A stretch of DNA of 49,303 nt, taken from the NCBI GenBank assembly GCA_902787555.1, contig CADAGO010000019.1:1-49303 (forward strand), in the 5' to 3' direction. Both the position numbers and the translations under genes were made by a program. This document shows, in pieces, positions 1-49,303 of the stretch (its first letter is position 1; each line of letters opens with the position of its first letter). The notes beneath the pieces were generated by a model. The model worked only from the letters and a program-made list of their open reading frames with translations. It was not told the DNA's origin and did no database searches. Origin of the DNA: an uncultured Bacteroidales bacterium (GTDB lineage Bacteria > Bacteroidota > Bacteroidia > Bacteroidales > Bacteroidaceae).

Positions 1-153
1 CAAAAGTGCTTTAATGGTTTCAATACCTATTTTATATTCTTCCTTATCTCCAAAACAATCATACCTTGAAGCCCAAAAACATAATCCTTTTTCAGAAGGG
101 CAGCCTCTCAAAATTCCTTCTAAAGCTTGTATTGACGTATAATGATATAGCAT
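1..153 (-). CDS. DUF2971-like protein, N-terminal fragment (cut by window edge)
   Basis: An open frame of 51 codons starts at the ATG complementary to 151-153 and runs off the left edge without a stop. The visible N-terminus reads MLYHYTSIQALEGIL followed by a CFWASRYDCFGDKEEY segment. A start of the form Y-H-Y-T-S, a hydrophobic helix, then a FWAS...D..E element resembles DUF2971-type proteins, which are often found in defence islands and phage-related loci and whose function is poorly known. It begins 5 nt after the stop of the TIR-like gene, so it is very probably the fourth gene of the same operon. The family call rests on a short N-terminal motif only; no catalytic residues can be judged from this fragment. 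Confidence 0.6.
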   Translation of the reverse strand, partial: MLYHYTSIQALEGILRGCPSEKGLCFWASRYDCFGDKEEYKIGIETIKALL

Positions 154-158
154 GATTG

Positions 159-1241
159 TTAAACCTTATTCATATCAACACTATAACCGGCAGCTTTTAA
201 TTCTTTAGCAAGAGCGAATTTCCATCCATCATCATTACTACTAAATGATTTATAAACAACCCCAAGTATATCACTAGGAACCTCCACATTCCCTTTTTTC
301 AAAACGCATACATGATTTTTTCGGCCAAGTCTGCCAATGAAATATCCGAGTTCCAAAATAACATTCTGACGTGCACGTGGTTTATAATCTGATGATCCAA
401 CCTCTGCGCCCATGTCGTCTTTATCAGACATTAGAACGACAGCAAAACCCACATTAGATTCTTCTTCAAATTTCTCAATAATTGTTCTTCCCTGATCCGC
501 TTGTTCGCTAAGTATTATTGGTTCAAAGTCTAGATTCTCCAACAATCGAGCCACAGCCAATTTCATTTCGTTGTCGTGACCATGAACAATGAATACTTTT
601 TTTGAGTTTATAGTTGTGGGCTCATGTTTTGTTGTTATAACTTGAGCATTACTGCTAATCTTTTCTGTCTTGTCTAAAAGTAAATGAACCTTAGTTTTTA
701 TTTCATCAAAAACAAACTTCAATGTATGCCCATTCCCTCCTGTTTGAATCGTGCTGATTTTCTTGAAAACAGCATTTTTTTCATCAAAAAACTGCCCTAG
801 GTATCTTAACGTAGCATCATACCAGTCATGAAATGCCTTGATCGTCTCTAACTTATTGATGCCATTAATAGAAGATGCTCTTTTCTCATAGTCGGCCTCT
901 AATCTATAGATCTTGTCAATTACGGATTCCTTCTCCTGTTTTTCGTCATCATTAATCTCTTGGCAAGAAATAAGAATTCCATTAACTACATCAAATAGAG
1001 AGGGATCACAATGGTGCTTTTCAAATTCTGCAATGGCATTTTCAAAATCGCTAATACAACGATCTCCTGAGAAATTCTTGTCTAGATATCTAATTACCTT
1101 ACTCTTCCATGTGCCATAAATCTTAGTATCAGGAAGGCTAAAAGCTTTATACATTCTAACCACTCCAGGAACCGTTGGAATGTACTTTATGCCTTCTCGA
1201 ATATTCGTGCCTTCTTCTATCAGTGATTCTAATGTTACCAT
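159..1241 (-). CDS. TIR-like nucleotide-binding domain protein (CAP12/PF10137-type), putative anti-phage effector
   Basis: 360 residues. Residues from about 213 to 355 match the predicted nucleotide-binding TIR-like family: KVFIVHGHD at the start of the domain, then EQADQGRTIIEKFEEE, a FAVVLMS-D-DD strand and loop, the hallmark RARQNVILELGYFIGRLGR helix, and VEVPSDILGVVY. Related domains bind or degrade nucleotides such as NAD and act as abortive-infection effectors in CBASS-like and Thoeris-like systems; that role here is inferred. Residues 1-212 match nothing I recognise and include a charged stretch around 95-125 that may be a coiled coil, so they may form the sensor or oligomerisation part. 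The gene follows rloB by 31 nt and precedes the DUF2971-like gene by 5 nt. It is visibly more A+T-rich than rloA and rloB, suggesting a separate origin. Confidence 0.85.
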   Translation of the reverse strand: MVTLESLIEEGTNIREGIKYIPTVPGVVRMYKAFSLPDTKIYGTWKSKVIRYLDKNFSGDRCISDFENAIAEFEKHHCDPSLFDVVNGILISCQEINDDEKQEKESVIDKIYRLEADYEKRASSINGINKLETIKAFHDWYDATLRYLGQFFDEKNAVFKKISTIQTGGNGHTLKFVFDEIKTKVHLLLDKTEKISSNAQVITTKHEPTTINSKKVFIVHGHDNEMKLAVARLLENLDFEPIILSEQADQGRTIIEKFEEESNVGFAVVLMSDKDDMGAEVGSSDYKPRARQNVILELGYFIGRLGRKNHVCVLKKGNVEVPSDILGVVYKSFSSNDDGWKFALAKELKAAGYSVDMNKV

Positions 1242-1272
1242 AATTTTATCTTCCTTGTTTTTTCAGTTGTTT

Positions 1273-1878
1273 TTATAGGATCTCTAATTTCTTAATCAAC
1301 CTTCCCAGCTCCGAGTAGGTATAATCTCTACCGTCCTTTAGCTTCTCATCCACAGACTGATTTGCATTGCCCACAGCTTTTTCAAGACTGCCGCCATTGC
1401 GCTCGAAGTAACCGTGTAGTCCTTTGGTCTTGATGAAGAACTCTATCGTTTTCCGATACTCGACACATTGGTTCAGGTCTTTGAGCAAAGGCACCTGCTC
1501 TTCATATGGACGTGAGGTGTAACGGAAATAGTAGAGGAAGAACAGTTCGGTGCAGCGGTGAGTCTCGAAGAACTCCACCTCGCAGTAGATGCCTTTCTTT
1601 GGTTTGTCGATAGGCTTGGCGTACTTTGCTTTTAGCTTCTGGTATTGTGAATGTTCTGGCTCCTTGTCCTTTGTGTCCATGTCGATGATGCAGAAGATAT
1701 GGCTGTAACCCATTGCCACACCCTCTGCAATCTTGGCTTCCAGTTCCTTGATATTGGTATGCTTCGGATAGTCTGGCTTGATGGTCAGACGCTTGAACAC
1801 GTCGCATAAGGACTTGAAGTAGAAGAACTCCGTTGGCCCTTCACCTAGGATGAGTGCTGTTTGTCGTAGTTTTCCCAT
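1273..1878 (-). CDS. rloB: RloB/AbiLii-like TOPRIM protein
   Basis: 201 residues, the usual size for RloB-family proteins. The N-terminus carries a TOPRIM-type glutamate motif (LILGEGPTEFFYFKSL, about residues 9-24) and an acidic FCIIDMDTKD element near residue 62, the expected E and DxD metal-binding positions of an OLD-like nuclease. In known systems RloB/AbiLii is encoded with an RloA/AbiLi AAA ATPase and the pair aborts phage infection; the related pairs OLD, Gabija and PARIS share the ATPase plus TOPRIM logic. That arrangement is present here: the ATPase gene ends 1 nt upstream. The substrate cannot be read from the sequence. Both acidic motifs look intact, so an active nuclease is plausible. 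Confidence 0.85.
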   Translation of the reverse strand: MGKLRQTALILGEGPTEFFYFKSLCDVFKRLTIKPDYPKHTNIKELEAKIAEGVAMGYSHIFCIIDMDTKDKEPEHSQYQKLKAKYAKPIDKPKKGIYCEVEFFETHRCTELFFLYYFRYTSRPYEEQVPLLKDLNQCVEYRKTIEFFIKTKGLHGYFERNGGSLEKAVGNANQSVDEKLKDGRDYTYSELGRLIKKLEIL

Positions 1879-1879
1879 A

Positions 1880-3160
1880 TCAGTCCTCCAGATTTATAAA
1901 GATACTACCAAGTTCTGGCTTGGCACCCAGTCGGCCAATGCGATATGAATTGTAAAGCGACAGATTCTTGTGCAAACCGAAGGAGTCGCCACGGGCATAT
2001 TCGGACGAAGCAGTCTCCTTGTTCTTCTCGACAAACCATACCACACCTCTGTTCTCATTAATCATATCCTGCGACAGAAGGGTGGTCTCCTGACTCGTGA
2101 TAACCAGCTGCGACTTGTCGGAGTTGAAGATGAAGACGTTGAGATAATAGTACAACAGGTCGTTGTGCAGATCCTCACCCAGTTCATCAAGATAGTACAC
2201 GTGAGGACTCGTTATCAAGTCGTACAAAGCATCCAATATACGGATATACTTCTGAGTACCCTTTGACTGCCATCTGAGAGGAATGTCAAAATCGCCATTG
2301 TCAGAATGGTTCAAGAAAGTGATAGAATCTGTAGTAGGCTTCAACAGAACGTCTTTCATCTCCTCGGGGATGTTCTCTTTTTGGATACGCTCGCGGAAAT
2401 CGTTGGGTACAATGCGGTCTTCTACAATAGGGCGATACTCCAAAATGTTCAAGTCTGCTTTCTGGAGCATCGTGTTGTAAAACTTACGCTTCTTGGAATT
2501 GCTGTAAGCATCCTTCAAAATTTCAACAATGCCTTTGTCGCTATCTCCATCTATCTCATGGTAGTTGTCCATAATCCAACCGTGAAGCACATTGAATGGA
2601 GCTATGTCTTCTTTTAATGCGGCCTTTCGGCAAACAGACAATACGCTGTGATTATTCAACGTGTTTTCGCGGATGCTTTCCTGCGTTTTGACCTGAAGTT
2701 TGAGGCTCGCACCGAACTTGATGTCAGCCTGTACGTTCTCACCCACAAAACTGCGCTCATAGAACAAAGACTTTGACTTGTTTGGATAATAGTACAATGC
2801 TTCATTTAGAATGTGCTTGCCGTTGAACTTGACATCGTAGTCATATCGGGTGCCATCAGCATAGAATGATACGTGCATTTCTGTTGGCTCATCTTTGGTA
2901 AGCACAAAGGGTATGCAACCGCCGATTCCTACGGTTGCATCCGACTTTGGCATGACCAACAAACGGAACACCTCGTTCATGGCAATCAGCATGTTTGACT
3001 TACCGGAAGCGTTTGAACCATACAGGATGCCCAACTTGTACAAGAACACACCATCAGCAACTTCGGAGACAAGTTCCGAAGAAGGTCCCTTGGCCACGAA
3101 ACTTAATTCCTGCTTGTCGCGAATGGAAAGATAGTTCTTTACCCAAAAATCTCGTATCAT
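1880..3160 (-). CDS. rloA: RloA/AbiLi-like AAA ATPase
   Basis: 426 residues. The N-terminus has the typical MIRDFWVKNYLSIRDKQEL start of OLD/SMC-like ATPases, followed by a Walker A motif GSNASGKSN at about residues 48-56. Near the C-terminus HVYYLDELGEDLHNDLL gives a Walker B with aspartate and glutamate followed by the H-loop type histidine, and VITSQETTLL follows as in AAA_15/AAA_21 proteins. These ATPases act as sensors or regulators of a partner toxin nuclease. The partner, rloB, follows after a single nucleotide, so translation is likely coupled. A candidate promoter lies 36 nt upstream of the start codon. It is the first gene of the defence-type operon. Confidence in the family is high; the trigger is unknown. 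Confidence 0.87.
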   Translation of the reverse strand: MIRDFWVKNYLSIRDKQELSFVAKGPSSELVSEVADGVFLYKLGILYGSNASGKSNMLIAMNEVFRLLVMPKSDATVGIGGCIPFVLTKDEPTEMHVSFYADGTRYDYDVKFNGKHILNEALYYYPNKSKSLFYERSFVGENVQADIKFGASLKLQVKTQESIRENTLNNHSVLSVCRKAALKEDIAPFNVLHGWIMDNYHEIDGDSDKGIVEILKDAYSNSKKRKFYNTMLQKADLNILEYRPIVEDRIVPNDFRERIQKENIPEEMKDVLLKPTTDSITFLNHSDNGDFDIPLRWQSKGTQKYIRILDALYDLITSPHVYYLDELGEDLHNDLLYYYLNVFIFNSDKSQLVITSQETTLLSQDMINENRGVVWFVEKNKETASSEYARGDSFGLHKNLSLYNSYRIGRLGAKPELGSIFINLED

Positions 3161-3195
3161 ACCGCAATATTTTATCCGTTATCGTAATTTTGCTA

Positions 3196-3203
3196 CAAAA
3201 TTA
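3196..3203 (-). promoter_or_regulatory. -7 box upstream of rloA operon
   Basis: On the minus strand the sequence reads TAATTTTG, a match to the Bacteroidetes -7 consensus TAnnTTTG, about 36 nt before the rloA ATG. No good TTTG -33 element is seen at the right distance, so the promoter may be weak or regulated. Confidence 0.45.
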
Positions 3204-3389
3204 CAAAAATTTTTATTGCAAGAAGTAGAAAGCAGTGCAATATCTGTAGAATAAATACAATTTTATGTGTTTTTAACATTGTTCTTGATGTTTGCATGGC
3301 TAATTGGCATTAAAAAGGCTTTATCTTGTCACTGAAACTCCATGACTATCCATGATGCAAAATAGCCGACTCAACTCGTTTGTTTACGC

Positions 3390-3421
3390 TCTGTTGCTCT
3401 AACCAACTGAGCTACAAGTCC
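3390..3421 (-). pseudogene. Truncated tRNA (5' half, probably tRNA-Met-like)
   Basis: Read on the minus strand this begins with acceptor strand GGACTTG, then TA, D-stem GCTC, D-loop AGTTGGTTA, GAGC, A, and the first half of an anticodon stem ACAGA. This is a normal tRNA 5' half of 32 nt. The sequence then changes abruptly to non-tRNA DNA at the edge of the anticodon loop, and no 3' half follows. It sits 25 nt downstream of tRNA-Gln, between it and the rloA defence operon. I infer a second tRNA gene here was cut by integration or deletion. The 5' half resembles elongator tRNA-Met, but without the anticodon the identity is a guess. Confidence 0.7.
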
Positions 3422-3446
3422 GATGTACTGGGTACAAAAAAAGAGG

Positions 3447-3517
3447 TTGTTCTACCAAGATTCGAACTTGGACTGAGGGAACCAAAAACCCTAGTGCTGC
3501 CATTACACCATAGAACA
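3447..3517 (-). tRNA. tRNA-Gln (TTG)
   Basis: The minus strand folds as a 71-nt cloverleaf: acceptor TGTTCTA with TAGAACA, D-arm GTG/CAC around TAATGGCAG, anticodon stem AGGGT/TCCCT (end pair mismatched) with loop TTTTGGT giving anticodon TTG, and T-arm CCAAG/CTTGG with loop TTCGAAT. The discriminator is A; a full CCA is not encoded (CCT). Upstream lies a TACCTTTG -7 box. Confidence 0.92.
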
Positions 3518-3547
3518 ATACCTTGAAGCATTTTTGAAATGCGGATG

Positions 3548-3555
3548 CAAAGGTA
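3548..3555 (-). promoter_or_regulatory. -7 box of tRNA-Gln
   Basis: Minus strand TACCTTTG matches TAnnTTTG and lies 30 nt upstream of the mature tRNA-Gln 5' end. Immediately upstream is an A+T-rich stretch (3560-3595) with repeated ATAATGC-like words, common before Bacteroidales promoters. Confidence 0.6.
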
Positions 3556-3693
3556 CAAAATAATTCATAATGCACAATGCATAATGCGTAATATTTTTCA
3601 GAAAAAGGGTCAAAAAGCAGTATGGTTGGCGTTTTTTTCACTGTGTTGAGCAGATTTTTTGCTTTTGTATCTTTCCTTTCCACATTTTTTACT

Positions 3694-3701
3694 TATCTTT
3701 G
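3694..3701 (+). promoter_or_regulatory. -7 box directly in front of psd
   Basis: TATCTTTG ends 4 nt before the psd ATG at 3706. If the box is centred at -7 as its name implies, transcription would start at about 3705, giving an essentially leaderless mRNA. The -33 element is unclear (TTTC at 18 nt). Confidence 0.55.
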
Positions 3702-3705
3702 CGGT

Positions 3706-4428
3706 ATGAAAGAGAAACCTATCATACACAATAAACGCAGAAACAAAATCAGGCTGCATGATGAGGGCAAGAACACATTGCTGATGACGGGATTGGTGCT
3801 AGTCATTATTCTTTGGGTGTGTTTCTATCTGATAGATCATAGTATCGGCCCTGACTGGACGAGATGGGTGTACTATGCATTAATGGCTAGTGCTGTTGCA
3901 GTGTATGGCATTCTGCTGAATTTCTTCCGCTGTCCTGTCAGGATGTTCCAAGGCCCCACTACAAAATCTGTAGTTGCTCCTGCCGACGGGCATATCGTGG
4001 TGATTGAGGAAGTCGAAGAGACTGAGTATTTTCATGACCGAAGGATGATGGTTTCTATCTTCATGAGTTTGACAAATGTGCACGCCAATTGGATTCCCTG
4101 CGAGGGAACCATCATTAAGGTGACCCATCAGGACGGTAATTTCCATAAGGCCTACTTGCCTAAGGCGAGTGAGGAGAATGAGCGCTCGATGGTGGTGATC
4201 CGTACGCCCCATGGTGTGGATATTATGGCTCGCCAGATAGCAGGTGCTATGGCCAGACGTATTGTCACATACTCTGAGGAAGGTCAGGAGTGCTTTATCG
4301 ATGACCACATGGGCTTCATAAAGTTCGGCTCGCGCGTGGATCTTTATCTTCCGCTTGATGCGGAGATCTTGGTGCGGATGGGTCAGGCTACTGTTGGCGA
4401 TGAGACATTAATTGCAAAACTGAAATAA
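3706..4428 (+). CDS. psd: Phosphatidylserine decarboxylase proenzyme
   Basis: 240 residues from the ATG at 3706. An upstream in-frame ATG at 3622 would place the promoter box inside the gene, and the family start (a basic segment then an H-x-E-G element) fits 3706. Psd decarboxylates phosphatidylserine to phosphatidylethanolamine at the inner membrane. Two hydrophobic segments lie at about residues 25-43 and 55-72, followed by NFFRCPVR and the core [21 protein letters not shown] and NVHANW motifs. The maturation site is FGSRVD: self-cleavage between Gly208 and Ser209 would make a pyruvoyl group on a 32-residue alpha chain. pssA, which makes its substrate, follows after 149 nt; the pair forms the PE branch of phospholipid synthesis. 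Confidence 0.96.
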
Positions 4429-4577
4429 TCGCTCACGCGGATAGTTTCATGTCGTAGGGGTAGGAGAGCTTCCTAAGTCAGTCTGTAATATGGGGCACGC
4501 TACAACTATTTCCTGACGGTGGCTGTGAAATGGAGGGGGCGGTACATGAAGTAGAAGATTAAATGAAGATATAAGAG

Positions 4578-5333
4578 ATGCGTAAACATATTCCTAATAT
4601 TATTACTTGCTGCAATTTGGTGTGCGGGTGTATTGCCACCGGCGCAGCATTTCATCATCACTTTGCCACAGCTTTTGTATTTATCTTGCTTGGGGCGTTC
4701 TTTGATTTTTTTGACGGGATGGCTGCACGCGCCTTGAAGGTTTCTAGCCCGATGGGTGTGGAACTTGACTCTCTTGCGGATGTCGTGACGTTCGGAGTTG
4801 CGCCTTCTGCGATGATTTTCATCTTGTTTGGGGAGGTACGTTACCCAGAATTGCTATACAACAAATTCTGGTTTAACGTGATGCCTTGTCTTGCTTTCGT
4901 CATGGCGGCTTTCTCTGCCCTACGCTTAGCCAAATTCAACATTGATGAGCGTCAGCACACGACTTTTATTGGTATGCCGACGCCTGCGAATGCTATATTC
5001 TGGGGTGCATTGATTTCAAGCAGCGAGGGATATCTTACGTCCCCCATGTTTAACGCCCCGTTCTTGTTGGCATTTGAGGTGTTGGCGTGTTGGCTGTTGG
5101 TTTGTGAGATTCCGATGTTTTCCCTGAAATTTCAGGATAAATCCTGGTCAAACAACAGATTGCGGTACGTATTTTTGGTTCTTTGTGCCATCATTTTGGT
5201 GGGGTGCGCCGTATGTGGCATTGCTGACAATACGGTGTGGCGCATGTTGTCACGCGGCATTGCCGGTTGCATTGGCACGTATCTTGCTATGAGCATCTAT
5301 ACAGGTGTTAAGAACAAAGGACAGTATGCTTAG
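4578..5333 (+). CDS. pssA: CDP-diacylglycerol-serine O-phosphatidyltransferase
   Basis: 251 residues, an integral membrane enzyme that makes phosphatidylserine from CDP-diacylglycerol and serine. The CDP-alcohol phosphatidyltransferase signature D-x2-D-G-x2-A-R-x8-G-x3-D-x3-D is complete: DFFDGMAARAL starting near residue 42, followed by GVELDSLAD. Several hydrophobic segments span the rest of the chain (about residues 8-40, 70-115, 125-145, 155-175, 195-245). It sits directly after psd, which consumes its product. The 149 nt between the two genes contain no convincing ORF or terminator. The next gene overlaps its last 8 nt. Confidence 0.95.
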   Translation: MRKHIPNIITCCNLVCGCIATGAAFHHHFATAFVFILLGAFFDFFDGMAARALKVSSPMGVELDSLADVVTFGVAPSAMIFILFGEVRYPELLYNKFWFNVMPCLAFVMAAFSALRLAKFNIDERQHTTFIGMPTPANAIFWGALISSSEGYLTSPMFNAPFLLAFEVLACWLLVCEIPMFSLKFQDKSWSNNRLRYVFLVLCAIILVGCAVCGIADNTVWRMLSRGIAGCIGTYLAMSIYTGVKNKGQYA

Positions 5334-5559
5334 GGTCATCAGATTCATCTTAAGGGCGATAGTATTATTGATACGCGTGTTCAGGTGGTTGCAACGCTGG
5401 AGACGCAGGATAGCTGCGTGGTTGCGGGGCAAGCCTACGGCATCCGGGGTGCATGGTGGGACGACCATTGTGAATCCAACGGAGCAGGCGCCTTCAAGGC
5501 GGAAGGTGTTTGGTAGTGATGAGGGGGAATATGTGGATTTTGTGGAAGTGAAGGATTAG
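5326..5559 (+). CDS. DUF4834 family small membrane protein
   Basis: 77 residues from the ATG at 5326, which overlaps the end of pssA by 8 nt in another frame. An upstream in-frame ATG at 5305 is possible but lies deeper inside pssA. The N-terminus is a single hydrophobic, arginine-rich helix (VIRFILRAIVLLIRVF), then a basic stretch, a Gly/Thr/Pro linker, and the conserved acidic tail DEGEYVDFVEVKD. That tail is the mark of DUF4834 proteins of Bacteroidetes, which are commonly found next to tadA, as here. The function is not known. Overlap with pssA and closeness to tadA support co-transcription. Confidence 0.75.
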   Translation: MLRVIRFILRAIVLLIRVFRWLQRWRRRIAAWLRGKPTASGVHGGTTIVNPTEQAPSRRKVFGSDEGEYVDFVEVKD

Positions 5560-5628
5560 AAATCTCCACTGACTATTCCCGCAGTAGGGGATAAGGATAA
5601 AAAGTTTAGGTTGAGAGATTATTATGGT

Positions 5629-6063
5629 ATGAACGACGACGAGAAATATATGCGTGAGGCGCTAAATGAGGCGCACGAGGCACTGCAGGCGGATGAGATT
5701 CCGATTGGTGCGGTGGTTGTGGCAAATGGACGGGTGATAGGACGTGGCCATAACCTGACCGAGACGTTGCACGACGTGACGGCTCATGCAGAAATGCAGG
5801 CCATTACGGCTGCGTCGGAGTTCTTGGGTGGTAAGTACCTGAAGGACTGCACGCTTTATGTGACGGTTGAGCCTTGTGTGATGTGTGCAGGTGCCATTGG
5901 CTGGTCGCAGATGGGTAGGCTGGTCTATGGTGCGTCGGACGAAAAGCGGGGATATCAGCGATATGCGCCCGATGCCTTGCATCCGAAGACGGAAGTGGTC
6001 AGCGGGGTGTTGGAAAAGGAGGCAGCGGCGCTGATGAAGGATTTTTTCAAGGGGAAAAGGTAA
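5629..6063 (+). CDS. tadA: tRNA adenosine(34) deaminase TadA
   Basis: 144 residues from the ATG at 5629; a start at 5611 would add six residues and cannot be excluded. TadA deaminates the wobble adenosine of tRNA-Arg(ACG) to inosine. The zinc-dependent cytidine deaminase fold is evident: PIGAVVV near residue 25, the catalytic HAEMQ (His53, Glu55), and PCVMCAGAI (Cys82, Cys85) as the other zinc ligands. The C-terminal helix with LEKEAAALMKDFFKGKR is typical of TadA rather than of cytosine or guanine deaminases. It lies in the psd-to-queA run on the plus strand, near queA, another tRNA-modification gene. Confidence 0.93.
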   Translation: MNDDEKYMREALNEAHEALQADEIPIGAVVVANGRVIGRGHNLTETLHDVTAHAEMQAITAASEFLGGKYLKDCTLYVTVEPCVMCAGAIGWSQMGRLVYGASDEKRGYQRYAPDALHPKTEVVSGVLEKEAAALMKDFFKGKR

Positions 6064-6143
6064 TAACCTCCTCCACAAGCGCTCACCCGAGTTTAGGAGG
6101 GTGAACGATGGAGAAAGGATTGCAGGGGGGCAAATAAAGGATT

Positions 6144-6926
6144 GTGGACGTAAAAAGGATACATAGGATTGAGGTGACATCGACCAACACTTATGTGAAG
6201 GAGTTGTTGGGAATGGGCATAGAGCTACCGGAACTGACGGTGGTGGATGCGGACTATCAGAGCGGTGGCCGCGGGCAGGCTGGCAACCGCTGGGAGAGTG
6301 AACGTGGGATGAACCTCACGTTTTCTTTGGTTTGTCACCCCACGTTCGTTCGTGCCACTGAGCAGTTCATCTTGTCACAGGCTATTGCGGTGGCTGTTTT
6401 CCGCGTGCTGGATGGCTTGATGGGGGACATCAGCATCAAATGGCCGAACGACATCTACTGGCAGGACCGCAAGATATGCGGCACGCTGATTGAGTGCAAC
6501 CTGGAGGGAGCTACTGTACGCGACTGTATCATCGGAACGGGCATCAATGTGAACCAGATGGTATTCCGCAGCGATGCGCCCAACCCGGTGTCGCTGGCAC
6601 AGATAGCCTGCAACATGGTGGATGGCAAGCAGGGGCTGACTTCGACGGAAGGCATTACCTTCAACCGCGAGCATATCCTGAGTGAGGTGGTTAAGGCATT
6701 TGGCGAATTGTATGAGCAGATACGCGAGGGCAGAGCTGACGACATCCGACGGGAGTATATGCTACACATGTATCGTCGCGAGGGTTTCTACCTGTATCGT
6801 GAGCACGAAGGTGAGCCGTTCATGGCAGAGATAGCTGATGTGGGGCACGACGGCCTGCTGACGTTGCGCCTGCGCGATGGTAGCACCCGCAAGTATGAAT
6901 TCAAAGAAATAAAATATATAATATGA
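6144..6926 (+). CDS. birA: Biotin-[acetyl-CoA-carboxylase] ligase (monofunctional BirA)
   Basis: 260 residues with a GTG start. BirA activates biotin to biotinyl-AMP and transfers it to the biotin carboxyl carrier protein. The N-terminus shows EVTSTNTYVKEL, then the adenylate-binding SGGRGQAGNRW (about residues 33-43) and the KWPNDIYW segment with the biotin-contacting lysine, followed by GTLIEC and GTGINVN. There is no N-terminal winged-helix domain, so this is a ligase without the repressor function of the E. coli protein. The C-terminal domain (from about 215) looks like the usual SH3-like cap. The stop codon overlaps the queA start by 4 nt (ATGA), indicating translational coupling. Confidence 0.93.
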   Translation: MDVKRIHRIEVTSTNTYVKELLGMGIELPELTVVDADYQSGGRGQAGNRWESERGMNLTFSLVCHPTFVRATEQFILSQAIAVAVFRVLDGLMGDISIKWPNDIYWQDRKICGTLIECNLEGATVRDCIIGTGINVNQMVFRSDAPNPVSLAQIACNMVDGKQGLTSTEGITFNREHILSEVVKAFGELYEQIREGRADDIRREYMLHMYRREGFYLYREHEGEPFMAEIADVGHDGLLTLRLRDGSTRKYEFKEIKYII

Positions 6927-8161
6927 CAGATACAAAGAGTATCCACATTGCTGACTATAACTATGATTTGCCCGATGAACGTATCGCCAAGTTCCCCTTG
7001 GCAGAGCGGGACAGCAGCAAGTTGCTAATATATAATAAAGGTGTAGTGACGGAGGACGTTTTTTCGGCTCTGCCACGGTATTTGCCCAAGGGGGCGCTGA
7101 TGGTGTTCAACAACACGAAGGTGATACAGGCACGACTGCACTTCCAGAAGGAAACGGGCGCGACGATAGAAGTGTTCTGCATGGAACCGTTTGCTCCTGC
7201 CGAATACCAGCAGAACTTCGCCCACCGAGGATGGGTGGAGTGGCTCTGCATGATAGGCAACCTGAAACGATGGAAGGATGGCCTGCTGAGCAAGGAGGTG
7301 GAGGTGCGTGGCAAGCGACTGAAACTGACGGTGGAGCGATTCGAGTGCATGGGCAGCCAAGGTACGAACCACAGGGTGCGATTCGCATGGAACGACGACG
7401 ATGTTGCCTTTAGCGAGATACTCGAGGCGGTGGGCGAACTGCCTATTCCCCCCTACCTGAACCGCGAGACGGAGGAGAGCGATAAGCGCACGTATCAGAC
7501 AGTGTATTCCAAGGTGAAGGGTTCGGTTGCCGCTCCCACAGCAGGGCTGCACTTTACTGATCGCGTGCTTGCCAAGCTCGACGAGGTGGGTATAGACCGA
7601 GAGGAACTGACGCTCCACGTGGGTGCAGGTACTTTCAAGCCGGTGAAGAGCGAGGAAATAGCCGACCACGAGATGCATAGCGAGTATATTGTGGTGCGCC
7701 GCGAGACCATCGAAAAACTGTTGCGCCATAGCGGCAAAGCCATCGCAGTGGGCACTACATCAGTGCGCACACTCGAGAGCCTCTACTACATCGGGCTGAA
7801 AATACAGCGCAACCCGGACATAGGCGAGGAAGGATTGCACGTGAACCAGTGGGAACCATACGAAAACAAGTATCTGCCGCAAGGCATCGACACTATGAGC
7901 GTACTCCAAGCCATCGCTGATTGGATGGACCGCAACGCACTGAATGCACTCCACACTACCACGCAAATCATCATAGCCCCAGGATATGAATATCACATCG
8001 TGAGCCGCATGGTGACCAACTTCCACCAGCCGCAAAGCACGTTGCTGCTGCTCGTGTCGGCATTTGTAAAGGGAGACTGGCGCAAAATCTATGACTATGC
8101 GCTAGCGCACGGCTTCCGTTTCCTCAGTTACGGCGACAGTAGCCTGCTGATTATGGAATAA
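6923..8161 (+). CDS. queA: S-adenosylmethionine:tRNA ribosyltransferase-isomerase
   Basis: 412 residues. QueA transfers the ribosyl part of SAM to 7-aminomethyl-7-deazaguanine in tRNA, giving epoxyqueuosine. Motifs include YDLPDERIAKFPLAERDSSK at the N-terminus, ALMVFNNTKVIQARL, VGELPIPPYL, YQTVYSK..GSVAAPTAGLHFT, LHVGAGTFKPV and, near the end, TNFHQPQSTLLLLVSAF, all diagnostic for QueA. At 412 residues it is longer than the roughly 345 of enterobacterial QueA; the extra length is in the region around residues 85-145, as I would expect for the Bacteroidetes form. It overlaps birA by 4 nt. No clear terminator follows; a 371-nt noncoding stretch comes next. Confidence 0.95.
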   Translation: MTDTKSIHIADYNYDLPDERIAKFPLAERDSSKLLIYNKGVVTEDVFSALPRYLPKGALMVFNNTKVIQARLHFQKETGATIEVFCMEPFAPAEYQQNFAHRGWVEWLCMIGNLKRWKDGLLSKEVEVRGKRLKLTVERFECMGSQGTNHRVRFAWNDDDVAFSEILEAVGELPIPPYLNRETEESDKRTYQTVYSKVKGSVAAPTAGLHFTDRVLAKLDEVGIDREELTLHVGAGTFKPVKSEEIADHEMHSEYIVVRRETIEKLLRHSGKAIAVGTTSVRTLESLYYIGLKIQRNPDIGEEGLHVNQWEPYENKYLPQGIDTMSVLQAIADWMDRNALNALHTTTQIIIAPGYEYHIVSRMVTNFHQPQSTLLLLVSAFVKGDWRKIYDYALAHGFRFLSYGDSSLLIME

Positions 8162-8532
8162 CGGATAGAAAGCAATATCGCAAAAGGGGAAGAATGATAG
8201 GGTGTCAACTTATGGTTTTTGAGTGTGTGCTGTATGTCAAAACTTGCTTAAAAACGATAAAAGATTGTTGAAAACGAGGAAAAATGATAGCTGTAGATTA
8301 CAAAAAGGGATGAAAAGTAAGGGATTTTTACAAATTTTATAACTTTTGTTACATACCTTATATTATTATTAATAATAAGATGCTATCTTTGCACCGAAAA
8401 TAAATCGAGTAAAATTAAACCAGTTATAATAAACCGGCAAACAGACGTAACGAATAAAACAAAAACCTAAACAAAGACAAAAAAGAAATTAGAGTTATTC
8501 AACCTAAATATTAATTTTTAAATTCAAATCGT
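8162..8532 (+). other. Intergenic region with promoter and long A-rich leader
   Basis: No gene is supported here. The left half has no recognised element. A -7 box lies at 8384-8391, preceded by an A+T-rich symmetric run (TATTATTATTAATAATAA). From there to the next ATG is a leader of about 140 nt, A-rich and with little pairing potential. I looked for a riboswitch-like fold and saw none. Confidence 0.6.
8384..8391 (+). promoter_or_regulatory. -7 box for the secreted protein gene at 8533
   Basis: TATCTTTG matches the Bacteroidetes -7 consensus. The -33 region is A+T-rich with no clean TTTG. Transcription would start near 8395, leaving a leader of about 138 nt. Confidence 0.55.
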
Positions 8533-9900
8533 ATGAAGAAATTTTTTACTTTAATCGCAGTTGCACTCGTTGCTTTCAGCGCTAGTGCACAAGAGTACGA
8601 GGGCGCAAAGGACGTCGTCACTAATGGTAAAATTGCTTATGACAAAGCAATTAATGATGGAGATTTTAGTCTGTATCCAGCAGATAAATTGGTAAACTTC
8701 GTTGTCAATGAGTGGGTTGATGGTGTGCAAAGACCCGTATCAACCGCAAGAGTTGCGGTAGACCCAGATGACAATAGATTTGAGCCTGGAGGTTCAAATA
8801 GACTGGTAAATTATTGCATTAAGGTTTCTTCACGTGACACTAGTGGTGATCCTTGGGACTCTCAGTTCTTTGTAACACTTGGTTCTGATGAGTCACAGTA
8901 TTTGAAGGAAGGTGATAAGGTTCAGTTGAAGATGAAAATTAAGGCAGATAAAGCAGCAAAGGCATCTACTCAGGCTCATGCAAATTCGGGAAATTACAAT
9001 TGGTATGTTGGAATTGGGGATATTAACTTCACAACGGAGTGGGAAGAATATGCATCAGACGAAATTACTCTTAGCTCACAGCAAGCATTTGGACAGAATG
9101 GTGACAAGGTGGGTTTTGGTACAATTGCAATTAACCTTGCAGAATTGAAAGAAGCCAACAATTATTATTTCGACGATATTCAGTTATTTGTTAATAAACA
9201 AGTTACAAAAGAGATTAATTGGCAGAATATTTATGAGAACGATGGTACAGATCTTTCTACTCTTTCAGTTAAGTATTTTAAGAACTATACTGACGCTGCA
9301 AAGAGTGTAGATGGTGCAATTGCTGTAGCTAACCTTGATCCGGATAAGGACTATTGGGGAACATATACAGACAATTATTCTAACGAAGAAGTACGTGAAG
9401 TTAAAGTTACAAACGACTGGGATACTCAGTTCTTGATTTCACTCCCTTATGAACTCAAGAAGGGTGAAAAGGTGAAGGTTTCATTCAAGTATAAGGCTGA
9501 TGTAGCAGCACAGGCTCAAGTTCAGGCTCATAAGGCAATTCCAGAACCAGGTGCAATTGAAGGTAAAGATGGTTATGGGGGAACTTACATTGGTAGCTTC
9601 GGTTTGGGCAATATTAGCTTTACAACTGAATGGCAGCCTATTGAAAAGGTTGTTTCTGTAAGTACTGAAACCATTCAGTCAATCTGCTTCAACCTCGAAG
9701 TTAATAACTACAGAGCGATTAACACTTATTACTTTGATGATATTGTTGTAGCAGTAGACGAAGATAATGTTCCAACATCTATCAACACAACTAAGGCAGT
9801 AAAGGCAACTAACGCTATCTACAACGTAGCTGGTCAGCAGATCAAGGCTCTCCAGAAGGGTCTTAACATCGTAAACGGCGAAAAGGTTTACGTGAAGTAA
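8533..9900 (+). CDS. Secreted protein with two jelly-roll-like repeats and a C-terminal sorting-type tail
   Basis: 455 residues. Residues 1-20 are a signal peptide (MKKFFTLIAVALVAFSASAQ). The mature part contains two related segments, about 55-222 and 245-415. Each contains W-D-[ST]-Q-F followed later by KADxAAxAxxQAH, a NFTTEW or SFTTEW strand, and an ending xYYFDDI. The pattern of beta-strands with a terminal DDI resembles carbohydrate-binding jelly-roll modules (CBM4/9-like); that is inference. The last 35 residues, IYNVAGQQIKALQKGLNIVNGEKVYVK-like, match the tail found on many Prevotella exported proteins and look like a type IX secretion C-terminal signal. The gene stands alone with its own promoter and is followed by a strong terminator, so it is a single-gene unit. 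The exact ligand is unknown. Confidence 0.7.
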   Translation: MKKFFTLIAVALVAFSASAQEYEGAKDVVTNGKIAYDKAINDGDFSLYPADKLVNFVVNEWVDGVQRPVSTARVAVDPDDNRFEPGGSNRLVNYCIKVSSRDTSGDPWDSQFFVTLGSDESQYLKEGDKVQLKMKIKADKAAKASTQAHANSGNYNWYVGIGDINFTTEWEEYASDEITLSSQQAFGQNGDKVGFGTIAINLAELKEANNYYFDDIQLFVNKQVTKEINWQNIYENDGTDLSTLSVKYFKNYTDAAKSVDGAIAVANLDPDKDYWGTYTDNYSNEEVREVKVTNDWDTQFLISLPYELKKGEKVKVSFKYKADVAAQAQVQAHKAIPEPGAIEGKDGYGGTYIGSFGLGNISFTTEWQPIEKVVSVSTETIQSICFNLEVNNYRAINTYYFDDIVVAVDEDNVPTSINTTKAVKATNAIYNVAGQQIKALQKGLNIVNGEKVYVK

Positions 9901-9905
9901 TAAAA

Positions 9906-9936
9906 ACCTCCCTCTTATCCCTCCCAAGGAGGGAAG
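9906..9936 (+). repeat. Pyrimidine-rich dispersed inverted repeat, copy 1
   Basis: CTCCC...CCCTCCCAAGGAGGGA forms a GC-rich inverted repeat just after the gene at 8533. Similar elements occur at 11688-11721 and 30573-30605, always downstream of a gene. Confidence 0.5.
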
Positions 9937-9955
9937 ATAGAGATTATTAATAAAG

Positions 9956-9988
9956 GTGCTCAGGCAGAAATGCCTGGGCACTTTTTTT
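9956..9988 (+). terminator. Rho-independent terminator
   Basis: GTGCTCAGGCA, loop GAAA, TGCCTGGGCAC, then seven T. An 11-bp stem with one G-T pair and a T tract; it ends the transcript of the secreted protein. Confidence 0.93.
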
Positions 9989-9992
9989 GCGG

Positions 9993-10058
9993 CCCTAGTA
10001 GGGTAGCAATTGTTCCCCCTAAGGGTAACAAAAATTCCCCTTAGGGGGAACAATTGTG
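9993..10058 (+). repeat. Three-unit tandem array, 22-nt period, C/G palindromes
   Basis: Three consecutive 22-nt units start at 9993, 10015 and 10037. Each begins with a palindrome (CCCTAGTAGGG, CCCTAAGGG, CCCCTTAGGGG) and continues with an A+T-rich spacer of similar form (TAGCAATTGTT, TAACAAAAATT, GAACAATTGTG). It lies between the terminator of one gene and the promoter of the next. The period equals that of the arrays at 16390 and 47364, but the palindrome sequence is different. Confidence 0.7.
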
Positions 10059-10085
10059 GCGTTTGGGAAATTATTTGCTGAAAAG

Positions 10086-10117
10086 TTTGGTGATTAGTGC
10101 TAAATATTGTAACTTTG
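10086..10117 (+). promoter_or_regulatory. Consensus promoter of the lipoprotein pair
   Basis: TTTG (10086-10089), 20 nt, TAACTTTG (10110-10117): a full match to the Bacteroidetes primary sigma promoter. The transcript start is near 10121, 32 nt before the ATG of the lipoprotein gene. Confidence 0.85.
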
Positions 10118-10152
10118 CAGGGAGAATGTGTAATACCAAATCAAAAAAGAAA

Positions 10153-11058
10153 ATGAAGAAGTACTTATTATTTGTATGCAGCGCTACGTTGATGTTGGTG
10201 CTTGCAAGTTGTGGAGGAAATGCAAACGGTGGTAACACAGAGGCTCCACAGGAAGAATTCATGAATGAAGTAAAGGCTCCTACGTGGGAGAAGTTTGTTG
10301 TTGTGACTCTAGAAGAAGTGTCGCTCTATAAGGCTGCTGATGAGACCAGCGCTCAGCGTATGGTGTGTTATGAGGATGCAGAGAGCGATATGGTGGATAT
10401 TATGAATATCTGGAGTGACGAGAGTGCTCCTGAGGATTATCTGCAGGAGTCGTTGTGTTTATATCCTGATGAGGTGTTCCCCTGCCTGGGTGAGGAGGGC
10501 GACTTTTACAAAGTGGCACTCTGTGGTTTGTATGACAAGGATGATGAGGTGGGCTATATTGCCAAGAGTGCAGCGACGGAAATAAAGGCAGAACCAATTA
10601 CTAACGAGAAGACTTTTAACATGTGTTGTTCGTGGGCGCAAATGCGCTACTTCCCTGATGGTAAGTATAAGAATATGGTGATGCGTACGAAGTATGATGA
10701 GTTGGAAGGTGAACGCATCAATATCGGCAAACTGATTGATGGTGTTGTGGCTTTCCCTGTGAATTATACAATCGACTGTTATTGCAATACGGAAACAGAC
10801 AGCCTCCAGTTTGATGAAGCAGAATATGAGGAAGGTATGGTAATCGATAATTTAGGGTATCCGACAAGCATGCGTTATGAGAGCGAGGATGGATATTCCA
10901 TTATGTTAGATTTTTCCAAACTTACTGATGAGCAGGTCGACAAATTGTATGATGCCATCGTGAAGGAAGAACCGACTTATGTAGAATATCAGTATTATTT
11001 CCCAACCATTGAAGCAGAATACGACCGATTCCAGTCATTCTATACCTATACGCGATAA
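10153..11058 (+). CDS. Lipoprotein of unknown function
   Basis: 301 residues from the ATG at 10153. A longer frame from 10054 would include the promoter and is rejected. The N-terminus MKKYLLFVCSATLMLVLASC is a lipoprotein signal with lipobox LASC, so Cys20 would be lipidated. After a Gly/Asn-rich linker the protein has a segment (about residues 40-140) with VSLYKAADETSAQR and a later GDFYKVALCGLYDKDDEVGYIAKSAA, which has the look of an SH3b-type fold. The remainder (about 150-301) has no recognised domain. The next lipoprotein begins 3 nt after the stop and also contains an SH3b-like domain, so the two probably work together at the cell envelope. Confidence 0.7.
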   Translation: MKKYLLFVCSATLMLVLASCGGNANGGNTEAPQEEFMNEVKAPTWEKFVVVTLEEVSLYKAADETSAQRMVCYEDAESDMVDIMNIWSDESAPEDYLQESLCLYPDEVFPCLGEEGDFYKVALCGLYDKDDEVGYIAKSAATEIKAEPITNEKTFNMCCSWAQMRYFPDGKYKNMVMRTKYDELEGERINIGKLIDGVVAFPVNYTIDCYCNTETDSLQFDEAEYEEGMVIDNLGYPTSMRYESEDGYSIMLDFSKLTDEQVDKLYDAIVKEEPTYVEYQYYFPTIEAEYDRFQSFYTYTR

Positions 11059-11061
11059 AAT

Positions 11062-11679
11062 ATGAAACGAATCTGTATCGTGGCAATGATGATGGGTATT
11101 GTATGTCTCATCAGTTGTAATCATACAAAAACTGCCCCAGAGGGAGCAGACGATAGTACTGCTGTAGCAGTTGCCAATGTAGTACAGAATGAAGTACCAG
11201 AAGAGTCGCTGACTGTATCAGAAATTAATACTAATGATGATAATATCTTCACGGTAGTATATGCTATCTCAGACGATGGTTTTGTCAATGTCAGAGAGAC
11301 TCCATCTGCTAAGGCAGCCATTCTCGATACGCTGTGGATGGCTTTTCATGGGCTGGGTAATGGTGTGTTGGTAGAGGGGCAAGAGGGTTGGTCTAAAGTC
11401 AGTGTGGGCGAGCATGTAGGATGGGTCAACAACAGATATATCGACTATCAGCGCTGGTATGATGGTGAAGGCGACTCGATTCTTGTTGCAGCCAAGGACC
11501 CAACCCCGCTGTATGGTGAGAATTATGTGGATGATGGCGACTATCCACTCTTCACCACCGTAAAGAAGGGAACAATTCTTGCTGACCACTTCATTATCCA
11601 CAATGGCTACTACAACCTTCTTACAGGTCATGACTATATCTTCATTAAACTTGAGGATGCTCAGATAGTTGTGAAATAG
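11062..11679 (+). CDS. SH3b-domain lipoprotein
   Basis: 205 residues. The signal peptide MKRICIVAMMMGIVCLISC ends in lipobox LISC, lipidated at Cys19. Residues about 70-135 form a bacterial SH3 domain: DGFVNVRETPSAKAAIL is the classic VNVRxxPS opening, and GWSKVSVGEHVGWVNNRYI the closing strands. Such domains usually bind peptidoglycan peptides or mediate protein contacts. The C-terminal 65 residues are not recognised. The gene follows the preceding lipoprotein by 3 nt and shares its promoter. A GC-rich inverted repeat follows the stop. Confidence 0.8.
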   Translation: MKRICIVAMMMGIVCLISCNHTKTAPEGADDSTAVAVANVVQNEVPEESLTVSEINTNDDNIFTVVYAISDDGFVNVRETPSAKAAILDTLWMAFHGLGNGVLVEGQEGWSKVSVGEHVGWVNNRYIDYQRWYDGEGDSILVAAKDPTPLYGENYVDDGDYPLFTTVKKGTILADHFIIHNGYYNLLTGHDYIFIKLEDAQIVVK

Positions 11680-11687
11680 CATAGACC

Positions 11688-11721
11688 CGCTCCCATATCC
11701 CCTCCCTGTAAGGGGGGAAGT
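11688..11721 (+). repeat. Pyrimidine-rich dispersed inverted repeat, copy 2
   Basis: CCCCTCCCTGTAAGGGGGG is a near-perfect inverted repeat between the SH3b lipoprotein gene and the C10 protease gene. It resembles copies at 9906 and 30573. It could act as a terminator-like or mRNA-stabilising hairpin, but no T tract follows. Confidence 0.5.
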
Positions 11722-11743
11722 GGCTATTAATAAACCTTTTACA

Positions 11744-13636
11744 ATGAGAAATTGGAGCTTCATAATTCTGTTTGCCCTATGTAGCATTGCTGGCTGGAGC
11801 CAGCAGTTGTCAAGTGACCTTCAGACCCGTCTGGAGCGTCTTGGCTTAGATATGCGGCATGGCCGATGGCGTGTGCAACAGAGTTTTCCCGAACTGCAGA
11901 TATACGAGAATGCTAATACCCCCAGTTTTTTCATTGTCGCAACTCCGGAATACGCACGCTATATGCAGAATCCAGTGCTGGCATATAGCACAGAGAGCGG
12001 TTTCCGTAATACAGAGTCGAGTTGGAAGGAAAACCTGTTTGGTTCGTATCGAGAGCAGTTGCAACAGCTGAAAGCGCGAGGTCGTTTGCCAGATGCCAAT
12101 ACCCCCGTTGCCACTTATTTACAACCCACCATCAAAGTGGAGCGACTGACGAAGACCAAGTGGGGGCAAGGCTATCCATATAACGAGCAATGTCCTTTGA
12201 TAGTAGCTCCTTATACTCATCAGATGACAGGTTGTGTGGCAACTGCAATGTCGCAACTGATGTACTATCACCAGCATCCCATGAAGGGTAGGGGACGCTA
12301 TGTGGGAGGCAAAGAAGGGCAACGAGTTGATATTCTGTTCGATAACATTGCTCCACAGTGGACGGCGATGCGGTTGGAGTATGCTGCCACTCGAGACAGT
12401 AAAGAAAATATCGCACCTATAGCCCAACTGATGAGTGCAAATGCGAAAGCGGTCTCCTCAGAATTTCTAATCTCTAACACATCATCAGATCATCTTGCTG
12501 CCCGAACCGTATTGGTGAACTATTGGAACTACGATCCTACCTGTAAATTTATCCGTAGTGAACAACAGACAGTCCTGATAGCAATGATTAATCAAAATCT
12601 CGATGATGGCCTGCCTGTGATGGTGACTGGCGGCAATCATTCTTTTCTCTGTGATGGACGCAATGGAGACTTCTATCATTTCAATTTGGGATGGCGAGGA
12701 GATGCCAATGGGTATTATCGATTCCTTATAGATGGCAACGTGGATGAGAACAGGTTGGAAACGCCTATTATGCAGGAAATCGTGTGCGACATACGCCCTA
12801 GTCGGGAGAATAGAGATGTTCGATTGGTGTTGACGCTGCCGAAACCAGGTATGTTGGCTGCTGTCTTGTCAAGCCAGTCAATTCCCATGCAACAAGTAAC
12901 CCGACTAAAACTGTCGGGTCCATTGAATGGCGCCGACATAGCATTATTGCGCAGAATGGCAGGGGCAACCGATGGATGGAGCAGAGAGGCTGTTCGCATC
13001 GGTAGTACAGAAGCAAGATGGGCAGGTCAGTTGGCATTCTTGGACTTGACAGGTGCTTCATTTGTAAAAGACGACGATTTACCTTATCTTCGTATTAAAG
13101 CAAAGAAAGGACGATTCAATTGGCAGAAAAAAGACTATGATGTGGGCAATATGAGCGATGCAGAATATCATAAGTTCATCAAGCGTTATGTAGGTCATGG
13201 AGACGGATATAGTTATGCGGAATATGCTGGAGAGCGTTGCATGGAATTCTATATGTTACCTCGAACCGTATCTCCAATGATGTTTTTTGATTGTCAGAAC
13301 CTGCGTGACATCATCCTGCCATCCGACACTAAAAAGATTCTTGGGTGTGCTTTCCAATGGTGTAACGCCCTGACTACGATAGATTTGCCAGCATCAGTGA
13401 AGGAAATCGAAGCAGGAGCTTTTGCCGATTGCTATCTTTTGGAAGAGGTCAGAGTGAAAACCGTTCCGACAGAGACTTGCCATCATGTGTTCCCATTCAA
13501 GAGAGAGGGGCAATATGGCCAATTTGTCCAAAATAGACACCAAGGTATTTTCGACGGAAATAACAAGGTAACTTGTCGAGGATTGGTAAAAGATGGTGTT
13601 GTGTTGACGACTATAAAATATAAAAAGGTGTTGTAG
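11744..13636 (+). CDS. C10 family (streptopain-like) cysteine protease with leucine-rich-like C-terminus
   Basis: 630 residues from the ATG at 11744; the eight extra residues from 11720 precede a clean signal peptide (MRNWSFIILFALCSIAGWSQ). A pro-region of about 110 residues follows. The protease domain has TKWGQGYPYNEQCP, then the nucleophile motif GCVATAMSQLMYYHQHP with Cys at about 168, and the histidine motif GGNHSFLCDG followed by FHFNLGWRG-D-NGYY, as in streptopain and interpain. The C-terminal third includes AFQWCNALTTIDLPASVKEI and GAFADCYLLEEV, BspA-type leucine-rich repeats, here only two or three. Homologues act as secreted proteases in host or community settings. It is therefore probably exported and activated by cleavage of the pro-region. 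No dedicated inhibitor gene is visible beside it. Confidence 0.85.
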   Translation: MRNWSFIILFALCSIAGWSQQLSSDLQTRLERLGLDMRHGRWRVQQSFPELQIYENANTPSFFIVATPEYARYMQNPVLAYSTESGFRNTESSWKENLFGSYREQLQQLKARGRLPDANTPVATYLQPTIKVERLTKTKWGQGYPYNEQCPLIVAPYTHQMTGCVATAMSQLMYYHQHPMKGRGRYVGGKEGQRVDILFDNIAPQWTAMRLEYAATRDSKENIAPIAQLMSANAKAVSSEFLISNTSSDHLAARTVLVNYWNYDPTCKFIRSEQQTVLIAMINQNLDDGLPVMVTGGNHSFLCDGRNGDFYHFNLGWRGDANGYYRFLIDGNVDENRLETPIMQEIVCDIRPSRENRDVRLVLTLPKPGMLAAVLSSQSIPMQQVTRLKLSGPLNGADIALLRRMAGATDGWSREAVRIGSTEARWAGQLAFLDLTGASFVKDDDLPYLRIKAKKGRFNWQKKDYDVGNMSDAEYHKFIKRYVGHGDGYSYAEYAGERCMEFYMLPRTVSPMMFFDCQNLRDIILPSDTKKILGCAFQWCNALTTIDLPASVKEIEAGAFADCYLLEEVRVKTVPTETCHHVFPFKREGQYGQFVQNRHQGIFDGNNKVTCRGLVKDGVVLTTIKYKKVL

Positions 13637-13680
13637 CACTTATTAATTATTAACGTTTTTTGTTTTTTATTGGAAAATAT

Positions 13681-13711
13681 TTTGTGATATAACAAAAAAA
13701 CAATATCTTTG
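13681..13711 (+). promoter_or_regulatory. Promoter of the OmpA-like gene
   Basis: TTTG (13681-13684), 19 nt, TATCTTTG (13704-13711). Transcription would start near 13715, 34 nt before the ATG. Confidence 0.8.
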
Positions 13712-13748
13712 TGCCACGAATTCGTAATTTTTAAATAAAAAGCTTTTT

Positions 13749-14909
13749 ATGAAAAGAACTAAACTTACTATCTTAATGGCAGCAATTGCATTTTTTGGCT
13801 GCCAAGCTCTTTTTGCACAGGAATGTACAGGAGAATGTCAGGAATTAGGTTATAGACCTTATCCACATGGTTTTATTCAATTGCAGGGCGGAGTTGGAAC
13901 TACGTTGACTGATGTTGAGTGCTTGAAATTGCTTAGCCCAACAGCAAGTATTGGTGCAGGTGCATGGTTTGGACCTTCAGTCGGAGCACGTCTGCATGTC
14001 AATGCATGGGAGTCAAAAGGTGGTTTCAAGACAGCTGGCGACCCATTGAAGTACAAATATAACTATGTGAATACCAATGCCGACCTGATGTTGAACGTGC
14101 TTAATCTGTTCTCACAGAAGAAGTATCACAAATTCAATGTGATTCTCATTGGTGGTATTGGCTTGAATTATGCATGGAAGAACGATGAGTTCCATCAGCT
14201 GTTGAATACATATACCCCAACAGTTGATATATCAAATGCATGGGGCGAGGGTACTTCTCGCAAGCAGTTGCTAAACCACAATATCCGTGCAGGTCTGTTG
14301 TTCGACTTTAATATTGCCAAGCATTGGGGCGTTGGTATTGAAGTTGATGCAAATTCACTCGACGACCGATTCAATTCCAAGTTTACAGACAGTGATGACT
14401 GGATGATTACAGCACAGTTGGGCATCACATATAAGTTTGGTTTCAAGGCTCCTCATGAGAAGAAGCAAGAGCCTGTGAAGCCTGTTCAGGTTGTACAGCC
14501 AACACCAGTTGTTCCTACTCAGGCAGTGAGAACTGTTGAGCCAGTAAAGGCTCCAGAACCAGTTAGAGCTCCAGAACCAGCAAAGGTGGTTGAAGAACCT
14601 TATAAGGACGTTCTCTTCTATGCAATCCGTGATTCAGAGATTGATCCAGAGTCTATCATCAGCGCAGCAGCTGCATGGTGCAAGAAGTATCCTAACAAGA
14701 CTATCACAGTTAGTGGTTATGCTGATAAGGGTACAGGTAATGCTAAGCTCAACATGATGTATTCTCAGCAGCGTACCAACAAGGTTGTTGATATGCTGAA
14801 GAAGAAAGGCGTACCTGCAAGTCAGATTAAGTCTGCTTCTTATGGTGATACCGTTCAGCCATACTCGGAGAACGATAAGAACCGTTGTGTAATTATTGAA
14901 GGTAAATAA
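13749..14909 (+). CDS. OmpA family outer membrane protein
   Basis: 386 residues. Signal peptide at 1-23 (ending ALFAQ). Residues about 35-235 alternate as beta-strands of a membrane barrel (LQGGVGTTL, GAGAWFGPSVGARLHV, VILIGGIGLNYAW, MITAQLGITYKFGF). A Pro/Val-rich linker with PVKPVQVV and APEPVRAPEP follows (about 240-280). The C-terminal OmpA/Pal domain (285-386) has DVLFYAIRDSEIDPESI, VSGYADKGTGNAKLN and QQRTNKVVDMLKKKGV, which binds peptidoglycan, although the arginine-rich final strand is shortened (NRCVIIEGK). It anchors the outer membrane to the wall. It has its own promoter and is followed after 13 nt by a lipoprotein gene in the same transcript. Confidence 0.92.
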   Translation: MKRTKLTILMAAIAFFGCQALFAQECTGECQELGYRPYPHGFIQLQGGVGTTLTDVECLKLLSPTASIGAGAWFGPSVGARLHVNAWESKGGFKTAGDPLKYKYNYVNTNADLMLNVLNLFSQKKYHKFNVILIGGIGLNYAWKNDEFHQLLNTYTPTVDISNAWGEGTSRKQLLNHNIRAGLLFDFNIAKHWGVGIEVDANSLDDRFNSKFTDSDDWMITAQLGITYKFGFKAPHEKKQEPVKPVQVVQPTPVVPTQAVRTVEPVKAPEPVRAPEPAKVVEEPYKDVLFYAIRDSEIDPESIISAAAAWCKKYPNKTITVSGYADKGTGNAKLNMMYSQQRTNKVVDMLKKKGVPASQIKSASYGDTVQPYSENDKNRCVIIEGK

Positions 14910-14922
14910 AAAGTAAATTATC

Positions 14923-15876
14923 ATGAAAAAGAATTATTTTGGATTGTTAGCAACTGTAGCTATTTGTGTAGCTGCGCTGTTTGCTGCCTGCAGCAGTGAT
15001 TCAAAGGAAGAACCTATAACCGATCATGCCGCAGGAGAGTTTAAGATTGTCAATGCTACTAGAGGAAATGCTGTATTGGAGAATAACTCTGTAGAAATCT
15101 ATAAGGGTGATGTGTTGAAGATTCAGTTTGATTCAAAGTATAAGAAGGACTTCAAGAAAGACTACACCGTGACTGTAGGTAAAGATAAGTATACGATTGA
15201 AAACAATGAATTTATCGTTAACACAGGTGACGAAACCTATACTTTCAATTTGAACGCATCGTTTGATGAGGGTGATACCCACCTTTCTGCCAGTCAAACG
15301 ATTAAAATTCAGCAGAAGTATAAGGTGAGCGTACCTTATGTATTGTATATCACAGAAGATCTTACCAAGTTAGTAAAGGTGAATGTTGATTTCAGTAATG
15401 AAGCAGGCAAGACTTATCCAATGGAAGATCTGCCTAATTACAGAACAGAAGAACATAAGGATGTTTACACATACGTAGATGGTGGTTTCACTTACTACAC
15501 CTTTAACAAGCCAGAAGCAGAATCATATGCAGAGCATGCAGGCCCATTGACAGCTAATACTGTTCCTATGTTGGTTCTCGATATCCCTTACTATCGCTTT
15601 GGTATCGACACAGAGGTGATTTTGACTTATCAGCAGAAGGCAGACGTAGAAAACCATGACTACAATATCGGGCGTAGTTTCGAGCGTAAGAAAGCAACCA
15701 TCGTTTCTCCAAAGGAGGATGCGAACGATAAGGACTGGAGATACACAGTGCCTATGTTTACAGGCGAGCAGATGACGAGCAAGGAGACGAAGGACTATAT
15801 CGCAAAGCTCATCAAAGAAAAAGATATTATTAAGCTTCGCATCGATGTTGATGGTAATGTTACAGAAAGAAACTAA
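14923..15876 (+). CDS. Lipoprotein of unknown function
   Basis: 317 residues. The N-terminus MKKNYFGLLATVAICVAALF-AAC is a lipoprotein signal with Cys at residue 23 and an acidic CSSDSKEEP start of the mature chain, a pattern compatible with surface export in Bacteroidetes. Residues about 40-130 look like an immunoglobulin-like or cadherin-like beta domain with a repeated KYKKDFKKDYTVTVGKD element; the rest is beta-rich with no recognised family. It follows the OmpA-like gene by 13 nt and is closed by a strong terminator, so the two form a two-gene unit. Confidence 0.75.
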   Translation: MKKNYFGLLATVAICVAALFAACSSDSKEEPITDHAAGEFKIVNATRGNAVLENNSVEIYKGDVLKIQFDSKYKKDFKKDYTVTVGKDKYTIENNEFIVNTGDETYTFNLNASFDEGDTHLSASQTIKIQQKYKVSVPYVLYITEDLTKLVKVNVDFSNEAGKTYPMEDLPNYRTEEHKDVYTYVDGGFTYYTFNKPEAESYAEHAGPLTANTVPMLVLDIPYYRFGIDTEVILTYQQKADVENHDYNIGRSFERKKATIVSPKEDANDKDWRYTVPMFTGEQMTSKETKDYIAKLIKEKDIIKLRIDVDGNVTERN

Positions 15877-15883
15877 TTGATTA

Positions 15884-15924
15884 AAAGAAATCAGGTATCG
15901 AGACTCGATACCTGATTTCTTTTT
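15884..15924 (+). terminator. Rho-independent terminator
   Basis: AAAGAAATCAGGTATCGA, loop GAC, TCGATACCTGATTTCTTT, then T tract. A stem of about 18 bp, one of the strongest in the window; it sits between the lipoprotein gene and the convergent tRNA-His. Confidence 0.95.
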
Positions 15925-15935
15925 AACCCCTTTGG

Positions 15936-16010
15936 GGTGGAGGGTGGGACTCGAACCCACGACATTCAGAACCACAATCTGACGCTCTAACCAACTGAAC
16001 TACATCCACC
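15936..16010 (-). tRNA. tRNA-His (GTG)
   Basis: The minus strand folds as a cloverleaf with an extra 5' G (G-1 opposite C73), D-stem GTTC/GAGC, anticodon stem TCAGA/TCTGA with loop TTGTGGT (anticodon GTG), and T-stem GTGGG/CCCAC. The acceptor stem has one mismatch, U6 opposite C67. CCA follows directly in the genome (positions 15933-15935). A TACCTTTG -7 box lies 29 nt upstream. Confidence 0.93.
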
Positions 16011-16038
16011 ATGATGCTCTCATTTCCGAAAGCGAGTG

Positions 16039-16046
16039 CAAAGGTA
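16039..16046 (-). promoter_or_regulatory. -7 box of tRNA-His
   Basis: Minus strand TACCTTTG, 29 nt before the tRNA 5' end. Confidence 0.65.
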
Positions 16047-16389
16047 CGAATTATTTTTGATTCACAATAGCTAAAATGGCATTTTTTTTCATAAATCAAC
16101 AAAAATACTTCCCATTTCTATAAAAACCGCTTTTATTTAGACAATGATATAGCAGATGACAATAATTCCGCTCAATCCTCCTATTTTAGGAGAAGAACTT
16201 TTTTATGCTGTATAGAAGAATTGTAGAAATACTTCAAAAAGTAAGCTCCATCCATACTTCACGTCCTTCTTCTTTAGCGGACGGTCAATATAAAAGTTTA
16301 TGTTTAGAGTGACCATAAAGGGGTGAAGACATCTATGAGTTAGGACTATAGTTGTTAGAAGTCCATTGTCTAAACAGTACAAGGGCGGC

Positions 16390-16543
16390 CAGCCGATTCA
16401 AAAGGGAAAATCAGCCGACTCAATCGGGAAGATGAGCCGGCTGAAAAGGGAAATTGCCTAAAGGCGAACAACCGTTTGCCTAAAGGCATTTTATCATTTG
16501 GCTAAAGGCGAACGATCGTTTGCCTTTAGCCAAATTACCTTTG
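16390..16543 (-). repeat. Seven-unit tandem array, 22-nt period, two palindrome types
   Basis: 154 nt = 7 x 22. Units start at 16390, 16412, 16434, 16456, 16478, 16500 and 16522 (plus numbering). The four right-hand units open with GCCTAAAGGC or a variant (GGCTAAAGGC, GCCTTTAGCC) and then a 12-nt spacer (GAACAACCGTTT, ATTTTATCATTT, GAACGATCGTTT). The three left-hand units use another core (CAGCCGATTC, CAGCCGACTC, GAGCCGGCTG) with spacers AAAAGGGAAAAT, AATCGGGAAGAT and AAAAGGGAAATT. The phase does not change where the core type switches. A minus-strand promoter 44 nt to the right would transcribe it. Confidence 0.8.
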
Positions 16544-16586
16544 AATGTATAATAGTGGAATGGTAATAGTATGCGTAATTTCACCA

Positions 16587-16618
16587 CAAAGATACAAAAA
16601 TAATTCTCCTTTTCCAAA
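16587..16618 (-). promoter_or_regulatory. Consensus promoter reading into the 22-nt array
   Basis: On the minus strand: TTTG (16618-16615), 20 nt, TATCTTTG (16594-16587). The start would be near 16583. No protein gene lies downstream before tRNA-His, which has its own promoter; the array is the first thing transcribed. Confidence 0.7.
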
Positions 16619-16644
16619 TAATTCGTAAAGAGTTTTTGGGGTAG

Positions 16645-16691
16645 TATAAAAAATTAGGCTGAATCCCTATCATGGTTTTCAGCCTTTTTTG
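16645..16691. terminator. Bidirectional rho-independent terminator after folD
   Basis: AGGCTGAA (16656-16663) and TTCAGCCT (16678-16685) form an 8-bp stem with a 14-nt loop. T tracts follow on both strands (TTTTTT on plus; AATTTTTTAT on minus). On the minus strand it ends the dedA-ffh-folD operon. Confidence 0.88.
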
Positions 16692-16754
16692 TTACCTTTT
16701 GCTTATGATGTGAAAAGAGGACTTGTCGATTCGAAAGGAAGAATGCAACAACAG

Positions 16755-17636
16755 TTATTTATAGAATTCTTTCTTTCCTGCCGACAATGTATTCTTCATG
16801 AGTGAGCAGATGGTCATGGGACCAACGCCTCCTGGAACAGGTGTGATAAATGAACACTTGGGGGCAACATTGTCGAAGTCTACATCTCCACAAAGACGGA
16901 AGCCGCTCTTGCGAGTTGCATCAGGAACTCGGGTAGTACCCACGTCGATGATTACGGCTCCTTCTTTTACCATATCAGCAGTCACAAAGTGTGGCTGGCC
17001 AAGAGCGGCAATGATAATGTCTGCCTTCAGACATTCTTCCTTGATATTTGTTGTGTGGCTATGGCATACAGTAACTGTAGCATCTCCAGGATAGCGTTTT
17101 TGCATCATGAGTTGTGCCATAGGCTTTCCTACGATATTAGAGCGGCCTAAGATGACACAATGCTTGCCACTTGTCTCGATGTTATAGTACTTGAAGAGTT
17201 GAAGAATGCCATTCGGCGTAGCACTAATATAGCAGGGCAGACCGATTGCCATACGTCCTACGTTGATAGGGTGGAACCCATCTACGTCTTTGCGATAATC
17301 GATAGCTTCGATAATCTTCTGTTCAGAAATGTGCTTTGGCAAGGGAAGTTGTACGATAAAACCATCTACATCAGGATCGTTGTTGAGTTTTTCCACCTGA
17401 GCCAATAACTCGGCTTCTGTAACATCGTCTTCATAGCGAATCAGTGTAGAAGTGAACCCACATTGTTCGCATGAGAGTACCTTGTTGTGGACATAAGTCT
17501 CACTTCCTCCGTCATGTCCTACAAGGATGGCTGCAAGATGTGGGCGCTTGCCTCCTGCATGCAGTATTTGTTCCACTTCCTGTGCTATTTCTTGTTTGAT
17601 AGCCGTAGCTACCGCTTTTCCATCGATAAGTGTCAT
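16755..17636 (-). CDS. folD: Bifunctional methylenetetrahydrofolate dehydrogenase/cyclohydrolase
   Basis: 293 residues, normal for FolD. It interconverts 5,10-methylene-, 5,10-methenyl- and 10-formyl-tetrahydrofolate for one-carbon metabolism in the cytoplasm. Seen motifs: [20 protein letters not shown] with the catalytic tyrosine and lysine (about residues 33-52), [25 protein letters not shown], the nucleotide-binding [17 protein letters not shown], and [16 protein letters not shown] near the C-terminus. The gene starts 75 nt after ffh on the same strand and is followed by a terminator, so it is the last gene of dedA-ffh-folD. Confidence 0.96.
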
Positions 17637-17711
17637 ATTGATTTACAATTTTCAGATTTACAATTTACGAACCGCTATTATGTTTGGTAATTGATAGTTG
17701 AATACAGCAAA

Positions 17712-19037
17712 CTATCTCTTTGGCATGTTGCGCATGAGATTGCCGAATTTGTTGCCAGTCATCATCTTCATCATCTTACGCATTTGCTCGAATTGTTTGG
17801 TAATTCGGTTCACTTCGTCTATGCTGTTTCCACTACCTTTCGCTATACGATTACGACGGCTTTGGTTGATACAATCGGGGTGCTCACGTTCGTATGGAGT
17901 CATCGAACTAATCATCGCTTCTACTTTCTTGAATGCATTGTCGTCGATATCCAGATCCTTGATTTGCTTTCCTACTCCAGGTATCATCGAAGCAAGGTCT
18001 TTAATGTTACCCATCTTCTTGACTTGCTGAATCTGACTGAGGAAGTCGTTATAGTCGAACTTGTTTTTCTTGATACGTTGCTCCAACCGTTTGGCTTCTT
18101 TCTCGTCGAATTGCTGTTGGGCACGTTCTACCAGACTTACGATGTCGCCCATACCGAGAATACGGTCTGCCATACGTGAAGGGTGGAACACATCCAATGC
18201 TTCCATCTTCTCACCCGTTCCCACAAACTTAATAGGTTTATCTACTACTGTGCGGATAGAAAGGGCTGCACCACCACGTGTGTCACCATCAAGTTTGGTA
18301 AGGATTACACCATCAATCTCCAGACGCTCATTGAATATCTTTGCGGTGTTAACTGCATCCTGACCCGTCATTGCATCTACAACAAGGAGTGTCTCGTCGG
18401 GATTGCAGGCAGATTTGATTTGCTGAATCTGCAACATCAATTCTTCATCAATGGATTGACGTCCGGCAGTATCGACAATCACGGTGTCGTATCCTTTCGC
18501 TTTTGCTTCAGCAATAGCTTTTTGTGCGACCAGAACAGGGTCTGTCGCTCCCAACTCCATATAGATAGGTACATTTACCTGTTCTGCAAGTACGCGCAGT
18601 TGTTCCATTGCGGCAGGGCGGAAGGTGTCGCAGGCAGCGAGTAGGGGTTTGCGGTGTTGTTGGTTCTTGAGCAAAAGTGCCAACTTTCCACTCATGGTAG
18701 TCTTACCAGCACCATTCAAACCTGCCATCAGAATGACAGCAGGACGATTGTTGAGGTTCAATTCAGTAGCATTTCCACCCATGAGGTCTGTCAGTTCGTC
18801 GTGAACTATCTTCACCATCAACTGACTTGGCTTCACTGCTGTCAATACATTCTGACCCAGTGCTTTCTGTTTCACAGTATCCGTGAATGTCTTGGCAACT
18901 TTATAGTTGACATCCGCCTCAAGCAGTGCCTTGCGTACATCCTTGAGGGTCTCTGCTACATTGATTTCGGTGATTTTTCCTTCACCTTTCAGTATTTTAA
19001 ACGACCGTTCTAATCGTTCACTTAAGTTTTCAAACAT
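17712..19037 (-). CDS. ffh: Signal recognition particle protein Ffh
   Basis: 441 residues. Ffh binds the SRP RNA and targets ribosomes making membrane proteins to FtsY. The N domain (about 1-95) is followed by the G domain with GLNGAGKTT (P-loop, about 106-114), VIVDTAGRQ, and LTKLDGDTRGGAAL; the M domain (from about 300) has the conserved DLASMIPGVGK and SMTPYEREHPDCINQSRRNRIAKGSG helices that bind RNA, with a Met-rich end (MRKMMKMMTG). The SRP RNA gene is only 0.8 kb away at 19854 on the other strand. It lies 21 nt downstream of dedA and shares its promoter. Confidence 0.97.
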   Translation of the reverse strand: MFENLSERLERSFKILKGEGKITEINVAETLKDVRKALLEADVNYKVAKTFTDTVKQKALGQNVLTAVKPSQLMVKIVHDELTDLMGGNATELNLNNRPAVILMAGLNGAGKTTMSGKLALLLKNQQHRKPLLAACDTFRPAAMEQLRVLAEQVNVPIYMELGATDPVLVAQKAIAEAKAKGYDTVIVDTAGRQSIDEELMLQIQQIKSACNPDETLLVVDAMTGQDAVNTAKIFNERLEIDGVILTKLDGDTRGGAALSIRTVVDKPIKFVGTGEKMEALDVFHPSRMADRILGMGDIVSLVERAQQQFDEKEAKRLEQRIKKNKFDYNDFLSQIQQVKKMGNIKDLASMIPGVGKQIKDLDIDDNAFKKVEAMISSMTPYEREHPDCINQSRRNRIAKGSGNSIDEVNRITKQFEQMRKMMKMMTGNKFGNLMRNMPKR

Positions 19038-19058
19038 GTTATAGTGTTTTATAATTTC

Positions 19059-19691
19059 TTACTTCTTAACTCCTTTATAAATAAGGAAGGCAATGATGGC
19101 AATCACCAGTACGATGGCTGTGATGCCGATGATGTGGCTATAGTGAGCAATGATGTCAATGAGCTGTTGTTTTGGCATCGTGCTGTGGAATGCATAACCA
19201 ATACCCACCAGAATGCTGTTCCAAATCGTTGCACCGATACAGGTGAATAGTAGAAAAGAAACGATTTTCATTTTGGCTAGCCCTGCAGGAATAGAGATGA
19301 GTTGGCGGATGGCTGGAATCATACGTCCAATCAGAGTCGAAACAGCACCGTACTTATCGAAATACCTTTCTGCCTTTTCCACCTTCTCTGCATCGATGAG
19401 GCACATGTGCCCAAATCGACTGTTCGCAAAAGCATACACAATTGGGCGTCCAAGCGTCATTGCTAATATATAGTTGATGAGTGCACCTATCATTGCTCCA
19501 ACCGAACCACAGGTAATCACCATCGAATACGACATCTCACCTGTTTCGGCTGCCATATATGCTGCAGGAATCATCACAACTTCTGATGGAAATGGAATGA
19601 ATGAACTTTCGATAGCCATAAACAGGATAATCCATCCATAGTTGAGATTTTCTAGCGCGCCATTTGTGAGATTGAGTATAAGTTCTTCCAT
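19059..19691 (-). CDS. DedA family membrane protein
   Basis: 210 residues from the ATG at 19691. A longer frame up to 19850 would run through the promoter and the low-complexity upstream region and is not used. DedA proteins are inner membrane proteins implicated in lipid scrambling and proton-motive-force homeostasis. Signature regions: SSFIPFPSEVVMIPAAYMA (residues about 26-44, with the acidic E), LGRPIVYAFANSRFG, and the conserved GRMIPAIRQLISIPAGLAKM with the two membrane-embedded arginines. C-terminal hydrophobic helix at about 180-205. First gene of the operon with ffh and folD, so SRP and a membrane protein are co-expressed. Confidence 0.92.
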   Translation of the reverse strand: MEELILNLTNGALENLNYGWIILFMAIESSFIPFPSEVVMIPAAYMAAETGEMSYSMVITCGSVGAMIGALINYILAMTLGRPIVYAFANSRFGHMCLIDAEKVEKAERYFDKYGAVSTLIGRMIPAIRQLISIPAGLAKMKIVSFLLFTCIGATIWNSILVGIGYAFHSTMPKQQLIDIIAHYSHIIGITAIVLVIAIIAFLIYKGVKK

Positions 19692-19709
19692 ATTTCTGAA
19701 TTCGAAGTG

Positions 19710-19717
19710 CAAAGTTA
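19710..19717 (-). promoter_or_regulatory. -7 box of dedA-ffh-folD
   Basis: Minus strand TAACTTTG, 18 nt before the dedA ATG. The upstream DNA (19725-19765) is a run of GTGAAAAGTGAAA-type repeats. The -33 element is not clear. Confidence 0.65.
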
Positions 19718-19833
19718 GTGATTTTCGGTGAAAAGTGAAATGTGAAAAGTGAAAAATATAACTATCATTTTGTTTTTTTACGAGTAATCGCAAAAAAAAC
19801 GTCAAAACGCAATTGTAAATCATAAATAATTCA

Positions 19834-19841
19834 TAACTTTG
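19834..19841 (+). promoter_or_regulatory. -7 box of the SRP RNA gene
   Basis: TAACTTTG on the plus strand, 12 nt before the first paired base of the SRP RNA. Confidence 0.75.
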
Positions 19842-19853
19842 CAACCGCAATAT

Positions 19854-19950
19854 GGGTAAGTCCTATACGGCCAGCTCCCTGTTAATCCTCCAGGGCTTGA
19901 TCGCAGCAAAGGCAGCAGGTTGTAGCGGCGCGATGTAGTAAGCTTGCCCA
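19854..19950 (+). ncRNA. ffs: Signal recognition particle RNA (4.5S, small bacterial type)
   Basis: A 97-nt region closed by GGGTAAG (19854-19860) and CTTGCCC (19943-19949). Inside is the SRP core: GGCCAGCTCCCTG on the left, CCAGGGCTTGATCGCAGCAAAGG around the apical loop with the AGCA of the asymmetric loop, and CAGCAGGTTGTAGC on the right, in the hairpin order known for Bacteroidetes SRP RNA. It has its own -7 box and a terminator right behind. The core motif was judged by eye; the apical loop is UUGA-like rather than the GGAA of E. coli. Confidence 0.87.
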
Positions 19951-19958
19951 CCCCATAA

Positions 19959-19998
19959 GAAAGGAAGGCTCACACAGAGTACTTCCTTTTCTTTTTCT
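19959..19998 (+). terminator. Terminator of the SRP RNA gene
   Basis: AAGGAAG (19961-19967), loop of 14 nt, CTTCCTT (19982-19988), then a T-rich tract. Confidence 0.8.
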
Positions 19999-20023
19999 AA
20001 CAAAAGCAATAAACAGCGTCAAT

Positions 20024-22921
20024 ATGCATCATGCTGCAACCATCAAATCTATGAGATTTGTCCTTCGTCAGAAGGACGAACAATACCTGTATGTGGTCCC
20101 TGCTAAAGGTGGGGATATCTGGCGTATGGATTATCATACGAACCCGCAGACAGAAGATGCGGCTGCTCTATTAGTAGATGGAATGCAGCTAAACGGTCTC
20201 AAGTGCCAGTTTGATGACGAACGACAATGTGTCAGCGTTGATATGATTGTCGTAGAGCCGGATTTGATGATTGACGTGACAGCCCTTTGCGGCTGCATGA
20301 AGACTTATGGCGATTTTGCCTTGAACTATCTTGTCAATAGGATTAGTCCTGATGAGCAGAATAAGTACCAGTTGTTGGGAAACATTGCTGGTCAGTTTCT
20401 TGATGATTGTATCAATCATCCGGATATTACTTATCTGGAATCCATCCGTCATGCATTTCGTCAGAACGTATTGGGTTTTACCACCTGTGAAGGGGTTGAT
20501 GCAACTTTCTTCAAGGAATGTGAGCGTCAGTTCCGTAATATACAGACGATTGTAAACCAAATGCATGCCGATTCTAATTTCATAGGCATGGAGTCTGGGG
20601 TGCAGCTCGAACCTTCATTCTTTTGTGAAGCGATGGGCATCCAAGGCCGATTTGATTTTCTTCAGGTTGACAATAAGAACCTGATTGAGTTAAAATCGGG
20701 TAAGTGGGATACTTTTCTTCAAGCAGCGAAGCGTGAGCATATAGCACAAATGCTGCTTTATAAAGAAATACTCTATTATAATCTTGACATTGCTCAACAG
20801 GACATTCGTGGCTTTCTGTTGTATTCAAAATATCCACTCTTGATTGAGCAGCGGTCTGATTCGGATATGATTCATCACTTGATGCAGCTGCGTAATCAGG
20901 TTGTGATGATGGAACGTCATTTGAAAGAGGGTGGGGCATCTGACTATTTGAGTAATTTGCAGGCAGAAGACCTCAACGTGAATCATGTAGATGGGAAATT
21001 ATGGAAGGAATACAATCTGCCAGAGTTGCGTGAGGTGTTACGTCCGCTTCAAGAGATGGATGCATTAACAGCTGATTATTTCTATACATTCTTCACATTT
21101 GTAGCACGTGAACAGTATCAGCAGAAAGTCGGAGATGCAACCCAGTCTGATAGGGCGATGTCGAATCTCTGGAATTTGGATGCAGAGACCAAGCTGCAGA
21201 ATGGCGATATTGTCTTCGATCTCAAGCCGATACACGTGGAATTGTCATTAATTGAGATGCAGTTACCAGATGAGGGATTCCCGTTCCGTGAGGGTGATTC
21301 TGTGGTACTCTACCGCCGTGAAGAAAAACAAGATACAGCTGTGAATCATCAGGTATTTCGTTGTACTGTTGGTACCTATGATACCCATCATGTGATCCTT
21401 CATTTGAAAAATCCACAACATAATCCACGCTTGTTTGCCCCTTCAAACCATTTTGCCATTGAAGCCGATTATATCGATTCTACCATGCGTGCCCAATACC
21501 ATGGATTGTATGCATTATTGACAGCTCCGGTAGATCGTAGGAAGTTATTGCTTTGTCAGCGTAAACCTATTGTGGACAAGACGCTACGACTGAAAGGACA
21601 CTATATTTCCAAAGAAATCGACCGTATAGTGTTGAAAGCGAAACAGGCTCAGGACTATTTCCTTTTGGTGGGACCTCCGGGAACAGGAAAGACTTCTGTC
21701 GCCTTACAGTCTATGGTAGAAGAATTCCATTTGGAAGGCAAGTCGTTGCTGTTGTTAGCTTATACCAATAGAGCTGTCGATGAAATTTGCGAGATGTTGG
21801 CTGACCGTGCCTACATCCGCATCGGGCGTGAACAGACATGTGCCCCTCAGTTTCGTTCACACCTTATTAATAATATGGTTGGAGATGATGTGCGTCGGGA
21901 TACCGTCCGCCAGATGATTGATGTAGCCAATATTGTGGTAGCTACGGTTAGTGCGATGACTTCTGCGCGCTATCTGTTTGCCATCAAGCAATTTGATGTT
22001 GCTATTTTCGATGAGGCTTCACAGATTTTGGAACCCCAGATTCTGCCGTTGTTATGCCATCATGTTAATGGGGCTTTGTCCATTCGCAAGTTCATCATGA
22101 TTGGCGATCATAAACAGTTGCCCGCTGTGGTTGTACAGGATGTGAAGGAGTCGGTAGTTCATTCGGAACAACTATGGAGCATCGGGCTTAGAAATTGTCG
22201 CAACTCTTTGTTTGAACGGCTATTTACGAAATGTGCTCGTCAAAGAGACCTCGTAGCAACGCTTACTCATCAGGGACGTATGCATCCCGAGATTGCCAAT
22301 TTTGTCAGTCGGCTGTTCTATGGTGGTAAATTACATATTGTGGGTCTGCCGCATCAAAAGGTGTCGCTTGATTACCCGGTTTATGATGATAGCGAACGGT
22401 TGGTAGCTACTCATCGTGTAGCTTTTGTCGATGTGCCGATTCCTCCTGCTGATGAGTGTGTGTTTAAAGTGAACAGACTTGAAGCTGAAAAAATAGCAGT
22501 ATTGGTACGTTCGCTCATTTCAGTAGCAGCAAAAAACGGTCAGCCGTTCAATCCTGTCACTCAATTGGGCATCATCGTACCTTTCCGTCGTCAAGTAGCG
22601 GCAGTACGTTGTGCACTGCACGATGTTGGCATCGAGGAGTCTTCCTCCATCATGATTGATACTGTGGAGCGCTATCAAGGAAGTCAGCGTGATGTCATTC
22701 TATTTGGCACGACTATCACATCCGATTCACAGCTTGGTATTCTTTCGAGTCTTGTAGAACTCGATGATTGTATTATCGATCGCAAACTCAATGTGGCATT
22801 AACACGTGCTCGCAAGCAATTGTTTATTTTCGGTAACCGTCAGTTGTTGTCTCAACATGTGCTTTACGGACAACTGATTGATTATATAGAGCAGCTAAGT
22901 CAGGCAAAAAATCATAAATAA
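20024..22921 (+). CDS. Dna2-like nuclease-helicase (PD-(D/E)XK nuclease plus superfamily 1 helicase)
   Basis: 965 residues; a second ATG ten codons in (20051) is an alternative start. The N-terminal half contains a PD-(D/E)XK nuclease motif, GRFDFLQVDNKNLIELKSGK (about residues 208-227), with D, E and K in the expected order. The C-terminal half is an SF1 helicase of the Upf1/Dna2 type: Walker A VGPPGTGKTS near 549, AYTNRAVDEIC (motif Ia), FDEASQILEPQ (motif II near 663), IGDHKQLPAVV (III), LTHQGRMHPEI (IV), ERYQGSQRDVI (V) and NVALTRARKQLFIFG (VI). A fused nuclease-helicase of this type suggests a role in DNA replication or repair, or plasmid or phage control. No clear promoter precedes it other than that of the SRP RNA. 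Confidence 0.85.
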   Translation: MHHAATIKSMRFVLRQKDEQYLYVVPAKGGDIWRMDYHTNPQTEDAAALLVDGMQLNGLKCQFDDERQCVSVDMIVVEPDLMIDVTALCGCMKTYGDFALNYLVNRISPDEQNKYQLLGNIAGQFLDDCINHPDITYLESIRHAFRQNVLGFTTCEGVDATFFKECERQFRNIQTIVNQMHADSNFIGMESGVQLEPSFFCEAMGIQGRFDFLQVDNKNLIELKSGKWDTFLQAAKREHIAQMLLYKEILYYNLDIAQQDIRGFLLYSKYPLLIEQRSDSDMIHHLMQLRNQVVMMERHLKEGGASDYLSNLQAEDLNVNHVDGKLWKEYNLPELREVLRPLQEMDALTADYFYTFFTFVAREQYQQKVGDATQSDRAMSNLWNLDAETKLQNGDIVFDLKPIHVELSLIEMQLPDEGFPFREGDSVVLYRREEKQDTAVNHQVFRCTVGTYDTHHVILHLKNPQHNPRLFAPSNHFAIEADYIDSTMRAQYHGLYALLTAPVDRRKLLLCQRKPIVDKTLRLKGHYISKEIDRIVLKAKQAQDYFLLVGPPGTGKTSVALQSMVEEFHLEGKSLLLLAYTNRAVDEICEMLADRAYIRIGREQTCAPQFRSHLINNMVGDDVRRDTVRQMIDVANIVVATVSAMTSARYLFAIKQFDVAIFDEASQILEPQILPLLCHHVNGALSIRKFIMIGDHKQLPAVVVQDVKESVVHSEQLWSIGLRNCRNSLFERLFTKCARQRDLVATLTHQGRMHPEIANFVSRLFYGGKLHIVGLPHQKVSLDYPVYDDSERLVATHRVAFVDVPIPPADECVFKVNRLEAEKIAVLVRSLISVAAKNGQPFNPVTQLGIIVPFRRQVAAVRCALHDVGIEESSSIMIDTVERYQGSQRDVILFGTTITSDSQLGILSSLVELDDCIIDRKLNVALTRARKQLFIFGNRQLLSQHVLYGQLIDYIEQLSQAKNHK

Positions 22922-22931
22922 TCTTAATATC

Positions 22932-22963
22932 TTTGTGTGTTTCGATAATAATTCGTACTTTTG
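22932..22963 (+). promoter_or_regulatory. Consensus promoter of the MORN gene run
   Basis: TTTG (22932-22935), 20 nt, TACTTTTG (22956-22963). Start near 22967, 30 nt before the ATG. Confidence 0.8.
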
Positions 22964-22996
22964 TGGCACTTATTATAATGTTATAGCGAATTTGTT

Positions 22997-24124
22997 ATGA
23001 GACAACTATATAGATTGATTATACTCTGTGGCTTCATGTTAGCAGCTCAATTCGTAGTTGCACAGAAGATCACAGTGGGACAATACACATTTAAAGACGG
23101 TTCTATATACAATGGCCAACTCACAAACGGAAAACCAAACGGACGTGGCAAGACTGTGTTTCTGACGGGTGATACTTATGAAGGAGAGTACTTGAAAGCA
23201 AAACGTCATGGTGAGGGTACTTATTCGTTCGTGGATGGAGAGAAGTATGAGGGCTCTTGGGTGAATGATCATCAGCATGGACATGGAGTCTATGTCTTTT
23301 CCAATGGAAATAAGTATGAAGGCCTATGGTATACCGACTATCAAGAAGGGCAAGGAACGATGACCTATCACAATGGTGATAAGTATGTTGGAGAGTGGCA
23401 TCAGGATATGCGTGAAGGTGAAGGTACTTATACATGGGCTAATGGTGCCTTTTATCGTGGCTCGTGGGTAGGTGACAAGAAGAACGGAAAAGGGTTGTTC
23501 GACTGGGCTGATGGTTCCACCTATTATGGCGACATGAAGGACGATGTACGTGAAGGCTATGGGTCGTATAACTACGCTAATGGCGATGTGTACAAAGGTC
23601 AGTGGAAGAACGACATGATGGACGGGAAAGGAATTTATACCTTTAAGAATGGCGATAAGTATGAGGGTGAGTATGTTGCAGGCAAACGTCAAGGTCAAGG
23701 TATTTTCACCTATTTAGATGGAAACCGTTATATGGGTTCTTTCAAAAATGGTATGATGGACGGTTTTGGCACATATACATGGGCCGATGGTTCCGTCTAT
23801 GAAGGCTATTGGACAGAAGACCATCAGCAAGGGCGCGGTAAATTTACGAATAAAGATGGAGATGTTTACGATGGGGGTTGGCTGGCTGGAGAGATGCATG
23901 GTGAAGGTGTGCTGCGCATGAAAGACGGCTCTAAGTTCAAGGGCATCTTCAGCAACGGAAAGAAGAACGGAAAGTGTGTGGAGGAAGATAAGGATGGTGT
24001 CCGTTTTGAAGGTACTTATGTTGACGATTTGCGTGATGGGGCATTTGTGGAGAAAGACCGCAATGGAGCCGTTATCCGCAAAGGTTATTATAAACGAGGA
24101 GTAATTGAAGTAACAAACCAATAA
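22997..24124 (+). CDS. Exported MORN-repeat protein
   Basis: 375 residues. Signal peptide at 1-22 (ending FVVAQ). The mature protein is almost entirely 14 MORN repeats, each exactly 23 residues, of form YxGxW-x6-GxGxY-x3-GxxYxG. Repeats 1-12 match the consensus well; 13 and 14 start with Phe and are degraded. MORN repeats form a beta-sheet ribbon; in bacteria they are often seen in periplasmic or surface scaffolding proteins, but the partner here is unknown. It is the first gene of a plus-strand run with yhcH-like, glgB and others (3 nt gap to the next gene). There is no enzymatic domain. Confidence 0.9.
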   Translation: MRQLYRLIILCGFMLAAQFVVAQKITVGQYTFKDGSIYNGQLTNGKPNGRGKTVFLTGDTYEGEYLKAKRHGEGTYSFVDGEKYEGSWVNDHQHGHGVYVFSNGNKYEGLWYTDYQEGQGTMTYHNGDKYVGEWHQDMREGEGTYTWANGAFYRGSWVGDKKNGKGLFDWADGSTYYGDMKDDVREGYGSYNYANGDVYKGQWKNDMMDGKGIYTFKNGDKYEGEYVAGKRQGQGIFTYLDGNRYMGSFKNGMMDGFGTYTWADGSVYEGYWTEDHQQGRGKFTNKDGDVYDGGWLAGEMHGEGVLRMKDGSKFKGIFSNGKKNGKCVEEDKDGVRFEGTYVDDLRDGAFVEKDRNGAVIRKGYYKRGVIEVTNQ

Positions 24125-24127
24125 AAG

Positions 24128-24571
24128 ATGATTATTGATACATTAGCAAACCTTGGAAAGTATGTGGCACTCAACCCCTTGTTCCAAGATGTGGTTGATT
24201 ATATCAACAACAATGATTTAGCATCTATGCCGACAGGCAAAGTCCTCATCAAGGGAAACGAACTCTATGCCAATTTTACGGTGGCAAAGGGAAAGGCCAA
24301 AGCAGAAGCAAAGTTGGAGTCACACGATGTGATGATTGATATCCAGATTCCATTCAATGTTCCTGAGTCTATGGGCTATACACCTCGTACAGACCTGGAC
24401 GAGCAACCCTACAATGCCGAGAAGGACATAACGTTTTACGATGGGTTAGCTCAGCAGTACATTACTGTACATCCAGGTATGTTTGTTATTTTCTTCCCTC
24501 AGGATGCTCATGCACCATGCGTCAGTGAGGCTTCTGAAATCAGAAAAGTAATCTTCAAAATGAAATGTTAA
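24128..24571 (+). CDS. YhcH/YjgK/YiaL family protein
   Basis: 147 residues, the full size of this cupin-like family (DUF386). The N-terminus MIIDTLANLGKYVALNPLFQDVVDYI and the C-terminal FFPQDAHAP motif, with histidines and acidic residues that line the binding pocket, are characteristic. Members are associated with sugar metabolism: YhcH with sialic acid use, EbgC with beta-galactosidase. The protein probably acts on a small sugar or its anomer; the substrate cannot be told from context. It begins 3 nt after the MORN gene, and glgB follows after 38 nt, so it lies in an operon with carbohydrate storage. Confidence 0.88.
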   Translation: MIIDTLANLGKYVALNPLFQDVVDYINNNDLASMPTGKVLIKGNELYANFTVAKGKAKAEAKLESHDVMIDIQIPFNVPESMGYTPRTDLDEQPYNAEKDITFYDGLAQQYITVHPGMFVIFFPQDAHAPCVSEASEIRKVIFKMKC

Positions 24572-24609
24572 GTGCGCAGTCGTCAGGCTGCTTTTAATCC
24601 AATTATACT

Positions 24610-26640
24610 ATGCCTAAGAAAAGTGTTAAGACAATAGAGAAAATAGGTCTCGTCAAGAACGACTCGTGGCTTGAACCTTATGAGGCAGCCATCGTAGGGC
24701 GTCATGAACATGCTTTATACAAGTTGAATGAGTTGACCAACAATGGTAAACAGTCTTTGTCTGATTTTGCATCGGGTTATCTCTATTTCGGACTTCACCG
24801 CACAGACAAAGGGTGGGTGTTCCGCGAGTGGGCCCCCAATGCTACTGCAATTTACCTTGTAGGCGATTTCAACAGTTGGACAGAGTTGGCTCCCTATCAA
24901 TTGAAACCGAAAAAGAATGGTGTCTGGGAAATCAACTTGCCTTCTCGTGCCATGAAGCATGGCGACTTATATAAGTTGCATATCCATTGGAATGGGGGAG
25001 AGGGCGAGCGTATTCCTGCCTGGACCAACCGGGTTGTTCAGGACGATGTCACTAAGATATTCTCTGCTCAGGTGTGGGCTCCCGAAGAGCAATATCAGTG
25101 GAAGGTGAAGAAGTTTAAACCAAACACTTCTCCATTGTTGATTTATGAGTGTCATATTGGTATGGCACAAGATGCAGAGAAAGTAGGCACATATACTGAA
25201 TTCAAGGATAATGTCCTTCCACGTATTATTCAGGATGGATACAACTGCATACAGATTATGGCGATAGCTGAGCATCCATACTATGGCAGTTTCGGCTATC
25301 ATGTCAGTAACTTCTTTGCTCCTTCGAGCCGTTTTGGTACTCCTGAGGAACTGAAGGCATTGATTGATGAGGCCCATCGCAATGGTATTACTGTCATCAT
25401 GGATATTGTCCATTCTCATGCAGTGAAGAACGAGTTCGAAGGTTTAGGAAACTTTGCTGGCGATCCTTGTCAGTACTTCATGCAAGGGGGCAGACGTGAA
25501 CATCCTGCTTGGGACAGTCTCTGTTTTGACTATGGCAAGAATGAAGTGATTCACTATCTCTTGAGTAACTGTAAGTATTGGCTTGAGGAGTTCCATTTCG
25601 ACGGATTCCGTTTTGATGGTGTCACCTCAATGCTCTATTATAGTCACGGATTGGGTGAAGCTTTTGGTGGGTATGGCGATTACTACAATGGACATGAGGA
25701 TGATGAAGCTATTGCTTATCTTACGCTTGCCAATCAGCTGATTCACGAAGTTAATCCCCGCGCTATTACTATTGCAGAAGAAGTGAGCGGTATGCCAGGT
25801 CTTGCAGCACCGTTCAAGGATGGCGGTTACGGGTTTGACTATCGTATGGCGATGAATATTCCTGATTATTGGATCAAGACCATTAAGGAACTCAAGGATG
25901 AGGATTGGAAACCATCATCGATGTTCTGGGAACTGACTAACCGTCGTGCAGACGAAAAGACCATTTCTTATGCCGAAAGCCACGATCAGGCGTTAGTAGG
26001 CGATAAGACCATTATCTTCCGACTTATCGATGCTGATATGTATTGGCACTTCAAGAAAGGTGATGAGAACTTTACGGTCAGTCGTGGTATTGCGCTGCAT
26101 AAGATGATACGTCTGCTTACTGCTTCCACGATTAATGGTGGTTATCTTAATTTCATGGGTAATGAATTCGGTCATCCCGAGTGGATTGACTTCCCACGTG
26201 AAGGGAATGGATGGAGTCATAAATATGCTCGTCGTCAGTGGAACCTTGTGGACAATCATGACCTCTGTTACCATTATTTGGGCGATTTCGACAGTGCGAT
26301 GATTCATCTCATCGGAGGTATGAAAGGATTCCAGAAGACCGCCGTGCAGGAGGTGTGGCACAACGATGGTGACCAGGTATTAGCCTATACACGTGGTGAT
26401 TTGCTTTTTGTCTTCAACTTCAGTCCCGATAAGTCGTTTGCCGATTATGGATTCTTAGTTAAGGAAGGCTCTTACCGAGTGGTACTCAATACCGATTCAG
26501 ATGCTTTTGGAGGTAACAACCTGACCGATGATTCTGTTGAACATTTCACAATATCAGATTCATTATATGCCAAACAGCATAAAGGCTGGCTGAAACTTTA
26601 CATTCCTGCCCGCACTGCTGTAGTACTGAAGAAACAATGA
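24610..26640 (+). CDS. glgB: 1,4-alpha-glucan branching enzyme
   Basis: 676 residues. GlgB adds alpha-1,6 branches to glycogen. An N-terminal CBM48-like domain (about 50-150; HRTDKGWVFREWAPNATAIYLVGDFN) is followed by a GH13 barrel: conserved region II HFDGFRFDGVTSM with nucleophile Asp near 337, region III ITIAEEVSGMPG with acid Glu near 391, and region IV YAESHDQALVGDKT with Asp near 458. The sequence is of the eukaryote-like GH13 subfamily 8 type common in Bacteroidetes, rather than the E. coli type. The stop overlaps the next gene by 4 nt (ATGA), coupling translation with a membrane protein. Confidence 0.95.
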   Translation: MPKKSVKTIEKIGLVKNDSWLEPYEAAIVGRHEHALYKLNELTNNGKQSLSDFASGYLYFGLHRTDKGWVFREWAPNATAIYLVGDFNSWTELAPYQLKPKKNGVWEINLPSRAMKHGDLYKLHIHWNGGEGERIPAWTNRVVQDDVTKIFSAQVWAPEEQYQWKVKKFKPNTSPLLIYECHIGMAQDAEKVGTYTEFKDNVLPRIIQDGYNCIQIMAIAEHPYYGSFGYHVSNFFAPSSRFGTPEELKALIDEAHRNGITVIMDIVHSHAVKNEFEGLGNFAGDPCQYFMQGGRREHPAWDSLCFDYGKNEVIHYLLSNCKYWLEEFHFDGFRFDGVTSMLYYSHGLGEAFGGYGDYYNGHEDDEAIAYLTLANQLIHEVNPRAITIAEEVSGMPGLAAPFKDGGYGFDYRMAMNIPDYWIKTIKELKDEDWKPSSMFWELTNRRADEKTISYAESHDQALVGDKTIIFRLIDADMYWHFKKGDENFTVSRGIALHKMIRLLTASTINGGYLNFMGNEFGHPEWIDFPREGNGWSHKYARRQWNLVDNHDLCYHYLGDFDSAMIHLIGGMKGFQKTAVQEVWHNDGDQVLAYTRGDLLFVFNFSPDKSFADYGFLVKEGSYRVVLNTDSDAFGGNNLTDDSVEHFTISDSLYAKQHKGWLKLYIPARTAVVLKKQ

Positions 26641-27815
26641 ATTACAACAACCCCATACCATCAACTTTCAGTCTCGTCATTCGACTGTCCTCCATCGTGT
26701 TGTTTGCACTGTTCAGTTTCCTGTATCTGTTCTGTCTTCAGTGCGATGTTCTGGCCGAAGCACAATATGTGTTCTCGGGTGGAGTGACGAGTTATTCTCG
26801 TTTGTGGGGTGCGTTGATTATTACAGCCATCTTACTTGCAGTACAGGGTGTTGTGGCAAAGTACACCCAACTGACAGGTCGATGGTATGCGTTGACATTC
26901 TTCCCTTCGTTCCTTTTGCTTACGTTGCTCACGAGTCTCAATCGTGTAGTGATTGCCGACTTCTCATTGCATCAGTGGGCATGGGCATTCCCGTTGCTTA
27001 TCGTCGTTTTCCTTGTGACTCTGTACCTCAGTCGTAAGATGCCGGGAGAGAGCATCAACGAGGGCGATTATCATCTCTCGCGCTACCTGTGGCCTAACTT
27101 CCTGACCATGTTTCTAATGATGGTGTTGTGCGGGGCAAATGCGTCAGCCGACGATGTCTATATGTACGAACTGAAAGCAGAACGCCTGTTGCTTGAGAAA
27201 GACTACGAAGGAGCGAGTAGGGTAGGAGAGGAGTCCTTGGTGACATCACCTCGACTCAACGAACTGCGTATGTATGCATTGGCACAGCAAGGACTGCTAG
27301 GCGAACGTCTCTTTGATTATCCACAACCCTATGGAGAAAAGTCCCTAATGCAAATGGACGACACTATGACATCTCTGCACCGTTTTACGTGCAAAGACAT
27401 ACAAGAGGCTTTGGGCGCATGGGCTAATTCATCAGTCACTACGTTCCAGCAGTATATTGACCTGCTGAAGCAAAACCCCTCGACACGTCACAACCCCATG
27501 CTTGCCGATTATGTGCTGTGTGGCCATCTGCTGCGTAACGATATGTATGGTTTCATGCGTGACATTAGGAAGTATTACGACCTCTCTACCCCTGGTAAGG
27601 TGATAGAACTGCCGAAAGCATATCGTGAAGCATTGTTGCTGCAGGCGAAAGCGATCGGTCGTGATTCGCTCAGCGCTTTTGCCGATACATCGATGTTGGC
27701 TGCCTATCGTGATTATGCTGAGATAAAGAGTTCTGAAGAAAAAGAGATTGTTCGTAATAACCGGCTTCGCCGCAATTATGGCAATACGTTTTGGTGGTAT
27801 GTGGAACAAGAATAG
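26637..27815 (+). CDS. Multi-pass membrane protein (DUF6057-like)
   Basis: 392 residues. The first 180 residues hold five or so hydrophobic segments (about 15-33, 56-73, 86-100, 112-132, 148-165). The rest (180-392) is soluble, mostly alpha-helical, with repeated helical hairpins such as KAERLLLEKDYEGASRVGEE and LRMYALAQQGLLGERLF that suggest TPR-like folding. The arrangement and the WYVEQE end resemble a Bacteroidetes family that I believe is DUF6057; function unknown. It overlaps glgB by 4 nt, and a lipoprotein gene follows after 34 nt. No link to glycogen is visible beyond the coupling. Confidence 0.6.
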   Translation: MNYNNPIPSTFSLVIRLSSIVLFALFSFLYLFCLQCDVLAEAQYVFSGGVTSYSRLWGALIITAILLAVQGVVAKYTQLTGRWYALTFFPSFLLLTLLTSLNRVVIADFSLHQWAWAFPLLIVVFLVTLYLSRKMPGESINEGDYHLSRYLWPNFLTMFLMMVLCGANASADDVYMYELKAERLLLEKDYEGASRVGEESLVTSPRLNELRMYALAQQGLLGERLFDYPQPYGEKSLMQMDDTMTSLHRFTCKDIQEALGAWANSSVTTFQQYIDLLKQNPSTRHNPMLADYVLCGHLLRNDMYGFMRDIRKYYDLSTPGKVIELPKAYREALLLQAKAIGRDSLSAFADTSMLAAYRDYAEIKSSEEKEIVRNNRLRRNYGNTFWWYVEQE

Positions 27816-27849
27816 TTTAGAATTGAATGATTAGTGTTTACAGAGGAAT

Positions 27850-28551
27850 ATGAATAGAAATTTTACCATATTAGGTTTGTCCATTGTGATAATCACTTGC
27901 ATGTCATGTGCAGATAAATATGTGATTGAGGGAAATACCTCGCAGTATTTCCTCGATGGAACGGTGGCATATATCAAGCAGTTTGAAATCGGCTCCGATG
28001 ATGTCGATTTCCGTGCTATCGATTCCTGTGAGGTGCTTCATGGCAAGTTCGATATGACAGGAGCACTCGATTCAGTCATGATGGTGCGTCTTTACATGGG
28101 CAACGAGAATTTTCCTATGGTGCTTGAGCCGGGTAAGGTCACAATCAGCATTGCCGATAATATCGTCAAGATTGAAGGTACGGAACTCAACGAACGACTC
28201 TACACATTCCTCTCACAGCGCGATTCCCTCAAGATTATGTACGACGACCTGCCAAACCGTGAAAGCAAGATGTACCTTGACGGTTATTCCCAGCAGGAAA
28301 TCGTCAATATCTTGGGTGAGGAAGAACTGAGGTTACAGCACGAAGTCGACCGCCTTGAAACCCAATTTGTAAAGGACAACTATTATAATGTGCTCGGAGT
28401 TACATGGTTCCTGCGCCTCTGTTACGAGGCTCGCGACTATTATGGCTTTGTCACCACGACTCCCCAGATTGACGAAATCTATATGCAGGCACCCGATGTG
28501 TTTAAGCGTAATAAGATGGTTGCTTCATACATGAGCCAAGTTGATAATTAA
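27850..28551 (+). CDS. DUF4369-like lipoprotein
   Basis: 233 residues. The N-terminus MNRNFTILGLSIVIITCMSC is a lipoprotein signal with Cys at residue 20. Residues about 25-125 resemble DUF4369, the N-terminal domain of Bacteroidetes thioredoxin-like lipoproteins, with D-G-T-V-A-Y-I..., IDSCEVLHGKFDMTG and MVLEPGKVTISI. The usual C-terminal TlpA thioredoxin domain and its CxxC are absent; instead the chain ends in a helical stretch. It may be a variant without redox activity. It sits between the DUF6057-like gene and the DUF456 gene. Confidence 0.75.
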   Translation: MNRNFTILGLSIVIITCMSCADKYVIEGNTSQYFLDGTVAYIKQFEIGSDDVDFRAIDSCEVLHGKFDMTGALDSVMMVRLYMGNENFPMVLEPGKVTISIADNIVKIEGTELNERLYTFLSQRDSLKIMYDDLPNRESKMYLDGYSQQEIVNILGEEELRLQHEVDRLETQFVKDNYYNVLGVTWFLRLCYEARDYYGFVTTTPQIDEIYMQAPDVFKRNKMVASYMSQVDN

Positions 28552-28570
28552 AGGTGAAAACAGAAAGAAA

Positions 28571-29065
28571 ATGGCTACTGCAGATCTCCTTTTCATTTTC
28601 GCAGCCTTCCTTAATCTTATAGGGCTTATAGGGACTGTTGTGCCCGCGTTGCCAGGTCCGCCTCTCAGTTTCGTAGGCATGGTGTTGTGTTGTGTTGCAG
28701 CCCCCAATCCCGTTATGATCATACTGACTGTCTTGATGTTTTTGTTGGTTGTGGCTGTCACAGTGCTCGACTTCGTCATTCCAGGCTGGCTTACCAATAA
28801 GGTGGGAGGATGTAAGAAAGCAACGTGGGGAGCTACCTTGGGTCTGATTGTCGGGTTGTTCTATGCACCGCTCGGCCTTATTATAGGTCCTTTCTTAGGA
28901 GCCTTAATCGGAGAGTATAGCAATTGTCAGAAGTTAGAGCCGTCGTTCAAGGTAGCCGTCTATACCTTCTTCTCCTTGCTCATTGGCACCCTCTTCAAAC
29001 TCGTCACATGCATAGCAATCCTCGCCATGTGTATTGGCAACGCTGTCTGGTATTATTTCATATAA
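28571..29065 (+). CDS. DUF456 family membrane protein
   Basis: 164 residues from the ATG at 28571 (an in-frame ATG at 28541 would overlap the preceding gene). Members are small integral membrane proteins of unknown function. Features: LIGLIGTVVPALPGPPLSFVGM, the DFVIPGWLTNKVGGCKKATWGATLG loop, and GPFLGALIGEY, all conserved in DUF456. Four or so transmembrane helices at about 5-25, 35-60, 78-105 and 118-150. It starts 19 nt after the previous stop. Confidence 0.87.
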   Translation: MATADLLFIFAAFLNLIGLIGTVVPALPGPPLSFVGMVLCCVAAPNPVMIILTVLMFLLVVAVTVLDFVIPGWLTNKVGGCKKATWGATLGLIVGLFYAPLGLIIGPFLGALIGEYSNCQKLEPSFKVAVYTFFSLLIGTLFKLVTCIAILAMCIGNAVWYYFI

Positions 29066-29121
29066 AGTGAATCAACATACTTCATTTCACGAATAAATGC
29101 AGGAATTAAACAAGTAAGAGA

Positions 29122-30450
29122 ATGATTGTGAATATAGATTTGAGCAGAAAGATTCTAATGACTGGCATCATGCTGTTGTTGTCAGCATTTATGCCCGTAT
29201 GCCTGTATGCCCAATCTGATAATTTGGATAATGCGTTAGAAAAGAATCAGTACTTGCAAGAAGGCGACCCGGGTTATGCTGAGTTTATGGCAGCTGTGTT
29301 GAACCTCAACAATGACTCGTCGATGTATTATGCCGAAACACTCCGTCAGGTGGCAGAAACGACCAATTCCCCCCTGACCAAAATCTACTACTACAAAATA
29401 CTGTCGTCCATCTATCTCGATCGTGACTACAAGGATATGGCTATCGATGCAAGTCGTCATCAGGCAGATTTTGCACAGAGATACAACTATCCCCTTCAAC
29501 TGTTTGATGCTTACGACAAGATAGCCAATACATTGATTCTGCAAAACAAATTTGCAGAAGCTCACGATGTGTTTTCAACCTTCGAAGAAAGCCTTAAAGA
29601 GATGGCAGCCAGAGTCGATAGCAACACAGAGCGGCAGATGAGATTGCAGAAAGACCGTTCCGATAGCAGCCAGGTGGTGTTGGTACTCTTCTTCCTCATG
29701 ATTCTGGCACTGCTCATATCTGTCATCTATTCAGCGGTGAGTCATAATCGCAATTTGCAGACAGTGAGCGACATGAAGACCATGTTTGTGCAGAATATGA
29801 GTCATGAGATACGCACACCATTGAATGCCATCGTAGGATTTTCACAACTACTCGCATTACCCGACGGACTTGTGACTGAGGAAGAGAGAGTCAAGTATGG
29901 TGAGTATATCAAGACCAATTCAAATATGCTGACCATGCTTGTCGACGATATCCTCAACCTATCAGATGTCGAGAGTGGCAACTATCGTGTTTCTATGGAA
30001 AGAACACATTGTAACGCTCCGGTAGAGGCAGCAATGAAGACTGCAGAACTGCGAGTTCCTGCAGGTGTGAACATGTATTATACCACGGAGGTTGATGATA
30101 ATTTCACGATTGTGTCAGATGCGCATCGTATTCAACAAGTGTTGGTCAATTATATCACCAACGCATGCAAGCATACCAAAAAAGGAGAAATCCACATCCA
30201 TTGTTCCCTTAAGGAGCGCCCAGGATATCTCACCTATTCGGTAGCCGATACCGGTGTGGGAGTACCCGAGGATAAGGCAGAGGAGATATTCGATCGATTC
30301 ACAAAACTCAATGCTTTTGCACAAGGCACAGGCTTAGGACTCAGTATCTGCCGCATGATAGCCACCCGACTTAACGGAGTGGTGAAGTTAGATACTACTT
30401 ATAAACGTGGAGCACGTTTCATCTTCCAGATACCACTCAATCAGGAGTAA
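29122..30450 (+). CDS. Sensor histidine kinase
   Basis: 442 residues. N-terminal signal anchor (about 8-30), an extracytoplasmic helical region (30-185) with TPR-like hairpins such as YYYKILSSIYLDRDYKDMAIDASRHQ, a transmembrane segment near 190-212 (VVLVLFFLMILALLISVIYS), then HisKA with phospho-acceptor MSHEIRTPLNAIVGFSQLL (His near 230) and HATPase_c with VLVNYITNACKHTKKG (N box), VADTGVGVP (G1), IFDRF and GTGLGLSICRM (G2). No response regulator gene is adjacent, so it is an orphan kinase. It is the last gene of the run that starts with the MORN gene, 56 nt after DUF456. Confidence 0.93.
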   Translation: MIVNIDLSRKILMTGIMLLLSAFMPVCLYAQSDNLDNALEKNQYLQEGDPGYAEFMAAVLNLNNDSSMYYAETLRQVAETTNSPLTKIYYYKILSSIYLDRDYKDMAIDASRHQADFAQRYNYPLQLFDAYDKIANTLILQNKFAEAHDVFSTFEESLKEMAARVDSNTERQMRLQKDRSDSSQVVLVLFFLMILALLISVIYSAVSHNRNLQTVSDMKTMFVQNMSHEIRTPLNAIVGFSQLLALPDGLVTEEERVKYGEYIKTNSNMLTMLVDDILNLSDVESGNYRVSMERTHCNAPVEAAMKTAELRVPAGVNMYYTTEVDDNFTIVSDAHRIQQVLVNYITNACKHTKKGEIHIHCSLKERPGYLTYSVADTGVGVPEDKAEEIFDRFTKLNAFAQGTGLGLSICRMIATRLNGVVKLDTTYKRGARFIFQIPLNQE

Positions 30451-30467
30451 ACACCGAGTGACATTTT

Positions 30468-30499
30468 TTTGTTCATGTCGTCAGTTTTTCGTACCTTTG
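30468..30499 (+). promoter_or_regulatory. Consensus promoter with no protein gene behind it
   Basis: TTTG (30468-30471), 20 nt, TACCTTTG (30492-30499). The transcript would start near 30503. The only gene downstream, the ROK kinase, is on the opposite strand, so the product would be a noncoding or very short transcript. Confidence 0.75.
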
Positions 30500-30513
30500 T
30501 AGTGTCAAAAACA

Positions 30514-30579
30514 GCGGAAAAAATGCGGATGTGCCGAGCATACACCGAGCACCTACTGAGCACTTGGGGAGGCCTACCC
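30514..30579 (+). repeat. 11-nt-period tandem repeat
   Basis: Six consecutive 11-nt segments begin with G at 30514, 30525, 30536, 30547, 30558 and 30569: GCGGAAAAAAT, GCGGATGTGCC, GAGCATACACC, GAGCACCTACT, GAGCACTTGGG, GAGGCCTACCC. The middle four are clearly related. The period is half of the 22 nt of the other arrays. It starts about 11 nt after the predicted start of the orphan promoter. Confidence 0.6.
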
Positions 30580-30605
30580 CTAACCCCTCTCTCAAGAAGG
30601 GGAAC
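30573..30605 (+). repeat. Pyrimidine-rich dispersed inverted repeat, copy 3
   Basis: CCCCTAACCCCTCTC and the partner AGAAGGGGAAC form a GC-rich inverted repeat like those at 9906 and 11688. Confidence 0.5.
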
Positions 30606-30716
30606 TTAAGAGGTAAGAGTTGGGAGTTCAAGACCTTCGACCTTAGACCGAAGAAAGCCTCGACTCTTTTTGTTGGTTACTTGGTCTCTTGGTCATAAGT
30701 TAGACTTTGCACGCTA

Positions 30717-31673
30717 CTACGCTACAAGGGCAGCTGCTCCGAGCACTGCAGCATTGCGGTCCATCAGTTCGGAAAGGAGGAACTGGCAACGATTGCGATA
30801 GATGGGGAGTACACTACGGTTGTATGTTTCCTTCAGTGCGGGCATGATGAATTCATGTGAGCGCATGGGGCCCCCAAAGAATATATAGGCTTCGGGACTG
30901 CAGAAGGTGGTGATGTTGGCACATGTTGCTCCAAGGGTTTCGCCTGTACGTCGGAAGGTCTCAATGGCCAGTTCGTCGCCTTGTCGGGCTGCCTTGTAGA
31001 TTTCCAATGCTGACAATTCCTTTCCCTGGTCTGCCAACTCCTGTAGCAGGGTGGGGCGCCCTGATTCCATCAGTTCCTTGGCTGTCCAGATAATACCACG
31101 GGCACTACAATAAGTCTCGAAGCATCCACGGCGACCGCAGCTACATAGGCGGGCATGGGGGGAGGTGTCGATAATCATGTGTCCGAGTTCGCCAGCAAAA
31201 CCATCGCTGCCGTAAACCAACTGTCCGTCGATAACGATGCCGCTCCCTACTCCGGTTCCCAATGTGATGACAACGAAATGACGCATGCCGCGTGCTGCAC
31301 CATATACCATCTCACCCATCGCAGCTGCATTGGCATCGTTGGTTATGACGACTTTCATGCCTAACAGCTCGGACAGCAACTGAACAAGCGGCACCTTGCC
31401 TTTCCATGGCAGGTTAGGCGCTTCTTCGATGGTTCCAGTGTAGAAGTTCGCATTGGGTGCTCCAATGCCCATCCCTCCAATGAACTGTCTGCCTCCTACC
31501 TGATTCATCAAAGGGGTGATACTACGAACGCATGCCTCGACGAATTCGTGGATGTCGGGGTATGACTGTGTCTTGATTGAACTCTCGCAAACGATGTTGC
31601 CGTTATAATCAACGATGCCAAAAACGGTGTTCGTTCCGCCAAGGTCAACACCAATTAGATACGGATGACTCAT
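30717..31673 (-). CDS. ROK family sugar kinase (glucokinase-like)
   Basis: 318 residues. ROK kinases phosphorylate glucose or related sugars with ATP. Motifs: YLIGVDLGGTNTVFGIVD at the N-terminus (phosphate binding), NDANAAAMGE, ITLGTGVGSGIVIDGQLV, GELGHMIID with the zinc-binding His, and CSCGRRGCFETYCSARG, the CxCGxxGCxE zinc motif. This is a stand-alone kinase: there is no N-terminal winged helix, so it is not a ROK repressor. Glucokinase is the likeliest role, but N-acetylmannosamine or fructose are possible. Its promoter is shared face to back with that of the esterase gene. Confidence 0.92.
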   Translation of the reverse strand: MSHPYLIGVDLGGTNTVFGIVDYNGNIVCESSIKTQSYPDIHEFVEACVRSITPLMNQVGGRQFIGGMGIGAPNANFYTGTIEEAPNLPWKGKVPLVQLLSELLGMKVVITNDANAAAMGEMVYGAARGMRHFVVITLGTGVGSGIVIDGQLVYGSDGFAGELGHMIIDTSPHARLCSCGRRGCFETYCSARGIIWTAKELMESGRPTLLQELADQGKELSALEIYKAARQGDELAIETFRRTGETLGATCANITTFCSPEAYIFFGGPMRSHEFIMPALKETYNRSVLPIYRNRCQFLLSELMDRNAAVLGAAALVA

Positions 31674-31689
31674 ATTTTATGTGATTCTT

Positions 31690-31725
31690 TTTGCAAATTT
31701 AAAAAGTTTTATGTTACTTTGCAAA
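31690..31725. promoter_or_regulatory. Superimposed divergent promoters (ROK kinase and esterase)
   Basis: Plus: TTTG (31690-31693), 20 nt, TTACTTTG (31714-31721). Minus: TTTG (31725-31722), 20 nt, TAAATTTG (31701-31694). The -33 of each abuts the -7 of the other in TTTGCAAA boxes, so both promoters occupy the same 36 bp. Confidence 0.75.
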
Positions 31726-31741
31726 AAAATAGAGGAAAAAG

Positions 31742-32590
31742 ATGATGAAATCAGTAATTATGTCAATCATTGCCTATTGTTGCACACTTGCGATAACAGC
31801 ACAAGAACCAATTAACATTGATTTGTGGCCAAACGGAATGCCTAATAGTAACGGTATCGACAAGACGCCTTTCGACGATGCGCGTCAGAACTTCAAACCG
31901 TCTATTCGTGTGTATCTGCCTGAGAAATCGAAAGCGAACGGAAAGGCTGTGGTGTGCTGCCCAGGTGGCGGCTATACGCATCTTGCAATGGACCACGAGG
32001 GATATGATTGGGCTCCGTTTTACAACGAACTGGGTTTTGCCTTCATCGTGTTGAAATACCGAATGCCTCATCAGGTGACGGACGTCCCGATCGCGGATGC
32101 GAAGGAAGCACTGAGAGTGGTGAGAGAGCATGCAAAGGACTGGAATATCGACCCGAAGCAGGTGGGCGTTATGGGCTCGTCGGCAGGAGGACATCTGGCT
32201 TCTACTGTCGCGACTCATTCCACACCCGAGACGGCTCCTGCCTTTCAGGTGCTATTCTATCCGGTTGTTTCGATGCAATCGGGGGTGACCCATCAGGGGT
32301 CGCACGATGCGTTGTTGGGTAGGAATGCCACGCAAGCAATGAATGACCTCTACAGCAATGCTCAGCAAGTGACCCGTCAGACTCCCCCTGCCATCATGTT
32401 GCTGTCGGACGATGATGGGGCAGTGATTTCGCAGAACAGTGCGGACTACTATCTTGCCCTGAAGAAGGCGGGTGTGAAGGCCTCGATACATGTCTATCCG
32501 TCGGGAGGACATGGATGGGGAATCCGTAGCAATTTTAAGTATCACGATAGTATGATGAACGATTTAAGAGAATGGTTGAAGACATTATGA
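31742..32590 (+). CDS. Exported alpha/beta hydrolase (esterase, BD-FAE-like)
   Basis: 282 residues with a signal peptide (MMKSVIMSIIAYCCTLAITAQ). The fold is alpha/beta hydrolase of the acetyl-esterase type found in polysaccharide use: oxyanion region VVCCPGGGYTHLAMDHEG, nucleophile GSSAGGH (Ser near 143), the acid in LLSDDDGAV near 224, and the histidine in YPSGGHGWGIR near 258. The DLWPNGMP opening of the mature chain is common in Bacteroidetes acetylxylan-esterase-like enzymes. The likely job is removing acetyl groups from xylan or a related glycan in the periplasm. The gene overlaps mtnN by 4 nt (ATGA), an unexpected partner functionally. Confidence 0.88.
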   Translation: MMKSVIMSIIAYCCTLAITAQEPINIDLWPNGMPNSNGIDKTPFDDARQNFKPSIRVYLPEKSKANGKAVVCCPGGGYTHLAMDHEGYDWAPFYNELGFAFIVLKYRMPHQVTDVPIADAKEALRVVREHAKDWNIDPKQVGVMGSSAGGHLASTVATHSTPETAPAFQVLFYPVVSMQSGVTHQGSHDALLGRNATQAMNDLYSNAQQVTRQTPPAIMLLSDDDGAVISQNSADYYLALKKAGVKASIHVYPSGGHGWGIRSNFKYHDSMMNDLREWLKTL

Positions 32591-33267
32591 GAATAGCGGT
32601 AATCGTAGCAATGCAAAAGGAGATGGCGAGTCTGTCGGCATTGCTCACAAACAAGAAGACGGAAACGGTTGATGGGTTTACGTATGTGACAGGCGAGTTG
32701 GGGTCAAAGACTCTGATATTGCATCAGTGTGGAATCGGTAAGGTGAATGCGGCAGTAGGTGCGAGTGAATTGATACGCAATTATCAGCCCGATTACTTGA
32801 TCAGTTCCGGGTGTGCTGGCGGATTGGATGCTCATCTGAAGGTGATGGAGGTAATAGCAAGCACTTCGACCGTGTATCATGACATCTTTGTCGGAGCAGC
32901 AGGGGAGGGGTTGGATATAGAACAGCCTTATCCGAGTGATGACTACTTAATCGATAAGGCTAAGGCATTGAGTCGGACTGCATCTACAAAGATTCATCTG
33001 GGACAAATCTGTACGGGAGACCAGTTTGTTACAGAGCGTGAGAAACTGGAGTCGATCAAGCAACGGTTTCCCGAAGGGCTTGCTGTAGATATGGAGTCGT
33101 GTGCGATTGCCCATACCTGTAAAATATACGGTGTTCCTTTTATCTCGTTCCGCATCATCAGCGATACCATCGGGGCTGAACTGCATGTGGAGGAATACCA
33201 GAATTTCTGGGCAGAGATGGCTGACCATTCGTTTGAAGTTGTCAAAGCATTTCTGTCGCAGATATGA
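32587..33267 (+). CDS. mtnN: 5'-methylthioadenosine/S-adenosylhomocysteine nucleosidase
   Basis: 226 residues from the ATG at 32587, which overlaps the preceding stop. The enzyme splits methylthioadenosine and S-adenosylhomocysteine to adenine plus the thioribose product, in methionine salvage and quorum-signal (AI-2) production. Motifs: MRIAVIVAMQKEM with the catalytic Glu12, SSGCAGGL, GQICTGDQFV, AVDMESCAIAHTC with catalytic Glu near 169, and RIISDTIG with catalytic Asp near 192. A start at 32572 would add five residues inside the other gene. A 9-bp inverted repeat follows at 33299-33332. Confidence 0.95.
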   Translation: MRIAVIVAMQKEMASLSALLTNKKTETVDGFTYVTGELGSKTLILHQCGIGKVNAAVGASELIRNYQPDYLISSGCAGGLDAHLKVMEVIASTSTVYHDIFVGAAGEGLDIEQPYPSDDYLIDKAKALSRTASTKIHLGQICTGDQFVTEREKLESIKQRFPEGLAVDMESCAIAHTCKIYGVPFISFRIISDTIGAELHVEEYQNFWAEMADHSFEVVKAFLSQI

Positions 33268-33298
33268 GGCAGATTCCCTCATTTGGGGTAACCATATA

Positions 33299-33332
33299 AT
33301 GAAAGCGAGGTACATCAGTGCCCCGCTTTCAT
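33299..33332. terminator. Inverted repeat between mtnN and recA
   Basis: ATGAAAGCG and CGCTTTCAT form a 9-bp stem with a 16-nt loop. There is no long T tract on either side, so termination is possible but not certain; the genes converge here. Confidence 0.5.
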
Positions 33333-33372
33333 TGTGATGGAAGAATGTCTCTACAGAATTGTATGAGGCATC

Positions 33373-34392
33373 TTAGCCTTCAATGGCTTCGAGTTCCTTG
33401 CCGGTTAGTTTGGCCTGGATCTTAGTCTGAATCTCTTCTGCCAGTTCGGGATTGTCTTCCAAGACTTGCTTGACTGCCTCGCGACCTTGAGCCAGTTTGC
33501 TGTCGCCGTAGCTAAACCAACTTCCGCTCTTTTTCAGGATTTCGAGCGATGTACCCAAATCTACCAGCTCACCGCTACGTGATATACCTGAGCCAAACAT
33601 GATGTCAAACTCACACTTGCGGAATGGAGGAGCCACTTTGTTCTTGACAATCTTCACCTTTACAGTATTTCCAATAACTTCGTCACCATTCTTGATGGCT
33701 TCTTTCTTGCGGATGTCAATACGTACAGATGAATAGAATTTCAATGCATTACCACCTGTAGTGGTCTCAGGATTACCGAACATGACACCGATCTTTTCGC
33801 GTAGCTGGTTGATGAAGATACAAGTGGTCTTGGTCTTGCTGATGGTGGCAGTCAGCTTTCTCAAAGCCTGGCTCATCAGTCGTGCCTGAAGTCCTACTTT
33901 ATTATCTCCCATATCGCCTTCTATTTCAGCCTTTGGTGTCAAAGCGGCTACAGAGTCAATCACGATGATACCTACCGCAGCTGAGCTGATAAGCTGGTCG
34001 GCTATCTCAAGTGCCTGCTCGCCATTGTCGGGCTGAGAAATGAGAAGGTTGTTGATATCTACGCCCAACTTAGACGCATAGAAGCGGTCAAAGGCATGTT
34101 CTGCATCGATGAATGCTGCGATACCTCCTTCTTTCTGACACTCTGCGATGGCATGAAGTGCCAAAGTGGTCTTACCTGATGACTCGGGACCATAAATCTC
34201 AATGATACGGCCTTTGGGGTAACCACCAATACCTAATGCTGCATTCAAACCGATAGAACCTGTTGGGATGCAGTCGATCTTTTCGATATTCTCTTCTCCA
34301 AGACGCATGATGGAACCATGTCCGTAGCTCTTCTCGATTTTAGCCATTGCTGCTTGCAACGCTTTCAATCTTTCTTCAAGGGTATTTGCCAT
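33373..34392 (-). CDS. recA: Recombinase RecA
   Basis: 339 residues, standard length. RecA forms filaments on single-stranded DNA, drives strand exchange and triggers SOS cleavage. Seen: [21 protein letters not shown] (Walker A, about residues 65-85), [21 protein letters not shown] (Walker B), [11 protein letters not shown] and the L2-loop-flanking region [16 protein letters not shown]. It has its own promoter, even though the FAD oxidoreductase gene lies upstream on the same strand. Confidence 0.98.
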
Positions 34393-34428
34393 ATTTTTTT
34401 CTTTTTAATGATTAATTTTCTTATGTTG

Positions 34429-34459
34429 CAAAGTTAGTAATAATAATTCATAAAACAAG
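34429..34459 (-). promoter_or_regulatory. Promoter of recA
   Basis: Minus strand: CTTG (34459-34456), 19 nt, TAACTTTG (34436-34429). Start near 34425, 33 nt before the ATG. I did not see a convincing SOS operator. Confidence 0.65.
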
Positions 34460-34461
34460 AT

Positions 34462-36072
34462 TCATGAGACAGAATTCTTACTTTTTTCTGCTAGATTCTC
34501 TGCACATCGCTCTCCATCAATACCTGCGGAGACAATACCGCCAGCATAACCGGCTCCTTCGCCACATGGGAAAAGTCCTTCGAGGCGGACATGCTGCAAG
34601 GTCAATGGGTCGCGGACAATACGTACTGGGGAGGATGTGCGTGTCTCAACCCCAATGATGACGGCTTCGTTGGTGAGAAACCCATGACTCTGCCGACCAA
34701 ACTGACGGAATCCCTGCTGGAGGCGTGTGGAGATGAAGGATGGCATCCAGAAGTGGAGTGGGGAGGTGATAAGACCTGGCTGGTAGGACGATTTGGGTAG
34801 CGATGCCGAAAGGCGGTTGTTGACGAAGTCTGCCATACGCTGGGCAGGAGCGGTCTGCCTGTGATTGCCTTGTTGCCAGCACTGTTTTTCGAGTTGCTCC
34901 TGAAATACCATCATACCTAAAGGAGACTCTATGTCCTCCACCTTGGGGGAGTCAGAGAGGGGCTTTATATCTTCCAAATGCAGTTCTACCACCATACCGC
35001 TGTTGCTCCAAGGACTGTTGCGCAAACTGGGTGACATGCCATTTACGACAATCTGCTCAGGACCGCTTGCGGCAGGCACCACCGTGCCTCCTGGACACAT
35101 GCAGAAAGAATAGACTCCGCGACCTTCGACCTGTGTGACAAACGAATACTCGGCAGTAGGCAGATACTGCCCTTTGCCTTCCTTACGATGGTATTGAATT
35201 TGGTCGATGAGGTGGGCAGGGTGTTCCAGACGTACTCCTACGGCAAGATTCTTTGCCTCTATCTCTACACCATTGTGGTAGAGCCAGCGATAAATATCGC
35301 GAGCTGAATGTCCTGTGGCAAGAATGACAGGCCCTTCGAACCGCAGCGGTTTTTCTATTTCATCGTTGCTATCGACTGCATTGACTCCATACACCTTATT
35401 ATTATTAATAAGCAGGTCTGTCACTTTCGTTTTAAAGTGTACCTCGCCTCCACAGCGGAGGATGGTGTTGCGCATGTTTTCAATGACGCGTGGCAGTTTG
35501 TCTGTTCCAATGTGTGGATGCGCATCGATTAAGATGCTTTCGGATGCGCCATGCTGGCAGAAGATTTTCAGAATGCGCTCCACACTACCGCGTTTTTTGC
35601 TTCGTGTGTAGAGTTTCCCATCAGAGAAAGCTCCTGCACCACCTTCTCCAAAAGAGAAGTTCGATTCAGGATTGACCATATGCTCACGCGATATCTTGGC
35701 GATGTCCTTACGTCGCTCGTGTACATCTTTACCTCGTTCGAGTACGATGGGACGAATACCGAGTTCAATGAGGCGAAGGGCGGCAAACAGACCACCTGGT
35801 CCTGCACCGACCACAATTGCAGCAGGCCTTTCGCTGACATCATGATACGCAATAGGAGTGAATGCCTGATCGGTAGGCTCTTCGTCGAGATAGACCCTGA
35901 CGGTGAGGTTCACATAGATGGTGCGTTGGCGGGCATCGATGCTTCGCTTCAGTATGCGGACATGATGAATATGCTGTTCATCAAGTCCCTTGTCATTCAC
36001 AAGGAATTTCTTGATGCCCTGTTCGCTGGCTGCCTGTTCGGGCAAAATCCTGATTTGTAATTCCTGAATCAT
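34462..36072 (-). CDS. FAD-dependent protein (COG2509-type oxidoreductase)
   Basis: 536 residues. Rossmann FAD motif AAIVVGAGPGGLFAALRLIELG (about residues 86-107; dinucleotide fingerprint GxGxxG) follows an N-terminal domain of about 80 residues with basic and Glu-rich segments. Other hallmarks: SNFSFGEGGAGAFSDGKLYTR, VILATGHSARDI, GVYSFCMCPGGTVVPA and the C-terminal GLFPCGEGAGYAGGIVSAGIDG. Members of this family are widespread and of unknown substrate. Its -7 box (AAACTTTG, 36088-36081) is 8 nt before the ATG, so the leader is very short. asnS lies upstream on the same strand and is separated by a terminator. Confidence 0.9.
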   Translation of the reverse strand: MIQELQIRILPEQAASEQGIKKFLVNDKGLDEQHIHHVRILKRSIDARQRTIYVNLTVRVYLDEEPTDQAFTPIAYHDVSERPAAIVVGAGPGGLFAALRLIELGIRPIVLERGKDVHERRKDIAKISREHMVNPESNFSFGEGGAGAFSDGKLYTRSKKRGSVERILKIFCQHGASESILIDAHPHIGTDKLPRVIENMRNTILRCGGEVHFKTKVTDLLINNNKVYGVNAVDSNDEIEKPLRFEGPVILATGHSARDIYRWLYHNGVEIEAKNLAVGVRLEHPAHLIDQIQYHRKEGKGQYLPTAEYSFVTQVEGRGVYSFCMCPGGTVVPAASGPEQIVVNGMSPSLRNSPWSNSGMVVELHLEDIKPLSDSPKVEDIESPLGMMVFQEQLEKQCWQQGNHRQTAPAQRMADFVNNRLSASLPKSSYQPGLITSPLHFWMPSFISTRLQQGFRQFGRQSHGFLTNEAVIIGVETRTSSPVRIVRDPLTLQHVRLEGLFPCGEGAGYAGGIVSAGIDGERCAENLAEKSKNSVS

Positions 36073-36105
36073 AGCAAGTGCAAAGTTTGTACAACAGCTG
36101 AGCTA

Positions 36106-36140
36106 TAGAAAAAAAGAAACGAACAGATGTGTCCGCTTCT
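36106..36140 (-). terminator. Terminator after asnS
   Basis: On the minus strand AGAAGCG, 12-nt loop, CGTTTCT, followed by TTTTTTTCTA. A T tract on the plus side also makes it usable in that direction, though no gene ends there. Confidence 0.7.
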
Positions 36141-36150
36141 TTTTTCTTCA

Positions 36151-37587
36151 TTAGAATTCGGCGTTCTTCGGGGTACGGGGGAACGGAATGACATCACGGA
36201 TGTTTTGCATACCCGTGACGAATAGGATGAGACGCTCAAACCCGAGACCGAAACCAGCATGTGGACACGAACCCCAGCGTCGGGTATCGAGATACCACCA
36301 CAAGTGGGTCATATCCATCTGACGTCGGTTGATCTCGCCCATCAGCTTGTCATAGTCGGCTTCGCGAACAGAACCTCCGATGATTTCTCCAATCTGCGGG
36401 AAGAGTACATCGGTACCTTGCATCGTCGGTGCAGGAGCTACACAGCCCTTGTAGCCGATGCTACCCTCACCTTGTGCCTCGTTCTGCTTCATATAGAAGG
36501 ACTTGATAGCCGTTGGGTAGTCGGTCATGATGACTGGCTTCTTGAAGTGCTCTTCCACGAGGTAGCGCTCATGCTCAGATGCAAGGTCGTCACCCCAGTT
36601 GCATGGGAATTCGAACTTCTTGCCTGCTTTGATTGCTTCCTGAAGGATATTGATTCCCTCTGTGTATGGAAGGCGTACGAAGGTTTCTTTCAAAACGCCT
36701 TCAAGACGAGAGATGAGGGTCTTGTCGATCATCTGGTTGAGGAATTCGAGATCATCCCGACAATTGTCGAGAGCCCAGCGAACGCAATACTTGATGAAAT
36801 CTTCTTCAAGGTCCATCAGTTCTTCTTGGTCGAGGAATGCCACCTCAGGCTCAATCATCCAAAACTCTGCCAAGTGGCGTGGAGTGTTGCTGTTCTCGGC
36901 ACGGAACGTGGGGCCGAAGGTGTAGATAGCTCCAAGAGCCGTAGCACCCAGTTCGCCTTCCAACTGTCCGCTTACGGTGAGTGAGGTCTGCTGACCGAAG
37001 AAATCGTCATCATAGATAATTCTTCCCTGCTCGTCCTTCTTCAGGTCGTAGAGGTTCTCGGTCGTTACCTGGAACATATTGCCTGCACCCTCGCAGTCGC
37101 TTGCAGTGATGAGTGGGGTGTGGAAGTAGAAGAATCCGTGCTCGTGGAAGTAGGTGTGGATGGCCATAGCCATGTTGTGACGAATGCGCATGACGGCACC
37201 GAAAGTGTTCGTGCGCAATCGCATGTGAGCGTTTTTGCGCATCACCTCGAACGATTGTCCCTTCTTCTGCATCGGATAAGTATTGTCGCACAGACCATAG
37301 ATTTCCAGACCAGTAGCCTGAATCTCGCAAGCCTGACCAGCTCCCTGACTCTCGACAAGTGTACCGATAGTGCAGATGCAAGCACCGGTAGTGATGTCAC
37401 GAAGTGTCTGCTCGTCAAACTTTGTGGGATCGACAACCACCTGTACGTTCTTGATGGTAGAACCGTCGTTCAGGGCGATGAAATCGACAGCCTTGCTTGA
37501 ACGGTGGGTACGTACCCATCCTTTTACGCATACTTCCTTTCCAAATTCCGTGCTCTTCAGCACGTCAACTATCCTTGTTCGTTTCAT
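36151..37587 (-). CDS. asnS: Asparaginyl-tRNA synthetase
   Basis: 478 residues. A class II synthetase that charges tRNA-Asn. N-terminal OB fold (about 10-100; [21 protein letters not shown]) is followed by the catalytic core with [40 protein letters not shown] (motif 1 and 2 region), [21 protein letters not shown] (motif 2) and [27 protein letters not shown] (motif 3). The ending [11 protein letters not shown] is typical of AsnRS rather than AspRS. It is 16 nt downstream of rluB in the same operon. Confidence 0.96.
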
Positions 37588-37603
37588 TTTTAACTCCTTT
37601 ATT

Positions 37604-38896
37604 TTAGTCTTGTGTGTTCATGTGAAGCATAGCTACTTCCTGCTCAGTGAGGAAGCGCCAGTCGCCTCGCTTGAGTCCCTTTTTGGTCAAGCCCGCAAAG
37701 ACTACACGGTCGAGCTTGATGACGCGATAGCCGAGAGCCTCAAAAATACGGCGAACGATACGGTTCTTTCCTGAGTGTATCTCGATGCCTATCTGTTTGC
37801 GATCGGTATCGCTTGCATAGCTGATAGCATCAGCATGTACCATTCCGTCTTCCAGTTCAACACCTTCTGCAATCTTGGCGAGGTCAGCAGCGGTACAGTT
37901 CTTGTCGAGGTACACGTGATAGATCTTCTTCTTTAAATATTTAGGATGTGTGAGTTTAGATGCCAGTTCACCATCGTTGGTAAATAAGAGTACACCTGTA
38001 GTGTTGCGGTCGAGACGGCCAACTGGATAGATGCGCTCGCGGCAACAATTCTTCACAAGATCCATCACTGTCTTGCGTGCCTGTGGGTCGTCGGAAGTAG
38101 TGACATAGTCCTTTGGTTTGTTGAGAAGTACGTATACCTTCTTTTCCAAACTTACCAGCTGATCGTGGAAGTGTACTTGGTCAGTACGCAGAATCTTGGT
38201 ACCCAGTTCGGTCACTACTTCACCGTTCACCTTAATGACACCTGCCTGGATGAAATCGTCGGCCTCGCGACGAGAGCATACACCTGCATTTGCAAGGAAC
38301 TTATTGAGACGAAGCGGAGCATTTGGGTCCTCAAGATACTCCTTATATTCAATCTGCTTCTTCAAACTATATTTTGCATTAGGATTGTAATCGGCAGAAC
38401 GCTGTCGGAACAATCCAGGACCGCCTCCACCTTGGCGCTGCTTGTTGTAGCCACCCTGTCGGTTGGCATTGTAGCCACCCTTGTTATATCCACCTTGGCC
38501 TGGTTTGTTGTAACCACCTTGACCAGCAGGACGGTTTTGGTTGTAGCCACCCTTCTGATAGCCACCCTGACCAGCAGGACGGTTTTGGTTGTAGCCACCC
38601 TTCTGATAGCCACCCTGACCGGTTGGACGGTTCTGGTTGTATCCACCACGGTTGTATCCTCCCTGACCACCAGGATGATTAAAGCTACCCTGTCCTCCAC
38701 TCGAGTGACCATAATTGTTCTGACGGACGTACCCGCTACGATGTTCACCATTACCAGAAGGTACGTCGAATCCCTGCGGACGGAATGCACGTTCTCCTGT
38801 ACTACCATTAGCGCTATAAGCACGCTCTACTCGCGTAAAACGTGGACGCTGCGGACGTTTTTCATTAGCATCTTCCTGCCATTTCTCATTCTCCAT
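37604..38896 (-). CDS. rluB: Pseudouridine synthase (RluB family) with Gly/Asn/Gln-rich N-terminal extension
   Basis: 430 residues. The enzymatic part (about 195-425) has an S4 RNA-binding domain, [21 protein letters not shown], and the catalytic motif [20 protein letters not shown] with the active aspartate, as in RluB, which modifies U2605 of 23S rRNA, or RluE/RluF. The first 190 residues are low complexity, basic and rich in Gly, Tyr, Gln and Asn, with a repeated [16 protein letters not shown] unit of 16 residues. Such extensions are common in Bacteroidetes RluB-like proteins and may help bind RNA or mediate clustering. Encoded upstream of asnS. Confidence 0.9.
38510..38660 (-). repeat. 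48-nt coding tandem repeat in rluB
   Basis: Three copies of a 48-nt unit (16 codons) with starts at 38531, 38579 and 38627 on the plus numbering; two are nearly identical and the third diverges. They encode [16 protein letters not shown]. Copy number is likely to vary by slippage between strains. Confidence 0.8.
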
Positions 38897-38984
38897 AATC
38901 GTTTAATGTTTGTTTGGTTAATTATAATTTCTTTATTCACATAAATAACATGTAATATCATATTGTGATTATATTCGCTAAGAA

Positions 38985-40349
38985 CTACATACCGAAGTAA
39001 GTGCTCGGAGTAATCTGGCGAAGCTCAGCTTTCACACGCTCGCTCACATCCAGTCCTTCGATAAAGTCACAGATACCCTGTTCGGTAATAGTATTATTGG
39101 TACGTGTAAGTGCCTTCAATGCCTCATACGGATGTGGATAGCCCTCGCGGCGCAGAATGGTTTGAATACCCTCTGCACATACTGCCCAGCAGTTATCCAA
39201 GTCGCGCTGAATTGCTGCTTCGTTGATAAGCAACTTGCGAAGCCCCTTCAAGGTGCTTTGGATGGCAATCACCATGTGACCCATCGGCACACCTACGTTA
39301 CGCAGGACGGTTGAGTCGGTAAGGTCGCGCTGCAGACGTGATACAGGCAACTTATTTGCCAAGTGTGACAGAATGGCGTTCGCGATACCCAGATTTCCCT
39401 CGGAGTTCTCGAAGTCAATAGGATTTACTTTGTGAGGCATTGCGCTCGAACCAACCTCTCCGGCCTTGATTTTTTGTTTGAAATACTCCATTGAGACGTA
39501 CATCCAAAAGTCACGATCCAAATCAACAAGGATTGTATTGATACGTGCCATAGCGTTGAACACAGAACCCAGATGATCGTAGTTTGAGATTTGCGTTGTC
39601 CATTGTTCACGATCCAGTCCTAACTGCTCGCTGACAAACCGATTACCGAATGCCTTCCAATCAATCTCAGGATAGGCAACGTGATGAGCATTGAAGTTAC
39701 CCGTCGCTCCGCCAAACTTGGCAGTCAGCTTACAAGCTTTCAGTGCATCAAGTTGTTCAGTCAGACGATACACATAGACCATCACCTCCTTGCCCAGACG
39801 TGTCGGTGAAGCTGGCTGACCGTGAGTTTTGGCCAGCATCGGAATGTCTTTCCACGCTTCAGCATATTCTTGCAACTGTGCAATTAACTCTTCCATCATC
39901 GGATAATACACCTCTACAAGAGCCTCCTTGATTGAGAGTGGAACACTCGTGTTGTTGATATCCTGACTTGTCAAGCCAAAATGAATAAACTCCTTGTAGT
40001 CTGCCAAATTGTATAGATTGGCTTCGCTGGAATTGTTGGTCATCTCATCAATTTTCTCCTTGATGAAGTATTCCACAGCCTTCACATCGTGGTTGGTCAC
40101 CTTTTCGATGTCTTTTACACGTTGTGCATCCGCCTCAGAGAAGTTCTCATATATCGCCCTAAGATTCGTCGCAACCTTTTGCACATCAAAAATCTTCAGG
40201 AACGAAGTCAAAGCGATGAAGTATTCAATCTCCACCCTCACTCGGTATTTTATCAAAGCATACTCCGAGAAATAAGGAGCCAGACAATCTGTCTTTCCCC
40301 TGTATCGTCCGTCAATAGGAGAAACTGCTGTTAATTCTGATAATGTCAT
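38985..40349 (-). CDS. purB: Adenylosuccinate lyase
   Basis: 454 residues. PurB splits SAICAR and adenylosuccinate, releasing fumarate, in purine synthesis. Hallmarks: the N-terminal LTAVSPIDGRYRGKTDCLAPYFSEYALIKYRVRVE, THGQPASPTRLGKE with the catalytic histidine, and the fumarase/aspartase signature GSSAMPHKVNPIDFENSEGN (about residue 290-310). The start overlaps the preceding membrane protein gene by 4 nt (ATGA), so it is the third gene of a divIC-TM-purB operon. Confidence 0.96.
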   Translation of the reverse strand: MTLSELTAVSPIDGRYRGKTDCLAPYFSEYALIKYRVRVEIEYFIALTSFLKIFDVQKVATNLRAIYENFSEADAQRVKDIEKVTNHDVKAVEYFIKEKIDEMTNNSSEANLYNLADYKEFIHFGLTSQDINNTSVPLSIKEALVEVYYPMMEELIAQLQEYAEAWKDIPMLAKTHGQPASPTRLGKEVMVYVYRLTEQLDALKACKLTAKFGGATGNFNAHHVAYPEIDWKAFGNRFVSEQLGLDREQWTTQISNYDHLGSVFNAMARINTILVDLDRDFWMYVSMEYFKQKIKAGEVGSSAMPHKVNPIDFENSEGNLGIANAILSHLANKLPVSRLQRDLTDSTVLRNVGVPMGHMVIAIQSTLKGLRKLLINEAAIQRDLDNCWAVCAEGIQTILRREGYPHPYEALKALTRTNNTITEQGICDFIEGLDVSERVKAELRQITPSTYFGM

Positions 40350-40738
40350 TTTTTTTCTTTTTTTAGCTCGCTCGGAATGCGAAATGCTGTATACAGTTCA
40401 ATTACTACAAATATGAAGAAGGGCAGTAACCACGCCGAAGCCGTGGCATGCACCTTGTAATCACCTATCTCAATACCATTGATTCGGTCATAGTAAAACA
40501 TCAGCCAGGCAGACAATAGCAACACAACTACACCAATCGTGCGTTGAGTGTAGAGTCGGCGGAGTGTAATTGTTGACTCAGGATGTTTTTCAAATAGTCT
40601 TCCTACGGTAAAAAGCAAAGCACCTACTGCAAAAACGTAATTTATGAATTCCCATCCAGTTATCCAAAAAGCGGCACCAATTAATACTAAAACTTCACCA
40701 ATGTTTGCAATATAACCAAATACCTTTTGTTTGTTCAT
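40346..40738 (-). CDS. Four-helix membrane protein, function unknown
   Basis: 130 residues. Four hydrophobic stretches (about 10-28, 33-48, 67-84, 98-118) with charged ends (KKEKK at the C-terminus), so an integral inner membrane protein. I recognise no family. It sits between the divIC-like gene (no gap) and purB (4-nt overlap), which suggests co-translation. A link to cell division is possible from the neighbour but not shown. Confidence 0.7.
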   Translation of the reverse strand: MNKQKVFGYIANIGEVLVLIGAAFWITGWEFINYVFAVGALLFTVGRLFEKHPESTITLRRLYTQRTIGVVVLLLSAWLMFYYDRINGIEIGDYKVHATASAWLLPFFIFVVIELYTAFRIPSELKKEKK

Positions 40739-41038
40739 TTAATTAATTTCGTCATCTATCACGAAGATATCTTCATCTTCGGTTTTCATATAATACTTCT
40801 CGTGAGCCACACGCTTCACAGCTTCGGGGTTCGTTTTAATTCTTTCCAGTTTGATTTTGTCGTTCTTGTACGTATTTTTCTGTTTGTTAATCTCACTCTT
40901 CAGCGCTGCAATCTCCTGCTTCTGCGCCCAACGTCTGACCAGACTGTGATCTCCCACAAAACCAATGAGCACCGCAAAAACGATGATCGATATCAGGTAT
41001 TTGTTTTTAATCAGGAACTGTTTGAATGTTCGTTTCAT
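40739..41038 (-). CDS. FtsB/DivIC family septum formation initiator
   Basis: 99 residues, with the family architecture: short basic cytoplasmic N-terminus, one transmembrane helix (about 14-30), a heptad-rich coiled coil (40-70; EIAALKSEINKQKNTYKNDK), then the conserved end EAVKRVAHEKYYMKTEDEDIFVI, which matches FtsB/DivIC family C-termini. In other bacteria these proteins link FtsL/FtsQ at the division site. It has a consensus promoter 37 nt upstream and leads the operon with the four-helix membrane protein and purB. Confidence 0.87.
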   Translation of the reverse strand: MKRTFKQFLIKNKYLISIIVFAVLIGFVGDHSLVRRWAQKQEIAALKSEINKQKNTYKNDKIKLERIKTNPEAVKRVAHEKYYMKTEDEDIFVIDDEIN

Positions 41039-41074
41039 CTGGAAAGTCGGAGAGTTCGTTCGTAAATTTCGTTG

Positions 41075-41106
41075 CGAAGTTAGTAAAAAAACTGCAAACC
41101 ACCAAA
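41075..41106 (-). promoter_or_regulatory. Promoter of divIC-TM-purB
   Basis: Minus strand: TTTG (41106-41103), 20 nt, TAACTTCG (41082-41075). One mismatch in the -7 box. It lies just downstream of the dnaX stop. Confidence 0.65.
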
Positions 41107-41109
41107 TAA

Positions 41110-42741
41110 TTAGATGTGAAGTTGCAATTCTTTTTCAAGAATTACCAATGCAGGATTCTTTTTCTTCATGTTGGTGTACAATTGTGCCTTCGACAATACA
41201 GTTTTCGGAGTGAACGACACAACCTTGATTTTCACGTTCAGTGTCTCCATTTTCAGTATGTTGCTGATGTACTTCGTCAATGCTGGTACATGTTGGCGCA
41301 ACTGTGCCTCGATGGCGGGATTATCCACGGTGATTTCAAATGAATGCTCGTCCATGATGTGCGGAACGGTATTGAACAAATGCACACGCACTCCGCCTTG
41401 TGGCAGGGTCTGCGAATAGAGCTTGATGGCGCGAGTCAGGTTCTCTTGGTCAAATTTCGCTTCAATGCTGATAAAAGGAAGCGACTGCGGAGCAGCTGCT
41501 GTTGCATTGGTCGGGGTAGAATCACCTGTTGCGGCAGGCTTAACTGTAGCAACAGTGGGAGCGGCAGCTACTGAGTTCTTCACTGCGGCTCTCCGAAATA
41601 GGGGTTTCAATATCTTAGCAGGGCGACGCCCCGCCGGGACTCCGTCGTCCTGCGTCAGTTGTGCCACCTCGATTAAGGTGATTTCCACCAGCAAACGTTT
41701 GTTCTGGCTCAGCTTGTAGTTTATATCGCAATCCGTACACTTCCTGATAGCACTATATAGGAACTGCGGCTTGCACCGCTGAGCCTGTTCATAATAGCGC
41801 TTGCGCACATCGTCGTTGGTGTCGAGCAGTTGGGTGGTCTTCTGGTCGCGACTCATCAGCAAGTTGCGCAAGTGGGCATTCAGTCCGCTGATAAAATGAC
41901 TACCCTCAAAACCTTTATTCACAATCTCGTTATAGGTCGCGATGATGTCTGGAATCTTCTGTTCCAGGAAATAATCCACCAACTTGAAGTAATAGTCATA
42001 ATCCAACACATTGAGGTTTGCGATGGTCTGCTTGTAGGTAATGTTTCCGTCGCAATAGGCAGCCACCTGGTCGAAGATGGACAATGCATCACGCATACCT
42101 CCATCGGCCTTCTCTGCGATGACTGTCAAGGCGGCGGGTTCTGCCGTGATTCCTTCTTTCTCTGCCACTTGCTGCAGGTGTGCCACCGTGTCCTTCACCG
42201 TCATGCGGTTGAAGTCGTAAATCTGGCATCTGCTCAGGATTGTAGGCAGCAACTTGTGCTTCTCAGTTGTTGCCAGGATGAACACCACATAGTGAGGAGG
42301 CTCCTCCAAGGTCTTCAGGAATGCATTGAAAGCCTGATTTGACAACATGTGCACCTCGTCGATGATAAATACCTTAAATTTACCTACCTGCGGCGGAATG
42401 CGTGTCTGCTCAATCAGTTTCTTGATTTCATCCACACCATTGTTTGAGGCAGCATCTAGTTCGTAGATGTTCAGCGAACGCTGTTCGTTGAACGCCATAC
42501 ACGACTCACACACACCACACGCCTCACCATCGGGAGTGGGCGACATACAGTTAATGATTTTAGCAAATATACGGGCACAAGTGGTCTTGCCCACACCTCG
42601 TGGACCGCAGAAAAGATATGCATGCGCAAGATGTCCCGTTTGAATCGACTTCTTCAGCGTTGTAGTCAAGGCGCCCTGTCCCACCACTGTGTCGAATGTC
42701 ATCGGACGATACTTGCGTGCTGATACCATATAACCTTCCAT
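41110..42741 (-). CDS. dnaX: DNA polymerase III subunit gamma/tau
   Basis: 543 residues. DnaX is the clamp-loader ATPase that joins the leading and lagging polymerases. The AAA+ core (about 20-230) has VVGQGALTTTLKKSIQTGHLAHAYLFCGPRGVGKTTCARIFAK (Walker A), four zinc-binding cysteines in NCMSPTPDGEACGVCESC, and IIDEVHMLSNQAFNAFLKTLEEPP (Walker B and sensor). The C-terminal 150 residues are a variable tau domain ending LEKELQLHI. Start chosen at the first ATG, MEGYMVSARKYRP; a start four codons on is possible. No obvious slippery A6G site for a shorter gamma product. Confidence 0.96.
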   Translation of the reverse strand: MEGYMVSARKYRPMTFDTVVGQGALTTTLKKSIQTGHLAHAYLFCGPRGVGKTTCARIFAKIINCMSPTPDGEACGVCESCMAFNEQRSLNIYELDAASNNGVDEIKKLIEQTRIPPQVGKFKVFIIDEVHMLSNQAFNAFLKTLEEPPHYVVFILATTEKHKLLPTILSRCQIYDFNRMTVKDTVAHLQQVAEKEGITAEPAALTVIAEKADGGMRDALSIFDQVAAYCDGNITYKQTIANLNVLDYDYYFKLVDYFLEQKIPDIIATYNEIVNKGFEGSHFISGLNAHLRNLLMSRDQKTTQLLDTNDDVRKRYYEQAQRCKPQFLYSAIRKCTDCDINYKLSQNKRLLVEITLIEVAQLTQDDGVPAGRRPAKILKPLFRRAAVKNSVAAAPTVATVKPAATGDSTPTNATAAAPQSLPFISIEAKFDQENLTRAIKLYSQTLPQGGVRVHLFNTVPHIMDEHSFEITVDNPAIEAQLRQHVPALTKYISNILKMETLNVKIKVVSFTPKTVLSKAQLYTNMKKKNPALVILEKELQLHI

Positions 42742-42765
42742 GATTCCTTCGTTTTAATTGCAGTG

Positions 42766-42773
42766 CAAAGGTA
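42766..42773 (-). promoter_or_regulatory. -7 box of dnaX
   Basis: Minus strand TACCTTTG, 24 nt before the ATG; a TTCG lies 20 nt upstream at the -33 position. Confidence 0.6.
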
Positions 42774-42853
42774 GTAAAAAAAAATGACTCATACGAACTA
42801 AAGTTTCATAATGTATGATTCATGATGCATAATAATTTGTTTCAGTGCGTATT

Positions 42854-43711
42854 TTAGCTTTGGGCAATGTTCACATTAGCCTTAATTTCACAATCCGCGG
42901 GGCTTTCGATATTCTCGTCGAGAATCACTTCGCCGATGCTGTCAGCGTGGATATAACCCGTCGTAGGATTTTTCACACTTGTTATCGCACCCTTGATGTC
43001 TGCATACACACTGCTGTACTCAAATCCGAGGTCTGCATCAGCACCCATCGTACATTCTTCCATTACCAACCCTTTTGCATAGCATAGCGGCTGCGTACCT
43101 GTGATGTGACAGCGGATGAGGCGGAGATTCCGGCTGTGCCATCCCAGGTATTCTCCGTTGATAGTGGAGTCGTACACCGTCACGTTTTCCGTGTTCCAGA
43201 AAGCGTCTTTCGTGTTGAGCAGGGAGTTGCGAATCACAATGTTCTTGGCATACTGAAACGAATAGTTCCCATTGAGTTGCAGACGGTCTAATTCGATGTC
43301 CTCACTATGCATTGCAAAATAGTCACTGTGTTCGGCACTCACGTCCTCCATCTTGATGTCCCTACAATGCCATAGTGTCTCCATTGCATTCGTCAGGTTT
43401 ACGCGACGAAGTTCCAGTCGTTCCATGTCGCGGAACATTTTCGGAGCCACGACCTCGGTGTCCTCCATCTTCAGGTCTTGTGTGTACCAGATGGCAGCTC
43501 TGGCTCCTTCGCGAAACAGGCAGTTTGTAATCTTCACCCTCTTGTTATGCCAGAAAGGGTACTTCCCCTCAAACACACACTCACTTGCCACGATGTCGCT
43601 GCAGTGTTTCAGCGCCGACTCGCCTGCATGTATCGTTACCCGATGTATTTCCAGATCTTGGGTTGCGAACAATGGGCGCTCTCCACTGAATTCTTTGTTG
43701 TCTATTGTCAT
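42854..43711 (-). CDS. DUF3737 family right-handed beta-helix protein
   Basis: 285 residues with no signal peptide. The sequence is a succession of short beta-coils of about 18-22 residues (LEIHRVTIHAGESALKHCSDI, VKITNCLFREGARAAIWYTQDL, LRLIRCHITGTQPLCYAKGL and so on), each ending with a hydrophobic or D-I/D-L turn, the pattern of a pectate-lyase-like beta-helix. Family DUF3737 has this form; its function is unknown. It begins 20 nt after the MATE gene stop, so it is the last gene of the RR-HK-MATE operon, an arrangement that gives no clear clue to its job. Confidence 0.85.
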   Translation of the reverse strand: MTIDNKEFSGERPLFATQDLEIHRVTIHAGESALKHCSDIVASECVFEGKYPFWHNKRVKITNCLFREGARAAIWYTQDLKMEDTEVVAPKMFRDMERLELRRVNLTNAMETLWHCRDIKMEDVSAEHSDYFAMHSEDIELDRLQLNGNYSFQYAKNIVIRNSLLNTKDAFWNTENVTVYDSTINGEYLGWHSRNLRLIRCHITGTQPLCYAKGLVMEECTMGADADLGFEYSSVYADIKGAITSVKNPTTGYIHADSIGEVILDENIESPADCEIKANVNIAQS

Positions 43712-43731
43712 ATCTTTTGGTTTTGTTGGTC

Positions 43732-45135
43732 TTATGAGTCCTTTTTTATCTTCTTAATCAATCTTGAGAGCATCACGATGCCTCTCACTGTCAGTTCAAC
43801 AGCCATCGCTATCCACACACCAGTCAAGCCCCATTGGGTAGCAACCAGTGCAGCGAAAGGAATGCGCACGAGCCAGATGCTACCGAGTTGCATGATGCTG
43901 GGTATAAGCGTATCGCCCATACCGACGAAAATGCCGTAGCAGATGATGGATGTGGCGAACATGGGTTCAGCAAATGCTTCGATGCGCAGTACGCGGGTGG
44001 TGAGCTGCTGTACGTCAATATCTGGTGTCATCAGCGACATAATGTCGGGAGCAGTGATGTACATTACGATGGCGAGCATCGACATAATGCCTACGCCCAG
44101 CCCCAGTGCGATGAGTGCAAAGCGTCGGATGAGGTCGTGGCGCTGAGCACCCACACTCTGTCCTATGAGTGTCGTTGCAGCCTCGCCGATTCCGTAGCCA
44201 GGCATGTAGCACAGACTCTCGATGATGATTCCCATCGTGTTAGCGGCGATAGCCACCGTTCCCAATGGTGCCACGATGACCGTCGATGTGATTTGCGCAG
44301 CACTAGATATGATGCGTTCCAAGCCGATGGGCGACCCAATCTTCAGCGCTTTCGACAGCACACGGTTGTCGGGCAATAGTCGGCCTTTGAAGTTAAGGCG
44401 TAATGCTTTCGACTTACGGCACATGTAGTAGATGAGATAGAACGCGCCGAGATGCCAAGCGGTGCAAGTGCCGAGCGCAGCTCCCAAAACTCCAAGCCCC
44501 AAGCCCGGACAGGTGAACTGCACTCCCAGCAGGCTTATTTCGCGAGTAGGGAAGATGAAGAAGAAGTTGAACACCACATCGAATGCACAGATGATGACCG
44601 ACAGGATACTAGGCAGTTTCATGTCGCCGCTACAACGGAGCATACCTACTAAGAGCATATAGACTACCATGAGCGGCAAAGAGCATACGAAAACCAGGAA
44701 GTAGATGCTGGCATCTTCAACGATGTCGGCATTACCGCCCAACCATACAGGCAGTTGCCGGCTGATGCTGATGCCGACCACCATAAGGAAGCAGCCGAAG
44801 ATAAATGCTGCCGTGAATGCCTGTCGCATCACATCGTTGGCCTCCTTCTTCTTCCTTGCCCCGAACAAGTGTGCCACCTGAACAGAGAATCCCGATGTCA
44901 TCGCACTACAGATGCCTCCCAACATCCATGTCGAAGTCGCCACTAAGCCGATAGAAGCTGTGGCGTGAGCACCCAGGCTGCCTACCATTGCCGTGTCGAT
45001 ATAGTCCATGATGATGTTCGTGAGGTTCGACAGAATAGCCGGCAAACTCAGCATGAAAGCCAAGCGAACTTGCTCGCCGAGTCGCACGGAGTCGGTCGAG
45101 TGAATGGTTAGTTCTAACCGTTCTTGTGTCGTCAT
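43732..45135 (-). CDS. MATE family multidrug exporter
   Basis: 467 residues with about twelve transmembrane helices. MATE pumps use a proton or sodium gradient to expel cationic drugs and dyes. The two family halves are visible: MLSLPAILSNLTNIIMDYIDTAMVGSLGAHATASIGL in the N-half (about 28-65) and GLERIISSAAQITSTVIVAPLGTVAIAANTMGI in the C-half (about 273-305), each with the typical N/D-rich helix and the SxxxxG pattern. It lies between a histidine kinase and a DUF3737 gene in one operon, so the regulator pair may respond to a compound exported by this pump. Confidence 0.93.
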   Translation of the reverse strand: MTTQERLELTIHSTDSVRLGEQVRLAFMLSLPAILSNLTNIIMDYIDTAMVGSLGAHATASIGLVATSTWMLGGICSAMTSGFSVQVAHLFGARKKKEANDVMRQAFTAAFIFGCFLMVVGISISRQLPVWLGGNADIVEDASIYFLVFVCSLPLMVVYMLLVGMLRCSGDMKLPSILSVIICAFDVVFNFFFIFPTREISLLGVQFTCPGLGLGVLGAALGTCTAWHLGAFYLIYYMCRKSKALRLNFKGRLLPDNRVLSKALKIGSPIGLERIISSAAQITSTVIVAPLGTVAIAANTMGIIIESLCYMPGYGIGEAATTLIGQSVGAQRHDLIRRFALIALGLGVGIMSMLAIVMYITAPDIMSLMTPDIDVQQLTTRVLRIEAFAEPMFATSIICYGIFVGMGDTLIPSIMQLGSIWLVRIPFAALVATQWGLTGVWIAMAVELTVRGIVMLSRLIKKIKKDS

Positions 45136-45147
45136 CGAGTAGTCTTT

Positions 45148-46005
45148 TTATTGAAATGTTAGTTTGAAAGTCACATGGCATCCTGGCAAGTTCCTTTCTT
45201 CCAGTTCGAGCGATCCGCCCTGTTCTGTCATGATTCGCCGGGAGATGGATAGGCCAATACCGTTGCCGCTACGCTTTGTGGTGAAGAAGGGCACGAAGAG
45301 CGACTGCCTGTTTTCGGCAGGAATGGGCAGGCCGTCATTACCGATGCAGAGAGTAGGGGAAGCTGATTTCCGGTTCTCTTCCACAACAATCTTCTGGGCT
45401 TGTGCTTCAATGGCGTTCTTTACCAAGTTCATCAGTACCTGACGTAACATGCCTACATCTGCCCGGACGGTCAAGTCAGAGGAGACGCTTACTTCCCAAG
45501 CTAGCAGGGGATATGCTTTCCTGATGTCGTCTATCATCTTAAGCATGCCAACATCCTCTATCTTTGGTTTTTCCAGTTCCGACATCTTCCGGTAGTTTGA
45601 TACAAACTCACTTAGATGACTCGAGGTTTCGTGAATAGCGCGGATGCCCTCTTCGAGTTGGCTATCCCTCACGTCGGGCCTACTGAGTAATGATTGGCTA
45701 ATGCTGGTGATAGGGGCTGTCGCATTCATAATCTCATGGGTCAGCACACGGGTCAGCCGTTCCCATGATTCCACTTCGTTCTGGTTTACCTGCTGGTGAA
45801 TGGTTTCGCCGAGACAGTTCAATGTCTCCTGCATGGCTCGTTCACCTAACAGTAGGCCGTCGGTAGGCAGGCGGAAGCTAAAGTCGCGATTGCGGATGGC
45901 TTCTTGCATCAGATGTGCACGCATGCTCAACCGACGCTGATGGCGGATAAACCAAACAGCGCAGCCAATTACGATAACACCTATTATAATTATTAGCCAA
46001 GTCAT
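45148..46005 (-). CDS. Sensor histidine kinase (NtrB-like)
   Basis: 285 residues from the ATG at 46005 (a longer frame up to 46083 overlaps the regulator gene and is rejected). One transmembrane segment at the N-terminus (about 2-20), a short linker, then HisKA with the atypical but recognisable LTHEIMNATAPITSISQSLL (His near 94), and HATPase_c with VLMNLVKNAIEAQAQ (N box), CIGNDGLPI (G1) and SGNGIGLSISRRIM (G2). There is no separate sensor domain, so the signal probably comes from the membrane or a partner. Its start overlaps the regulator stop by 4 nt (ATGA). Confidence 0.92.
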   Translation of the reverse strand: MTWLIIIIGVIVIGCAVWFIRHQRRLSMRAHLMQEAIRNRDFSFRLPTDGLLLGERAMQETLNCLGETIHQQVNQNEVESWERLTRVLTHEIMNATAPITSISQSLLSRPDVRDSQLEEGIRAIHETSSHLSEFVSNYRKMSELEKPKIEDVGMLKMIDDIRKAYPLLAWEVSVSSDLTVRADVGMLRQVLMNLVKNAIEAQAQKIVVEENRKSASPTLCIGNDGLPIPAENRQSLFVPFFTTKRSGNGIGLSISRRIMTEQGGSLELEERNLPGCHVTFKLTFQ

Positions 46006-46526
46006 AAGCGCTTCATTTTGTTGTAGAGTGTCTGGCGGGTAATGCCTAGCAGTCCAGCAACCTGCGTGAGATTGCCGTGACAATGGTCGATGGCTCGGCG
46101 TATATGTTCCCTTTCCATCTCGTCGAGGCTGATAATCTCGTTTTTCTTATCGAGCACATCTTTCAGTTTATGCATCAATTCGTCATTGTCCCATGGCTTG
46201 GTGATGAAGTCGGCTGCGCCGCTCTTCAATCCTTTGATTGCCAGATTGATATCAGCGTAGGCAGTCAGTAGTACGACGGGTGTCTCAGGATGCTGACGGC
46301 GGATGGTGCGAAGCCAGAAGAGTCCCTCGTTTCCATTGTTCACGCCAAGGGTGAAGTTCATGTCCAGCACTACCAAGTCAATGGGTTGTTGTGCCATCAG
46401 TTTCAGAATGTCATCGGGCTGTGTTGTGGTCAGTACTTGTTCGAAAGTACCTTCAAGCAGATAGCGCATTGCTGTGAGGATAGCAGTATTGTCATCTGCG
46501 ATTAATATGGTTCCATATTTGTTCAT
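46002..46526 (-). CDS. Response regulator with Fis-type DNA-binding domain, no AAA+ domain
   Basis: 174 residues. The receiver domain (about 1-125) has ILIADDNTAIL, the phospho-acceptor VVLDMNF (Asp near 54), VVLLTAY and DFITKPWD, all intact. The C-terminal 45 residues form a Fis-type helix-turn-helix, HIRRAIDHCHGNLTQVAGLLGITRQTLYNKMKRL, as in NtrC. The sigma-54-interacting AAA+ domain between the two is missing, giving a RegA/ActR-like protein. The ATG sits at about +2 of its promoter. Divergent efflux genes start 162 nt away, so it most likely regulates them and its own operon. Confidence 0.92.
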   Translation of the reverse strand: MNKYGTILIADDNTAILTAMRYLLEGTFEQVLTTTQPDDILKLMAQQPIDLVVLDMNFTLGVNNGNEGLFWLRTIRRQHPETPVVLLTAYADINLAIKGLKSGAADFITKPWDNDELMHKLKDVLDKKNEIISLDEMEREHIRRAIDHCHGNLTQVAGLLGITRQTLYNKMKRL

Positions 46527-46530
46527 GGGG

Positions 46531-46562
46531 CAAAGTTACGAATAAGTGGCCAAACAAGCAAA
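46531..46562 (-). promoter_or_regulatory. Promoter of the RR-HK-MATE operon
   Basis: Minus strand: TTTG (46562-46559), 20 nt, TAACTTTG (46538-46531), a complete consensus. The ATG at 46526 is 4 nt past the box, so the mRNA would have almost no leader. Confidence 0.82.
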
Positions 46563-46611
46563 TAAAAACACGTTTTTCCGATGATGGCGTCAAATAATTA
46601 TACAGAAAGGT

Positions 46612-46626
46612 GTCTAATTTTTAGAC
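46612..46626. promoter_or_regulatory. Palindrome between the divergent operons (candidate operator)
   Basis: GTCTAA-TTT-TTAGAC, a perfect 6-bp inverted repeat in the region between the regulator and efflux promoters, about 27 nt upstream of the efflux -33 box. A plausible site for the Fis-type regulator; inference only. Confidence 0.4.
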
Positions 46627-46652
46627 GTTCTGCATCACGCTGGCTTAATTTG

Positions 46653-46684
46653 TTTGTCCAATTTATAAGAATGCCCTAACTTTG
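46653..46684 (+). promoter_or_regulatory. Promoter of the efflux operon
   Basis: TTTG (46653-46656), 20 nt, TAACTTTG (46677-46684), a complete consensus. The tolC-like ATG at 46689 is 4 nt past the box. Confidence 0.85.
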
Positions 46685-46688
46685 CAGC

Positions 46689-48017
46689 ATGAAACAGACA
46701 ATAGCAATATTTTTGACGATGGCCGCAATGCAGACCCTGGCACAGAACAAGTGGACCATGCAGCAGTGTATGTTGTATGCCGTGGAACATAACCACGAAG
46801 TACGGCAGGCTGAACTGGAACTTGATAACCGTATGGCAGCAAAGAAAGGAGCCGTCGGCCGATTCCTACCTGCTGTAGATGCAGGCATTGGTGCTCAATA
46901 TAACTTCGGACGTGCCATCGACCCCGAAACGAACGGCTATACAGATGTCAGTACCTTTTATAATGGCTACTCCCTGTCGGCCTCGTTGCTGGTTTTCGAC
47001 GGGTTCAGTCGTCTTTATGCGCTGAAGGCTGCCAAGGCCAGTGTGCTGATGGGACGAGCCTCACTCCGTCAGCAACAGGACCGCTCGGCTCTCAGCGTAC
47101 TGCAAGCTTTTGCCAACGTGGCTTATTATGAAGGTTTGATAAAGGTGGCCGATGAGAGGGTGAAAGAGACGGCATTGTTGCTCCAGCAGACTCGCCTGCT
47201 TGAAGAGGTGGGACGCAAGAGCGCTGCTGATGTGGCACAGGTGGAATCGCAGAAGGCAGAAGCCGACTACGAACTGATTCGTCAGCAGAACCTTTATGCC
47301 TCTGCCTTGCTCGAACTGAAGACGGAGATGGGCTATCCTTTGGAAGATAGTTTATGCCTTTTTATTCCCAGTGTGGGAACGTTTCATTCCCAGCGTGGGA
47401 ACATTTCGTTCCCAGTGTGGGAATATTCTTCGCCTTGCGAGCAGTCTTCCGAGCTGCAAGTGGCGCGCTATCAGATGCAAGCCTCGAAACATGAGTGGCA
47501 TCAGGCCCGAGCATCTCTTCTGCCTACGCTTTCGTTGAGTGCAGGTTTGAACACCACTTATTATAAGACCTTGCATTCAAAGACAGCCGCCTCGTTTGGC
47601 AGCCAGTTCAAGAACAATATGGGTGAATATGTTGGCGTATCTGTAAGTATCCCGTTGTTCAATCGCCTGCAGACCATTACAAGCATTCGACGGGCTAAGA
47701 ACAACTATCGCATCGCGCAGGAAGCTTACGACCAGAAACAGCTAGAGTTGGAAAAGCTGAGTCGTGAGGCTTGGCAAGACTGGCAGGGCTACCTGAAGCA
47801 GACCACTCAGATGGAGAAAAAGGTGGAGGCCGATAGCATTGTCTACCAGCTGACCCGCCGTCAGTTCGAAGAAGGACTCTCGACAGCCATTGACCTGCAC
47901 ACCACTTCTTTGCAACTGCTCAACTCGAAGGCTACACTCTTGCAATGCAGGTTGATGGCGATGGTAAAAGAACAATTTGTAAGATATTATAGAGGAGAAA
48001 CGATATGGACAGAGTAA
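46689..48017 (+). CDS. TolC family outer membrane efflux protein
   Basis: 442 residues with a short signal peptide (about 1-18, ending TLAQ). TolC-like proteins form the outer membrane channel of tripartite pumps. Long helices with the family pattern: WTMQQCMLYAVEHNHEVRQAELELDN at the start, QAFANVAYYEGLIKVADERV, LLEEVGRKSAADVAQVESQKAEADYELIRQQNLYASALLELKTEMGY in the first half, and SVSIPLFNRLQTITSIRRAKNNYRIAQEAYDQKQLELEKLSREAWQDWQ in the second. A 66-nt, three-unit 22-nt-period array lies in frame between the halves (about residues 226-247) and encodes a non-helical insert (PSVGTF...HSQRGNI...SFPVWEY). The next gene overlaps its end by 13 nt. Confidence 0.9.
   Translation: MKQTIAIFLTMAAMQTLAQNKWTMQQCMLYAVEHNHEVRQAELELDNRMAAKKGAVGRFLPAVDAGIGAQYNFGRAIDPETNGYTDVSTFYNGYSLSASLLVFDGFSRLYALKAAKASVLMGRASLRQQQDRSALSVLQAFANVAYYEGLIKVADERVKETALLLQQTRLLEEVGRKSAADVAQVESQKAEADYELIRQQNLYASALLELKTEMGYPLEDSLCLFIPSVGTFHSQRGNISFPVWEYSSPCEQSSELQVARYQMQASKHEWHQARASLLPTLSLSAGLNTTYYKTLHSKTAASFGSQFKNNMGEYVGVSVSIPLFNRLQTITSIRRAKNNYRIAQEAYDQKQLELEKLSREAWQDWQGYLKQTTQMEKKVEADSIVYQLTRRQFEEGLSTAIDLHTTSLQLLNSKATLLQCRLMAMVKEQFVRYYRGETIWTE
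47364..47429 (+). repeat. Three-unit 22-nt-period array inside the tolC-like gene
   Basis: Units at 47364, 47386 and 47408, each with core TTCCCAGTGTGGGAA or TTCCCAGCGTGGGAA (arms TTCCCA/TGGGAA) and a spacer CGTTTC or CATTTC. Total 66 nt = 22 codons, so the reading frame is preserved; each unit is read in a different frame, yet all are open. Confidence 0.85.
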
Positions 48018-49258
48018 TTGAAAAGACAAAGACGCAACGACTGATGAAGTATTGGCCCTACGCTGCTGGCGGATGCCTTCTGCTGTTGATAGTGGCTTGG
48101 CTGATATTCGGCAATCATGCCTCCACGCTTAGGGTTAATAAGGACGAACTGACCATCAGCGAGGTGCAGCGGGCTGAGTTTAAGGACTATGTACGCACCA
48201 ATGGGCAGGTGTTGCCCATCCAGGTCGTACAGATTTCGCCTGAGGAAGGTGGCATTGTGATGGAAAAGGTTGTCGAAGAGGGCACGATGGTGAAGAAGGG
48301 CGAAGTGATCGTCCGCCTTTCGAACAGCAACCTCGACCTCCAGATCCTGAATGCTGAAGCCGAATTGGCTGAGAAGCAGAACCTACTTCGCAATACCCAA
48401 GTGGCGATGCAGCAAGACCGTCTGAACAACCAGACGGAGCAGGCCCAGCTCGATATGGACACTCAGCGCAAGCAGCGCACCTACGAGCAGAACAAACGAC
48501 TCTACGGCGAGAAGCTTATCAGCAAGGAGGATTACCTGCAGTCGCAGGAGGACTATCAGCTTTCTGCCAAGAAACGTTCACTGGTGACGAAGCGGCTGAA
48601 GCAAGACTCTATCTATCGCACCGTTCAGATGGACCAGATGGAGGATAACCTGCAGGCGATGCGCCGCAACGTGGTGTTGGTGCGTCAACGCAAGGACAAA
48701 CTCGAAGTTCGCTCAGCCATCGACGGCGAGCTGGGCTTGCTTGATGTGGAATTGGGCCAAAGCATCCAACCCGGACAGAAGATTGGCCAGCTCAATGACC
48801 TCTCTAACTATAAGGTTCAGGCACAGATCGATGAGCACTATATTGATCGCGTCCGTCAGGGGCTTACTGCCACCTTTACACGTGGTGACAAGCAGTATCA
48901 GCTTCAAGTACGCAAGGTCTATCCCGAGGTGCGCGAGGGCAAGTTCCGCTGCGACTTCGTCTTCCGAGGTGAGCGCCCTGAGAACATCCGCACAGGCCAG
49001 ACCTACTACATCGATCTCGAACTGGGCCAACCAGAGCAGGCCGTCATCATCCCTCGTGGTACGTTCTTCCAAACCACGGGCGGCCAGTGGATCTTCGTAC
49101 TCTCCGCAGATGGCAGCAAAGCCTATCGCCGCCCCATCCGCGTGGGTAGGCAGAACCCTCAATACTACGAAATCCTCGAAGGTCTGGAGCCTGGCGAGCG
49201 AGTAGTCACCAGCGGCTACGAGGCATTTAAAGACAATGAAGTGTTGGAAATAAAATAG
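48005..49258 (+). CDS. HlyD/MacA-like periplasmic adaptor of an efflux pump
   Basis: 417 residues, starting inside the end of the tolC-like gene (13-nt overlap). An N-terminal transmembrane segment (about 18-36, YAAGGCLLLLIVAWLIFG), then a barrel-sandwich part with VQISPEEGGIVMEKVVEEGTMVKKGEVIVRLSNSNLDLQI (lipoyl half), a long coiled coil (about 115-225), the second lipoyl half ELGLLDVELGQSIQPGQKIGQL, a beta-barrel with ATFTRGDKQYQ, and a membrane-proximal end with GLEPGERVVTSGYEAFKDNE. The adaptor links the outer membrane channel to an inner membrane transporter. The following ORF, which begins 10 nt later, is probably the permease. Confidence 0.93.
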   Translation: MDRVIEKTKTQRLMKYWPYAAGGCLLLLIVAWLIFGNHASTLRVNKDELTISEVQRAEFKDYVRTNGQVLPIQVVQISPEEGGIVMEKVVEEGTMVKKGEVIVRLSNSNLDLQILNAEAELAEKQNLLRNTQVAMQQDRLNNQTEQAQLDMDTQRKQRTYEQNKRLYGEKLISKEDYLQSQEDYQLSAKKRSLVTKRLKQDSIYRTVQMDQMEDNLQAMRRNVVLVRQRKDKLEVRSAIDGELGLLDVELGQSIQPGQKIGQLNDLSNYKVQAQIDEHYIDRVRQGLTATFTRGDKQYQLQVRKVYPEVREGKFRCDFVFRGERPENIRTGQTYYIDLELGQPEQAVIIPRGTFFQTTGGQWIFVLSADGSKAYRRPIRVGRQNPQYYEILEGLEPGERVVTSGYEAFKDNEVLEIK

Positions 49259-49268
49259 ACAAAAGAAT

Positions 49269-49303
49269 ATGAATATTTTCAGAAACATGCTCTACATCGC
49301 ACG
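49269..49303 (+). CDS. Start of the next gene, probably an ABC transporter permease (cut by window edge)
   Basis: An open frame from the ATG at 49269 reads MNIFRNMLYIA before the window ends. A start of this form, directly behind a MacA-like adaptor, is usual for an FtsX/MacB-type permease, but eleven residues cannot prove it. Confidence 0.45.
   Translation, partial: MNIFRNMLYIA

Follow-up and report, generated by a model that had tools for sequence, protein, structure and literature searches.

Tandem 22-nucleotide arrays with variable cores in Prevotella and their possible link to HU-HIG genes

Among the closest described systems are tandem operators and iterons, such as the ArgR boxes and the iterons of R6K, pPS10, and RK2. 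They consist of several units spaced about 21–22 bp from centre to centre, have palindromic or repeated cores, and often lie before the gene of the protein that binds them. The arrays described here share the spacing of about 21–22 bp, the multiple units, the palindromic or repeated cores, and often the position before the gene of a binding protein, which in this case is a candidate. Unlike in those systems, the core varies by paralogue and by genome at a constant period, the candidate binder is HU-like, and the arrays are dispersed, also in coding DNA.

Another comparison is offered by REP and BIME elements with their RAYT transposases. These too are short palindromic units that are clustered, mosaic, and dispersed. 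The present arrays differ from them in their exact 22-nt phase and in the lack of a Y1 transposase (PF01797), which has no match in the source genome G000 (82% complete) and is present in 6 of 17 genus genomes. In REP/RAYT systems, the foot of the hairpin is reported to carry a conserved tetranucleotide tag (PMC3733652). The nearest system in related bacteria is BrickBuilt, a 23-nt minisatellite MITE of Porphyromonas gingivalis. PMC4596501 reports promoter activity for BrickBuilt, mentions 22-nt repeats in strain W83, and describes a single 23-nt unit, a leader, a tail, IS5-like ends, and a location that is always intergenic. The arrays described here are likewise dispersed tandem units of similar length in the same order. 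They differ from BrickBuilt in a period of 22 or 21 nt, in differing cores, in lying inside genes too, and in having no common ends visible by eye. The literature covered, including passages of PMC5771137, gave no account of such arrays, either as a class or beside HU-HIG genes; most subscription journals lay outside this scope, making it weak evidence of absence. The link between 21- and 22-nt arrays and the upstream regions of HU-HIG genes may be new.

The DNA stretch that was analysed, here called the window, is a 49.3-kb contig (49,303 nucleotides) of G000, a genome of 2.69 Mb whose relatives are Prevotella. An array of seven units with a 22-nt period, defined by Tandem Repeats Finder (TRF) rows and by dispersed copies, occupies positions 16390–16543, between tRNA-His (15933–16009, minus strand) and folD (16755–17636, minus strand). 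The arrays and the segment around this one are given without strand. An earlier note had described the seven units as exact in period and had pointed to two further arrays of the same period, and both observations stand. Period 22 appears in four of the 26 TRF rows of the window (16390–16453, 16454–16525, 10000–10057, and 47360–47427), with 0% indels in the first two.

The array has two parts. Part one (16390–16453, from TRF and comparison of the copies) contains the units AGCCGATT, AGCCGACT, and AGCCGGCT. Part two (16454–16525, from TRF) contains GCCTAAAGGC-type units, the final one extending beyond the TRF row. Two pairs of GCCTAAAGGC cores lie 22 nt apart at 0–1 mismatch, compared with none in 100 dinucleotide shuffles. 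The note had also claimed that the type of palindrome switches midway. The two-part layout with its core switch does recur in dispersed copies, and thus is not peculiar to the window site. The palindromes themselves fare less well, since only the third of the three AGCCGGCT-like units is palindromic by itself. Instead, units 2 and 3 form the arms of a single hairpin, CAGCCGACTC-12 nt-GAGTCGGCTG, in many other genomic copies (by eye), while units 6 and 7 are mutually reverse complementary and make one near-perfect 32-nt palindrome.

The second array of the window (9993–10057, TRF) has CCCTTAGGGG-type cores at the same 22-nt period. It is kept in the relative G004 and missing from G007. The third (47360–47427, TRF), also of period 22, is built on TTCCCAnnnTGGGAA and lies within a tolC/OEP gene (46689–48017), which encodes a tolC-like outer-membrane efflux protein. 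Pairs of TTCCCAnnnTGGGAA cores occur on six contigs of G000 (at most 3 mismatches). The window also contains a 48-nt tandem repeat of 3.4 copies in open frames at 38514–38675.

The genus and rumen Prevotella commonly carry tandem arrays of near-exact 22-nt period and differing cores, many of them palindromic, and the window array belongs to this class. When about 1.1 Mb of relatives was scanned for runs of three units with spacing P (12–60 nt), 31 arrays had a period of 22, five of 21, and three of 15, while none had a period of 19, 20, 23, or 24. The expected excess of 22-nt runs in relatives is thus present. Stretches from the genus gave period-22 arrays in four of five genomes and none at 19, 20, or 23. 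G000 had 15 in 434 kb, from contigs known by a TTCCCA search, with L113, L119, and the window's two counted arrays known beforehand and L111 looking low-complexity. There were five in 120 kb of G004 and six in 100 kb of G007, both partly orthologous to the window, with one G004 array counted in both scans (as L013 among the relatives and as L130 in the genus stretches). G009 had nine in 100 kb, and G010 none in 80 kb. In 800 kb from other genera of the family there were seven, including one or more of low complexity, along with two arrays at 23. Other members of the phylum gave a single low-complexity one in 400 kb.

Exact 12-mer pairs at 22, 44, and 66 nt repeat this distribution: the genus has 20, 16, and 5, the family 12, 6, and 5, the tolC loci 17, 8, and 4, and the phylum sample 1, 0, and 0, with at most 7 at every other period from 13 to 69. 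By a crude call of open reading frames, 42 of 62 arrays are intergenic, some of them in divergent regions, and 20 lie in open frames; 14 of these 20 are in tolC, which was itself the query. Symmetry exceeds the 99th percentile of background in 36 of the 62, so not all arrays are palindromic. In some, the cores agree and the spacers differ.

The cores vary widely in their distribution. Pairs of TTCCCAnnnTGGGAA cores are found in 10 of 12 Prevotella genomes, compared with none for a reversed-pattern control, while pairs of AGTTTGGACGGAGCAAACT occur in the genome of L100 only, where 6 contigs carry 10 of them. Whatever the genome or the type of core, spacing is kept far better than sequence, as had been proposed from the window alone.

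The genes beside the arrays suggest a partner. Among the neighbours of 12 long or compact array sites, of which 20 of 23 were scanned, there was no replication initiator gene. Genes for HU-HIG proteins, which are HU-like, follow three of the longest arrays at distances of 36, 46, and 246 nt, and many arrays precede genes whose products match HU-HIG (Pfam PF18291). HU-HIG genes were then picked independently of arrays: 70 of 112 PF18291 matches from 17 genus genomes and 69 of 96 from seven more, 139 in total. The matches omitted were frames of plain-HU length, genes lying at the end of a contig, and, by choice from the table, a few others; in controls, the profile also matches plain HU. The start of each gene was set at the nearest in-frame ATG, or else at another start codon or the first codon of the domain. 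Upstream regions at contig ends were shorter than 600 nt.

Three different measures were used, namely strict counts, the best period on 600 nt, and the best period on 300 nt. By the strict count, three-unit arrays within 600 nt upstream of the 70 genus genes were found 18 times at 22 and 13 times at 21, with 23, 26, and 34 once each. For HU-HIG genes of at least 150 amino acids with a full 600 nt, a 21- or 22-nt array was present in 23 of 48, while the controls had one in 22 of 197 (Fisher 8e-8, overstated since the HU-HIG genes are related). The control genes were required to have 150 nt or more of intergenic DNA and included a few HU-HIG genes. Period 21 alone gives 12/48 compared with 3/197, and period 22 alone 12/48 compared with 20/197 (p 0.009, likewise overstated); one HU-HIG gene has an array at 23. 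By best period on 300 nt, 32 was as frequent as 22 in the controls, with 20 each. The enrichment is weaker in the seven further genomes, where the best period on 600 nt was 21 or 22 for 28 of 69 genes, compared with 50 of the 70 genus genes. Under the strict criterion, arrays of 21 and 22 nt are both lacking in 102 of all 139 genes.

The HU-HIG arrays are more palindromic than chance, with at least 7 of 8 pairs formed in 18 of 63 units compared with 2.5% of shuffles. In the 14 genes with a 21-nt array, it lies 12–17 nt after TAnnTTTG in nine and 36–43 nt after it in three; the other two do not follow this motif.

The period tracks the class of HU-HIG protein. In one clade of 27 genes, the best period on 300 nt was 21 or 22 in 26 (19 at 21 and 7 at 22), compared with 1 of 14 in the sister clade, 48 of 98 other HU-HIG genes, and 39 of 197 controls. 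Fourteen members of this clade, aligned because they had arrays, appear to carry a winged-helix-like C-terminal part, recognised from the alignment with no Pfam match. Twelve aligned genes selected for 22-nt arrays have a Gly-rich or short tail in its place. Length gives a similar division among the 139 genes. Proteins of 200–225 amino acids had 13 arrays at 21, 2 at 22, 1 with both, and 25 with none, while other lengths had 0 at 21, 21 at 22, and 77 with none (Fisher 5e-8 for length class against period, also overstated). Both the clade and the length test were chosen after the labels had been seen.

Of seven relatives examined later, six fit this relationship and one does not. Upstream arrays of 21 nt were found in Bacteroides finegoldii (L481, a 211-aa protein), Phocaeicola massiliensis, and Parabacteroides distasonis (L481–L483), which were found by protein similarity alone; the start of L482 was guessed. 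Three HU-HIG relatives on viral contigs are all at 22, two of them being alike, with upstream regions 87% identical. Their core, ATGATGCGCATCA or ATCATGCGCATGA, differs from ATCATACGTATGA in G000 in its inner pairs, which have changed on both sides. The exception is a plasmid gene of B. finegoldii (L504) with no array in the 300 nt upstream; a 21-nt period farther up belongs to coding repeats of the preceding gene. In nine other genera, 20 upstream regions (of 114 matches) had a best period of 22 in nine cases, 21 in one, 37 in three, and others once.

The Phages collection had no match to one HU-HIG protein, and viral scans with another and with alignment A1 gave none. No PDB sequence matched the two HU-HIG proteins tried. 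An AlphaFold model of the viral protein, built from three sequences, had a mean pLDDT of 42, too poor for use.

Some cores are shared between HU-HIG promoters and arrays elsewhere. For the ATTACGG core, 7 of 17 genomes together hold 15 places, with no control matches; four of the 15 are HU-HIG promoters and two are in tolC. HU-HIG array cores recur as pairs elsewhere in the DNA covered of their own genome for 5 of 24 queries, some taken at a relaxed threshold, compared with at most 6 of 231 across genomes, the self-match L343/L105 having been dropped. The second array of the window may have a counterpart as well. Two CCCYWARGGG cores lie 22 nt apart upstream of a HU-HIG gene of G000 (L375) and pairs lie likewise at two genes of G012 (L363 and L370). 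In the window, the corresponding CCCTTAGGGG-like cores are 22 nt apart at 10016–10047.

Four big dispersed cores are not shared in this way. No pair of GCCTAAAGGC-type, TTCCCAnnnTGGGAA, AGTTTG-7-CAAACT, or TGAATCGATTCA cores at 21 or 22 nt is present in the upstream regions of the 139 HU-HIG genes, six of which come from G000 (from nine PF18291 matches in this 82% complete genome). The largest dispersed families, the window's included, are therefore without a known partner. The idea that HU-HIG genes stand beside TTCCCA, AGTTTG, and window-type arrays was also dropped, as a profile search of 81 array loci found them only beside ATTACGG arrays. Arrays are also present in coding DNA and at a distance from HU-HIG genes.

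The best explanation is that the arrays are putative binding sites of HU-HIG proteins, with a core of its own for each paralogue and a 21/22-bp ruler set by the geometry of the protein. Its probability is put at about 0.5. This value was lowered, and that of mobile repeats raised, because the big dispersed cores are absent from all 139 upstream regions. In this model, a dimeric, HU-like HU-HIG protein would occupy one core per unit. Adjacent bound dimers would lie two turns apart on the same face of the helix, which would fix the period at 22 bp, or at 21 bp for proteins with the winged-helix-like C-terminal part. The core would be free to vary among paralogues. In the simplest form, an array at the promoter of a HU-HIG gene would be an autoregulatory operator. 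Arrays elsewhere would be additional sites of the same proteins, partly spread on dispersed repeats like that of the window, and the GCCTAAAGGC arrays would presumably have a HU-HIG partner of their own. Among the interpretations in the earlier note, the HU-HIG genes thus lend evidence to a single protein site in every 22 bp. The arrays are dispersed and replaced, but this does not require the copying process with rewritten cores that the note had considered.

HU proteins are non-specific DNA benders. If the HU-HIG reading is true, a large family of HU-like proteins, with regularly spaced sites of their own, would form a specific regulatory or genome-defence layer in a main group of gut bacteria. 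It would also account for a widespread kind of repeat that the literature covered does not describe, and would provide a handle on the role of HU-HIG expansions, as protein and site could be paired by computer. The dispersed arrays may regulate their neighbours, titrate HU-HIG proteins, or be silenced by them. A bolder and rather doubtful version proposes a code of private HU proteins. Each of the many HU-HIG paralogues of a genome would have its own palindromic word at 21 or 22 bp and would co-evolve with families of dispersed arrays, much like zinc-finger repressors with transposons, each new family being met or spread by a matching paralogue, so that the ruler rather than the sequence is conserved.

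Another model, tentative but the best placed of the rivals, is that the arrays are non-autonomous mobile repeats of a REP/BIME- or MITE-like kind. A trans-acting transposase would copy the palindromic units, 22 nt would be the footprint of the enzyme, and HU-HIG promoters would be frequent landing places. The dispersal of the window array fits this model. The stretch 16370–16560 has 23 long copies in G000, the window copy included, and additional short pieces. Among the 17 genus genomes searched, G004 has one long and two short matches, G013 has one short match, and 14 others have none. In an alignment of the 23 G000 copies with one from G004, the array is exactly 142 nt long in 20 of 24, and these 20 have a mean pairwise identity of 82% (minimum 63%). 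The copies are mosaic: the second half comes in two versions and the spacers differ, while the phase is the same. Their flanks are of several unrelated kinds, one being itself a different 22-nt array. Beside several copies (L165, L163, L150, and others), on the downstream side, is a small element with TATTGGTGTCCGCTAAAAGTTG-like ends that is reminiscent of a MITE.

Gain and loss at orthologous sites, for which the earlier note had proposed comparing intergenic regions, also favour mobile repeats. In G007, G016, and G006, compared by eye, the spacer between tRNA-His and folD is short and lacks an array-bearing segment of 615 nt (16140–16754). TTATTTA is present at both borders of the segment (16133–16139 and 16755–16761), which makes it a possible insertion with a 7-bp target duplication. 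G004 and G009 carry different 22-nt arrays beyond tRNA-His, on its far side. In G004, the tRNA-His gene is followed by incomplete copies of its own 3' end (L130, 10203–10672), as if repeatedly inserted.

The restriction of the AGTTTGGACGGAGCAAACT core to one genome, the big dispersed cores without a HU-HIG partner, and the tolC linker can be read in the same way. In 22 of 81 tolC alleles, the strongest period of the linker is 22 (autocorrelation of at least 0.40, periods 12–39 nt), and inspection by eye distinguishes about eight kinds of core; the loci were gathered with the array-bearing gene as query and placed on a quick tree, and L026 and L027 are identical in tolC and L058 and L102 nearly so. 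The alleles L063 and L098 have flanks 95–100% identical (the last stretch 90%) and different 22-nt arrays. Blocks of array have thus been swapped, by recombination or possibly by mis-assembly of the metagenome. The linker (window 47330–47450; L025–L104) is a hot spot in general, with GTGAAGA 7-nt inverted repeats, CCCCTCTCC inverted repeats, 22-nt arrays, and block replacement between near-identical alleles.

Mobile repeats nevertheless leave unexplained why the period follows the HU-HIG class and why 26 of 27 genes in one clade have a best period of 21 or 22. Shared ends of a common element were not seen by eye in the copy alignment, and the Y1 or REP-associated transposase is absent from G000 as sequenced.

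A further explanation, which is improbable, is that the arrays function at the RNA level, each as a series of small hairpins serving as leader, terminator, or stability element. A-form helices have about 11 bp per turn, so that 22 nt would again be two turns. A motif TTTG-N18..22-TAnnTTTG, directed into the array, lies upstream of 20 of the 24 copies, the other four being without it. In the window it reads TTTG-N20-TATCTTTG (16587–16618, minus strand, motif match), which we take to be promoter-like from the Bacteroidetes promoter consensus. Paired changes on both sides of some arms also agree with hairpins. However, both strands fold similarly, arrays lie in divergent and coding regions, not every array is palindromic, and a role as hairpins would leave the distance from unit to unit unfixed. 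The RNA mini-hairpins proposed in the earlier note are not supported, as no strand preference is seen.

Slightly less credible is a neutral process of replication, in which slippage and hairpin-templated correction make 22 nt a mutational ruler. Arrays in the permissive tolC linker, beside several unrelated kinds of repeat, and arrays with agreeing cores and differing spacers would be expected from it. Yet the spread of arrays among HU-HIG promoters depends on the clade of the protein, and a neutral process is disfavoured because it should be blind to the class of a protein encoded downstream.

The remaining candidates can be rejected briefly as the main explanation: simple tandem duplication, since units differ while the phase is exact; RAYT/REP, for want of a transposase in G000 (82% complete); a known RNA family, as Rfam at gathering threshold finds two tRNAs and a small SRP RNA in the window and nothing at the array; intrinsic terminators, since arrays are found in coding and divergent regions and not just 3' of genes; and strand-specific RNA hairpins, since folding has no strand preference.

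Two other loci show unusual arrangements. In L133 (16570–16781), two unlike 22-nt arrays share the promoter region from which a DUF4301 gene and a RelA/SpoT gene diverge, and one of the cores is common to a HU-HIG promoter (L362). L268 carries, from position 1, a long array of ACGTCCAAGGT and its variants with an 11-nt period, half the usual ruler.
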